Assembly (NCBI GenBank): GCA_947471985.1
Contig: CANIZL010000055.1
Location: 1-42,639, forward strand
Length of the DNA: 42,639 nt
Source of the DNA: Verrucomicrobiota bacterium
GTDB lineage: Bacteria; Verrucomicrobiota; Verrucomicrobiia; Limisphaerales; UBA9464
Direction: 5' to 3'
Part shown: in pieces, positions 1-42,639 of the stretch
Layout of the letters: each line of letters begins with the position of its first letter
Position numbering within the stretch: the stretch's first letter is position 1
Notes under the pieces: generated by a model
Told to the model about the DNA's origin: nothing
What the model saw: the letters and a program-made list of their open reading frames with translations, nothing else
Databases searched by the model: none
Made by a program: the position numbers and the translations under genes

Positions 1-710
1 GACTCGCGAAAGCGCGCGCCCGAGGCCCGGGCTGCCGTCTCCGCGTGAACGTGCTCCAGTTTCTCCTGCTGAAGGCGGACATTGGCCGCCGTAAGTTCCG
101 CCGTGCGCGCCAGCACCCGGCGCTCCAGTTCGCGATTCAATTCCCGCAGCTTCCGCTCCGCCCGCGCCCGACTCAGCTTGCTCGCACAAATTGACGCCGC
201 GGCCGTCAGAATCATGAGATGGTCCGTCGTATAAAAACCTGCTTCGGGATGTTGGGCGTCGATGACTCCAATGACAATCCCATCGCTCACCAGGGGAACC
301 GCCAGCTCCGATAAGCGCACCGCCGCGCCCGCCTGATGCCGGGCGTCCTGCCGGGTATCGGTAATGAGCTCCGAACGACCACTCTGAGCCACTGCTCCGA
401 TGATTCCCTGGCCGATGCGCACCTCGATGGGCGATAGCACTGCACGCCGGGGATCACCCTGGAGCCCGCAGGACGCCTTTTGCACCAACATGCCCCGCGC
501 GTAGTCCGCCAGGTAAATCATCGTCTCCCCGACCCCCAGGGGCGCGAGGCAGCGATCACAGAGGTCCCAGAGAATATCCTCTTCCGAATGCAAACTGGAA
601 AGCGACGCCGCGATCTCGGTGAGGCTTTGGACTACCGTGTCCAGGCTCGGTCCCGGACGGGTGCCCGAGCGGCCGACGCTGTCCGAAGATGTACCACCGT
701 TTGTTTGCAT
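1..710 (-). CDS. GAF-domain signalling protein, N-terminal part (runs off left edge)
   Basis: The minus strand is open from an ATG at 708-710 to the window edge, giving 236 codons with no stop. Residues about 40-178 read as a GAF sensory domain: a helix starting SLHSEEDILWDLCDRCL, a strand GETMIYLADY, then IRIGQGIIGAV-like and PLVSDGIVIGVIDAQHP segments typical of GAF folds. Residues about 180-230 form a charged coiled-coil (RELNRELERRVLARTAEL), the linker usually found before PAS, histidine kinase or other output domains. The output domain lies outside the window, so histidine kinase, diguanylate cyclase and phosphatase are all possible. No signal peptide or membrane segment is visible, so it is probably cytoplasmic. 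The gene is the last seen on this strand, 145 bases downstream of the FG-GAP protein gene. Confidence 0.82.
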   Translation of the reverse strand, partial: MQTNGGTSSDSVGRSGTRPGPSLDTVVQSLTEIAASLSSLHSEEDILWDLCDRCLAPLGVGETMIYLADYARGMLVQKASCGLQGDPRRAVLSPIEVRIGQGIIGAVAQSGRSELITDTRQDARHQAGAAVRLSELAVPLVSDGIVIGVIDAQHPEAGFYTTDHLMILTAAASICASKLSRARAERKLRELNRELERRVLARTAELTAANVRLQQEKLEHVHAETAARASGARFRE

Positions 711-855
711 TGATTGCCGACCCGCCTCCCCAACCAATGGAAAATGGTCGCCCATTTCTGGAGCCACAGGTTCAACCCCCCACCTTGTCCACGTGCCCGA
801 TCCTGTCAAGCGGGGCGCCCCTGACACGCCATGCGCCGCCCCCGGCGCCGAGGGC

Positions 856-3228
856 CTATTCCTGCGGATACAGGAGCAGTCGATCGTGAACGAGAATCAC
901 GAGATCCGGTTTGCCGTCGCCGGTTAGATCGGCCACCAACGCCTCCCGGGGTTCCGCCACTTCGGTGCCCCGGCGCTGACGGAACGTGCGCTCTTCAAAG
1001 ACCTGCCAGCGATTCGCCGGCACGAGTTTGTGGGGCGGTTCGAACATCACCAGATCCACGTACGCCTTGCCTGTTTCCAGAAAAACGAGGTCCTTCCGCT
1101 TGTCGCCGTTCAAATCACCGCTGACCACGTCATGTAGGAAGCCATCTTTCACCGGGGTTTCGTAGCCATCCAACTCCGTCAGTTCCCAAACATCCCCCGC
1201 GAAGCGTTTCCAAGCCACGCCGTTTTGGCCGAGCAACGCAACGGCATTCGGCCGGCCGGTAGCGGTGCCTCCCGTGCCGAATTCGACCGGTACCAGCGTC
1301 GTAAAATCACTCACCGGCAGCGTGACGCTGCGACCGGCTTTCCAGACGCCGTTGGTATCCCGGGTGCAAACCGTCAGCGCCTTGCGATCGCCATCCAGGA
1401 GAAACAACGCGGGGGTCTTGGAATCCGCCAGGGGCAACGTTGTGGCTGCGACGATCCGACTGCTGCTCGCCGCTCCGTTGATCTGATCCTTCACTTCAAA
1501 CACGGCCTTGTCTTTTTCGGACTGGGGATCGGGTTTGAGAACCACCGCCCGCAGGAAATTCTTCTGCGCCAGCAGCAATTCCGGCTTGCCGTCGCCATCC
1601 ACGTCCGCAATCGCCGACCACGGCGCATCCGTGGCGCCGCCGGGCGGATTCACGTCCAATTCCTCGAACTGCCGACCGTCCACGGGTGCCGCCAGCTGTC
1701 GGAGCACTTTGATCTTTTCGTAGGGAGTGAGGATGACCAAATCCATCCGCCCATCCTGATCCGCATCATGGAAACTCACCGAGGACGGAATCCCCTTGAA
1801 CGCTTCCCCGAGTGCCTGCACCACCGACTTACCGTCGGCGGAAACCAGGGCCAGTTCGCGCACCGACGCGTTCTCCACTTTTTTGTCCACCGCGTTCGTG
1901 CGCTTCTCCTCCCGTTCGGTGATGGCGGCCACCACGATCGCGCCGTTCAACGGTCCCACGACCATGGCCAGCGGTCGACCGGGCAGCGCGAGCGGCTTGG
2001 GAAATCCCAGGCGACCGCCGGCTTCCACCGAGGCCACGCCAATCTGCTTTTCATCACCGCTCAGGAGGAAAACTTCGGGCGAGCCATCTTTATTCCAATC
2101 CGCGACCGCCAGATCCACCACGCCGCCCAGCGTGGGAAACGTCCGCGCCGCCTGCAATCCGCCGTCCGGGCCCTGGACGTGCACGGTGATCTGACCGGCA
2201 TCCGGATCGGTCACCAGAAGATCGGCCAAGCCATCCTGGGTGACGTCCGCCCAGACCACGCCACGCCGGGCCTTGTCCGTGCGGGGCAAGGGCTGCACGT
2301 AGAATTGTCCGTCCAGCAACGGTCCCGTCCACGCGGTACCCGCCCGGCGGGTGAAATTGGACACGGCCGCCCGGCCGGATTTCGCCGCAATGGTGATGAT
2401 CTCCGTGCGGGAATCGCCGTCCAAATCGTCGGCCCAGTAGGATCGCACCGGCGAAAACGGCAGATGAATTTCGGGGCCCAGCCGGCCATTCGCCGCCTGC
2501 AAGCGGAAGCGGAAGGGATTCGCGTTGTCCCAGTTCACCAGGAGCAGGTCCTGTCGCCCATCTCCGTCCAGATCCAGAATCTGGAGCGCCTTCACGACGC
2601 CGGTGTAGGGCAGTTTCTCCGGTTCGCCGAGGGTGCCGTCCGTGCCCTGCAGGAGGACGTAAATGTGCTTTTCCGCGAGCAATAGGACGTCCGTGCGCTG
2701 GTCGCCGTTGATGTCCCCGGTGATCAGCGCGTTGGCATCCAGCAGGCCGTCGCTGAGGTCGTATCGCTTGGGTTGCGACCAGCCATTTGTTCCCTGGTTG
2801 AACTGAATCACCAGTTCCTTCGGCTCCCCAAAGTAGATCAGGTCCGGTCGGTGATCGCCGTTCACATCGTCCACACACAGCGAGGAGATCCGCTTTTCCG
2901 AAGACACACTGTCGATGCGGAACCGCGAGTCGGGCGGCAGTTCGTTGACGTCCTTGCGGCCAATCTTCGCCGGTGTCGTGGGGGCATTGGTCTTGCCGGT
3001 GCGATTGTACAGCAGGCTGATCTTGGATCGGAGGTTGTTAACCACGATCAGGTCATTCAAACCATCGCCGTCGAGGTCGGCGCTCTTCAGGAAGGTCAGC
3101 GCGTAATCGACGGGAAAGATCTCCGGGCCCGAAAAGCCGAAGCTGGCGATGGGATCCGTCGCCGCGGGGCTACGCAGGCTCAAACCAAGAAACGCCGCCG
3201 TCAGGGCCAGCCAAACAGTACGCAACAT
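856..3228 (-). CDS. Secreted FG-GAP/VCBS repeat protein
   Basis: A 790-residue protein that starts with a signal peptide (MLRTVWLALTAAFLGLSLRS, cleavage probably near SPAATD). The rest is a chain of FG-GAP/VCBS-type blades, each with a calcium-binding loop. Loops I can read include DLDGDGLND, DVNGDHRPD, DINGDQRTD, DLDGDGRQD, DLDGDSRTE, DWNKDGSPE, DADQDGRMD, DVDGDGKPE, DLNGDKRKD and DLTGDGKPD, about eleven copies in all. Such repeats fold into an integrin-like beta-propeller, and the protein should be exported. There is no enzymatic domain, so a binding or surface role is inferred. ATG start at 3226-3228. It is divergent from the cyclophilin gene across 172 bases. Proteins of this kind are abundant in Verrucomicrobiota and Planctomycetota and mostly uncharacterised. 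Confidence 0.9.
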   Translation of the reverse strand: MLRTVWLALTAAFLGLSLRSPAATDPIASFGFSGPEIFPVDYALTFLKSADLDGDGLNDLIVVNNLRSKISLLYNRTGKTNAPTTPAKIGRKDVNELPPDSRFRIDSVSSEKRISSLCVDDVNGDHRPDLIYFGEPKELVIQFNQGTNGWSQPKRYDLSDGLLDANALITGDINGDQRTDVLLLAEKHIYVLLQGTDGTLGEPEKLPYTGVVKALQILDLDGDGRQDLLLVNWDNANPFRFRLQAANGRLGPEIHLPFSPVRSYWADDLDGDSRTEIITIAAKSGRAAVSNFTRRAGTAWTGPLLDGQFYVQPLPRTDKARRGVVWADVTQDGLADLLVTDPDAGQITVHVQGPDGGLQAARTFPTLGGVVDLAVADWNKDGSPEVFLLSGDEKQIGVASVEAGGRLGFPKPLALPGRPLAMVVGPLNGAIVVAAITEREEKRTNAVDKKVENASVRELALVSADGKSVVQALGEAFKGIPSSVSFHDADQDGRMDLVILTPYEKIKVLRQLAAPVDGRQFEELDVNPPGGATDAPWSAIADVDGDGKPELLLAQKNFLRAVVLKPDPQSEKDKAVFEVKDQINGAASSSRIVAATTLPLADSKTPALFLLDGDRKALTVCTRDTNGVWKAGRSVTLPVSDFTTLVPVEFGTGGTATGRPNAVALLGQNGVAWKRFAGDVWELTELDGYETPVKDGFLHDVVSGDLNGDKRKDLVFLETGKAYVDLVMFEPPHKLVPANRWQVFEERTFRQRRGTEVAEPREALVADLTGDGKPDLVILVHDRLLLYPQE

Positions 3229-3400
3229 TGACGGAGTGTGCGTGGCGGTATCCGTCAGGACAAGGCGGGGTTGCCCTCCCGGTTGGTCCTCAATTCACCG
3301 ATCCGGCCCGGCGATCGCCCGCGTTTCCGCCGTCGCCCGGCCGTCGCCCGACAGAAACGTCCGTGACAGTGGCCCCAAAACCGTCTAATTCCCCGCGAAC

Positions 3401-4045
3401 ATGAAACGAATTGCCTTCGCTCTACTCGCCTCGCTGGCGGTGTCGGCGTTTGCTTTCGCCCGGGCGGCGGAAGAGAAACCTGCAGCCGCCACCAGTGCAC
3501 CCAAAGCTGATTCCAAAAAAGATACCGTGAACTCCAATACCGAAGTAGCTGTCATCAAAACTCCCCAGGGGGAAATGGTGGTCGAATTCTGGTCCGATGT
3601 GGCCCCGAAAACCGTCGAAAACTTCAAGAAACTCGCCAAGGACGGGTTCTACGACGGCACGGCGTTCCACCGCGTGATCAAGGGCTTTATGATCCAGGGC
3701 GGCGATCCGCTGACCAAGGATGCCAGCATGGAAAGCCGCTGGGGCACCGGCGATCCGGGCTACAAGATCAAGGCCGAATTCAATAGCCGGAAGCATGAAA
3801 AAGGCGTGCTCTCCATGGCCCGTTCGCAGAGCCCCGACAGCGCCGGCAGCCAGTTCTTCATCTGCCACGGCGACGCGTCGTTCCTCGACAACAAGTACAC
3901 GGCGTTCGGCAAATTGATCAAGGGCGAGGACGTCCTCGACAAGATCGCCAACTGCGAGAAGCGCGCTGGCGGCGAAGGCTCCAAGCCGGTCCAACGCCAG
4001 GGCGTGGACAGCGTGAAGATCGTCGAACGCGCCACGATCAAGTAA
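3401..4045 (+). CDS. Secreted cyclophilin-type peptidyl-prolyl cis-trans isomerase
   Basis: A 214-residue protein that should speed cis-trans isomerisation of Xaa-Pro bonds in exported proteins. The N-terminus is a signal peptide (MKRIAFALLASLAVSAFAFA), followed by a low-complexity Ala/Lys linker to about residue 47. The cyclophilin domain covers residues 48-212. It carries the family motif FHRVIKGFMIQGGD at 89-102, with the catalytic Arg at 91, and SAGSQFFICHG at 148-157. Length and motifs fit small bacterial cyclophilins of the PpiA type, here directed to the periplasm. The ATG is preceded by a pyrimidine-rich leader with no Shine-Dalgarno. A strong terminator follows at 4088-4117, so the gene looks monocistronic. 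Confidence 0.95.
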   Translation: MKRIAFALLASLAVSAFAFARAAEEKPAAATSAPKADSKKDTVNSNTEVAVIKTPQGEMVVEFWSDVAPKTVENFKKLAKDGFYDGTAFHRVIKGFMIQGGDPLTKDASMESRWGTGDPGYKIKAEFNSRKHEKGVLSMARSQSPDSAGSQFFICHGDASFLDNKYTAFGKLIKGEDVLDKIANCEKRAGGEGSKPVQRQGVDSVKIVERATIK

Positions 4046-4087
4046 CCGGAGCCGACCGGAATTCACCGGTCACCCCGGACTCTTTCA

Positions 4088-4117
4088 CCCCGACCGCTCA
4101 CCGCGGTCGGGGTTTTT
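4088..4117 (+). terminator. Intrinsic terminator of the cyclophilin gene
   Basis: A perfect 10-base-pair stem (CCCCGACCGC at 4088-4097 with GCGGTCGGGG at 4103-4112), a 5-base loop and a run of five T at 4113-4117. It lies 43 bases after the cyclophilin stop codon, in the right orientation. Confidence 0.9.
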
Positions 4118-4290
4118 AGTTCGTACGCCCGCCAAGTTGGATCTTCCCCGGGCCGATGAATCGGAGCCTGGCCCGCCGACTAAAAAGTCAGCGGTACGGG
4201 TTTCGCCGGTCTTTCCGCCGCACGGCGGCGGGCTTCGTCCTTCGAGATTCCAGCGTGCGAGTCGCCGGGCCGTCGCTAAACTCGGGGCCG

Positions 4291-5748
4291 ATGAAACGCT
4301 ATTCGAATTACGTCGGGGGCCAGTGGGTGGCCGCCCAGTCCGGGAAGACGTTCACCACCCAGAACCCGGCGGACGTCCGGGAGGTCGTCGGAGAGTATGC
4401 CCTGGGCTCCGCGGCGGATTTCGCCGCCGCCACCCACGCCGCCCAGGAAGCCCTCCCCAAATGGGCCGCCACCACCGCGATCACCCGGGGTCGTTTCCTC
4501 AGCAAGGCCGGCCAAATCCTTGAGGCCCGCAAAACGGAACTGGCGGAATTGCTCACCCGGGAAGAAGGCAAAACGCTGGCCGAAGCCACCGGCGAGGTGC
4601 AGCGCGCGGCCGACATTTTCCGCTTCTACGGCGGTTTGAGCTACACGGTCGGCGGTCAGGCGATCCCCCACGAAATGCCGGGCAACCTGATCGTCACCCG
4701 CCGGGAACCGCTGGGCGTTGTCGGTTTGATCACACCCTGGAATTTTCCCATCGCCATCCCGGCCTGGAAAATGGTCCCTGCCCTGCTCTGCGGGAATACC
4801 GTGGTCCTCAAACCCGCGTCGCTCGCTCCCTCCATGGCGTTGGAACTTGCCCGGGCCCTGCACGAAGCCGGATTGCCGCCCGGAGTTTTGAACGTCGTCA
4901 CCGGCGAAGGCCGGGCATTCGGCCACGAGATCGCGACCAATCGGGCCTATCAGGCCCTGAGCTTCACCGGCTCCAAAGCAGTGGGGCATGGACTCTACCA
5001 AGCCGTTGCGCCGCGGCAGCTTCGCACCCAACTCGAAATGGGTTCGAAGAATCCCACGCTCGTACTCGCCGATGCCGATCTGGATCTGGCCGCCCGCTTG
5101 GTGGCCATCGCCGGCTTCGGGCTGACCGGTCAGGCCTGCACCGCTACCAGCCGGGTGATCGTCGAACGTCCCGTGCTCGCGGCGTTCACGGAAAAGCTCA
5201 TTGCGCTCGCCAAAACGTGGAAGGTCGGGCCCGGTCTCACTCCGGGTATGCAAATGGGACCCGCCGTGAACGCGGAAGAACTGCAGGGCAATCTGGATGC
5301 CATCACCCAAGCCTGTTCCGAAGGCGCCGAACTCGCCTGGGGCGGTGCCCGCCTCACCGAGGGCGAGTTCGCGCACGGTTACTTCATGCAACCAGCCGTG
5401 CTGACCGGCGTTCGTCCCGCCATGAAAATCGCGCAGGAAGAAGTCTTCGGACCGGTCGTCGGCATCCTCGCCGTGAACTCCTTCGACGAGGCGATCGCCG
5501 TGGCCAACGACACCCAATACGGACTCAGCGCGAGCCTGGTCACCCGCGATTACAAGAAGGCCATGCTCTACGCCGAACGCATTGAAAGCGGCGTGGTGAA
5601 GGTCAATCAGATCAGCACCGGCCTCCAACTCCAGGCCCCGTTCGGCGGCGTGAAGCAGAGTTCGACCGACAGCTTCCGCGAACAGGGAACCGCCGCGCTG
5701 GACTTCTACACGCGGAGCAAGACGATCTACCTGGATTATTCCGCCTGA
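4291..5748 (+). CDS. Aldehyde dehydrogenase, alpha-ketoglutaric semialdehyde dehydrogenase type
   Basis: A 485-residue NAD(P)-dependent aldehyde dehydrogenase. Family landmarks are in place: TPWNFP with Asn151, KPAS with Lys174 for cofactor binding, FTGSKAVG near 225-232, the general base Glu249 in QLEMGSKNP, and the catalytic Cys283 in GQACTATSRV. The N-terminal YSNYVGGQWV and the C-terminal PFGGVKQSSTDSFREQG resemble 2,5-dioxopentanoate (alpha-ketoglutaric semialdehyde) dehydrogenases of sugar-acid catabolism more than succinate semialdehyde enzymes. That substrate is an inference. The frame is open upstream to 4156, but the ATG at 4291 gives the normal family N-terminus. No other sugar-acid catabolism gene is adjacent; uvrB follows 48 bases downstream and is probably unrelated. 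Confidence 0.9.
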   Translation: MKRYSNYVGGQWVAAQSGKTFTTQNPADVREVVGEYALGSAADFAAATHAAQEALPKWAATTAITRGRFLSKAGQILEARKTELAELLTREEGKTLAEATGEVQRAADIFRFYGGLSYTVGGQAIPHEMPGNLIVTRREPLGVVGLITPWNFPIAIPAWKMVPALLCGNTVVLKPASLAPSMALELARALHEAGLPPGVLNVVTGEGRAFGHEIATNRAYQALSFTGSKAVGHGLYQAVAPRQLRTQLEMGSKNPTLVLADADLDLAARLVAIAGFGLTGQACTATSRVIVERPVLAAFTEKLIALAKTWKVGPGLTPGMQMGPAVNAEELQGNLDAITQACSEGAELAWGGARLTEGEFAHGYFMQPAVLTGVRPAMKIAQEEVFGPVVGILAVNSFDEAIAVANDTQYGLSASLVTRDYKKAMLYAERIESGVVKVNQISTGLQLQAPFGGVKQSSTDSFREQGTAALDFYTRSKTIYLDYSA

Positions 5749-5796
5749 TCGACGGCGCCCCCTCCCGTCACCCCCGCCGCCTGCTTCCTCGATCCT

Positions 5797-7857
5797 GTGT
5801 CTTCCAGCTTCAAGCTGACCTCCAGCTACACGCCCGCGGGCGATCAGCCCACGGCCATTGCGAAGCTGACGCAGGGCGTGCTGTCCGGTCTCAAGCACCA
5901 GGTGCTGCTTGGGGTGACGGGTTCCGGCAAGACCTTCACCATCGCGAACGTCATCGCCAACACCGGGCGACCGACGCTCGTGCTGTCGCATAACAAAACG
6001 CTCGCGGCCCAGCTGTACTCCGAATTCAAGGCGTTCTTTCCGGAGAACGCCGTCGAATACTTCGTCAGCTACTTCGATTTCTATCAGCCCGAGGCGTACA
6101 TCCCCCGCACCGATACCTTCATCGAGAAGGATTCTTCGATTAACGAGGAAATCGAGCGGCTGCGTCTGTCCACGATGAATTCCCTGCTCTCCCGCCGGGA
6201 TGTCATCGTGGTGGCCAGCGTGTCCTGCATCTACGGCATTGGCGATCGCAACGACTATGAAAGCATGGTCATCCCGCTGCGCCTGGGGCAGTCCATATCG
6301 CGTCAACAACTGCTAGAGCGCCTCATCGCCCTGCAATATGTCCGCAATGATTTCGATCTGACGCGCGGCAAGTTCCGGGTCCGCGGCGACACCATCGAAC
6401 TGCATCCGGCCTATGCGGAAGACGGCTTGCGCATCGAGTTTTTCGGCGAGGAGATCGAACGCTTCACCCGGTTTGATCCGTTGACCGGCGAATCCTTCGA
6501 GGTGCTCAGCGCGGTGAATATTTTTCCGAGCAAGCAATTCGCGACGCCGCAGGAAAAGATCAACGCAGCGCAACTCACCATCCGGGCGGAACTGACGGAT
6601 CGCATCGCGGAATTCGAGAAGCAGGGCAAGCTGCTGGAAGCCCAGCGCATCAAGATGCGGACGGAGTTCGACCTGGAACAACTCCAGGAATTGGGCTTCT
6701 GCTCGGGCATCGAGAATTACTCCCGCCACATCAGCGCCCGCCCGCCGGGTTCCCGTCCGGGCACATTATTGGATTTCTTTCCCGAGGATTACCTGCTCGT
6801 GGTCGATGAATCCCACGCCACGCTGCCGCAGGTCGGCGGCATGTACGCGGGCGACATGGCCCGCAAGGGAGTTCTGGTGGAACATGGTTTTCGACTCCCT
6901 AGTGCGCTGGATAATCGGCCACTGAACTTCGAAGAGTTCCAAACCCTGCATCGCCAGGGCCTCTACATCAGCGCCACTCCCGGGCCGACCGAACTGGCCT
7001 GGGCGGGACCCAAGAACATCGCCGAGCAGATCGTCCGGCCAACGGGGCTTATCGATCCCGAGATCGAACTCAAACCACTGAAGGGCCAGGTCGACGACCT
7101 GATCGAAGAGGCCCGCAAGCGCGTGGAACTCAAGGAGCGGGTCCTCGTCACCACTCTGACCAAACGCACGGCGGAGGAGCTGACCGATTACCTGCGCGAC
7201 ATCGGCATCAACGTGCGGTACCTGCACAGCGAGATCGACGCCATCGAGCGCGTGGAAATCCTCCGGGCCCTGCGTCGCGGTGACTGCGACGTCCTCATCG
7301 GCATCAACCTGCTGCGCGAAGGCCTCGATCTCCCGGAGGTTTCGCTGGTGGCCATATTGGATGCCGACAAGGAGGGCTACCTCCGCAGCGCCACCAGTTT
7401 GATTCAATCGGCCGGCCGGGCCGCGCGGCACTTGAACGGCAAGGTGATCCTGTACTGCGACGTGAAGACGCAGAGCATTCAGAAGTTTCTCGCCGTCTCG
7501 GAGTACCGTCGACAGAAGCAGATTGCCTACAATCTGGCCCACAACATCACCCCGCGCAGTGTGAGCCGCGGACTCGACGAAGGCCTGAGCAGTGTTGGCT
7601 CCGGCCGGCAGGTCGCGGCGAATCTCCTGCACGAATCAGTCGGTCAATTTGACATCACGGAAACGATCCGGGAATTGGAGCAGGAGATGCTGACCGCCTC
7701 GAACAACCTGGAATTCGAGAAAGCCGCGGTGTTGCGGGATCAGGTGAAGGAATTGAAATCCCGCCTCAACGGAGCGGAGCTAAAGTCTCCGGGTTCGACC
7801 GCCAAGGCGCGAGAAGCCAGCCGGGGCGGCCGCAAAGGAGGCGGACGAAAACGGTGA
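5797..7857 (+). CDS. uvrB: Excinuclease ABC subunit B
   Basis: A 686-residue UvrB, the damage-verifying helicase-like subunit of UvrABC nucleotide excision repair. The Walker A motif GVTGSGKT lies at 39-46. The tyrosine-rich beta-hairpin that probes DNA (YFDFYQPEAYIPRTDTF) is at 92-108, and the DESH box is at 337-340. Helicase motifs in the second RecA domain include TTLTKRTAEELTDYL and QSAGRAARHLNGKV. The C-terminal UVR domain that contacts UvrC is visible around 625-662 (NNLEFEKAAVLRDQVKEL). It ends in a Lys/Arg/Gly-rich tail. The start is GTG at 5797, just before the family N-terminus, with no Shine-Dalgarno. uvrA and uvrC are not in this window. Confidence 0.98.
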   Translation: MSSSFKLTSSYTPAGDQPTAIAKLTQGVLSGLKHQVLLGVTGSGKTFTIANVIANTGRPTLVLSHNKTLAAQLYSEFKAFFPENAVEYFVSYFDFYQPEAYIPRTDTFIEKDSSINEEIERLRLSTMNSLLSRRDVIVVASVSCIYGIGDRNDYESMVIPLRLGQSISRQQLLERLIALQYVRNDFDLTRGKFRVRGDTIELHPAYAEDGLRIEFFGEEIERFTRFDPLTGESFEVLSAVNIFPSKQFATPQEKINAAQLTIRAELTDRIAEFEKQGKLLEAQRIKMRTEFDLEQLQELGFCSGIENYSRHISARPPGSRPGTLLDFFPEDYLLVVDESHATLPQVGGMYAGDMARKGVLVEHGFRLPSALDNRPLNFEEFQTLHRQGLYISATPGPTELAWAGPKNIAEQIVRPTGLIDPEIELKPLKGQVDDLIEEARKRVELKERVLVTTLTKRTAEELTDYLRDIGINVRYLHSEIDAIERVEILRALRRGDCDVLIGINLLREGLDLPEVSLVAILDADKEGYLRSATSLIQSAGRAARHLNGKVILYCDVKTQSIQKFLAVSEYRRQKQIAYNLAHNITPRSVSRGLDEGLSSVGSGRQVAANLLHESVGQFDITETIRELEQEMLTASNNLEFEKAAVLRDQVKELKSRLNGAELKSPGSTAKAREASRGGRKGGGRKR

Positions 7858-7939
7858 CGTTGGCCGGCTGTGAGAGAGGCCGCGACTCGCCGGAACTTTC
7901 CTGCAGGGCCCTGCGGCCACGGCACCATGGACTTGAGAT

Positions 7940-8281
7940 TCAAAGAGGCGGCGCGACGGCGCCCGCACCCTCTTCGCACGACGCCGGATAAATGAGGATT
8001 CCGACCCGGTGGATATGGTCCAGCATCGGCCGATGTTGGATGGACTCCAATGGCTGGACATCAAAGCGGTACGGCAGTGGAAGTTCGTCCAATTCGGCCG
8101 CGATCGCTTCCGTGCTCAGGGGGTCAGTGTCGCCCGTCACCACCAGATCCACGTCGGAGCGCGCACTGTGAGTACCCTTGGCCCGGGAACCAAAGAGCGT
8201 CGCAGTCTTCACTTCGGGATGACGCCGAAAGACTGAACACACCAGATCCAACTCCGCCGGATCGAGGGGTGCCGCCTTCAT
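7940..8281 (-). CDS. mntA: MNT-type nucleotidyltransferase, MntA-like antitoxin
   Basis: A 113-residue minimal nucleotidyltransferase. The catalytic signature GSX10DXD is intact: Gly31-Ser32, then Asp43 and Asp45 (GSRAKGTHSARSDVDLVV). In the studied HepT/MntA systems this protein adds AMP to a tyrosine of the HEPN toxin and so neutralises it. Its ATG lies within an ATGA overlap (8278-8281) with the stop of the HEPN gene upstream, so the two are translationally coupled. The frame stays open up to 8554, but that extension is antisense-frame noise inside the HEPN gene. It is convergent with uvrB. The last ~15 residues are Gly/Ala-rich and not part of the fold. Confidence 0.87.
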   Translation of the reverse strand: MKAAPLDPAELDLVCSVFRRHPEVKTATLFGSRAKGTHSARSDVDLVVTGDTDPLSTEAIAAELDELPLPYRFDVQPLESIQHRPMLDHIHRVGILIYPASCEEGAGAVAPPL

Positions 8282-8697
8282 TTTAGGGCCTCCCGTTGCA
8301 TGAATTCGTGAAGTTGAGCGAAAGCAGCAAGGTAGCGGACGTGAATCGCTTCGACGGCCAGCTCGAAACTGGCCCGATTGTAGGTATGGGAAAGGAGGTT
8401 TCGATGGTCGAGCATGTCGATCCACGTTTGACCATCGGCCAGAATCTTGGCCGCAAACGCGTCCTTTAGTACCTGCCGTGGGGTCACTGTCGCCAACACG
8501 AAACCGCCTTCTTCCAAATAGTCCTTCACCGTCTTCCAAGCGAGCTCGAAGCAATACTCGAAGCGCTGGATCACACCTTCCTTCTCCAATGGATTCAGGA
8601 CGGAGGGACCGTTCTCCAGCGCTTCCCGCAACAGAACAAATGCGCGGTCGAAATTTTGGAAACGCTGTTTCCAGCGGACGTCAACGTTAGGAGTCAT
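8278..8697 (-). CDS. hepT: HI0074-family HEPN protein, HepT-like toxin
   Basis: A 139-residue all-helical protein of the HI0074 (nucleotidyltransferase substrate-binding) family. It shows the family core RFEYCFELAWKTVKDYL (45-61) and the HEPN RNase motif RX4HXY as RNLLSHTY at 99-106 (Arg99, His104, Tyr106). In HEPN/MNT systems this motif forms the RNA-cleaving site of the HEPN dimer, and its tyrosine is the target of the partner nucleotidyltransferase. The motif is complete, so the toxin could be active. It is the first gene of a two-gene operon with the MNT gene (4-base overlap). The pair sits at the left end of an accessory block between uvrB and ssrA. ATG start at 8695-8697. Confidence 0.88.
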   Translation of the reverse strand: MTPNVDVRWKQRFQNFDRAFVLLREALENGPSVLNPLEKEGVIQRFEYCFELAWKTVKDYLEEGGFVLATVTPRQVLKDAFAAKILADGQTWIDMLDHRNLLSHTYNRASFELAVEAIHVRYLAAFAQLHEFMQREALK

Positions 8698-9651
8698 GGG
8701 GCGGAAAATTTTACTCGCTGGCTTCGGCTGCCGGCACCTTCAAGCCGGGTAGCCTGATTGAACAGGACCCCGCGTTGCGCGGCTCGAAGGATCATTCAGC
8801 TCGCAATTGGCACCGGCCGATTGCGACGCAACCACAGGGCCGAAAGCAGCAAGGGCACGGTTGCGTGGGACACGTTTAGTGCCTTTCGGCTGTGCGATCT
8901 TGTCCATTTTGATCTGTTCGAAAAAATTGTCGATCAAGCCCGGAATCGGCTGGAATACCTACCCCAAGCCCACCCAGTCAGTCCCTTGGTGAAAACCACC
9001 TCGGACACAGAACAGTGCCGCGCCTGACGGACAGCGTCAACGAGCTGCTCAACCGTCTCCAGTTGGGGCGATGAGTCGAGGCTGTCAACGGAGCCCCTTG
9101 GCCAAGACGCGGCTTTCAAAACGCAGATCGGAGACGCCTTGGGATTTCAGATCAGCATCACCTTCCTTGTCGTGAGCGCACCCCTCGGAAGTTGGATGGA
9201 CTCCACCATCGCATTCCACCGCGAGATTCGCCATTGCACCAAAGCGGTGTGACCGCGGCCAACTTATGAAGAGTCGTGAACACTCCACCGCCAGTGGAGC
9301 GTTTCAGCAGTTCGCACATTTTTGCTCCCAACTGCTAGCACGGGTGTGCGACCGGGGGTGTCCGCGGTGCGTTGGACCTGGCCGAAGAGCCGGTCGTCGC
9401 ATTGATGGCGGTCGGTCAGCCCCATTAGCGACGGATTCCGCACCGCCAGAAGCTGCACCACACGTGCGGAGAAGAAGCGCGTGGAGTCAAATTTGCCGCT
9501 GCCCCTGCGTGTGGCGGATCGCACCCAGCGGCGGTTGCCCGGCTCGCCAGATGAGAACGAAAACCGCACGGCACCTTGTCCCAAACTTGTGAGCGCTGCG
9601 GCGAGCCAAGTTTCGATTGACAACGCTTTTTTTGTATTTTAGAAAAGCAAA
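8698..9651. other. 954-base stretch with no supportable gene
   Basis: Only short open frames are present, at 8758-9027 and 9266-9592 on plus and at 8740-8937, 8934-9119, 9085-9288 and 9264-9623 on minus. None shows a recognisable domain, and none continues convincingly into its neighbour. The composition is mixed. The small minus-strand frames at 8740-9288 follow one another and could be remains of a decayed gene, but I cannot name it. A 6-base inverted repeat (CTCCAC at 9283-9288, GTGGAG at 9294-9299) is the only local structure noted. The right end holds the candidate promoter of the next operon. Confidence 0.5.
9617..9645 (+). promoter_or_regulatory. Candidate sigma-70-type promoter of the 9652-11577 operon
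   Basis: A perfect TTGACA at 9617-9622, a 17-base spacer and TAGAAA at 9640-9645 (4 of 6 matches to TATAAT), inside a T-rich stretch. The expected transcription start falls at about 9652, which is the A of the ATG, so the message may be leaderless or almost so. This is inferred from sequence only. Confidence 0.4.
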
Positions 9652-10371
9652 ATGCCAGGAGATTTAATTGAACTCATCAAAACAGCCAAGGAGGTCTTCG
9701 AATTGGTTTCGTGCGTGTTACCAACATTACCTAATGCGGTTGCAAAGCTTGACGTTGATAGATACAGCTTAGCCCTAACGCGGGTCGAACACACTTCGTG
9801 GGCAAAGAATTCTTGGGTGTATCAATACCAACCAAACTCTCTTATTGGGCCAACGCCTTCATTTTTCACCCAAGTCGTTTCTACAGGAACTGTTGGGAGC
9901 GCTACGCCGACGTATACAAGCAGCAGCAAGGATTCGTTCGACCCGCACGGGATCGGTCGCCAAAACAGAATTTGCGATTACTCAACAGTTGCCGCAACTG
10001 GCGAGATCGATCCGCTGAAATTCTCACTCTCGGAGTCGTTCACTTGCCGCCTGACCGCCACAATGGCTGAGTCGAGCATTTACTTGGATTATTTGGGTGG
10101 GTACGCTAACTTTATGGTATCCTTTAAGGAAGGATTGCCTGCTTCAACTTGCACTGGGCCCGGAACCAATCCGTCGGTACATTATCAAGATGACATCGGG
10201 CCAATATCCATTCAACCGGCCGTCGTTCCACCACTGGGAAATCTGCCTCAGGGAGCTTCAGTTGTCATTTTTCCGAGTAGGACGAATTGGGAACATATAT
10301 GGTGGGACTCCAGTAAACCGTTTCACGGATATGCGGCAATTCGACTTCTTAGCTACGGCACCCCGAAATGA
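9652..10371 (+). CDS. Hypothetical protein, first gene of AT-rich operon
   Basis: A 239-residue protein that I do not recognise. It has no signal peptide or membrane segment. The first 30 residues are amphipathic helix-like (MPGDLIELIKTAKEVFELVS). The remainder is rich in Ser, Thr, Pro and aromatic residues and looks mostly beta. Codon use (many AAT, TTA and GAT-type codons) and GC content are clearly lower than in the flanking genes, which suggests transfer from another genome. It starts at ATG 9652 with no Shine-Dalgarno, right after a promoter-like sequence. Its stop overlaps the start of the next gene (ATGA at 10368-10371). The frame is long enough and the overlap tight enough for it to be a real gene; function is unknown. 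Confidence 0.72.
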   Translation: MPGDLIELIKTAKEVFELVSCVLPTLPNAVAKLDVDRYSLALTRVEHTSWAKNSWVYQYQPNSLIGPTPSFFTQVVSTGTVGSATPTYTSSSKDSFDPHGIGRQNRICDYSTVAATGEIDPLKFSLSESFTCRLTATMAESSIYLDYLGGYANFMVSFKEGLPASTCTGPGTNPSVHYQDDIGPISIQPAVVPPLGNLPQGASVVIFPSRTNWEHIWWDSSKPFHGYAAIRLLSYGTPK

Positions 10372-10844
10372 ATTTGTCTAATAACAGGTTAAACTTAACT
10401 ATTATCGGTATTGGTACCGTTATATTTGTATCTTTGCATTTTAGCTCTGGCGCAGTTCGAAGGAAAATTTCCGGACCGGAAGATACTGAACTTTCGGCGA
10501 TTACTGCCCCGGTTAACCTCATCCCTGGATCGAACACTAGTCCAGTCAAATCAACAACGCACGGCCAGAGCCGAATTTCTCACGGGCCAGCTTCCGATGA
10601 TCTCCCGGCAGAGGTCGCCTACCAGTTCGCTCTCATCGAAGAGGCTGTACTCGCGGCCGGGACAAATGTTTCCCACACACTGCCTGAAATGCGGGCGCCA
10701 CGTTTCTGGTTGATCGGTAATTTGATGTTGGATGAAGTCTATCAGTCCCAATTTCGCCACGGAGGCAGGGAAAAAATCAGCAGTAATCTGGCTCTGACAC
10801 AACTGAGCCAATACCTCAAATCGGACCGTGCAGAAACCCAATAG
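10368..10844 (+). CDS. Hypothetical membrane-anchored protein, second gene of AT-rich operon
   Basis: A 158-residue protein with one N-terminal hydrophobic segment (LNLTIIGIGTVIFVSLHF, residues about 8-25), most likely a membrane anchor or uncleaved signal. A Ser/Pro/Thr-rich linker follows, then a mostly helical C-terminal domain from about residue 75 (AEVAYQFALIEEAVLAAG and on). I do not recognise a family. The start is coupled to the previous gene by an ATGA overlap, and its end overlaps the next gene by 17 bases, which supports a three-gene translationally coupled operon. The general plan (short cytoplasmic N-terminus, one membrane helix, linker, helical domain) is shared with the next product. 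Confidence 0.68.
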   Translation: MNLSNNRLNLTIIGIGTVIFVSLHFSSGAVRRKISGPEDTELSAITAPVNLIPGSNTSPVKSTTHGQSRISHGPASDDLPAEVAYQFALIEEAVLAAGTNVSHTLPEMRAPRFWLIGNLMLDEVYQSQFRHGGREKISSNLALTQLSQYLKSDRAETQ

Positions 10845-11577
10845 CGTAACGGCACTTCTATTTTTAGGAGTGGTCCTGATTATTGCTCTCAAGCTGCGGA
10901 GCGGGAGAGTGCCGGCGGGGGGCACCGGAGTTTCGCCCCAGCGCTCCGCCGTGCGGGGGCCGGCAGTGGTTGCGGACCGCCCTGCGTTGAAACCGGGTGC
11001 CCAGCGGGATGGGACGCGTTTCAACCCAAAGATTCGGGAATACAACGAGACCTTCGAGGCGGCGGTCCAGCAGAGCCAAGATCCCCAGCTAAAACGGCTT
11101 TTCTCGGCGGTGACGGAACGAATGCCCGACGCTTGGCAGGACACATTTGTACTTCGCGACACCTACCATGCGGTTATTGGGATCGGAGCCCTCAAGCGGG
11201 CGGATGAATCCTTTATTGAGGCCAACGAAAACCATATCCAAGGCATATCGGAATTGAGTCAGAATCCAAAGACTGAAGAGGTGCTCAAAGATGCCAATCG
11301 CGAGCGAAGGACGCTATCCGCGGAATCGTTGCAAACCCTTCGCTCGGTTCTCGCGCACCGACTATCCTTAAAATATCCCGAGATCGATCGCACCCAATGG
11401 GATGAGATTTTGCGCATCGACTACGCCGCGCCGCCCGCCCCGCTTGGCCCGCTTAATTTGATCTCTCCGGAAGTGATTGCCGGACATTTTGGATTTGAAC
11501 TCCCACCCCCGGCAAAACTGCCCCCGTGGCATATGGCCCCGAACGAGGCAAAGCGCCTGCTTGAAGTTGAACGATAG
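10828..11577 (+). CDS. Hypothetical membrane-anchored protein, third gene of AT-rich operon
   Basis: A 249-residue protein with an N-terminal membrane segment (ALLFLGVVLIIALKL, residues about 9-23), a Pro/Gly/Arg-rich linker to about residue 65, then a helical region with many charged residues (about 70-205) and a Pro-rich tail. No family recognised. The start is GTG at 10828, inside the end of the previous gene (17-base overlap). Base composition returns towards that of the host in the second half. It ends 269 bases before the 3' end of ssrA, which is on the opposite strand. An envelope role is inferred from the anchor only. Confidence 0.68.
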   Translation: MQKPNSVTALLFLGVVLIIALKLRSGRVPAGGTGVSPQRSAVRGPAVVADRPALKPGAQRDGTRFNPKIREYNETFEAAVQQSQDPQLKRLFSAVTERMPDAWQDTFVLRDTYHAVIGIGALKRADESFIEANENHIQGISELSQNPKTEEVLKDANRERRTLSAESLQTLRSVLAHRLSLKYPEIDRTQWDEILRIDYAAPPAPLGPLNLISPEVIAGHFGFELPPPAKLPPWHMAPNEAKRLLEVER

Positions 11578-11810
11578 GCGAATTTTGCCCATTGTACGCG
11601 GGAAGGTCGCCTCGCGCTGAAGCATTCGGGTATCTGCGGTGATCTGATAACTTGGTGTGCCCGGCTGAATCCGTGGCTGAGCGTCGGCTGACTATGCAAC
11701 CCGCAACCAACCCTCCGCACCCAGAATCGATGCGTCGCCGACGCCATATGTTCTTCGGCGTAGTAAAATGAAGGACCCCGTTTCAATTGATAACGGGCTG
11801 AGACTGGATT

Positions 11811-11845
11811 CCTCCGCTCGTACCCTCTACGGGTCCGAGCGGAGG
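11811..11845 (-). terminator. Hairpin just beyond the tmRNA 3' end
   Basis: A 10-base-pair inverted repeat (CCTCCGCTCG at 11811-11820, CGAGCGGAGG at 11836-11845) with a further ACCC/GGGT inner stem. It begins two bases after the encoded CCA end of ssrA. No T-run follows on the minus strand, so it may act in 3' processing or protection rather than as a classical terminator. A second, weaker hairpin (CCCGTT 11777-11782, AACGGG 11792-11797) with a T-rich stretch beyond it lies further downstream. Confidence 0.5.
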
Positions 11846-11846
11846 A

Positions 11847-12200
11847 TGGTGGAGGCGGCGGGAATCGAACCCGCGTCCTAGATCGGCTTCCCAAAAGCGA
11901 CTACATGCTTAGCCAGACTAAAGTCTCGCCCAGGTGCTAACGGTCTGACATCGAAACACCCGCGCCAGCCCGCATGAAAATGTCGGCCCGGTACGCGCAG
12001 ACTCCGCACCAGACCCCGCCTGCTTAAGGCGTTCTGACCCTGCTAGCAGGTGTTACAGGCAGAACGTCACGGCACTTTAGGCCGCGAGAGCCAACTCTTC
12101 GTTAGCAGTTGTGTTTTGACCCGGTGATTTACGAGGCCAACGGATCGTCCTCGGCATGCCGCCCCTGGTGAGTCGCTCCAGTCGAGACCGGTACGCCCCC
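11847..12200 (-). ncRNA. ssrA: Transfer-messenger RNA (tmRNA)
   Basis: A 354-base RNA gene for trans-translation, which frees stalled ribosomes and tags the unfinished peptide. The 3' end (plus strand 11847-11880) is a tRNA-like T arm and acceptor with GGTTCGATTCC and an encoded CCA. The 5' end GGGGGCG (12194-12200) pairs with CGCCTCC next to the CCA over seven base pairs, including one G-U, which fixes both ends. The 5' domain contains TCGACTGGAGCGAC, like the D-arm analogue of other tmRNAs. The tag frame ends in codons for ANEELALAA followed by TAA (12077-12079). It is a one-piece tmRNA. Its protein partner, smpB, is at 32369. On its 3' side lies the accessory block 7940-11577. Confidence 0.95.
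12077..12115 (-). other. tmRNA tag-peptide reading frame
   Basis: In-frame codons of the tmRNA read NTTANEELALAA and then TAA. The ANEELALAA ending is the usual hydrophobic degradation tag. The exact resume codon is uncertain: an upstream CTCGTAAA block like that of Escherichia coli is present, but the spacing allows the tag to start one codon earlier (CAA). Confidence 0.75.
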
Positions 12201-12476
12201 ATCAAGTTTTAGCAGCCTCACCATGCCGCAGTTCCTCCCCCCGTCAACCGCATTCCCCAAGTATCCCCGCCATCCGGCCTCCCCGCCGCCCGACACCCAC
12301 TCACCCAAAATTGCTCCCGGAGTTGACAAAGGAGGGTGATCGCGGTTCTATGAGCAGGAAATTGAACATCAGCCGACGAATCGAATCGTTGGCAGGTAGC
12401 GTTTCGCCCGGAGTCGCGAAACTCTCCGGCCTCAAGGTGAGGCGGAATCTGTGGAGACTCCCTTAAACGTATTAAC

Positions 12477-12863
12477 ATGAAGAAACTGCTCGCCGTACTC
12501 GCCACCTCGTTGCTCGCCGTGTCCGCCTTCGCCGGTGAATTCCCCGACATCAGCATCTCCGAGGTCAAGGCCCTCACGGAATCCAAGAAGGCCGTCATCA
12601 TCGACGTCAATGGCTCGGACTCCTACCAGAGCGGCCACGTCCCCGGCGCCCTCGATTACGATGCCGTCAGCGGCAAGCTCGCCAAGGTGCTGCCCTCGGA
12701 CAAAAACGCCCTGATCGTCGCCTACTGCGGTGGACCGAAGTGCAAGGCCTACCAGGCCGCGGCCAATGCGGCGGAAAAGCTCGGCTACAAGAACGTGAAG
12801 CACATGTCGGCCGGCATCTCCGGTTGGAAGGCCGCCGGCGAGAAGCTCGAAAAGAAGAGCTGA
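12477..12863 (+). CDS. Periplasmic rhodanese-like domain protein
   Basis: A 128-residue single-domain rhodanese. The N-terminus MKKLLAVLATSLLAVSAFAG is a signal peptide, so it should act in the periplasm. The active-site loop CGGPKCK (84-90) with Cys84 is present, and GHVPGALDYD (53-62) is the typical second motif of the fold. Such proteins carry sulfane sulfur or sense thiol state; the physiological partner is unknown. The ATG has no Shine-Dalgarno. A TTGACA at 12323-12328 with TATGAG at 12349-12354 is a weak promoter candidate about 120 bases upstream. A clear terminator follows at 12953-12978, so it is probably monocistronic. Confidence 0.92.
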   Translation: MKKLLAVLATSLLAVSAFAGEFPDISISEVKALTESKKAVIIDVNGSDSYQSGHVPGALDYDAVSGKLAKVLPSDKNALIVAYCGGPKCKAYQAAANAAEKLGYKNVKHMSAGISGWKAAGEKLEKKS

Positions 12864-12952
12864 TTTCCGCTCCTTCAACCCGGGTGCCGACGGTCCCCGT
12901 CGTCCCGGATCAAAAAATCTCCCGCGGCATTGAGCACGCCGGAGAGAACTTC

Positions 12953-12978
12953 GGCAGGGCTTCGGCTCTGCCTTTTTT
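12953..12978 (+). terminator. Intrinsic terminator of the rhodanese gene
   Basis: GGCAGGGC at 12953-12960 pairs with GCTCTGCC at 12965-12972 (one G-U) around a stable TTCG tetraloop, followed by six T at 12973-12978. Confidence 0.9.
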
Positions 12979-13051
12979 ATTTCGGGGATCAAACGTCGAC
13001 TCGGTCGCCGAGATCCGGCCAAGGTAGTCTCCCCGCCCTGCCCCGCTCGGG

Positions 13052-14362
13052 CTACCAGCCCGCCGGCAAATCCGTCAACGTCGCCTTCAGGATGGTTCGG
13101 ATGCTCTGCCGCTCGGCCACGGGGAGATAGGCGAAATCGGGCGATTTATCGTCGCCGCGCAACGCCCGGCCGAGGTGTTGATACACCCGCTGTTTCAAAA
13201 TCGACGGCAATTGCGCAAAACTCGGGGCGTAGATCAGGTAACTGCAACGGTGGCGGAACAGGCGCGTGGTTAGGTCGAAGTCCTTCAACGATTCCCCGCC
13301 CGGCGCCGTCCGACGCTGGCGGAGGAAGTCCGACTTGAAGTCCGCGTCCCCCGCTACTCCACCCGCCGGCAGCGGCGCTTCCTCGGCAAAAAGCAGATAG
13401 CGGGTCAGGTTCCGCGCGCTTTCGTCCATTTCCGCGGCTTGAGCCGCCGACAGCTGTCCGGCGGATTCGGTCAGGATCTCGCGCGTCAGATAGGCCGCAT
13501 GGGCCACCCGATTGGCGAATCCCACCTGATGCTCGTGCACCAATTGCGGCAGGAGATCGGACCGCGGGACCAGATACCGGTCCCACCGAAAACGAACGCC
13601 CGGTGGATTCGGAATCTTCGTTAACTTCCCCTCGGACTGGGTTCCGGTGACGTTCCCGTAGTGGTTGGTGAAAGAGTCGGCCCCCGTGACGTGCCAGCCG
13701 CCAAAGCGCTGCTCCAGCGGAATGGTGTGACCCGATTGCCCAATCCGATAGGCGGTCAAACTGCCGCCGCCGGCGCCCGGGATGACCGATTTCACCACCA
13801 ACCCCGGCACCTGTCCCGTGTCGTCGCGGGCGTGGCAATTCATGCAGCGATCCGAGCGCTCGAACTGCAGCGGCCGCCCCTCGCGCGGGATATCGAAAAT
13901 GTAGAAGATCCCGCCCCACTCCGGATCGACGGAAACGATCTCGATGCGCCCGCCCGGAATGTAACCCACGTAGACTTCGTCGTTGAAGTACAAGGCCCGC
14001 GGATTCGCTGGTGAAATCAGGCTCAACTGCAGGCTCGTGGTCGAGAACACGAGCATTTGCGACGAGGCGGGTACGCCCAAGACGGAGAGCAGGCTGGTCA
14101 GGAAGCGCTTTTCGTCCGTGCGATCCAAGGCGATTTCGCCGGAAGCCAATCCACCCATGATCCGACTGAACGGATCGCGCGGTGTCCGCTTGGCGTATTC
14201 ATGCGGCGGTTGGTCGATATCCCGCAACTCGCGTTCGGCGTGCAGCGGTGGGCCGAACGTCACCAATCCGAGTAGTGCCAAAGCAAACCCCGAAAGGCCC
14301 ATACCCGGCCAGGCGGGCCGTCGACCGCTGCCGGCGCTGGGAACGCCCGGGCTCATGGTCAC
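13052..14362 (-). CDS. Secreted protein with one CxxCH haem motif, unknown family
   Basis: A 436-residue exported protein: a hydrophobic segment at about 22-40 (GLSGFALALLGLVTFGPPL) is followed by a mature chain starting near HAERELRDID. One haem-binding motif CMNCH is at 173-177, in a context DRCMNCHARDDTGQVPG that resembles a conserved uncharacterised cytochrome-like family of Planctomycetota and Verrucomicrobiota. No second CxxCH is present, and the rest of the chain shows no known enzyme domain. The start is GTG at 14360-14362, overlapping the previous stop by four bases, or the ATG two codons later. It is the third gene of the operon 16373 to 13052. An electron-transfer or haem-sensing role is inferred from the motif only. 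Confidence 0.85.
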   Translation of the reverse strand: MTMSPGVPSAGSGRRPAWPGMGLSGFALALLGLVTFGPPLHAERELRDIDQPPHEYAKRTPRDPFSRIMGGLASGEIALDRTDEKRFLTSLLSVLGVPASSQMLVFSTTSLQLSLISPANPRALYFNDEVYVGYIPGGRIEIVSVDPEWGGIFYIFDIPREGRPLQFERSDRCMNCHARDDTGQVPGLVVKSVIPGAGGGSLTAYRIGQSGHTIPLEQRFGGWHVTGADSFTNHYGNVTGTQSEGKLTKIPNPPGVRFRWDRYLVPRSDLLPQLVHEHQVGFANRVAHAAYLTREILTESAGQLSAAQAAEMDESARNLTRYLLFAEEAPLPAGGVAGDADFKSDFLRQRRTAPGGESLKDFDLTTRLFRHRCSYLIYAPSFAQLPSILKQRVYQHLGRALRGDDKSPDFAYLPVAERQSIRTILKATLTDLPAGW

Positions 14363-15675
14363 TCGGCCACCACGACCCGGTAGAACTGGAGGGCGGCCGC
14401 GCTGGGCGCCGACGCCTGCCAGCGGGCTTCACCACTGCCCGAATACTCAAACGTTCCCCCCGCCGTCGCCCATCCCCCGTCGAGCGAACTGGTCTCAACC
14501 CGGTAACTTCGGCTGCTGGCGAAGGGAAAGCGCAAGGTGGTCACGACTCCCGGCCCGGCCGTAACCGAAAGGATGCGCAGGCGGCTCTGGGCATTGCGCG
14601 GATCCGTGCCCGCAAGAAACTCCGCCCGATTGCTGGCGCCATCTCCGTCAAAGTCCCCCTCGCCCGTTTGACTCAAGTCGCCAAAGATCACGCGTTCCCA
14701 ATCATCCGGCAGGCCGTCGCCATCGGTGTCGGTGTCCGAAATGAGGACGCCCTCCAGCAGCAAGGTCGCCGGTTCCCCCAGGAGATTCTCCTTGGTCACC
14801 CAATTGGGATAAACCCCACCACCCACGCCAATACCACCGGCCGCGGCACGTGCGCGATGCAGCGAACTCAGCATTACGGGCAGGCGCCCCTGCCGGAGCG
14901 CGGTCTGCAAGTAGCCCATGACGAGCGGATTCGTCAGGTCGAGATCGAAGGCGAAGCGGGTTCCGTCCGGCACCACTTCTCCTGGCGCCACCGCCGTGGT
15001 CTGGCCCACCGCGAACGGGGCCACTTCAAAAGGCTCAAAAGCCTGCCCGACGTTGTTGCTGATATCGCGCAATTGCCCGTCCGTCCCGAAATCCGCGGCG
15101 TACGCGTTGCGGGTGCCGATCGAGACGTTGGTCGGATTGTTGATCGAATTGATCACCCCGAACGAGGAAGCCTCACCAAAACTCAGCGCGTTGAAGCCAC
15201 CCCGATAGCCGACGCCGTAGAGTTCAATCGGACGGCCCGTATCGCCATCGGGCAGCGCCAGAGCATTGGTCAGATACGTCCGGTAACTGTCGTAGGTCGG
15301 ATCGTACACGAACGACGGCTGGGACGGCAGCGGGGAATGTTCCACCGTCACGCGGACCTTGGTGACGAGATACCGACTGGCCGGAGCGTTCGTGGGAATC
15401 CGGTTGGCGGTATCCCACGCCAGCAGGAACTGGCCGTCCCGCGTATCGAAGCGCAGGTCGAAGGACGCCCATGTCGGCGACACCGGTCGGGCGCCATCAA
15501 AGTCGCCGAAGGGATACATCCACCGGTCCAAGGTCGGCGCCGGAGCGTTGATTTGAAACTCTGCACCGATCGTCGCAAGCGTCGGGGCCAGACACCCCAA
15601 ACCCAACGCAGCCCAACGAGCCCAGCCGCGGGCCCTCTCCAACGAACCGTGGATCCGACCCGGGCGGGAACTCAT
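14359..15675 (-). CDS. Secreted protein with thrombospondin type 3-like calcium loops
   Basis: A 438-residue protein with a signal sequence (hydrophobic stretch about 20-37, ending near TIGAEFQ). The N-terminal ~300 residues form an unrecognised domain rich in Thr, Asn, Pro and aromatic residues. At about 320-365 are acidic repeats DTDTDGDGLPDDWE and GEGDFDGDGASNRAEFLAGTDP, the thrombospondin type 3/EF-hand-like linker common in Verrucomicrobiota exported proteins. A small beta domain closes the chain (SYRVETSSLDGGW...YRVVV). It starts 17 bases after the stop of the PEP-CTERM gene and overlaps the haem protein gene by four bases, so all three are one operon. Confidence 0.85.
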   Translation of the reverse strand: MSSRPGRIHGSLERARGWARWAALGLGCLAPTLATIGAEFQINAPAPTLDRWMYPFGDFDGARPVSPTWASFDLRFDTRDGQFLLAWDTANRIPTNAPASRYLVTKVRVTVEHSPLPSQPSFVYDPTYDSYRTYLTNALALPDGDTGRPIELYGVGYRGGFNALSFGEASSFGVINSINNPTNVSIGTRNAYAADFGTDGQLRDISNNVGQAFEPFEVAPFAVGQTTAVAPGEVVPDGTRFAFDLDLTNPLVMGYLQTALRQGRLPVMLSSLHRARAAAGGIGVGGGVYPNWVTKENLLGEPATLLLEGVLISDTDTDGDGLPDDWERVIFGDLSQTGEGDFDGDGASNRAEFLAGTDPRNAQSRLRILSVTAGPGVVTTLRFPFASSRSYRVETSSLDGGWATAGGTFEYSGSGEARWQASAPSAAALQFYRVVVAE

Positions 15676-15692
15676 GGGCTTCCAGGATCAGT

Positions 15693-16373
15693 TCAGCGGC
15701 TGCGGCGCAGAGCCAGACCGCCGGCGGCCAGACCCAGGATCAGCAAGGCCCACGTGCCGGGTTCCGGCAGCGTCTTCACGTCGAGCGTGGCGGAATCAAA
15801 GCTCAGGCTCGGGCCGTCCGCCTTGAACGAAATCGTCAAATCCGAGGTATCCACCCCGCTCAAATTCCACGTCCAGGCCGAGGAGACAATCGAGCCCGGT
15901 CCCTGACCGACGAACGGCGCCCGGTCGAGTTCGGTCCGCGTGCCGGCGAGTGAGCCGCCGGCGTAGGTGAGCGCGACCGACGAGTAATCGAGTTCCGCTC
16001 CGACCGTTCGGGTCTGGAGGATCACCGTATCAATGCGCGCGCCCGCCGTGTAGTTGATCACGAAGGAAGAGACGCTCGGCTGATTGTAGATGTTGCCACT
16101 GCCGACGACGAAGGCGTCGGCCTGCAACTGCGTCAGTCGGGCCGTCGTGGCGGTGCTGCCCGCGAGGTCGGGCGCATTGCCCGGGGCGCCGACACCCACC
16201 GTGAAGAAATCCCAACCGGCTGCGGTGGATCCCGCTTCGCCGCGGAAGCTGGGGACATAGAACGCATTGGTGTTGGCGTGGGTCAGACCGGCGGCAGCCC
16301 ACAGGACGACACCCGCCAAGGCGGCGCGTCCGAACGATTTCGTAGAATTGGAGACGAACATCAGCCCGCACAC
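15693..16373 (-). CDS. PEP-CTERM sorting domain protein
   Basis: A protein of about 226 residues with both ends diagnostic. The N-terminal signal peptide is AALAGVVLWAAAGLTHA. The C-terminus LPEPGTWALLILGLAAGGLALRRSR is a PEP-CTERM sorting signal (PEP motif, membrane helix, Arg cluster), recognised by an exosortase and linked to exopolysaccharide production. The central ~150 residues are a beta-rich domain of unknown function with many Ser/Thr. The frame opens at 16373, but the ATG at 16359-16361 (MFVSNSTKSFG) is an equally likely start. It is the first gene of the three-gene operon ending at 13052. No exosortase gene is in this window. Confidence 0.9.
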   Translation of the reverse strand: MCGLMFVSNSTKSFGRAALAGVVLWAAAGLTHANTNAFYVPSFRGEAGSTAAGWDFFTVGVGAPGNAPDLAGSTATTARLTQLQADAFVVGSGNIYNQPSVSSFVINYTAGARIDTVILQTRTVGAELDYSSVALTYAGGSLAGTRTELDRAPFVGQGPGSIVSSAWTWNLSGVDTSDLTISFKADGPSLSFDSATLDVKTLPEPGTWALLILGLAAGGLALRRSR

Positions 16374-16458
16374 TACATCAAGGCATCGAACGCGCCAGCG
16401 TTTGGCTGGCCGACGATTGCCTTTGCCCGACCGTTTTCAGTCCTTGGCCCGACCCATG

Positions 16459-16489
16459 AAAAAGCCCCGCGAGGGATGCCTCGCGGGGC
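16459..16489 (-). terminator. Intrinsic terminator of the SPFH gene
   Basis: A perfect 11-base-pair stem (GCCCCGCGAGG 16464-16474 with CCTCGCGGGGC 16479-16489) and a 4-base loop. On the minus strand it is followed by five T (16459-16463). It lies 40 bases after the SPFH stop codon. Confidence 0.92.
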
Positions 16490-16528
16490 GGTGGCCGGGC
16501 CGGAGCCCGCGGCACGTTATCGGCGGCC

Positions 16529-17635
16529 TCAGCTGTTGAGGAAATCCGTGACCGCGGCCCGGGTCAGACGCCAGGCGGAACCGATCTTTTTCCCCTTGAG
16601 TGATCCCTCCGCGAGCGCCGCGAGGACATCCGCCTCCGTCACGCCCAGCAGTTTCGCCGCGTCGGCCGGACTCAGTAATTCCGGCAACGGCGGTGCACCG
16701 GCACTGGCGGCGGGCGCGCCACCCGCCACCGGGATCGGCGGCGGCACGCTGCCCGCGGCCGGCGTCATCTGTCCGAGGATGCCGCCCGCCTGCCCGGCAA
16801 ACTGTTGCGCCATGGCCATGCCCATGGCGAATTGTGCCATGGTGCCGCCGGGGCCGCCCCCGCCGTCGCCTTTGCCCAATCCCTCGGCCATCTGGAGCTT
16901 GATGTAATCGTTGAGATTGCCAATCGCACCCATGCTGGACCGCTTGTCGATCGCCGCCTCCACCTCGGGGGGAACGCTGACGTTCTCAATAATGAAGCTG
17001 CCCAGTTCGAGCCCGTATTTCTGCAACAGGATCGGATTCAGGATGGGCAACAGCGCATCCCCGAGTTCGCTGTAGCGCGAGGCCAGATCCAGCACCGGCA
17101 CCTTGCTCGACGCCACGGCGTCGGTGAACGCGCTGACCAGCCGCGACCGCATGGCGTCGTTGAATTCATCCAGCCGGAAATGGTTGTCCGTGCCGGCGAC
17201 CTCCTTCAGGAAGGTCTTGGGTTCGACGATCTTGAAATCGAAGGTGCCGAAGGCCCGGGCGCGCACGATGCCGAAGTCCGGATCGCGCAGCATGATGGGG
17301 TTGCTGGTGCCCCACTTGTTGCCGGTGAAAAGCCGGGTGGTGACGTAGTAGACATCCGCCTTGAAGGGGCTTTCGAAGCCGTACTTCCAACCCTTCAGCG
17401 TGCTAAGGATCGGGATATTGTCCGTCGCCAGCGTGTGTTTGCCGGGGCCGAAGGTATCGCCGAATTGCCCGACGTAGACGAACTGTGCCACCTGCGACTC
17501 GCGCACGATGAGTTGCGCGCCGCGTTTGATTTCCTTGTCCTGGTCGGGAAAACGCCAGGAAAGCGTGTCACGGGAGTCGTCCTCCCATTGGATGATTTCG
17601 AGCAATTGCCCGCGCAGATAATCCATCAAGCCCAT
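16529..17635 (-). CDS. SPFH (YdjI-type) protein with C-terminal excisionase-like HTH
   Basis: A 368-residue protein with three parts. Residues about 1-235 are an SPFH/band-7 domain of the YdjI/virion-core-like type (IIQWEDDSRDTLSWRFP at 14-30, then SPFKADVYYVTTRLFTGNKWGT at 89-110). These proteins form membrane-associated scaffolds and are often linked to stress responses such as PspA. Residues 250-318 are a Gly/Ala/Met/Pro-rich linker. Residues 321-366 (starting LSPADAAKLLGVTEADV, then KIGSAWRLTRAAVTDFL) match the excisionase-like HTH_17 fold. YdjI-like proteins more often end in a zinc-ribbon, so this ending is unusual. No transmembrane helix is evident. It stands alone between its own terminator and a divergent prepilin-like gene. 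Confidence 0.88.
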   Translation of the reverse strand: MGLMDYLRGQLLEIIQWEDDSRDTLSWRFPDQDKEIKRGAQLIVRESQVAQFVYVGQFGDTFGPGKHTLATDNIPILSTLKGWKYGFESPFKADVYYVTTRLFTGNKWGTSNPIMLRDPDFGIVRARAFGTFDFKIVEPKTFLKEVAGTDNHFRLDEFNDAMRSRLVSAFTDAVASSKVPVLDLASRYSELGDALLPILNPILLQKYGLELGSFIIENVSVPPEVEAAIDKRSSMGAIGNLNDYIKLQMAEGLGKGDGGGGPGGTMAQFAMGMAMAQQFAGQAGGILGQMTPAAGSVPPPIPVAGGAPAASAGAPPLPELLSPADAAKLLGVTEADVLAALAEGSLKGKKIGSAWRLTRAAVTDFLNS

Positions 17636-17856
17636 GGTATGTCCTTAATCGTGTTGCCGCCGGAAGTGATGCCCGGCTGAGGGAGGATCGTGGGTTACGG
17701 GCTGGCCGGGCGCCAGTCGACAAATGACGACCCTTTTCCAAGGGGCCGACCCGATTCCGCCGGCGTTGTGGCCGGGGCGGGATTTCGCTGCCACAGTTTG
17801 CGCGCGAATTGACCTTGGCGTCCCGCCGCGGTTCTGCTGACATTGCCCGTGTTCCC

Positions 17857-18615
17857 ATGAGTACGAACGCTTTTCGCGCCCGGTTCTCCGCCCCACCCGC
17901 GCCCGCTGCCCCCGGATTCACCCTCATCGAACTGCTGGTGGTCATTGCCATCATCGCCATTCTCGCGGGAATGCTGCTGCCGGCGCTGTCGCGCGCGAAG
18001 TCCAAGGCCAATCAAACGTACTGCCTCAACAACACCCGGCAGATCGGCGTGGCGGTGACCCTTTACGGACAGGACTATCGGAACAAGATCCCGCTGGCCA
18101 AGAACTGGGGCCGGCAATGGGGCGAAGACCATGCCCTGCGCACGGACTCGATGTGGTTACCGGAACTGCTGGTCCCGTACATTGGAACCAACACCTCCAA
18201 GCCACGCAAGGAGGAGACGTCCATCAAGCTCTACCAACCGCGCCAGGGGATTTATAGCTGCCCGGTGGCCATCCGGATCAAACTCAAAGCCGGCGCGCCG
18301 GGGGCTGGATTCACCGAAGACAAGTTCTTTGGCAACGACGGCGTTACCTATGTCTGGAACCACATTTATCTCACCAAGGCGGGCGGTGACTACGAGGTCA
18401 GCAAACCGGTCAGCGGGCGGGCCGATACCACCGTCCTCAATCCATCCAAAGCCACGCTAACGTGGGAAATCCCGTATTGGGACTATGCCACCATGCCGCA
18501 TTCCAAGGGGATGAACTTGGTGCTGGCCGACGGCCATTCCGAACGCGTACCCGGCAGTCCCAAGGAAAACGACTGGTGGGCCTACCACAGCCGCGATGGG
18601 TGGGAAGCCGACTGA
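17857..18615 (+). CDS. Prepilin-like protein with N-terminal methylation motif
   Basis: A 252-residue protein with a type IV prepilin-like signal: a short basic leader, then [21 protein letters not shown] (residues about 25-45), in which the peptidase cuts after Gly. The next stretch [19 protein letters not shown] is the hallmark of the very large Verrucomicrobiota/Planctomycetota pseudopilin-like family (DUF1559-like and relatives). The C-terminal ~200 residues end with [10 protein letters not shown], like the H-X-G/DGH box of that family. It is presumably processed by a prepilin peptidase and exposed on the cell envelope; individual roles are unknown. The ATG at 17857 was chosen because an upstream in-frame start (17809) adds residues that do not fit a leader. 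Confidence 0.93.
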
Positions 18616-18683
18616 CTCCGCCAGAGTGCGCCAAAAATCCGCCTAAACTCGAGCCGTTCGACAGAATTTCACCCTCACTCTGC

Positions 18684-19913
18684 ATGTCCCCCACCGAAGC
18701 CACCCTCACCTATTTCAATGCCGCCGCGGATCTGTTGCAGATTCCGGATCGTGAGCGCTACGCGCTGATTACGCCCTACCGGGAGATCAAGGTGGAATGC
18801 GGGTTCGCCCGGGACGATGGCAGCCTTGCCACCTTCGTCGGCTACCGCATCCAGCACGACAATAGCCGCGGGCCCATGAAGGGTGGCATCCGATATCATC
18901 CGGCGGTGGACCTCAACGAGGTCAACGCCCTGGCGTCCTTGATGACCTGGAAGACGGCGGTGGTCGATCTGCCGTTTGGCGGCGCCAAAGGGGCCATCGC
19001 CGTGGATCCGAAAAGTCTATCGGCGGGGGAATTGCAGCGACTCACGCGAACGTTCACCCAGAAATTGCACGACGTCATCGGGCCCTATACGGACATCCCG
19101 GCTCCCGACATGGGGACGAACGCGCAGACGATGGCGTGGATCGCCGATGAGTACGCGAAGTTCCACGGTTTTGCGCCGGCGGTGGTCACCGGCAAGCCGA
19201 TCGAACTCGGCGGCTCCCTCGGTCGGGACGCGGCGACGGGGCGCGGACTGTTGTACGCCACCGAGTGCCTGTTGGAGAGCCTGGGGCATACGGTGTCCCA
19301 ATTCACTTACGCCATCCAGGGCTTCGGCAACGTCGGTTCCTGGGCGGCCCGGCTGTTTCATGAAGCGGGCGGCAAGATTGTGGCGGTGGCGGATGTGACG
19401 GGTGCGGTGCGCAATCCCCGGGGTCTGGATATCCCGGCACTGATGGCCCACGTGGCGATCAACAAGACCGTGCAAGGTTTTCCAGGCGGCGAGGATTTCC
19501 CCGGGGAAGAGATCATTTCGCAACCAGTGGATGTGTTGATTCCCGCCGCCCTGGGCGGAGTCCTGACCGGAGCCAACGCCGGCTCGGTGAAGGCGCGCTT
19601 TGTGCTGGAAGGAGCGAATCATCCCACGGAACCGGAGGCCGACGCGGTCTTCGCTGCCCGGAAGATCATCGTCCTGCCCGACATCTATGCCAACGCCGGC
19701 GGCGTCACGGTCAGCTATTTCGAGTGGGCCCAGAACATCCAACAGTACCGCTGGGAGGAAGCGCGGGTGAACGCGGAATTACGCCGCACCATGCGCATGG
19801 CGTTCACTTCGTTGGCGGAGATTCGCCGGCAATATCTGTGCGACTTCCGCACCGCGGCATTCGTGCTGGCGATTGATCGCGTGGCCCGGGCCTCCCGATT
19901 GCGCGGCATGTGA
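18684..19913 (+). CDS. gdhA: Glutamate dehydrogenase (Glu/Leu/Phe/Val family)
   Basis: A 409-residue amino acid dehydrogenase that interconverts glutamate and 2-oxoglutarate plus ammonia. Substrate and catalytic residues are visible: Lys66 in PMKGGIRYHP, Lys90 in LMTWKTAV, Lys102 in FGGAKGAI and Asp142 in PAPDMGTN. The Rossmann motif GFGNVG is at 213-218. The acidic Asp237 at the end of the second strand favours NAD over NADP (inference). The C-terminal LPDIYANAGGVTVSYFEW is a family signature. Length fits the ~410-residue hexameric enzymes. The frame is open from 18462, but the ATG at 18684 gives the usual N-terminus. No Shine-Dalgarno. It lies 68 bases after the prepilin-like gene and is probably separate in function. 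Confidence 0.95.
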   Translation: MSPTEATLTYFNAAADLLQIPDRERYALITPYREIKVECGFARDDGSLATFVGYRIQHDNSRGPMKGGIRYHPAVDLNEVNALASLMTWKTAVVDLPFGGAKGAIAVDPKSLSAGELQRLTRTFTQKLHDVIGPYTDIPAPDMGTNAQTMAWIADEYAKFHGFAPAVVTGKPIELGGSLGRDAATGRGLLYATECLLESLGHTVSQFTYAIQGFGNVGSWAARLFHEAGGKIVAVADVTGAVRNPRGLDIPALMAHVAINKTVQGFPGGEDFPGEEIISQPVDVLIPAALGGVLTGANAGSVKARFVLEGANHPTEPEADAVFAARKIIVLPDIYANAGGVTVSYFEWAQNIQQYRWEEARVNAELRRTMRMAFTSLAEIRRQYLCDFRTAAFVLAIDRVARASRLRGM

Positions 19914-19994
19914 TCGGCGACGCTTAGCGATTTGGCCCGGGCAGCGACCCGGTGCCCCTCGACGCTGCCCTCGTTCATCGCTACAGTGGGGCCT

Positions 19995-20222
19995 ATGGAC
20001 TTCGTGACCATACGCCGGTGCTTCAGTCCCGCCGAGGCACATCTCGTCGCCTGCCAACTGCAATCCGCCGGTCTCACTGCCTACGTCCGGGATGAGTCCG
20101 CGGCGATGTCGATGGAAGGTTATGCCCTGTCCGTGGGCGGCATTCGAGTGCAGGTCCCCTCCAATCAGGCGCAGGATGCCGAATTGCTTCTGCAAGCGGA
20201 ACCGGTCGGGCCGGCGGAATAA
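19995..20222 (+). CDS. DUF2007 (putative signal-transducing) small protein
   Basis: A 75-residue protein with the pattern of DUF2007: FVTIRRCFSPAEAHLVACQLQSAGL, then AYVRDE and an RVQVPSNQAQDAELLL ending. This is the small ferredoxin-like fold with an 'address two proteins, choose the level' composition often annotated as a putative signal-transducing protein, with no proven function. The ATG at 19995 was chosen because the upstream in-frame ATG at 19932 adds residues outside the domain. It lies 81 bases after gdhA and 25 bases before the FAD oxidoreductase, so the three may be co-transcribed. Confidence 0.8.
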   Translation: MDFVTIRRCFSPAEAHLVACQLQSAGLTAYVRDESAAMSMEGYALSVGGIRVQVPSNQAQDAELLLQAEPVGPAE

Positions 20223-20247
20223 TTCCACGTCGTTTTCCAACCCTACC

Positions 20248-21654
20248 GTGAGCACCCGCCCCAAGCAGCGCACCCGCCGCCGCGTCACTCCACCGTGGGA
20301 CACCCTGCGGCAGCAGTTGCGCGCGGACGAACTCGTTTTCGAACCGGCCGTCCTGGCCGAGCATGCCGGCGACAAGTGGTTTGCCAGTCATTTGCCGGAA
20401 GCCGTCGCCCGCCCGCGGAACACGGCGTCGGTCGCCAAAATCCTCGCCTGGGCGCATGAACATCGCGTACCGGTGACGCCCCGCGGCGCCGGCTACGGCT
20501 ATGTGGGCGGCTGCGTTCCCTCCCACGGCGGCGTGGCGCTTTCCCTGATGCGGTTGAATCAGATTCTGGAAATCTCGGCGCGCGATTTCGTCGCCGTGGT
20601 GCAGCCGGCGGTGCTCACCGGCCAGTTTCAGACCGCGGTGGAAAAACAGGGGCTTTTTTATCCCCCGGACCCCGCGAGTCGCGCGGATTGTTCGCTTGGG
20701 GGCAACATTGCCACCAATGCCGGCGGACCGCATTGCCTCAAGTATGGCGTCACGCGGGACTACGTGCTGGGCCTCGAAGTGGTCCTGGCCGACGGCACCC
20801 CGGTGCGCTTGGGCGGACGGACGCACAAGAACAAGACGGGCTTTGATCTCCATCGCCTGTTTGTGGGCAGCGAAGGCATGTTGGGAGTGGTCACCGAGGC
20901 CACCCTGAAGCTCCTGCCCAAGCCCCCGTTTCGGGCGTGTTTGGGGATTGGTTGGGGCGAGATGCGCACCGCGGTACAGGCGATCCAAACACTCTTTGCG
21001 GCGGGCTTCCTGCCCAGTGCTTTGGAACTGGCCGACTCCTTCACGCTGGCGGCCGCCCGACGTCGCACGGGCTCGGATCGTCTGGCCGGCTGCAATGCCC
21101 ACTTCATTGTGGAACTCGATGGCCACGAAAAAAGTGTACGCCAGGAGATCGCCGCCCTCCGTCGACTGCTCACGCCCTTGGGGCCGCGCTTCGTGGATCG
21201 TGGGTTCGGGGAAACCGGCAGCGAAGAACTTTGGGCGCTGCGCCGGCAGTTCAGCTATGCGCTGCGCGACACGGGGCTCACCAAGCTCAACGAGGACGTC
21301 GTGGTGCCGCGCGGCCAACTGGAGGCGTTGTTCCGCTTCGCGGCCCAATTGCAACGCCGCCACAAGATCCAGGTCGCGTGCTTCGGTCACGCCGGGGATG
21401 GCAACATCCATGTGAACCTGATGGTCGACGAATCCGATCCCGCCCAGCGGGCGCGCAGTGAAGTCGGGTTGGACGAACTCTTCCGCTTCGTCATTAAGAT
21501 CGGCGGCAGCATCACCGGTGAACACGGGATCGGCCTCGCCAAAAAAGCCTGGTGGGCGGATGCCGTTCCCCCGGCCGCCGATGCCCTGCACCGGACCGTA
21601 AAACAGGCCTTGGATCCCCACGGAATCCTGAATCCGGGAAAATTCCTCGGCTAA
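20248..21654 (+). CDS. GlcD-type FAD-binding oxidoreductase (glycolate oxidase/D-lactate dehydrogenase family)
   Basis: A 468-residue flavoprotein that should oxidise a 2-hydroxy acid such as glycolate or D-lactate. The FAD-binding PP-loop is seen as VTPRGAGYGYVGGCVPSHGG, then DPASRADCSLGGNIATNAGG near residues 148-168. The C-terminal cap carries CFGHAGDGNIHVNLM (metal and substrate His residues) and GEHGIGLAKKAWW, both standard in the GlcD/Dld2 group. GTG start at 20248; the in-frame upstream region belongs to the DUF2007 gene in another frame. GlcE and GlcF partners are absent, so the electron acceptor and substrate are uncertain. A hairpin shared with the convergent DnaJ-like gene follows. 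Confidence 0.9.
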   Translation: MSTRPKQRTRRRVTPPWDTLRQQLRADELVFEPAVLAEHAGDKWFASHLPEAVARPRNTASVAKILAWAHEHRVPVTPRGAGYGYVGGCVPSHGGVALSLMRLNQILEISARDFVAVVQPAVLTGQFQTAVEKQGLFYPPDPASRADCSLGGNIATNAGGPHCLKYGVTRDYVLGLEVVLADGTPVRLGGRTHKNKTGFDLHRLFVGSEGMLGVVTEATLKLLPKPPFRACLGIGWGEMRTAVQAIQTLFAAGFLPSALELADSFTLAAARRRTGSDRLAGCNAHFIVELDGHEKSVRQEIAALRRLLTPLGPRFVDRGFGETGSEELWALRRQFSYALRDTGLTKLNEDVVVPRGQLEALFRFAAQLQRRHKIQVACFGHAGDGNIHVNLMVDESDPAQRARSEVGLDELFRFVIKIGGSITGEHGIGLAKKAWWADAVPPAADALHRTVKQALDPHGILNPGKFLG

Positions 21655-21674
21655 ATCGACCGCGCTGCCGCCAA

Positions 21675-21708
21675 CGGTCCGCCGATAACGCTTCGCTCAG
21701 GCGGACCG
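21675..21708. terminator. Hairpin between convergent genes
   Basis: CGGTCCGCC at 21675-21683 pairs perfectly with GGCGGACCG at 21700-21708 around a 16-base loop. It lies between the FAD oxidoreductase stop and the last codons of the DnaJ-like gene. There is no T-run on either strand, so a terminator role is a suggestion. Confidence 0.4.
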
Positions 21709-22437
21709 GGCCCGGGTGATTCGCACTTCGGGGGTGTATACCAATTTCACCAACAAGTCGCCGCGACCACCGCGGGCATTGGGTAAACCCTGGCCCAGTA
21801 CACGCAGGATCTCCCCCCGGGCGGCGCCGCGGGGAATGGTGACGCGATGCGAATTCCCGTCGGCGCCCCGCACAAGTTCCACGCCGCCTTGGGCCGCCCG
21901 CTGCGTGGGAATACGCAAATCGCAGCGGAGGTCCGAGCCACGCACCTGAAATCGCGCGTCCCCTCGGGCCTTCAATTTCACGGCGACAATCCCGCCGGCG
22001 AACGGTCCCGTTCGAGTGATGCGCAGACGGGTTCCGGGCGCCGTCCCAGCGGGAACCACCAGGGAGTAGGTCTCCGGACCCTGCGGATTCCCCGGATCCA
22101 TCACACGGACTTCCAACGTGGTCCCACGGAGGAAATCCATCGGGCCCAGTTGCATCTCCTGCGCAATGTCGCGGTCGAGCCGGGAACGACTGCGCGTCAC
22201 GGGCGGCGGCGCCGCGGCAGCTCGGGCCCGGTCGTAGGCCTGGCGTCGGGCAGGATCACCGAGAACTTCGTACGCCGCGTTGAGCCGCTGGGTCTGTCGC
22301 ACCGCTTCCGCCGAGCTGCGATTCACATCCGGGTGATACTGCTTGGCCAACAATCGATAGGCCGAACGGATTTGGTCGTCCGTGCAATCCGGATCGAGAC
22401 CGAGCACGTCATAAGGTTTTAACTCCGGGGTATCCAT
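21697..22437 (-). CDS. DnaJ/CbpA-like co-chaperone without zinc finger
   Basis: A 246-residue J-domain protein. The J domain (residues 6-72) has the HPD motif at 35-37 (KQYHPDVN), needed to stimulate DnaK ATPase. A short Ala/Pro/Arg linker leads to a DnaJ C-terminal substrate-binding domain (about 98-240; FLRGTTLEVRVMDP and then VTIPRGAARGEILRVLGQGLPN). The Gly/Phe stretch and the cysteine-rich zinc-binding region of classical DnaJ are missing, as in CbpA. It begins 27 bases after the transglutaminase stop and is the last gene of the minus-strand run, which ties it to the ATP-grasp/alpha-E/transglutaminase cluster. No dnaK or grpE is nearby. Confidence 0.9.
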   Translation of the reverse strand: MDTPELKPYDVLGLDPDCTDDQIRSAYRLLAKQYHPDVNRSSAEAVRQTQRLNAAYEVLGDPARRQAYDRARAAAAPPPVTRSRSRLDRDIAQEMQLGPMDFLRGTTLEVRVMDPGNPQGPETYSLVVPAGTAPGTRLRITRTGPFAGGIVAVKLKARGDARFQVRGSDLRCDLRIPTQRAAQGGVELVRGADGNSHRVTIPRGAARGEILRVLGQGLPNARGGRGDLLVKLVYTPEVRITRARSA

Positions 22438-22464
22438 GGGTGCATGACCGTCGCGGTCCCGCCA

Positions 22465-23310
22465 TCACCGCCGTTCCACCAAGACTTCGACCGAAAGCTT
22501 CTGCGTTCCGGAACCCTTGTAGTGTCCGCGCAGCGGCTGGACATCCGCGTAGTCGCGTCCGTGGGCGACCTTCACGTAATGATCGTCCGGTTGCCGGCGA
22601 TTGGTCGGGTCCAACCCGCGCCAGCCGAATTCCGGCAGGTAGACCTCCACCCACGCATGACTGCCTTGGGCTCCTCGCAGTTGATCGGCCGGACCATTGT
22701 AGAGGTAACCGCTCACGTAGCGGGCCGGAATCTTTACCGAGCGACACAGGCCCAGCAGCACGTGCGCGAAGTCCTGACAGACACCGCGCCGATCCTGCAG
22801 GACCGCCGGCAGCCGGGTGTGCACGTTGGTGCTGTCGGGATCGTACCGGAACTCCTGGTGGACATAATTCATCAGGAGGTGGGCCATCGCCCAGATGTCC
22901 GGCTCGTCTCCCACCACATCCAGAGCCAGGCGCCAGATCTCGGGGGTCAGCCCCACATAACTCGTGCCCTGCAGGAAGTCGTAGCATTGACTGAGCTGGA
23001 TGCAGGCCGCGAGTTCTCCCCGCGGGCGGGTGACCGTCTCCGGTGCCAGCACGCGGGCGGAGCTGGTGGTCACCTCGGAAATCGCCTCCACGGTCAGGGC
23101 CGCGTGCAGCGAATTCACTTCAAAAAAGTGCACCTGATTGCGATAGAAATCGTAATAGTGGCGCAGCTTTCCCGCGGGCAGAATCTTCAGCCGAAAATCT
23201 TCGCACACCTGTCCATCGGCGGAAAACGGGGCCAAACGGGCCTCGTTCAGGCTTTCCTTGACGGGGACGGAGTAATCGTAGCGGGTGCGATGCAAGACGC
23301 GGAGAGTCAT
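22465..23310 (-). CDS. Transglutaminase-like protein of the ATP-grasp/alpha-E cluster
   Basis: A 281-residue transglutaminase-like cysteine peptidase or ligase. The N-terminal ~80 residues form the bacterial transglutaminase N domain (VLHRTRYDYSVPVKESLNEARL). The catalytic triad is complete: Cys178 in RRGVCQDFAH, His218 in GSHAWVEVYLP and Asp234 in LDPTNRR. No signal peptide, so it is cytoplasmic. Family members with this architecture are repeatedly encoded beside alpha-E and circularly permuted ATP-grasp proteins, as here. The group is predicted, on genomic grounds, to make or remodel small peptides or amides. It starts 67 bases after the alpha-E stop. Confidence 0.93.
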   Translation of the reverse strand: MTLRVLHRTRYDYSVPVKESLNEARLAPFSADGQVCEDFRLKILPAGKLRHYYDFYRNQVHFFEVNSLHAALTVEAISEVTTSSARVLAPETVTRPRGELAACIQLSQCYDFLQGTSYVGLTPEIWRLALDVVGDEPDIWAMAHLLMNYVHQEFRYDPDSTNVHTRLPAVLQDRRGVCQDFAHVLLGLCRSVKIPARYVSGYLYNGPADQLRGAQGSHAWVEVYLPEFGWRGLDPTNRRQPDDHYVKVAHGRDYADVQPLRGHYKGSGTQKLSVEVLVERR

Positions 23311-23377
23311 CGCTGGGCCATTTCCCCAGTCGAACCGACCCCACGTCCCCTACCCTTCGCGAAAGACGAATCCATGG

Positions 23378-24385
23378 CTATTGCTGTTGCTGCTGTTGCC
23401 ATTGTTCGTCGGTGGGCAGGTTGAACGGTTGAAAAATATAGGTCTGGAACAGGGCGTCCCCGATGTCATTGAACTGAATCTGCAATCGATCGAGGTACTC
23501 GTGGAGTCCGATGATGAGGACTTCGTCCAGGGTGCCGAATTGCAGTTCGGCCACGAGCTTGCCGCTGATCCGCTCCGCATCGTGGGCGTACCGACCCACC
23601 GCTGAACCGCTGATCACCCGCAATGCCCGATCGGCCTGCTCGGCGCAGTAACGAACCGAGCGCGGAAACTCCGGGGCGAAGATCAAGAGTTCCGCCACCA
23701 ACGACGGATCGACCCGGCTGGAATGCTGGGTCTTGTACATGTCCCACGCGCTGCACGAGCGCAGGATGGCGCCCCATTCGAGCGCGGCGACCTGTCCCAC
23801 GTCCTTCACCCGCTCGTCCGCCGTGAAGCTGCGCCAGCGCAGATCGAGAAAGCGCGTCGTCTTGTCCGCCCGTTCGAGAAACCGGCCGACCTGCATGAAG
23901 TGCCAACCCTCATCGTGCACCACCGTGGCGGCATCCAATCCCTGCAGCAGCAGCGATGATCCGCGCACCCGCTCCAGCAGTTCAAACGCGCTGGAATTCC
24001 ACAGTTCCCGGGCGCGCGGACTGCGGAGAAAAAGATAGATCCGGTTGATCTCCTCCCACAATTCCGCCGTGATCTGGTCGCGAACCATGCGGGCGTTTTC
24101 GCGGGCGGCCGAGATGGTGGAGATGATGGAGTTTGGGTTCTCCGGCTGGAACATCATGAACTCCATCACCGCCTGCCCATTGATCTCCGGATGCAGCTTT
24201 TTGAAGGACTCCTCATCGCCGGTGGATTCGATGATCGGCACCCAGTGCCGGTTAATCTCGTCCGCCTCCAAATCCACCATATCGGGCAGGAGTTTGAGAT
24301 TCACATCCAACAGACGGGCGAGATTGTCCGCGCGCTCCAGGTAACGCGCCATCCAGCACAACGAATTCGCAACTCGGGAAAGCAT
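23378..24385 (-). CDS. Alpha-E domain protein (DUF403)
   Basis: A 335-residue all-alpha protein of the alpha-E (DUF403) family. It starts with the signature MLSRVANSLCWMARYLERADNLARLLDVNL, and WHFMQVGRFLERADKTTRFLDL is a second internal copy of the ERAD pattern near 175-197. The biochemical function is unknown; it is nearly always encoded with an ATP-grasp protein and a transglutaminase. The ATG at 24383-24385 was chosen because the frame upstream (to 24448) gives residues that do not match the family. The C-terminus ends in a short glutamine tract (QWQQQQQQ) written with mixed CAA/CAG codons. It is 22 bases downstream of the ATP-grasp gene. Confidence 0.93.
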   Translation of the reverse strand: MLSRVANSLCWMARYLERADNLARLLDVNLKLLPDMVDLEADEINRHWVPIIESTGDEESFKKLHPEINGQAVMEFMMFQPENPNSIISTISAARENARMVRDQITAELWEEINRIYLFLRSPRARELWNSSAFELLERVRGSSLLLQGLDAATVVHDEGWHFMQVGRFLERADKTTRFLDLRWRSFTADERVKDVGQVAALEWGAILRSCSAWDMYKTQHSSRVDPSLVAELLIFAPEFPRSVRYCAEQADRALRVISGSAVGRYAHDAERISGKLVAELQFGTLDEVLIIGLHEYLDRLQIQFNDIGDALFQTYIFQPFNLPTDEQWQQQQQQ

Positions 24386-24407
24386 GATCAGTATTGGGTT
24401 TCCAGTT

Positions 24408-25901
24408 TCAGTCCTCGAGCAGCACCCAGGTGTCCTTGCTGCCGCCACCCTGCGAGGAATTCACCACCAGCGAGCCCTTGCGCAATGCCACCCGGGTCAG
24501 GCCGCCCGGCACAATCACCGGGGTCTCGCCGTAGAGGATGAAAGGACGAAGATCGACGTGGCGGGGCTCAAAGCGGCCATCCACCCACGTGGGATGCGTG
24601 GACAACGGAATCATCGGCTGGGCAATGTAATTGCGGGGATCCGCCAGAATCGCCGCCCGGAAAGTTTCCTGTTCGGCCTTGGTGGAATGCGGCCCCATCA
24701 ACATGCCGTAGCCGCCCGATTCATTGGTGGCCTTCACCACCAATTGATCCAGGTGCTCGAGAATGTACTTCTGATCGCCCGGTTCACTGGCGAGGTAGGT
24801 TTGGACGTTCGGCAGCAGCGGCTCCTGATCGAGGTAGTACTTGATCATCTTCGGCACCCAGTAGTACATCGCCTTGTCATCAGCGACGCCCGTGCCCACC
24901 GAGTTGGCGAGCGAAACCCGTCCGGTGCGGTAGGCATGGATCAAACCGGGAACGCCCAGGGCCGAATCCTTGCGGAACACCGTGGGATCCAGGAAATCGT
25001 CATCAATGCGTCGGTAGATCACGTGCACCGGCCGCAGGCCCTTGGTGGTGCGCATGAAGACCCGGGCGTCCTGCACCACCAGATCCGAGCCCTCCACAAT
25101 CTCGACCCCCATTTGGCGGGCCAGGTAGGTGTGTTCGAAATAGGCGGAATTGTAGGGCCCGGGCGTCAGGATGACGATCGTCGGATCCGCCACGCCCGCG
25201 GGCGCGATGTGTTGCAGCACCTTCAGCAACTCGGCCGGATAATGGTCCACGCGCTGAACGCCGACCGATTCAAAGAAAGCCGGGAAGGTGCGGCGGAGGG
25301 CGCGACGATTTTCCAGGACGTAGGAAACTCCGGAGGGCGTGCGTCCATTGTCTTCCAGCACCATCCATTCGCCGCCGGCGCCGCGAATCAGATCCGTGCC
25401 GCAGATATGGATGTAAATGTCCCGGGGCACTTCCACACCCATGAACTCACGACGAAAATGCTTCGCGGAGAGGACGAAATACCCCGGAATGACCCCGTCC
25501 TGGATGATTTTCTGATCGTGGTAGATGTCGTGCAGGAACAGGTTGAGCGCCGTGATGCGCTGGGCGAGTCCGCGCTCGATGCGCCGCCACTCCGCCGCTT
25601 GAATGATTCGGGGAACGAGATCGAACGGGAAAATCCGCTCGGCCCCCTGGGCATCGCCGTAGACATTGAAGGTCACGCCCTGTCGCAGGAAGGCGAGATC
25701 GGCGGCGCGCCGTTTGGCCTCGTATTCCGGTGTGCTGAGCCGGCTGAGACATTCGAGGTAACGCTGGTAATGCGGCCGTGGCACCCCGCCCTCGGTCATG
25801 CACTCATCGAAGTAGGCATCCTGTGCCCGATATTCCTGCAACACGGACAGAACGAATGGCAGGCGGTGGGCGGCACTCAAGTCGAACTCGCGTTTCCGCA
25901 T
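24408..25901 (-). CDS. Circularly permuted ATP-grasp protein (DUF404/DUF407)
   Basis: A 497-residue protein of the circularly permuted type 2 ATP-grasp family. Recognisable parts are [58 protein letters not shown] (acidic metal and ATP residues) and [15 protein letters not shown] towards the end. The family is expected to form an amide bond, joining a carboxylate and an amine using ATP, but the substrates are unknown. It is followed by alpha-E, transglutaminase and DnaJ-like genes, giving a compact cluster. Length is normal and nothing is missing that I can see. ATG start at 25899-25901 with no Shine-Dalgarno at the normal distance. Confidence 0.94.
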
Positions 25902-25958
25902 GAATCAATCACGCGCTCCCCCGCGGTCCGTGACTGATTCCGCGCTGCGAAATCACGA

Positions 25959-26339
25959 TCAGCGGCTCGCCACATCCCGGCCCGTGGCGGCCCGGACGCG
26001 TGCCTGCCACTCTTCCGGACTGACTTCCACGGGCTTGGCCCGGCACACTTCGGCGGCACCCGGGAAGGTCCACAGATTGGGAAAATCCCGGCATTGCTGT
26101 GGTTTGACCGGATTGATCCGACATTCATCCCCCGCCAGCCAGGCACAGGCGCCGCTCGCTTGATCCAGCAACGCCAGGCCGTCCCGTCGATGCGTCAAGC
26201 GGGTGTGGTTCTGAATGAACTCCTCCACCGCCATGCCCACGTGCGCCGCGATCCGTTCCACTTCGCCCTCCGCGAGGCGCACCTGGCCCGGCCACCGGCA
26301 ACACGCGGTGCAACGATCACATTCAAGGAAGATGGGCAT
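25959..26339 (-). CDS. YkgJ-type cysteine-cluster protein
   Basis: A 126-residue soluble protein with eight cysteines in the YkgJ/CxxCxxCC pattern: Cys7, Cys10, Cys13, Cys14 (ECDRCTACCRWPG), then Cys65, Cys73 (DECRINPVKPQQCRDFP), Cys83 and Cys99. These are predicted to bind zinc or an iron-sulfur cluster. Function is unknown; some members are suggested to be oxidoreductases or metal-cofactor carriers. It lies 28 bases after tsaB and 57 bases before the ATP-grasp gene, in the same orientation as both, so it is probably part of the same transcript. Confidence 0.9.
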   Translation of the reverse strand: MPIFLECDRCTACCRWPGQVRLAEGEVERIAAHVGMAVEEFIQNHTRLTHRRDGLALLDQASGACAWLAGDECRINPVKPQQCRDFPNLWTFPGAAEVCRAKPVEVSPEEWQARVRAATGRDVASR

Positions 26340-26367
26340 ACTCGATGGGTGGATCGTGGCGCGTCGT

Positions 26368-27030
26368 TCAGGGACCGTCGTGGTCGGTGATGCCTGGAAT
26401 GGAACGGGACACCGGGGCTTTCACGAACGCCGCCGTGCGCAGGTAGACCGGCGATAACTCCTCCGGAGCGACGCAGGTGTCGCACGCTGCTGCCAATCGG
26501 CCCAACTGCGCGGCTGCGGGAAAGCCCGCTTCGCCCACGCCGAGGCGGGTAAAAATCTCCGCTCCCACCACCCGCGCCGAAGCGGCCAGCAAACGCACTT
26601 CCGCGGAACCCATCAGGCGGGCCTCTTCCACCACCCGACCGCCCTCCACCCGGGCCACGGCCCATTCATCCCGCTGGGCGTCGCTGGCCAGCCACGCGGA
26701 TCCGATGACATCCGCCGCCAGGACGGCAAAACTGCTGATCGGAATTACCGGAAGGGAATGCGTCTCACCGGTGGCAAGGCTCCAGCCCTGGGCCACCGAT
26801 ATCGCGAGGCGAATCCCGGTATAACTTCCCGGTCCAATCCCGATGGCCAGCGCGTCCACCTCCGCCGGAGTGACTCCGGCGCTGTTCAGGGTATCCGCCA
26901 CGAGCGAAAACACGCGGGTGGATCGGCCCACTTCCTGGAACGTTTCGGCCAGAAGGACGCCGTTCCGCACCAGCGCCACCGAACGGCGGTCAGTCGAAAA
27001 CTCCAGGGCGAGCAGGGTTCGGGGTTTCAT
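26368..27030 (-). CDS. tsaB: tRNA threonylcarbamoyladenosine biosynthesis protein TsaB
   Basis: A 220-residue TsaB, the non-catalytic ASKHA-fold partner of TsaD in making t6A37 of ANN-decoding tRNAs. The N-terminus MKPRTLLALEFSTDRRSVAL and the motif IGIGPGSYTGIRLAISVAQG (about 65-84) are diagnostic. Length fits the family. The ATG at 27028-27030 was chosen because it overlaps the tsaE stop (ATGA) and gives the family N-terminus; the upstream in-frame extension to 27306 is a shadow of tsaE. tsaD and tsaC are not in the window. Confidence 0.95.
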   Translation of the reverse strand: MKPRTLLALEFSTDRRSVALVRNGVLLAETFQEVGRSTRVFSLVADTLNSAGVTPAEVDALAIGIGPGSYTGIRLAISVAQGWSLATGETHSLPVIPISSFAVLAADVIGSAWLASDAQRDEWAVARVEGGRVVEEARLMGSAEVRLLAASARVVGAEIFTRLGVGEAGFPAAAQLGRLAAACDTCVAPEELSPVYLRTAAFVKAPVSRSIPGITDHDGP

Positions 27031-27491
27031 GGGTGCCAATCGCAAACCAGGGAGCGTTCGTTTTCGCCGAGTACTTCGAGGTGAACCTGGCGCCAGTTGG
27101 GCGGCACGGCGCCACCGTCGATCCAACGCTCCGCCCATTCCACCAGCGTGATTCCCTCCGGCTGCAGCAGGTATTCCTCCAACCCGGCTGCGGTGACATC
27201 CGCCGCGGAGTTCAAGCGGTAGAGATCGAGATGTTGCAGGGGGCAGCGCCCTCCGCGGTAGGCATTCATCAGGGCAAATGTGGGGGAATGAACGCGGCCC
27301 GGACAACCGAGGCCCCGGGCAAATCCCCGGCTAAAGGCCGTCTTGCCCGCTCCCAGATCACCGTGCAAGCCGATCACCCAGCCGGACTGGGCCGTTTGCG
27401 CCAGGCGTGCCGCCAAGGCCTCCGTTTCGGCCACCGAGCGGGTTTGGGCGCGGAAAGGCAGGACGTTCGAGGGCGACTGAGGATGATCCAT
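27027..27491 (-). CDS. tsaE: tRNA threonylcarbamoyladenosine biosynthesis ATPase TsaE
   Basis: A 154-residue P-loop ATPase that drives the turnover of the TsaB-TsaD-TsaE complex in t6A synthesis. The Walker A motif GDLGAGKT is at 44-51, HSPTFALMNAY (a family motif) follows near 69-79, and LVEWAERW near 116-123 is the conserved switch region. The ATG at 27489-27491 was preferred over an in-frame TTG at 27503. It starts 14 bases after the thiL stop and overlaps the tsaB start by four bases, so thiL-tsaE-tsaB are probably one operon. Confidence 0.95.
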   Translation of the reverse strand: MDHPQSPSNVLPFRAQTRSVAETEALAARLAQTAQSGWVIGLHGDLGAGKTAFSRGFARGLGCPGRVHSPTFALMNAYRGGRCPLQHLDLYRLNSAADVTAAGLEEYLLQPEGITLVEWAERWIDGGAVPPNWRQVHLEVLGENERSLVCDWHP

Positions 27492-27505
27492 GCGCGAGCT
27501 CAACT

Positions 27506-28483
27506 TCAGTTCGCGCTGGCAGTGCCGGCGGGAAGTTTGGCGAAATGATCGAAGCCCCGGGCCGTCAGGGGGCGTTCCCCGTGTTCATCGCGCAGGCGGA
27601 CGCCCGCCGTCGCGGTGACCCGCCCAATGCAACTCAAGGGAACCCCGGGAAAACGTTCCCTCCAACCATCCATCACGGCCACGGCATCGCGCGGCGCCAC
27701 GGTGAACAGCAGTTCAAAGTCTTCGCCGTCCGTCAGCGCCGCCAGATGCGCTGGTTTGGCGAGATCGCCCGTTCGCGCCGCCAGCCGGGCCGCGCGGCTG
27801 ATCGGCAACGCCGACTTGTACAGCACCGCGCCCATGGTTCCGAGGGGATTCAGCAAGTGCGGCAGATCACCCGCGAGGCCGTCGCTGACATCCAGCAGGG
27901 CATGCACGCGGCCGGTCTCCCGCAACCACCGTCCCTCAGCCAGGCGGGGTTCGAAATCCAGATGCCGCCCCGTCAGGGATCCACCGAGTTCCCCGCTGAC
28001 AAAAATCGCGTCGCCCACGCACGATCCGGTGCGCAGCAGGGCCTTTCCGGCGGGAACCCGTCCCAGCAAAGCCACGGACAGGAGGAGGGCGGCGGGATTG
28101 CGGGTGGTTTCGCCACCGACCACGGCCACGCCCCAGCGGGCCGCCAGGGCCGTGAGGCCTTCGTACGCGCGCAGCGCCCAGGCGGCCTCCGCGTCGGGAT
28201 CCAGTCCGGGCAGAGCCAGCGTGATCACGGCCGCGGTAGGCTCACCGCCCATCGCGGCGATATCGCTGAGACAGCGCCCGAGCGCCTTGTGCCCAACCCG
28301 CTCCGGCGCCACGTCGGCCGTGAAATGCACGCCTTCCACCACTGCGTCCGTCTTGAACAATCCCTGCATGCCCGGCTCACCCAGATCCAGGACCGCGCAA
28401 TCATCGCCCGCACCCACCACCACCCGGGCCGACGTGGGCAGCAGCGGTTTCAACCGGGCGATCAATTCGAATTCAGTACTCAA
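27506..28483 (-). CDS. thiL: Thiamine-monophosphate kinase
   Basis: A 325-residue ThiL that phosphorylates thiamine monophosphate to the diphosphate cofactor. The metal- and ATP-binding motifs are present: VVGAGDDCAVLDL near 23-35, KTDAVVEGVHF near 45-55, SDIAAMGGEP near 73-82, GGETTRN and LLDVSDGLAGDL near 198-209. Length is standard. The start is a TTG at 28481-28483, with no ATG nearby that would keep the conserved N-terminus. It is 77 bases downstream of ogt and upstream of tsaE. Confidence 0.95.
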   Translation of the reverse strand: MSTEFELIARLKPLLPTSARVVVGAGDDCAVLDLGEPGMQGLFKTDAVVEGVHFTADVAPERVGHKALGRCLSDIAAMGGEPTAAVITLALPGLDPDAEAAWALRAYEGLTALAARWGVAVVGGETTRNPAALLLSVALLGRVPAGKALLRTGSCVGDAIFVSGELGGSLTGRHLDFEPRLAEGRWLRETGRVHALLDVSDGLAGDLPHLLNPLGTMGAVLYKSALPISRAARLAARTGDLAKPAHLAALTDGEDFELLFTVAPRDAVAVMDGWRERFPGVPLSCIGRVTATAGVRLRDEHGERPLTARGFDHFAKLPAGTASAN

Positions 28484-28560
28484 TGCGGGCGAATCCTAGG
28501 TGCTCCCCGGCCCTCGAACAACGGCCGGCCACGCCGGACTTTCAGCAAATCGGCGCCCAC

Positions 28561-29043
28561 TTACCGCGCCCCTTCCAACCGCAGCAGATACTCCTTTCGT
28601 TCCAGCCCGCCGGCATAGCCCGTCAACGTGCCGTCCTGGCCCACTACCCGATGGCAGGGTACGAGGAGACTAATGGGATTGCGCCCAATAGCGGCCCCAG
28701 CGGCGCGCGCGGCGGACGGGCGGCCCAGCGCTTCGGCGATTTGTCGGTAGGTTCGCGTAGACCCCCGGGGAATCGTTTGCAGGGTGCGCCAAACCGCCTG
28801 CTGAAACTCGGTGCCGGACGGATCCAACGCGTCCGCAAAGACCGGGGCGTGGCCGGCAAAATAGTCCTTCAGCCAACGTTGAGCCGCGGTCAGGCGACGG
28901 TCGTCGCGCACCCAACCGGTGCGGTCCGTGGGAAACCAACGTTGCCCCGCGAAATAGACGCCGCTCAGGCCGCGGCCGCTGGCGGTCAATAGCAGGTCAC
29001 CCAAGGGTGACGACACTGCGGAATACACGACGGTCGGGTTCAT
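28561..29043 (-). CDS. ogt: Methylated-DNA-[protein]-cysteine S-methyltransferase
   Basis: A 160-residue suicide methyltransferase that removes alkyl groups from O6-alkylguanine in DNA. The active-site motif is PCHRV at 129-133 with acceptor Cys130, preceded by the winged-helix DNA-binding segment [22 protein letters not shown] (78-99). The ATG at 29041-29043 overlaps the stop of the upstream Ada/AlkA fusion (ATGA), so the two repair genes are coupled. Upstream in-frame residues to 29295 are a shadow of that gene. Confidence 0.96.
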
Positions 29044-30530
29044 GAATTGAAAGGCTGTGAGGCGAGATGATCGGACTGCGACTGCCAGAGCAGCGCGGCG
29101 GCGTAGGCCCGCCAGGGGCGCCAGCGCGCACTTTGTTTTTCCACTTCGGATTCGCGGGCAATCTCCCCGCGACCCAAAGCCCGGCGCAGGCCCAGATCCC
29201 CCGCCGGAAACGCATCGGGAAACCGCAGCGCGCGCAAGGTAATGTATTGGGCGGTCCACGGACCAATACCCGGCAATTCCTGCAGCGTTCGGCAAACCGC
29301 GTCATAGCCCTCACCGGGTGAAAAATTCAACCCACCGCGCTGCGCGAACGCCGCCAGCACCCGGAGGGTTTCCGCTCGTCGACGCGTCAATCCCTCGGCG
29401 CACAATGCTTCCACCGTGGCGTTCCCCAACGTCTCCGGCGTGAGCGAGAGATGGGTCAACTCCGCCTGCGGCGTGGAGCAACGCTCACCGAAGCGCTGCA
29501 CCAGTCGTCCGGCCAGAGTGGTGGCTGCGGCGACGCTCACTTGCTGACCCAGAACTGTGCGAACCGCCGTTTCAAAGATCTCCCAGGATCCCGGCAGGCG
29601 CAGTCCCGGGTGCCGATCCACGAGCGGACCCAGGCAGGGATCCCCGGCGAAGGCCTCCACCAGCACGGCGGGTTGGGCATCCAGATCCAGGAGCGATCGC
29701 AAACGCGTCTCCACGACCGCCAAAGCCGGGGCCAGCGACGGAGAAATCTCCACCGTCAATTGACTGCGCGGCGCATCGTTTCTTACCACCAGCCAGCCCG
29801 AGTGGCCTCCCCATCGACACGTGCGGGCGTAGCTTTCCCCGGGACCAACGAACTCCACGCCGCGCGTCGCGCGAGCTCGCAGCCACCGACACATCTCGGT
29901 CCAGGCATACGGGGGACGATACGCCAAGGTCATCCGCAGGCTGGCGCCGGTATTGTCGATGGAGTGCTCCCGCGGCGCCCGCTTCCGCAACCGATCGGGC
30001 GTCAGGTGGAGCCGATCGCGGAAGCAGGCATTGAAGCGTCGCACGCTGCGAAAGCCCGCCGATAACGCGATCTGACTGACCGGGAGGTTCGTGTCTTGCA
30101 ACAACCGCTTGGCAAACAGCAGTCGCCCCCACTGCAGCACCTCCACGGGCGACACCCCGTATGCCTCCACCAACAAACGCCGAAATTGCCGCTCGCTGTA
30201 ACCGGCCGCACGGGCAATCGCCGGCACACCGGCGCCCTCAACGGCACGGATCCGGAGACAGCGCAGTAGTTGGGCGGGCACCGATTCATCCGCCCCCCGG
30301 CTCCGGGCGGGCGAAAGCTCCGGGCGACAGCGCAGACAGGGCCGGAAGCCCGCCCGCAAGGCTGCGATCGAATCGTCAAAGAACACACAGTTCGCGAGGA
30401 GCGGCGTGCGGGTTGGGCAGATGGGCCGGCAATAGATGCCCGTGCTGGTGACGCCGGTAAAGAAGACGCCATCAAACCGGCGATCCCGCGAACGGAGCGC
30501 CGAGTGACAGAGGGATGCCAGTGGGGGCAC
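29040..30530 (-). CDS. alkA: Ada-type regulator fused to AlkA 3-methyladenine DNA glycosylase
   Basis: A 496-residue three-part protein of the adaptive response to alkylation. Residues 1-75 are the Ada N-terminal zinc domain with ligands Cys34, Cys38, Cys65 and Cys68 (GIYCRPIC and RPCLRC); Cys34 is the expected methyl acceptor that turns the protein into an activator. Residues about 80-185 are an AraC-type double HTH ([17 protein letters not shown] through [25 protein letters not shown]). Residues about 195-490 are AlkA, with the helix-hairpin-helix [12 protein letters not shown] at 419-430 and catalytic Asp445 in [10 protein letters not shown]. The start is GTG at 30528-30530. The separate ogt gene follows, supplying the missing C-terminal methyltransferase of classical Ada. 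Confidence 0.94.
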
Positions 30531-30879
30531 ACCGCCGATTCTAGCGATCCCCCGGCGATCCGCTGGCCATTTTCGGCCAGGAGATTCCGCGGCCCGGGTG
30601 TGAGACAGAAGTCTTCTACTGAAGGTAAATGACGCGATCTGACAGTGTTTGGTGTCTAGGAGGCCTCGCCAAGAAAGCGACGGACTGGGTCACGCGGAGG
30701 CGGGGAGAACGCGGAGGAGTCCCCCAGAAATTATTCATTTTCCCTCTCCGCGCCTCCGTGCCTCCGCGTGACCCTGCCTACCCTCAGAAGAATTTTGTCG
30801 CACACCCCCGCGGCCCCCGGCGTCCGACGCCGCTGGCCCCGGACGGGATTCCTCGCTATAGGGGGGGCAGGTTGTTCGG
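30531..30879. other. 349-base intergenic region between divergent genes
   Basis: Separates the minus-strand repair operon from the plus-strand MBL gene. It should hold the promoter of the Ada/AlkA-ogt operon and that of the MBL gene, but I see no convincing -35/-10 pair. It contains the imperfect inverted repeat described at 30688-30772. A G-run (GGGGGGGCAGG, 30861-30871) just before the MBL start could serve as a loose Shine-Dalgarno. Confidence 0.5.
30688..30772. repeat. Imperfect inverted repeat of the CGCGGAGGC type
   Basis: The arm at 30688-30720 starts GGTCACGCGGAGGC, and the complement of 30740-30772 starts with the same 14 bases. The rest of each arm repeats degenerate (A/C)GGAG units. 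The loop is about 19 bases. Sequences of this kind (a purine-rich 'ACGCGGAG' ladder facing its complement) recur as short dispersed palindromic elements in several bacterial phyla. It carries no reading frame. Confidence 0.75.
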
Positions 30880-31908
30880 ATGCCCCTGCTCGACTTTGAA
30901 TTCACCCATCACGCCCTGCATTTCCCGCAGTTGCGCTTGTGGTTTGATGCCCATCGAAAGCAGGGCCCGGGCCAGTTGGTCGTGGTCAGCCACGCGCATT
31001 CGGATCACACGGCGCGCCATGCCGAAGTCGTGCTCAGTGCCCCGACCCAGAAACTGATGGCCGCCCGCCTGGGCGGGAAACGACAGGAACATGTGCTGGC
31101 CTTCGGCGAGCGGGTGGCGCTCACCGAACCGCGCTTTGGTGTACCACGGGACGCGCACCTGACGCTCTGGCCCGCCGGACATATCCTGGGTTCAGCCATG
31201 GCGAAGCTCGAAGCGGAGGGTCGGTCGCTCTTGTACACGGGCGACTTCAAGTTGCGGGCCGGGTTCAGTTCCGAGATCTGCCAGCCGGTCCGCGCGGACA
31301 TCCTGGTGATGGAAACCACCTTTGGCCGGCCCCGGTATGTCTTTCCGCCCGCGGCCGAAGTCATTGCCGGATTGATTCAGTTCTGTCGGGACTGCCTGGC
31401 CCGCAAGGAGGTGCCGGTGCTGCTGGGATATTCCCTGGGCAAGGCGCAGGAATTATTGGTCGCGCTGGGCGGCGCAGGATTGCCGCTGATGGGCCATGAT
31501 TCGATGGCGCGGATGACGGAGATTTACGTGGAATTCGGTCGAGCAATCCCCGCGGTCCGCCCTTGGGATCCGACGGCAGCCGCGGAGTGTGTTGTCCTGG
31601 CTCCGCCCGGGGCGGCCCTTGAAGCCCTCCGAAAGCACCAGACGATCCGCCTGGCGGTAGTGACGGGATGGGCGCTGGACGCCGGTTGCCGCTATCGATA
31701 TCGGTCTGATGCGGCCTTTCCGCTGAGCGACCACGCCGACTACCCGGAGTTGCTCGAATTTGTGCGTCAGGTGGCCCCGGAGCGCATCTACACCCTGCAC
31801 GGGTTTGCCGGTGAATTTGCCACCCAACTCCGCCGATTGGGGTACGACGCCCGGGCCCTGACGGAAGTGGACCAGTTTGAACTGGCCCTGGATGAACCCA
31901 CGGAGTGA
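30880..31908 (+). CDS. MBL-fold exonuclease-like protein (ligase-associated exonuclease family)
   Basis: A 342-residue metallo-beta-lactamase-fold protein of the beta-CASP/mRNA-3'-end-processing group. The zinc motif HxHxDH is SHAHSDH at 37-43, with further ligands in PAGHILGSAM, LLYTGDFKL and SDHADYPELLEF. The segments VRADILVMETTFGRPRYVFPP and ERIYTLHGFAGEFATQLRRLGYDA resemble the DNA-ligase-associated exonuclease family, which usually sits with an ATP-dependent ligase and a helicase. Neither is here, so it may act alone in RNA or DNA end processing. ATG start at 30880. Confidence 0.85.
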   Translation: MPLLDFEFTHHALHFPQLRLWFDAHRKQGPGQLVVVSHAHSDHTARHAEVVLSAPTQKLMAARLGGKRQEHVLAFGERVALTEPRFGVPRDAHLTLWPAGHILGSAMAKLEAEGRSLLYTGDFKLRAGFSSEICQPVRADILVMETTFGRPRYVFPPAAEVIAGLIQFCRDCLARKEVPVLLGYSLGKAQELLVALGGAGLPLMGHDSMARMTEIYVEFGRAIPAVRPWDPTAAAECVVLAPPGAALEALRKHQTIRLAVVTGWALDAGCRYRYRSDAAFPLSDHADYPELLEFVRQVAPERIYTLHGFAGEFATQLRRLGYDARALTEVDQFELALDEPTE

Positions 31909-32035
31909 GCCCCGCGGTTCCCGGTGTTCGGAGGCTGAATGCCGTCCTGTTCACCACACCGATGGGCCGCATCACCTCTTGCTCCGGCCGTTTTCCGGCA
32001 TACCGTACGCGTTCAGTTAAATCAAATTTACCATC

Positions 32036-32311
32036 GTGAACGTTGAACTGTGCCGGAAAGCTTTGGAGAAGGTGGGCGACCCCCGCATTCTTGTAAACTT
32101 GGTCTCCCGTCGGGTCCGCCAGCTGAATGGCGGCGGCGGGTTTGGTCGGCCCTTGGTGGTGCCGGATCCCACGGCGGGAACGGCGGATATCGCCATGCAG
32201 GAAATTGTCGAAGACAAGATCACCTGGGAATTGGTGAGCGACGAGACGGTGGAAGCGGAAGCGCTGCTTTCGCCCAAGCGCCGGAAGAAGCCCGCGGCCG
32301 CGGCGCACTAA
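32036..32311 (+). CDS. rpoZ: RNA polymerase subunit omega
   Basis: A 91-residue omega subunit, which helps assemble RNA polymerase. It has the family pattern KVGDPRILVNLVSRRVRQL at about 12-30 and a helical region IAMQEIVEDKITWEL at about 52-66. The C-terminus is a basic Lys/Arg/Ala tail, longer than in short omegas. The start is GTG at 32036 after an AT-rich leader with no Shine-Dalgarno. smpB follows 57 bases later. The low information in such a small protein keeps confidence moderate. Confidence 0.8.
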   Translation: MNVELCRKALEKVGDPRILVNLVSRRVRQLNGGGGFGRPLVVPDPTAGTADIAMQEIVEDKITWELVSDETVEAEALLSPKRRKKPAAAAH

Positions 32312-32368
32312 AGGTTTCTGAACTTTTGATCGCGGCCGGGAGGGTTGCCCCTTCCGGCCGTTTCGCCA

Positions 32369-32824
32369 ATGGGTGACCTCCTCACCAACTCCAAGGCCCG
32401 CCGGGATTACTCCATCCTGGAAACCTATGAGGCTGGGATCGTCCTGCGGGGCACCGAGGTGAAATCCTTGCGCGCCGGCAAGGGACAGCTCGCCGACGCC
32501 TTTGCCCGGGTCGAAAACGATCAGGTGTGGCTTTACAATTTCCACATCGACGAGTATTCGCATGGGAATCTCCATAATCACGATCCCAAGGCCAAGCGGC
32601 GGTTGTTGCTGCACAAGTCCGAGATTCGCAAACTCTTTGGCTTGGGTAGTGTAAAGGGCAACACGCTGATACCGCTCTCCTGTTATTGGAAGGGCAATCA
32701 CCTCAAGATCAGCCTGGGCGTGGGCAAGGGCAAAGTGGAGTACGACAAGCGTCAGGATCTGCGCAAACGGGAAGCCACGCGCGACATCCAGCGCGCCACG
32801 ACCAAACTGGTGCGTGGCCGGTGA
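32369..32824 (+). CDS. smpB: SsrA-binding protein SmpB
   Basis: A 151-residue SmpB that binds the tRNA-like end of tmRNA and brings it to stalled ribosomes. Family features are a conserved core TNSKARRDYSILETYEAGIVLRG, TEVKSLRAGKGQLADAF, HNHDPKAKRRLLLHKSEI and a basic C-terminal tail (KRQDLRKREATRDIQRA) that mimics mRNA in the decoding centre. The ATG at 32369 was chosen; an in-frame TTG at 32345 would add eight unusual residues. The partner RNA gene ssrA is in the same window at 11847-12200, about 20 kb away and on the other strand. Confidence 0.97.
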   Translation: MGDLLTNSKARRDYSILETYEAGIVLRGTEVKSLRAGKGQLADAFARVENDQVWLYNFHIDEYSHGNLHNHDPKAKRRLLLHKSEIRKLFGLGSVKGNTLIPLSCYWKGNHLKISLGVGKGKVEYDKRQDLRKREATRDIQRATTKLVRGR

Positions 32825-32933
32825 GCCGACGCACCCCGGGGGCTCGCGCGAGTCTCACCGAATGCACTTATTCCCTGGTGCGTCCAAAAACCGATTTGAA
32901 TCCCGGGGTTCCACGCCATCCTTCCGCCTGCCG

Positions 32934-35624
32934 ATGAGATTTTGGTGGAACTTTTGCCTCCTCAGCTGGCTGTGCCTGGCCGCCCAGCCGCAGACTCCTG
33001 TTCCCACCAAACCGCCGGTGGTGGCGGCCTCTCCTGCTGGCGCCGTGGCGATCGTCCCGCCGGCCACTGCGCCGGGCGTCACCGCCACCGTCTCGGCAGC
33101 TGCCACCGCTGCCACCGCTGCCACCGCGACCTCGCCCACCAATGCCCCCGTCGTGTCGCCCGCAGCCGAGCGCGCCACGTACGATGCCGCCATTCGTGAA
33201 TTCGACGCCAGCCTTTTTGATCGGGCCGCCCGTTCGTTGGCCGATTTCGTTACGGCGTATCCGGAATCGCCCCTGAAACCGGACGCGGAACTTCGGCAGG
33301 CTTTCGCCACCGCCGTGGCCAATACCAACGGACGTGCCGCGGAGGGCTTGGCGGCTTTCGCCCGCGACCACGCCCGCTCGCCGCTGGCCATCAACGCCGC
33401 CATCCGCGCCGGGCGCCTCTACCTGAGCCGCGGCGTACCCGAGGGCGCACTGAAGCTGCTGGACCCGGCGGTCGAGCCCCTGCTCAGCGCCGTCGCGACA
33501 GCCGAGCGAAAAGTGGAATTGGTGGTCGCACTCCAAATTCGGGCGGAAGCGGCCCTGCAGAATCGTCAAACGGACGTGGCCATCGCCGCCTTGCAGCAAT
33601 CCGCGACCTGGATCGCGGCGGCGCCGCCCGAAGCGGGCTACGATCGATTGCGTCTGCTCCTGCAGGCGCAGCTCAGTGCCGGTGCGCCGGCGGCCGCAGT
33701 CACGGCGGCGGAACAACTCAAGGCTTTGACGGATTCCGGACCACTCACCAATCGCCGTCCCGAGGCCGTATCCCAGCTCGGTCGGGCCTTGCTGAAGTCC
33801 GGTGACACGGTCCGGGCCATGACGGTTTTTGCCGACAACCTGGTTGCGGGAACCCCCATTCCACTCCTCCGCGAAGCCACCTTGCAAGTCGCGGAAATTG
33901 ACCGCCGGGCCGGTCGTCTGGTTCCCGCCCGATTGCGATTGGAAACCTTCATTGCCGCCGTCCCCACCGATCCGCAGCTCGATCGCATTCGCTGGGCCTT
34001 GGGCCAGATTCTGTATGCCCAGTACCAGGCGGGCCTGGCGACGACCAACAACCCGGCCCTGCTCGGCCTCGCGGAAGCGCATCTCGCCGCCGCGCTGACC
34101 AATACCACGCCGGAACTTCGGGGCGATATTCAGCTCTTGCGCGGCTGGTGCCTCTGGGAGGGCGGTGGCGGCACCAACAAACTCGCGGAAGCCGGCGACG
34201 CCTTTGCCGAGGCGGCGGCCACCCTGCCCCGAACCCCGGCGCAAGCGGTGGCGCGATTCAAGGTGGCGGACGTCCGTTTTCGGCAGGGCCTGCCGGCGGC
34301 GGCGCTGACCAATTATCTGGCGGTGGCCGAAGGCTACGACTCGCTGCCCGATGTGGAATCGCGTTATGTCACCCTCGCCTGGCAGCAGGCTGTGGCGGCG
34401 GCGATCGCCACCACCAATTTCCCGGTGGCCCAGCGGGCGATGGAACAACTGATCGCCCGCGATCCCCGGGCGGAGGCGACGGCGGAAGGTCTGCTGCAAT
34501 TGAGCAACGAGTACGCCCGTCAGGGAAATCCGCCGCGCGGTCGGCTCTTGCTGGAACAATTCATCGCCCGCTTTCCCAAGAGCCCCTTGCTGCCGGAGTT
34601 GGAGTTGAGCGTGGCTGACGCGCTGCGCCGCGAAGAACGGTGGCCGGCCGCTTTGGGGGCTTATGATCGGTGGCTGGTCAGCAATCCCAGTCAGACCAAC
34701 CGCCCCTGGGCCGAGTTTGGTCGCGCCATGGTGCTGATGGCCAGCGGCGGCACCACCAACGCCATGGAACAATTCCTGCAACTGGCAAATCGATATCCCA
34801 ACGATCGGCTGGCCCCGCTGGCCTTGATCTCGCTGGGCGACCACTACTACCAGCAGGAGGAATTCGGCCAGGCGGAACAGGCCTATACCTCGGTCCTCAC
34901 CAATGCGGCCTGGAAAGGTTCGGCGCGGCAGCACGAGGCCCAATTGCGCGCCGCCCAGGCGGCCATGGGATGGAAACAATTTGGCCGGGCTCAGGAGCGC
35001 CTCCGCGAACTGCTCAATGACCAGACGACGCCCGCCGAGTTCCTACCGGAAGGCTATTTCATGCTGGGACAGGCCCGCTTGCTCGCGACTTCCCCGGACA
35101 CCAATGCGCCGCTCGCTTCCGTGAACGAAGCCCTCGATGCCTTCAAGGCGGTGACGACTTTCACCAATTCGCCCTACCTCCCCGAGGCGTGGTTGGCGAT
35201 GGCCGAATGCCATCGGCAACTGGCCGCGAACAACAACCCGGCGAGCTACGCGGCGGCCCGGGAACTTTTCGAACGAGTGCTGGATCCCAAGCTCTCGATC
35301 GAACCTTCCCTCCGCGCCCGGGCAAAGATCGGTCTGGGCAAGTTGGCTTGGCAGCAAAGCATCGGACGGCCCACCGCGGAGGCCACTCCGCTGGAGAATG
35401 AGGCGCTCGACCATTTCCTGGATGTCGCCTTCGGCCGGATCGTCGCCATCACCGGGCCCCTTGAGGCCAAGGTGCTGCGCGACGCCGGATATGAGGCGGG
35501 GCTCATACTGGAAGCCCGGGGACTCGCGAAACGAGCGGATGATCTCTATGAAAAACTGGGCTCCGAACTGCCCGGCATGCGCAGCTGGTGGGAAAACCGT
35601 CGCGCCCGCCTGAAGCTGAAATAG
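32934..35624 (+). CDS. Exported tetratricopeptide-repeat protein
   Basis: An 896-residue protein with a signal peptide (MRFWWNFCLLSWLCLAAQPQ) and a low-complexity Ala/Thr/Pro/Val linker to about residue 80. Then comes a long series of helical TPR-like repeats, among them EFDASLFDRAARSLADFVTAYPESPLKP, QGNPPRGRLLLEQFIARFPKSPLL and EFGQAEQAYTSVL. Spacing of the 'YPxSPL' and 'FPKSPL' turns resembles YbgF/BamD-like TPR chains. It probably works as a scaffold in the envelope; partners are unknown. The ATG at 32934 was chosen because it begins the signal peptide; the open frame upstream to 32814 overlaps the end of smpB. Confidence 0.88.
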   Translation: MRFWWNFCLLSWLCLAAQPQTPVPTKPPVVAASPAGAVAIVPPATAPGVTATVSAAATAATAATATSPTNAPVVSPAAERATYDAAIREFDASLFDRAARSLADFVTAYPESPLKPDAELRQAFATAVANTNGRAAEGLAAFARDHARSPLAINAAIRAGRLYLSRGVPEGALKLLDPAVEPLLSAVATAERKVELVVALQIRAEAALQNRQTDVAIAALQQSATWIAAAPPEAGYDRLRLLLQAQLSAGAPAAAVTAAEQLKALTDSGPLTNRRPEAVSQLGRALLKSGDTVRAMTVFADNLVAGTPIPLLREATLQVAEIDRRAGRLVPARLRLETFIAAVPTDPQLDRIRWALGQILYAQYQAGLATTNNPALLGLAEAHLAAALTNTTPELRGDIQLLRGWCLWEGGGGTNKLAEAGDAFAEAAATLPRTPAQAVARFKVADVRFRQGLPAAALTNYLAVAEGYDSLPDVESRYVTLAWQQAVAAAIATTNFPVAQRAMEQLIARDPRAEATAEGLLQLSNEYARQGNPPRGRLLLEQFIARFPKSPLLPELELSVADALRREERWPAALGAYDRWLVSNPSQTNRPWAEFGRAMVLMASGGTTNAMEQFLQLANRYPNDRLAPLALISLGDHYYQQEEFGQAEQAYTSVLTNAAWKGSARQHEAQLRAAQAAMGWKQFGRAQERLRELLNDQTTPAEFLPEGYFMLGQARLLATSPDTNAPLASVNEALDAFKAVTTFTNSPYLPEAWLAMAECHRQLAANNNPASYAAARELFERVLDPKLSIEPSLRARAKIGLGKLAWQQSIGRPTAEATPLENEALDHFLDVAFGRIVAITGPLEAKVLRDAGYEAGLILEARGLAKRADDLYEKLGSELPGMRSWWENRRARLKLK
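33099..33125 (+). repeat. Nine-base tandem repeat, three copies, in the TPR gene
   Basis: Three perfect copies of GCTGCCACC, coding for Ala-Ala-Thr, in the linker just after the signal peptide. Being in frame, copy-number change would lengthen or shorten the linker without breaking the gene. Confidence 0.85.
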
Positions 35625-35653
35625 TCCACCGCCAGGACTCGGGAAAGCGTCCC

Positions 35654-36421
35654 TCAAACGGCGCCAGCTTCGGACTCGGGCGCCGTTGGCGGCACCGGAA
35701 CCCGACGACAACCGTGCTCCAGCCAGAGTTTCCACACCATCCACGTCGCTTCCCGCACGATCGCCTTGGACATCTTCGAACTGCCCTTGAATCGATCCGT
35801 GAAGATGATCGGCACTTCGACGACCTTGCCGCCGCGTCGCCAGATGCGGTGGGTCAGTTCGATCTGAAAGCTGTACCCATTGGAGCGCACCGTCCCTAAA
35901 TCCAGGGCCGCCAGGGCCCGGCGGCGAAAGCATTTGTAGCCGCCCGTGGGATCACTGATCGGCATGCCGGTAATCAGCCGGGTATAGTAGCCACCCCAGA
36001 GTGAAAGCAGCAGGCGATTCAACGGCCAGTTGATGACCCGGATGCCATCCCGATACCGCGATCCCACCACCAGATCCGCCTCGCTGTCGCGGGCCGCTGC
36101 CAGAAATCGCGGGATATCCGCGGGATCATGGGAAAAATCCGCATCCATCTCGAAGATGAATTCGTAACCGCGCTGCAACGCCCAGGCGAAACCGGCCAAA
36201 TACGCGCGGCCCAGGCCGTTCTTTTCCGCCCGATGGAGCACATGAATCCGGGAATCCGCTGCCGCGAGCTGATCGGCGAGTTCACCGGTCCCGTCCGGTG
36301 AGGTATCATCGACCACGAGCACATCCACCGCCACCGGCAGGCCGAGCAGGCGCTGCACGATGGCGGGTAGATTTTCCCGCTCATTGTAAGTCGGGACGAT
36401 AATCAGCGTGTCCGCAGGCAT
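35654..36421 (-). CDS. GT2 polyprenol-phosphate glycosyltransferase (DPM1-like)
   Basis: A 255-residue family 2 glycosyltransferase of the dolichol/polyprenol monophosphate mannose synthase type, which transfers a sugar from a nucleotide donor to a polyprenyl phosphate at the membrane face. The N-terminus LIIVPTYNERENLPAIV and DDTSPDGTGE (39-48), the metal-binding DAD at 93-95 (MDADFSHDP) and ITGMPISDPTGGYKCFRRRAL are diagnostic. There is no transmembrane tail as in fused forms, so it resembles the soluble catalytic domain. The ATG at 36419-36421 was chosen; a longer frame to 36457 adds unlike residues. Convergent with the TPR gene with 29 bases between the stops. Confidence 0.93.
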   Translation of the reverse strand: MPADTLIIVPTYNERENLPAIVQRLLGLPVAVDVLVVDDTSPDGTGELADQLAAADSRIHVLHRAEKNGLGRAYLAGFAWALQRGYEFIFEMDADFSHDPADIPRFLAAARDSEADLVVGSRYRDGIRVINWPLNRLLLSLWGGYYTRLITGMPISDPTGGYKCFRRRALAALDLGTVRSNGYSFQIELTHRIWRRGGKVVEVPIIFTDRFKGSSKMSKAIVREATWMVWKLWLEHGCRRVPVPPTAPESEAGAV

Positions 36422-36541
36422 GTCAGTCTCAGTCAGCACCCTAGCGGGTCGAACCAAGGCGATTCAAACCAAAGCCAGCAGAAGGACTACTGCCGCGGCA
36501 TCGGGGGCACGTGGCACCCCACCACGACTGCGGCAGCACAT

Positions 36542-38185
36542 GTGCGGGATTCATTTTTCCCCCGGCGGACTTCGCCCACACTGCGCGACGTGAATTCGGT
36601 CCCCGCGGCAACCGATCCCCCGGCTTCGGTCGACGGGGCACCGGCCGTGTTCCGTTACGGTCCCACGGCGTGGCTCCTCGAACCGGCGGTTTCCCGCCCG
36701 GAGGCCGTTCAAGATTTTGTTGAGTGCATTCAGAGGTTCCCGCCCGAGGGACTGCGGGAGATTGTACCGGCGTTTAATCGCCTCTTGCTGGATTTCTCGG
36801 CCGTCCCAGATCCGGTCGACTGGACGACTTGGCTCGCGAAATGGCGGCTGGTCGCCGATCCGGTTGCGGGACGTCTCGATGGCGGGACGGCGGAGCGTAT
36901 CCGCGAAATACCGGTTCATTTTGACGGCGCCGATCTGGCCCGTGTCGCGAATCACGCGGGCGGTTCGGCGGAGGCCTGGATCGACCGTTTCATCGCCGCG
37001 GAGTACCGGGTTCAATGTCTGGGTTTCGCGCCCGGCTTTCCGTATCTCCGCGGTCTGCCGTCCGCGCTGCACACTCCTCGACTTTCCGTACCCCGTCCGC
37101 GGGTTCCCGCGGGCAGCGTGGCCGTCGGCGGCGGACATGCCGGCATCTATCCCCAGGCCAGCCCCGGCGGTTGGAATCTTCTGGGGTGGACCCGGGTGCG
37201 ACTTTTCAACCCGGATGCTTCGTCCGTGGCCGCGATGTTTCATCTGCACGCCGGGGATCGTGTGCGGTTCGTTCGCGACCCCGGCGGCGGTGAACCGGAG
37301 AGCCCGCCCCTTATTTCCCTGACCGAAGTTCCCCCGCCCTTTCCGTTGTTTCGGGTCCTGGCGACCGGTTGGGGGATGAGCTTTCAGGATCTCGGACGAC
37401 CCGGTTTCGGCCGATTTGGCGTGCCGGCCGGTGGCGCCATGGATCCCGCGGCCGCGCAAGCTGCGAATCAAGTCCTCGGCAACCGCGCCACCGATGCCGT
37501 GTTGGAATTGTGCGGTCCCGGTCAGATCCTCCAGGCCGAGCGCGATCTTTGGCTCGGGCTGGCCGGGGCGGATGCCGCCGAGGGACATCGTGCGATCACC
37601 CGGCGATTGCGCGCCGGCGAGCGTTTCCAACTGCCCACGACCTCCCGGCGGCAGGTTTGGTCCTACCTGGCAATTCCGGGCGGATTCGCCGCCACCCGCT
37701 TTCTGGGCAGCGCCAGCGTCAATGCCCGCGCCGGTTTGGGTGCTTCGCTTCGCGCCGGCGCCCGGATCGGTGGCGAAAGGGAGAGCCAGCCACCGTGGCC
37801 CGACGCGGTTCAACGCCGTTTCCTGCCCGCGGCCACGGAACGTCAGGGCCCCTTGCGGGTGTGGCCCGGTCCCCAGTGGTCCCGGTTTTCCGTCGCCGCA
37901 CGGGAGGCGTTTTTTGGGGCGAACTGGACGGTCTCGCAGCAATCGGATCGCGTGGGCTACCGGCTGAGCGGTCCGGCCTTGCGCGTCCCCAACGGCGAAA
38001 TGATTTCCGAACCGGTACTCCCCGGCTCAATCCAAGTACCACCCAATGGTCTCCCAATCGTGACCATGCCCGACGGTCCCACCTTGGGCGGATATCCGAA
38101 GCTGGGCTTGGTGGACCCGGAGGATTTGCCCCGCCTGGCGCAGACCCTCCCGGGGAGCACGCTTCGCTTCACTCTCCGCGACTAA
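36542..38185 (+). CDS. 5-oxoprolinase subunits B and C fused (PxpB-PxpC, KipI-KipA type)
   Basis: A 547-residue fusion of two proteins usually encoded side by side. Residues about 33-250 are PxpB/KipI (GFAPGFPYLRGLP at 161-173, then VPAGSVAVGGGHAGIYPQ at 188-205). Residues about 268-545 are PxpC/KipA, with its entry motif SFQDLGRPGFGRFGVPAGGAMDP at 280-302 and GYPKLGLVDPEDLPRLAQ near the end. In bacteria PxpABC cleaves 5-oxoproline to glutamate using ATP, recycling a damage product. pxpA is not in this window. The longest frame starts with GTG at 36542; a GTG at 36590 (residue 17) is a plausible alternative. No Shine-Dalgarno at either. Confidence 0.9.
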   Translation: MRDSFFPRRTSPTLRDVNSVPAATDPPASVDGAPAVFRYGPTAWLLEPAVSRPEAVQDFVECIQRFPPEGLREIVPAFNRLLLDFSAVPDPVDWTTWLAKWRLVADPVAGRLDGGTAERIREIPVHFDGADLARVANHAGGSAEAWIDRFIAAEYRVQCLGFAPGFPYLRGLPSALHTPRLSVPRPRVPAGSVAVGGGHAGIYPQASPGGWNLLGWTRVRLFNPDASSVAAMFHLHAGDRVRFVRDPGGGEPESPPLISLTEVPPPFPLFRVLATGWGMSFQDLGRPGFGRFGVPAGGAMDPAAAQAANQVLGNRATDAVLELCGPGQILQAERDLWLGLAGADAAEGHRAITRRLRAGERFQLPTTSRRQVWSYLAIPGGFAATRFLGSASVNARAGLGASLRAGARIGGERESQPPWPDAVQRRFLPAATERQGPLRVWPGPQWSRFSVAAREAFFGANWTVSQQSDRVGYRLSGPALRVPNGEMISEPVLPGSIQVPPNGLPIVTMPDGPTLGGYPKLGLVDPEDLPRLAQTLPGSTLRFTLRD

Positions 38186-38189
38186 TTCA

Positions 38190-38241
38190 CCGGCCTGCTT
38201 CGGCCGGCCCAATGGCGCTGGGTTTTTGGCCCCAGCGCCAT
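38190..38241. terminator. Two hairpins between convergent genes
   Basis: A small CCGGCC/GGCCGG hairpin (38190-38207) and then a perfect 11-base-pair one, ATGGCGCTGGG 38212-38222 with CCCAGCGCCAT 38231-38241, whose loop carries TTTTT. They sit between the PxpBC stop and the cytochrome stop and could end transcription from both sides. Confidence 0.55.
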
Positions 38242-38259
38242 CGTTGCACCGGTGCGCGC

Positions 38260-41200
38260 TTACTTGGCGTTGGCGGGATCCTGTTTCGCGGACCACAGGA
38301 TCGCATTCTTCATCAACCGCTGATAGGCCGGATGACTGTGGGCTACGCCGTCATGGCCCAAGGTGATGCCCGCGATCCGCGTTTTGGGATGTTCCACCAC
38401 GAAGACCTGCGGGAACGTTTTGTTCTTCGATGCCGAGTATGCCGTCGCCAGCACGCGGATCGGCGTCCCGGCCGGGTCGGGTTCGAAATAGTACAACTCG
38501 TCGGAGAGCTTGAACTTCGCCGGCACACCCTGCATCAGCGGGTGGGTGGGATCGGTGACGGTCACTTCGAACTCACCGTACCGATCATGGCCGCGGGATC
38601 CGCCGCCAACGAGTTCACGATTATAGGCCGGCCATTCCTTCTGCCAGTTGTACCACAGGGACGGATGGATCAGCACCAACCCCTTGCCAGCGTTCACGTG
38701 GGCGAAGACCGCCTCACGCGAGGCATCATCGGCAAACGCCTGATTGTTGCTCAGATAAAGGACATCGGCGACGCGAATCGCGGCGGCCAATCCCGGCAGG
38801 GGCTCGAGGTAATTCGCGGAGAACGGTCCCGCCGCGTTCAAGGTGGCGGTGTCCGCGATCCCGAAGAAGCGGTTGAAATCATGGGAGGATCCACCGCCCA
38901 CGATCAGCGTCTTGAGTCCGGGGCCCCACTGCAACACCGGCAAGGCGGGCGCAGCCGAGGCCGGCACCGGGGCACTGTCCGAAGAATCCGCCGTGATGGC
39001 GAAGAACAGCGGCGTCACGCCGTTGTCATAGCTTTCCAACGTGAGCGATTCCACGACCGCACGGTTGTTCAACTCCTTGGTGAACCAGCGCACCTGGCCG
39101 CGACCCACGGTCCAATTCAACGCCCGCGATCCGGGAACATCGAAGCGGCCGTTGTAGTCGGCGAATTCCACGCCGTTCTTGAGTACCAACTGCTGGCTGG
39201 CTCCGCCCACATAGCGGACGGTTACCTTGGCGGCATCGACTCCGGGATTCAGCGGCGCACCCCACCCCGCCACACCTCCGAGGAAATGCAGGCGGCGAGT
39301 CGCCACGCCGACTTTGACTTCCACCCGTTGCGGCAGAGTGGTCCGCGACCACGAGTCCGGAGCGCCGCCCTTGAGGGCGATCACGTTGGCAGCGGCCTTG
39401 TCCGGGCTGAGAACATCAAACGGCACATCTTCCACCCGGCGGAGGCCGTAACGATTGAAGGTCACCGTTTCGTCGACGTTTTCCGGACTGATAAACAATC
39501 CGCGGCTGTTGCTGGCCGTAAACGCACGGGTCAGATCAATCAGCCGGAAGCGGGTCTCATCGACGCACAGGTAGGCCAACAGATCGCGCAATCCCTCGGC
39601 GCCCAGCGATTCAAACCCTTCCGGCATCAGCGATTTTCCGGTCGAGGAACGACTGCTGATGTCGGCGAGCCGCACCACATGATCCGCCGAGGCATCGCGC
39701 AGGATCAGCTCGCTGGAGTTTTCCCGTTCGATCACGCCGTTGTACGAGGTGCCGTCCTTGGTTTCGATCGCGTACGCGAGGAAATTGGCTTCCACGACGC
39801 GATTGGGATCGACGATGTGGACCAGCAGATCCTCGGGGCCGTGGGCGCCCATGCCATTAAGATTCGGCGCGAGATTGCGGCCCTCGTTCTTGTACTGGTG
39901 GCAACCGGCACAGTTCACTGTGTAGAGCGCCTTGCCCTTGGTCGGATCCCCGGGTTTCACCACCTCGGGCCGGAGCTTCGTGATCAGTGCTTCCTTTTCC
40001 TTCGCTTCAGGACCAGCCAGGCCATCGATCACTTCATTGGCGCGACGCGAGACGGCTTGGTCTCCGTGCGTGCGCAGACGGTGAGTCCGGGCCGGGCCAA
40101 GAACGGTCAACGGCAGCGTCTTGTTACTCAGCAGATCCAGCAGTGCCTGGGCCGACTCCACCCGCTTGAGGATGTGACCGAAGGCCGCCTCGGTGAGGTT
40201 AACGGGCAATTGGCCGAAGACATTTACCAGGGCGCGTCCGCCTTCGGGAGTGTTGCCGAGGATGTCCACGACGCGTTTGCGCAGGGCCTCGCTGTTGCCG
40301 GGGGCACTCAGCAGGGCGGCGACCGAGGGAATGACCGAAGCGTCCGTGGCGCGGATGCCCACCAGGTTGGCGGCCACCTGACCGCGGACAGCGTCCGACA
40401 AGGAAGTGTCCGCGAGGGCGCCCGTCGCCTTGGTAATGGCCGGCTTCATCTCCGCCGCCAAACGGTTCGAAGCTTCGAAGCGGGCCACCAGCGGCAGGGC
40501 CGTGCCGGCGGTCCGTTCACCGGCCAACAGGGCGCGCAGGGCGCTGATTAGGGCGTCGTCCAACGGGGGCCGAACACCGGAACCGAGATTCGCCTGTAGC
40601 GAACTCAACACCGAGGCCTTCAATCCATCCGTGCCCGCCGGTTGGCTGGCAACAAAGGTCAACAAAGCGGTGATTTGGGCAGCATCGCCGCGATTGGCCA
40701 CCAGGCGGGCCAAATGGGGCACGTAATCGGCGAGGAAGGCCGGATCGGCCGACTGGAAGGCTGCCTTGAGATACAACACCGGCTCCTTCGAAGCAGCACC
40801 CACGGCCGCCGATTGCAACCAGCGGCTCTTGAAGGAGGGCCAGGCCGCGACCACGGCCCGGGTCAGTGCAGGTGTCGCCGGCAGTTCGCCGGCCGTCATC
40901 AAGGCCACGGTGCGCACCCGCTCGTCGCCATCCTTCAATCGTTCGATAACCGCTTCTTCCGCGACCGCATCCGGCTGCGCCCCGCCGTCCGATTGCAAAT
41001 GGCCCTTGATGTCGGTATTCGACGCAAATTCCGCCGCCACCCGCAGGGCATTCTTCCGCACCGCCACACTGGCATCGGCATACACGGCGCGGGCTACATC
41101 CCCGGACCAAGCCACGTCGTGAGTGCGGGCCAGAGTCTGATACAACCACAAGGCCTGAATGCGACCGTAAACGGACCCACTGGTATCGCCGATCAGTTGT

Positions 41201-42639
41201 CCGAGGGCTTCCTGCACCCCATTCAACCCCTCGGGATTCTCGGTCAGCAGGCGGTTGGCAGTGCCGCGCACCCAGCCGTTGGGATGGCTCAGCATCTCCA
41301 CCAGGCCGGCCGGGTTCTTCGCGTCCAACCGGTAGGCCGGCAGCGTCCGCGCCTCCTTGTGCTGCACCCGCCACAGACGCGTGAAATGATGATCCCGATC
41401 CGGCCGCGCCGCCGCGTTCCGCGCTCCGTGCGCCGGTCCCCGCGTGTCGTTGTGCACCGCAATCTGATTGTAGAAATCCACCACGTACATCGCCCCGTCG
41501 GGACCCACGCGCGCGTGGATCGGCCGGAACCAGTAATCATTTCCGCCCGTGAAGAACTCCGTCTCCTTCCGCCCCTCCTCGCGCCGGCCCTTCAGCGTCG
41601 CCCCGTTCCAATCCAGGAACTCGTGGTGGAACAAATGCATCGTGGCCTCGCTCATGAAGAACGAGTACCGCTCCTCCGGGCCCCACTTCGCCGGCCAGGC
41701 TCCGCCGTCATACACCGTCGCTCCCGCCGCCGCCGTCCACTGGTTCACCCAGTCGATCTGCACGTACGGCTGCCGCGTCTCCTTGAACGGCGGATAAATC
41801 ACATTGCTGTCGATCACGTTCTCCCACGCCGGATGCCCGCCAATGCTGCCCCGCGCCAGGTACTTCTCGGGCAGCACCACGTGCAGGATCGGATTCCCGC
41901 AGGTGGCCGTCGTGTAGATCACCTCGTTGTCCGGCGTAATGTCCAGGCCCCAGGTGTTGCATCCATTCGCCGACACCTGCTCCAAGGCCGAGCCATCCGG
42001 GCGGAAGCGGTACGCACCGTCGTTGATCTTGCCAAAGCTCCGGGTGCCGTCACCCGACTTCACATCGCCCTTCGTGTAACCCACCGTGCCGTAGATCCAC
42101 CCGTCCATGCCCCACTTCAGGTTGTTGATCACCGCGTGCGTATCGAACGTCCCCCAGCCCGTGTACAACACCTCCACCTTGTCCGCCTTGCCGTCGCCGT
42201 TCGTATCCCGGATCCACAGGATGTCCGGCGCCTGCGACACAATCACGCCGTCCTTGTAGAACACCAACGACGTCGGTAGTTCCAACCCATCGGCGAACAC
42301 CGTCTTCCGGTCCATGATCCCGTCACCATTGCTGTCGGTCAGGATCGAAATTCGATCCCGCGGTGCCCGGTCCATCTTGCCGCCCACCGGGTACTTCTTC
42401 GGATCCTGCAGCCGGTTCCAGTAGGCTTTGAAATCGTTCTTATTCACGTCGCGGCCGCCCGGATACTCCGGCGTTTCCACCACCCAGAGCCGGCCCTGCG
42501 GATCCCAGTCCAGCGACATGATCTTCTCCGCCACCGTCTCGTCCGCCACCAGGTTCACGTTGAACTCCGGGTGCAGCTTCATCTCCGCCTTCGCGTCCGC
42601 CGGCTTGCGCGGGCCGCCCGCGGGATACGTCAACGAGGC
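38260..42639 (-). CDS. Giant PVC-type dehydrogenase/HEAT/haem CxxCH/ThuA protein, partial
   Basis: An open frame of 1,459 codons that reaches the right edge, so the N-terminus with its probable signal peptide is missing. From the N-terminal side it has (1) a beta-propeller 'membrane-bound dehydrogenase' domain with LDWDPQGRLWVVETPEYPGG and calcium-type loops DSNGDGIMDR and DTNGDGKADK (about 41340-42600); (2) HEAT-like helical repeats (about 40040-41330); (3) a PVC-type haem domain with CAGCH at 39898-39912 (VNCAGCHQYKNEG); (4) a beta-sandwich stretch (about 38960-39480); and (5) a C-terminal ThuA-like domain with LIVGGGSSHDF, HPSLWYNW and GGGSRGHDRYGEF (about 38266-38920). Such proteins are a hallmark of Planctomycetota and Verrucomicrobiota, exported and linked to sugar or polysaccharide oxidation. 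The substrate is unknown. Confidence 0.93.
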   Translation of the reverse strand, partial: ASLTYPAGGPRKPADAKAEMKLHPEFNVNLVADETVAEKIMSLDWDPQGRLWVVETPEYPGGRDVNKNDFKAYWNRLQDPKKYPVGGKMDRAPRDRISILTDSNGDGIMDRKTVFADGLELPTSLVFYKDGVIVSQAPDILWIRDTNGDGKADKVEVLYTGWGTFDTHAVINNLKWGMDGWIYGTVGYTKGDVKSGDGTRSFGKINDGAYRFRPDGSALEQVSANGCNTWGLDITPDNEVIYTTATCGNPILHVVLPEKYLARGSIGGHPAWENVIDSNVIYPPFKETRQPYVQIDWVNQWTAAAGATVYDGGAWPAKWGPEERYSFFMSEATMHLFHHEFLDWNGATLKGRREEGRKETEFFTGGNDYWFRPIHARVGPDGAMYVVDFYNQIAVHNDTRGPAHGARNAAARPDRDHHFTRLWRVQHKEARTLPAYRLDAKNPAGLVEMLSHPNGWVRGTANRLLTENPEGLNGVQEALGQLIGDTSGSVYGRIQALWLYQTLARTHDVAWSGDVARAVYADASVAVRKNALRVAAEFASNTDIKGHLQSDGGAQPDAVAEEAVIERLKDGDERVRTVALMTAGELPATPALTRAVVAAWPSFKSRWLQSAAVGAASKEPVLYLKAAFQSADPAFLADYVPHLARLVANRGDAAQITALLTFVASQPAGTDGLKASVLSSLQANLGSGVRPPLDDALISALRALLAGERTAGTALPLVARFEASNRLAAEMKPAITKATGALADTSLSDAVRGQVAANLVGIRATDASVIPSVAALLSAPGNSEALRKRVVDILGNTPEGGRALVNVFGQLPVNLTEAAFGHILKRVESAQALLDLLSNKTLPLTVLGPARTHRLRTHGDQAVSRRANEVIDGLAGPEAKEKEALITKLRPEVVKPGDPTKGKALYTVNCAGCHQYKNEGRNLAPNLNGMGAHGPEDLLVHIVDPNRVVEANFLAYAIETKDGTSYNGVIERENSSELILRDASADHVVRLADISSRSSTGKSLMPEGFESLGAEGLRDLLAYLCVDETRFRLIDLTRAFTASNSRGLFISPENVDETVTFNRYGLRRVEDVPFDVLSPDKAAANVIALKGGAPDSWSRTTLPQRVEVKVGVATRRLHFLGGVAGWGAPLNPGVDAAKVTVRYVGGASQQLVLKNGVEFADYNGRFDVPGSRALNWTVGRGQVRWFTKELNNRAVVESLTLESYDNGVTPLFFAITADSSDSAPVPASAAPALPVLQWGPGLKTLIVGGGSSHDFNRFFGIADTATLNAAGPFSANYLEPLPGLAAAIRVADVLYLSNNQAFADDASREAVFAHVNAGKGLVLIHPSLWYNWQKEWPAYNRELVGGGSRGHDRYGEFEVTVTDPTHPLMQGVPAKFKLSDELYYFEPDPAGTPIRVLATAYSASKNKTFPQVFVVEHPKTRIAGITLGHDGVAHSHPAYQRLMKNAILWSAKQDPANAK

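Follow-up and report, generated by a model that had tools for sequence, protein, structure and literature searches.

Three short, tightly coupled genes on a contig from a Verrucomicrobiota bacterium may form an accessory, co-inherited operon for an envelope complex with a binding rather than a catalytic role, a reading to which we give a probability of about 0.42. The genes lie in a 42,639-nucleotide stretch of DNA, hereafter the window, and have counterparts in related genomes, where they are co-inherited, overlap or nearly abut, and evolve fast under purifying selection. In every locus seen the gene for the first protein (protein A) is followed by a gene for an anchored protein, and homologues of A look exported. 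We propose that A would be a probable β-rich binding domain held by two conserved cysteines, and that it would work with the single-pass membrane proteins encoded by ORF2 and ORF3, each with a domain on a flexible linker. The likely use of such a complex would be an optional trait with variable partners, for example surface recognition or adhesion, over a housekeeping one. The features of the window on which this proposal is built are as follows:

9652..10371, plus strand: ORF1 (protein A), 239 aa, without a recognisable signal peptide
10368..10844, plus strand: ORF2, 158 aa, with one N-terminal membrane helix, a linker and a short conserved stretch near the C terminus
10828..11577, plus strand: ORF3, 249 aa, GTG start, with one N-terminal membrane helix, a linker and a helical-looking domain
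10395..10445, plus strand: predicted membrane helix of ORF2 (residues 10-26), Kyte-Doolittle (KD) maximum 1.92
10846..10896, plus strand: predicted membrane helix of ORF3 (residues 7-23), KD maximum 2.69
9973..9975, plus strand: codon of invariant Cys108 of ORF1, from the alignment of 9 homologues
10150..10152, plus strand: codon of invariant Cys167 of ORF1, from the same alignment of 9 homologues

An earlier note, made from the sequence of the window, had described three frames coupled by a 4-base and a 17-base overlap, and these are exactly as claimed: ORF1 and ORF2 share the ATGA at 10368-10371, and ORF2 and ORF3 share 10828-10844. Its observation that the first two genes are low in GC also holds, with values of 0.490 for ORF1 and 0.486 for ORF2 (ORF3, 0.575) against 0.63 for the whole window. 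The GC content by codon position is flat in ORF1 (0.49/0.49/0.49) and ORF2 (0.52/0.45/0.49), and both lack the third-position (GC3) excess of neighbours such as uvrB (0.62/0.40/0.79, thus GC3 0.79), a gene named from its sequence at 5797-7857. This flatness left room for doubt whether ORF1 and ORF2 are genes, and it speaks for chance open reading frames or decayed DNA within an AT-rich patch.

Comparison with other genomes goes the other way. Homologous trios in the same order are present in three further genomes (G229, G227 and G202), which belong to one other genus (g4) of the same family; the finding of the trio together elsewhere had been set beforehand as a test, and these three genomes pass it. 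When 50 genomes of the family were searched with ORF3, the best further matches were in G229 (3e-7), G227 (9e-6) and G202 (5e-5), in each case the third of three closely spaced genes, and the products of the first genes align along window ORF1 with 29, 28 and 21% identity, respectively. For the relatives, the start was set by hand at the ATG fitting the window. The same gene order is seen at all four loci with a trio-type A (the window, L018, L019 and L020), as is an overlap between ORF2 and ORF3, which is 17 bases in the window and 4 in each of the three relatives. A profile made from the relatives only (3 trios) was also searched against the 617 six-frame segments of the window: ORF1 ranked first (3e-23), as did ORF3 (1.2e-13), and ORF2 ranked second (0.069) after an unrelated segment (0.014). 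None of 2000 shuffles was as good for the whole of ORF1 or for ORF3 minus its helix, and 1 of 2000 was as good for ORF2 minus its membrane helix, which scored 9.5 bits. By these comparisons ORF1 and ORF3 can firmly be called homologues of the relatives' genes; the homology of ORF2, the weakest of the three, is supported by position, size and architecture together with a weak, non-random match. Since ORF1 and ORF3 match full-length open frames in three genomes, the homology settles that these two are genes, refutes the chance reading for them, and supports ORF2 as a third, so that we give chance or decay next to no weight.

Selection on the trio was estimated from G227 and G229, the closest pair of trios, the synonymous sites of the window copy being at or near saturation. 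The dN/dS values were 0.50, 0.47 and 0.39 for ORF1, ORF2 and ORF3, and those of neighbouring genes in the same pair were 0.05 for rplU, 0.15 for obg and 0.28 for nuoN. The trio genes are thus under purifying selection, the absence of which would have counted against the earlier note, yet they evolve faster than rplU, obg and nuoN.

Protein A also occurs in a two-gene form. Genus g2 contributes five such loci from three genomes, where A is followed by one anchored protein of 216-230 aa, and the anchored proteins of these duos are a family of their own. Across all nine loci, trio and duo, the A gene and the anchored gene overlap by up to 17 bases or lie up to 35 bases apart, given the hand-placed starts of the relatives. 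In a profile-profile comparison trio A and duo A scored 48 with a probability of 90%, and the best of 200 column shuffles reached 20.9. One duo member had been chosen by its similarity to trio A, and a duo-A-only profile reaches a trio A at E 0.55. We therefore regard the link between trio A and duo A as good, if weaker than the links among trios. The partners show no detectable similarity between ORF2 or ORF3 and the duo partner (18/200 and 23/200 shuffles as good), and their common origin is unsupported by sequence comparison, so it is layout that suggests the same kind of complex for duo and trio. A likeness between ORF2 and ORF3 (1/200 shuffles as good) has a 9-column core at the membrane helix and is read as hydrophobic composition. 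Behind one duo (L112, G169:C5, 1089-2790, minus strand) the anchored protein recurs as a partial second copy (HMM 2.4e-24, frame 1092-1694), which overlaps the end of a 457-aa secreted-looking ORF and may be decayed, or the partner of a different secreted protein.

Turning to the anatomy of the proteins, a single hydrophobic segment is present near the N-terminus of ORF2, of ORF3 and of the duo partner (KD maximum 1.55-2.69 within the first 60 residues, n=13), and the values of 1.92 and 2.69 for window ORF2 and ORF3 agree with the single membrane helix that the earlier note had assigned to each. Flanking charges, on average, favour an N-in orientation for the duo partner and for ORF2, whose C terminus would then be outside; they fix no orientation for ORF3 and are neutral in window ORF3. 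Helical domains had been proposed for both anchored proteins; the structure model made covers ORF3, where such a domain is seen only at low confidence (single window protein, pLDDT 43). The corresponding model of ORF1 is weak (single window protein, pLDDT 30) and has an N-terminal helix followed by strands; neither model gives a usable fold.

The N-termini of the A proteins differ between the two forms. In the five duo As a positive N-terminus is followed by a hydrophobic stretch (net charge +3 or +4, amine included; KD 1.29-2.26), which ends at what we take, by eye, to be a signal-peptidase site (AQA/E, SRA/E, SKA/E, KLA/A and VRA/E). The four trio As have a net N-terminal charge of 0 or +1 and KD values of 1.05-1.55, begin near the point where mature duo A begins, and in all four an in-frame stop precedes the start by 2 to 10 codons (3, 10, 10 and 2). 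ORF1 of the window, with a hydropathy peak of 1.49 and no positive charge preceding it, looks neither anchored nor signal-bearing, although hydropathy by itself draws no sharp line here. To judge from these features, duo As look as if they bear signal peptides and trio As do not; the hydropathy ranges of the two overlap, so the missing signal of trio A is read mainly from charge and length. The earlier picture of a cytoplasmic-looking protein and two anchored partners holds for 4/4 trios.

Within A itself only C108, C167, P189 and P208 (window numbering) are present in all rows of a nine-row alignment, N212 is in addition aligned throughout an eight-row alignment, and no Asp, Glu, His, Lys, Arg or Ser is invariant in the nine rows. 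From the coupling of the genes, from the cysteine pair and from the finding that no acidic, basic, His or Ser residue is invariant, we infer that the proteins touch and that A binds; the β-rich fold and the location of trio A are proposed with the same reserve. The preference for binding over catalysis is no more than a leaning, as a cysteine can itself be catalytic.

The envelope complex suggested by the earlier note is plausible, and is strengthened by the apparently exported homologues in g2; a trio A without a signal peptide poses a real problem for it. If trio A is unexported and the domains of ORF2 and ORF3 are periplasmic, they would not meet without another export route. Either A exits by some other route, or the ORF2 and ORF3 domains face inward, or A is at the inner face of the membrane. 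The last of these would make A a cytoplasmic regulator or adaptor, with the exported homologues having diverged in role, and this we consider unlikely. It would explain why all four trio As lack a recognisable signal and have frames closed by a stop so shortly upstream, and it is compatible with the neutral charge flanks of window ORF3. However, both cysteines persist across the trio and duo forms (9/9), as would suit an oxidising compartment more than the cytoplasm, the charges of ORF2 favour N-in and C-out, and the linkers look, by eye, rich in Pro, Ser, Thr and Gly, as linkers are in many periplasmic proteins. An envelope complex in which A binds is the reading that we prefer.

In this sample the unit is confined to one family, where it is rare and patchy. 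An eight-row profile of A finds it in 7/320 genomes of the order, at nine loci, in one family and three genera; among the 50 family genomes listed, A is in 1/1 of genus g1 (the window), 3/8 of g2 and 3/9 of g4, with two copies each in G169 and G207. Single-sequence searches reached less far. ORF1 returned itself only from 195 genomes of the order, and ORF3, in a same-size draw of the order, gave three weak further rows (E 0.003-0.009; G121, G010 and G054), of which the G010 match holds two stops. In the 50 family genomes ORF3 gave nine further rows at E up to 0.1, namely the three trio genomes as the best and six weaker ones at E 0.02-0.09. ORF2 alone gave six further rows there (E 0.007-0.065), none at a trio locus, and these were treated as noise, given that a single-sequence search of the family with ORF2 misses its own trio counterparts. 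With a four-row ORF1 profile six of the 320 order genomes were matched (the four trios, G207 and the later-dropped G132), and the ORF3 profile, in a run of limited sensitivity that scored 8 candidates per genome, matched 4/320, identical to the set with trio-type A. The weak match in G207 (2.4e-5) is a full-length 255-aa gene followed by an anchored-protein gene, and with G207 added the profile gained G169 (two loci) and G064; in the class it matched 4/384 genomes, including its own and the dropped G132. That genome (E 3e-4 and 1.5e-4) was dropped for a stop inside the match and the lack of an ORF1-like frame, and is absent at E 0.001 with the eight-row profile; G217 (E 0.008) was dropped for an internal stop. 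Scans of a genome-contig collection with ORF3 and ORF1 gave no match, and there was no relative in viral contigs and no relative of ORF1, the sole query, in phage and plasmid records. The genome-contig and viral-contig scans prefilter on short exact peptide patterns and their negatives are weak; those of genome contigs failed to return the g4 trios that the genome search had found.

The trio is an unnamed set of proteins whose general layout is familiar. The kinds that come nearest to it in layout are pairs of a secreted effector and an anchored immunity protein, and membrane-anchored defence modules, and neither kind stood up to the tests made. The earlier claim that the trio matches no known family agrees with our searches, in which nothing fell below E 0.01: against Pfam, PHROGs and NCBIfam the best value was 0.013 for window ORF1-3 and 0.011 for the trio and duo relatives scanned. 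PADLOC, at E 0.1, returned 0 families for the three window proteins, for those of the G227 trio and for a single duo pair (G169:C4). PDB profile searches gave nothing convincing, the lowest E value, 0.065, being that of the duo partner, and among the papers listed none concerned these genes by its title or the opening of its abstract. In layout the g2 duos are like effector-immunity pairs, as they consist of an apparently exported protein with an anchored protein immediately after it, and are patchy and fast-evolving. Some bacterial pairs of that class have a periplasmic, membrane-anchored immunity protein. It is conceivable, if improbable, that the unit is an antagonism system in which A would act as a secreted antibacterial protein, with the anchored proteins conferring immunity on the producer in the periplasm. 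The presence in 7/320 genomes, all in the one family from which 50 genomes were sampled, the two copies in G169 and in G207, the fast evolution, the pairing of an apparently exported A with an adjacent anchored protein in 5/5 duos, the low GC in g1 and g2, and a REP-type transposase beside one duo would all be consistent with this. However, no toxin domain was matched in trio or duo, nor any toxin or immunity family below E 0.01; no delivery module was noticed next to the loci; among the usual kinds of catalytic residue only Cys is invariant in A, which leaves room for a Cys-based activity; and the first protein of the trio has no recognisable export signal and is followed by two anchored partners, not one.

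The genomic context adds little to the earlier emphasis on ssrA. The tmRNA gene ssrA, with the tag ANEELALAA, occupies 11847-12200 of the minus strand, and the AT-rich genes of the trio stop 269 bases short of its 3' end, adjoining it much as do the genomic islands integrated at ssrA, a class named in the abstracts of PMC11915505 and PMC3146451. In contrast to such islands, the window has no second ssrA end, since one 28-base stretch of that end, allowing ≤3 mismatches, has its sole copy in the 42,639 bases in ssrA itself, and the trio of G227 and G229 sits elsewhere, between nuoN and rplU-rpmA-obg. Moreover, 14 window genes were looked for around ssrA in 12 relatives, over loci of 3.9-15 kb, without a match; ARAGORN re-found the tmRNA in 10 of these 12. 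The position beside ssrA therefore carries little weight, and ssrA as an integration site of the trio is unsupported. The nuoN-rplU gap was likewise rejected as an ancestral site: nuoN is beside rplU in G227 and G229 and was not found there at 14 other rplU loci, one of which (L082) holds <0.2 kb upstream. In G228, which follows in closeness by rplU (89%), a 4.1-kb stretch contains no match to the trio, and the G202 trio is on a 3.6-kb contig. No neighbours conserved across the nine loci were seen, with the G227-G229 pair outside that listing and the G202 and G207 contigs being 3.6-6 kb long. G064 and the window share a PVC-type large protein and one further protein, which in the window are far from the trio; the former is a 1457-aa PVC-type heme-binding protein (TIGR02604, TIGR02603) at 38260-42633, minus strand, with its relative near the G064 duo, and its presence is in keeping with an origin in Verrucomicrobiota. 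At L041 (G207:C204, 4273-5340, minus strand) a gene like that of a REP-associated tyrosine transposase (E 7e-19, under the curated cut-off) lies ~0.55 kb from an AT-rich duo.

Composition varies with genus. The g4 trios have a GC of 0.61-0.70 and a GC3 of 0.74-0.86; in G227 and G229 (0.65-0.70) they are host-like and close to their surroundings, and in G202 somewhat under them (A 0.61 vs 0.69 on another contig of the same genome). In g1 and g2 the A gene is clearly under its locus (0.45-0.55 vs 0.57-0.63), and it is possible that the window copy was gained by transfer. A is the lowest-GC gene of the unit in 9/9 loci, GC-rich hosts included, and its low GC in G227 and G229 is not caused by the third codon position.

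Near the trio in the window, and adjoining uvrB, is a gene pair on the minus strand (7940-8697) that encodes a nucleotidyltransferase and a HepT-like protein (Pfam NTase_sub_bind and Polbeta), a likely toxin-antitoxin type pair of the MNT-HEPN type. It resembles the trio as an accessory gene pair, a neighbour on the opposite strand, but the proteins are unrelated, the trio matching neither Pfam family. This neighbour, the patchy presence and the AT-richness of the window copy would suit a role in phage defence or superinfection exclusion, with A sensing or binding and the anchored proteins acting on the membrane. We think such a role distinctly unlikely, given that PADLOC at E 0.1 matched neither the duo nor the two trios scanned, the window's among them, that the trio of G227 and G229 has host-like GC at its place between nuoN and rplU, and that the viral contigs, and for ORF1 the phage and plasmid records, yielded no relative. 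Between the gene pair and the trio, 8700-9640 (~0.9 kb) is lower in GC than most of the window, has no recognised gene (one ORF scanned) and is possibly decayed DNA. An 18-base word is repeated at 8032, 9188 and 10724, which may be chance, and a strong inverted repeat at the ssrA 3' end (11810-11846, 94% over 16 bases) is probably the ssrA terminator.

To return to the binding complex, its two forms could be related in a further way, which we regard as doubtful: one binding domain may have moved between compartments, being exported with one partner in g2, and signal-less, with both cysteines and two partners, in g1 and g4. Should both forms be functional, this would be a new envelope module that switches membrane side by swapping partners, and the anchored proteins possibly help A across the membrane or hold it there. 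An unannotated, lineage-restricted gene set now has a defined boundary, an apparently exported homologous form and a few residues known to be invariant. If the difference in compartment between duo and trio is real, it would provide a clean case of the rewiring of an envelope module.
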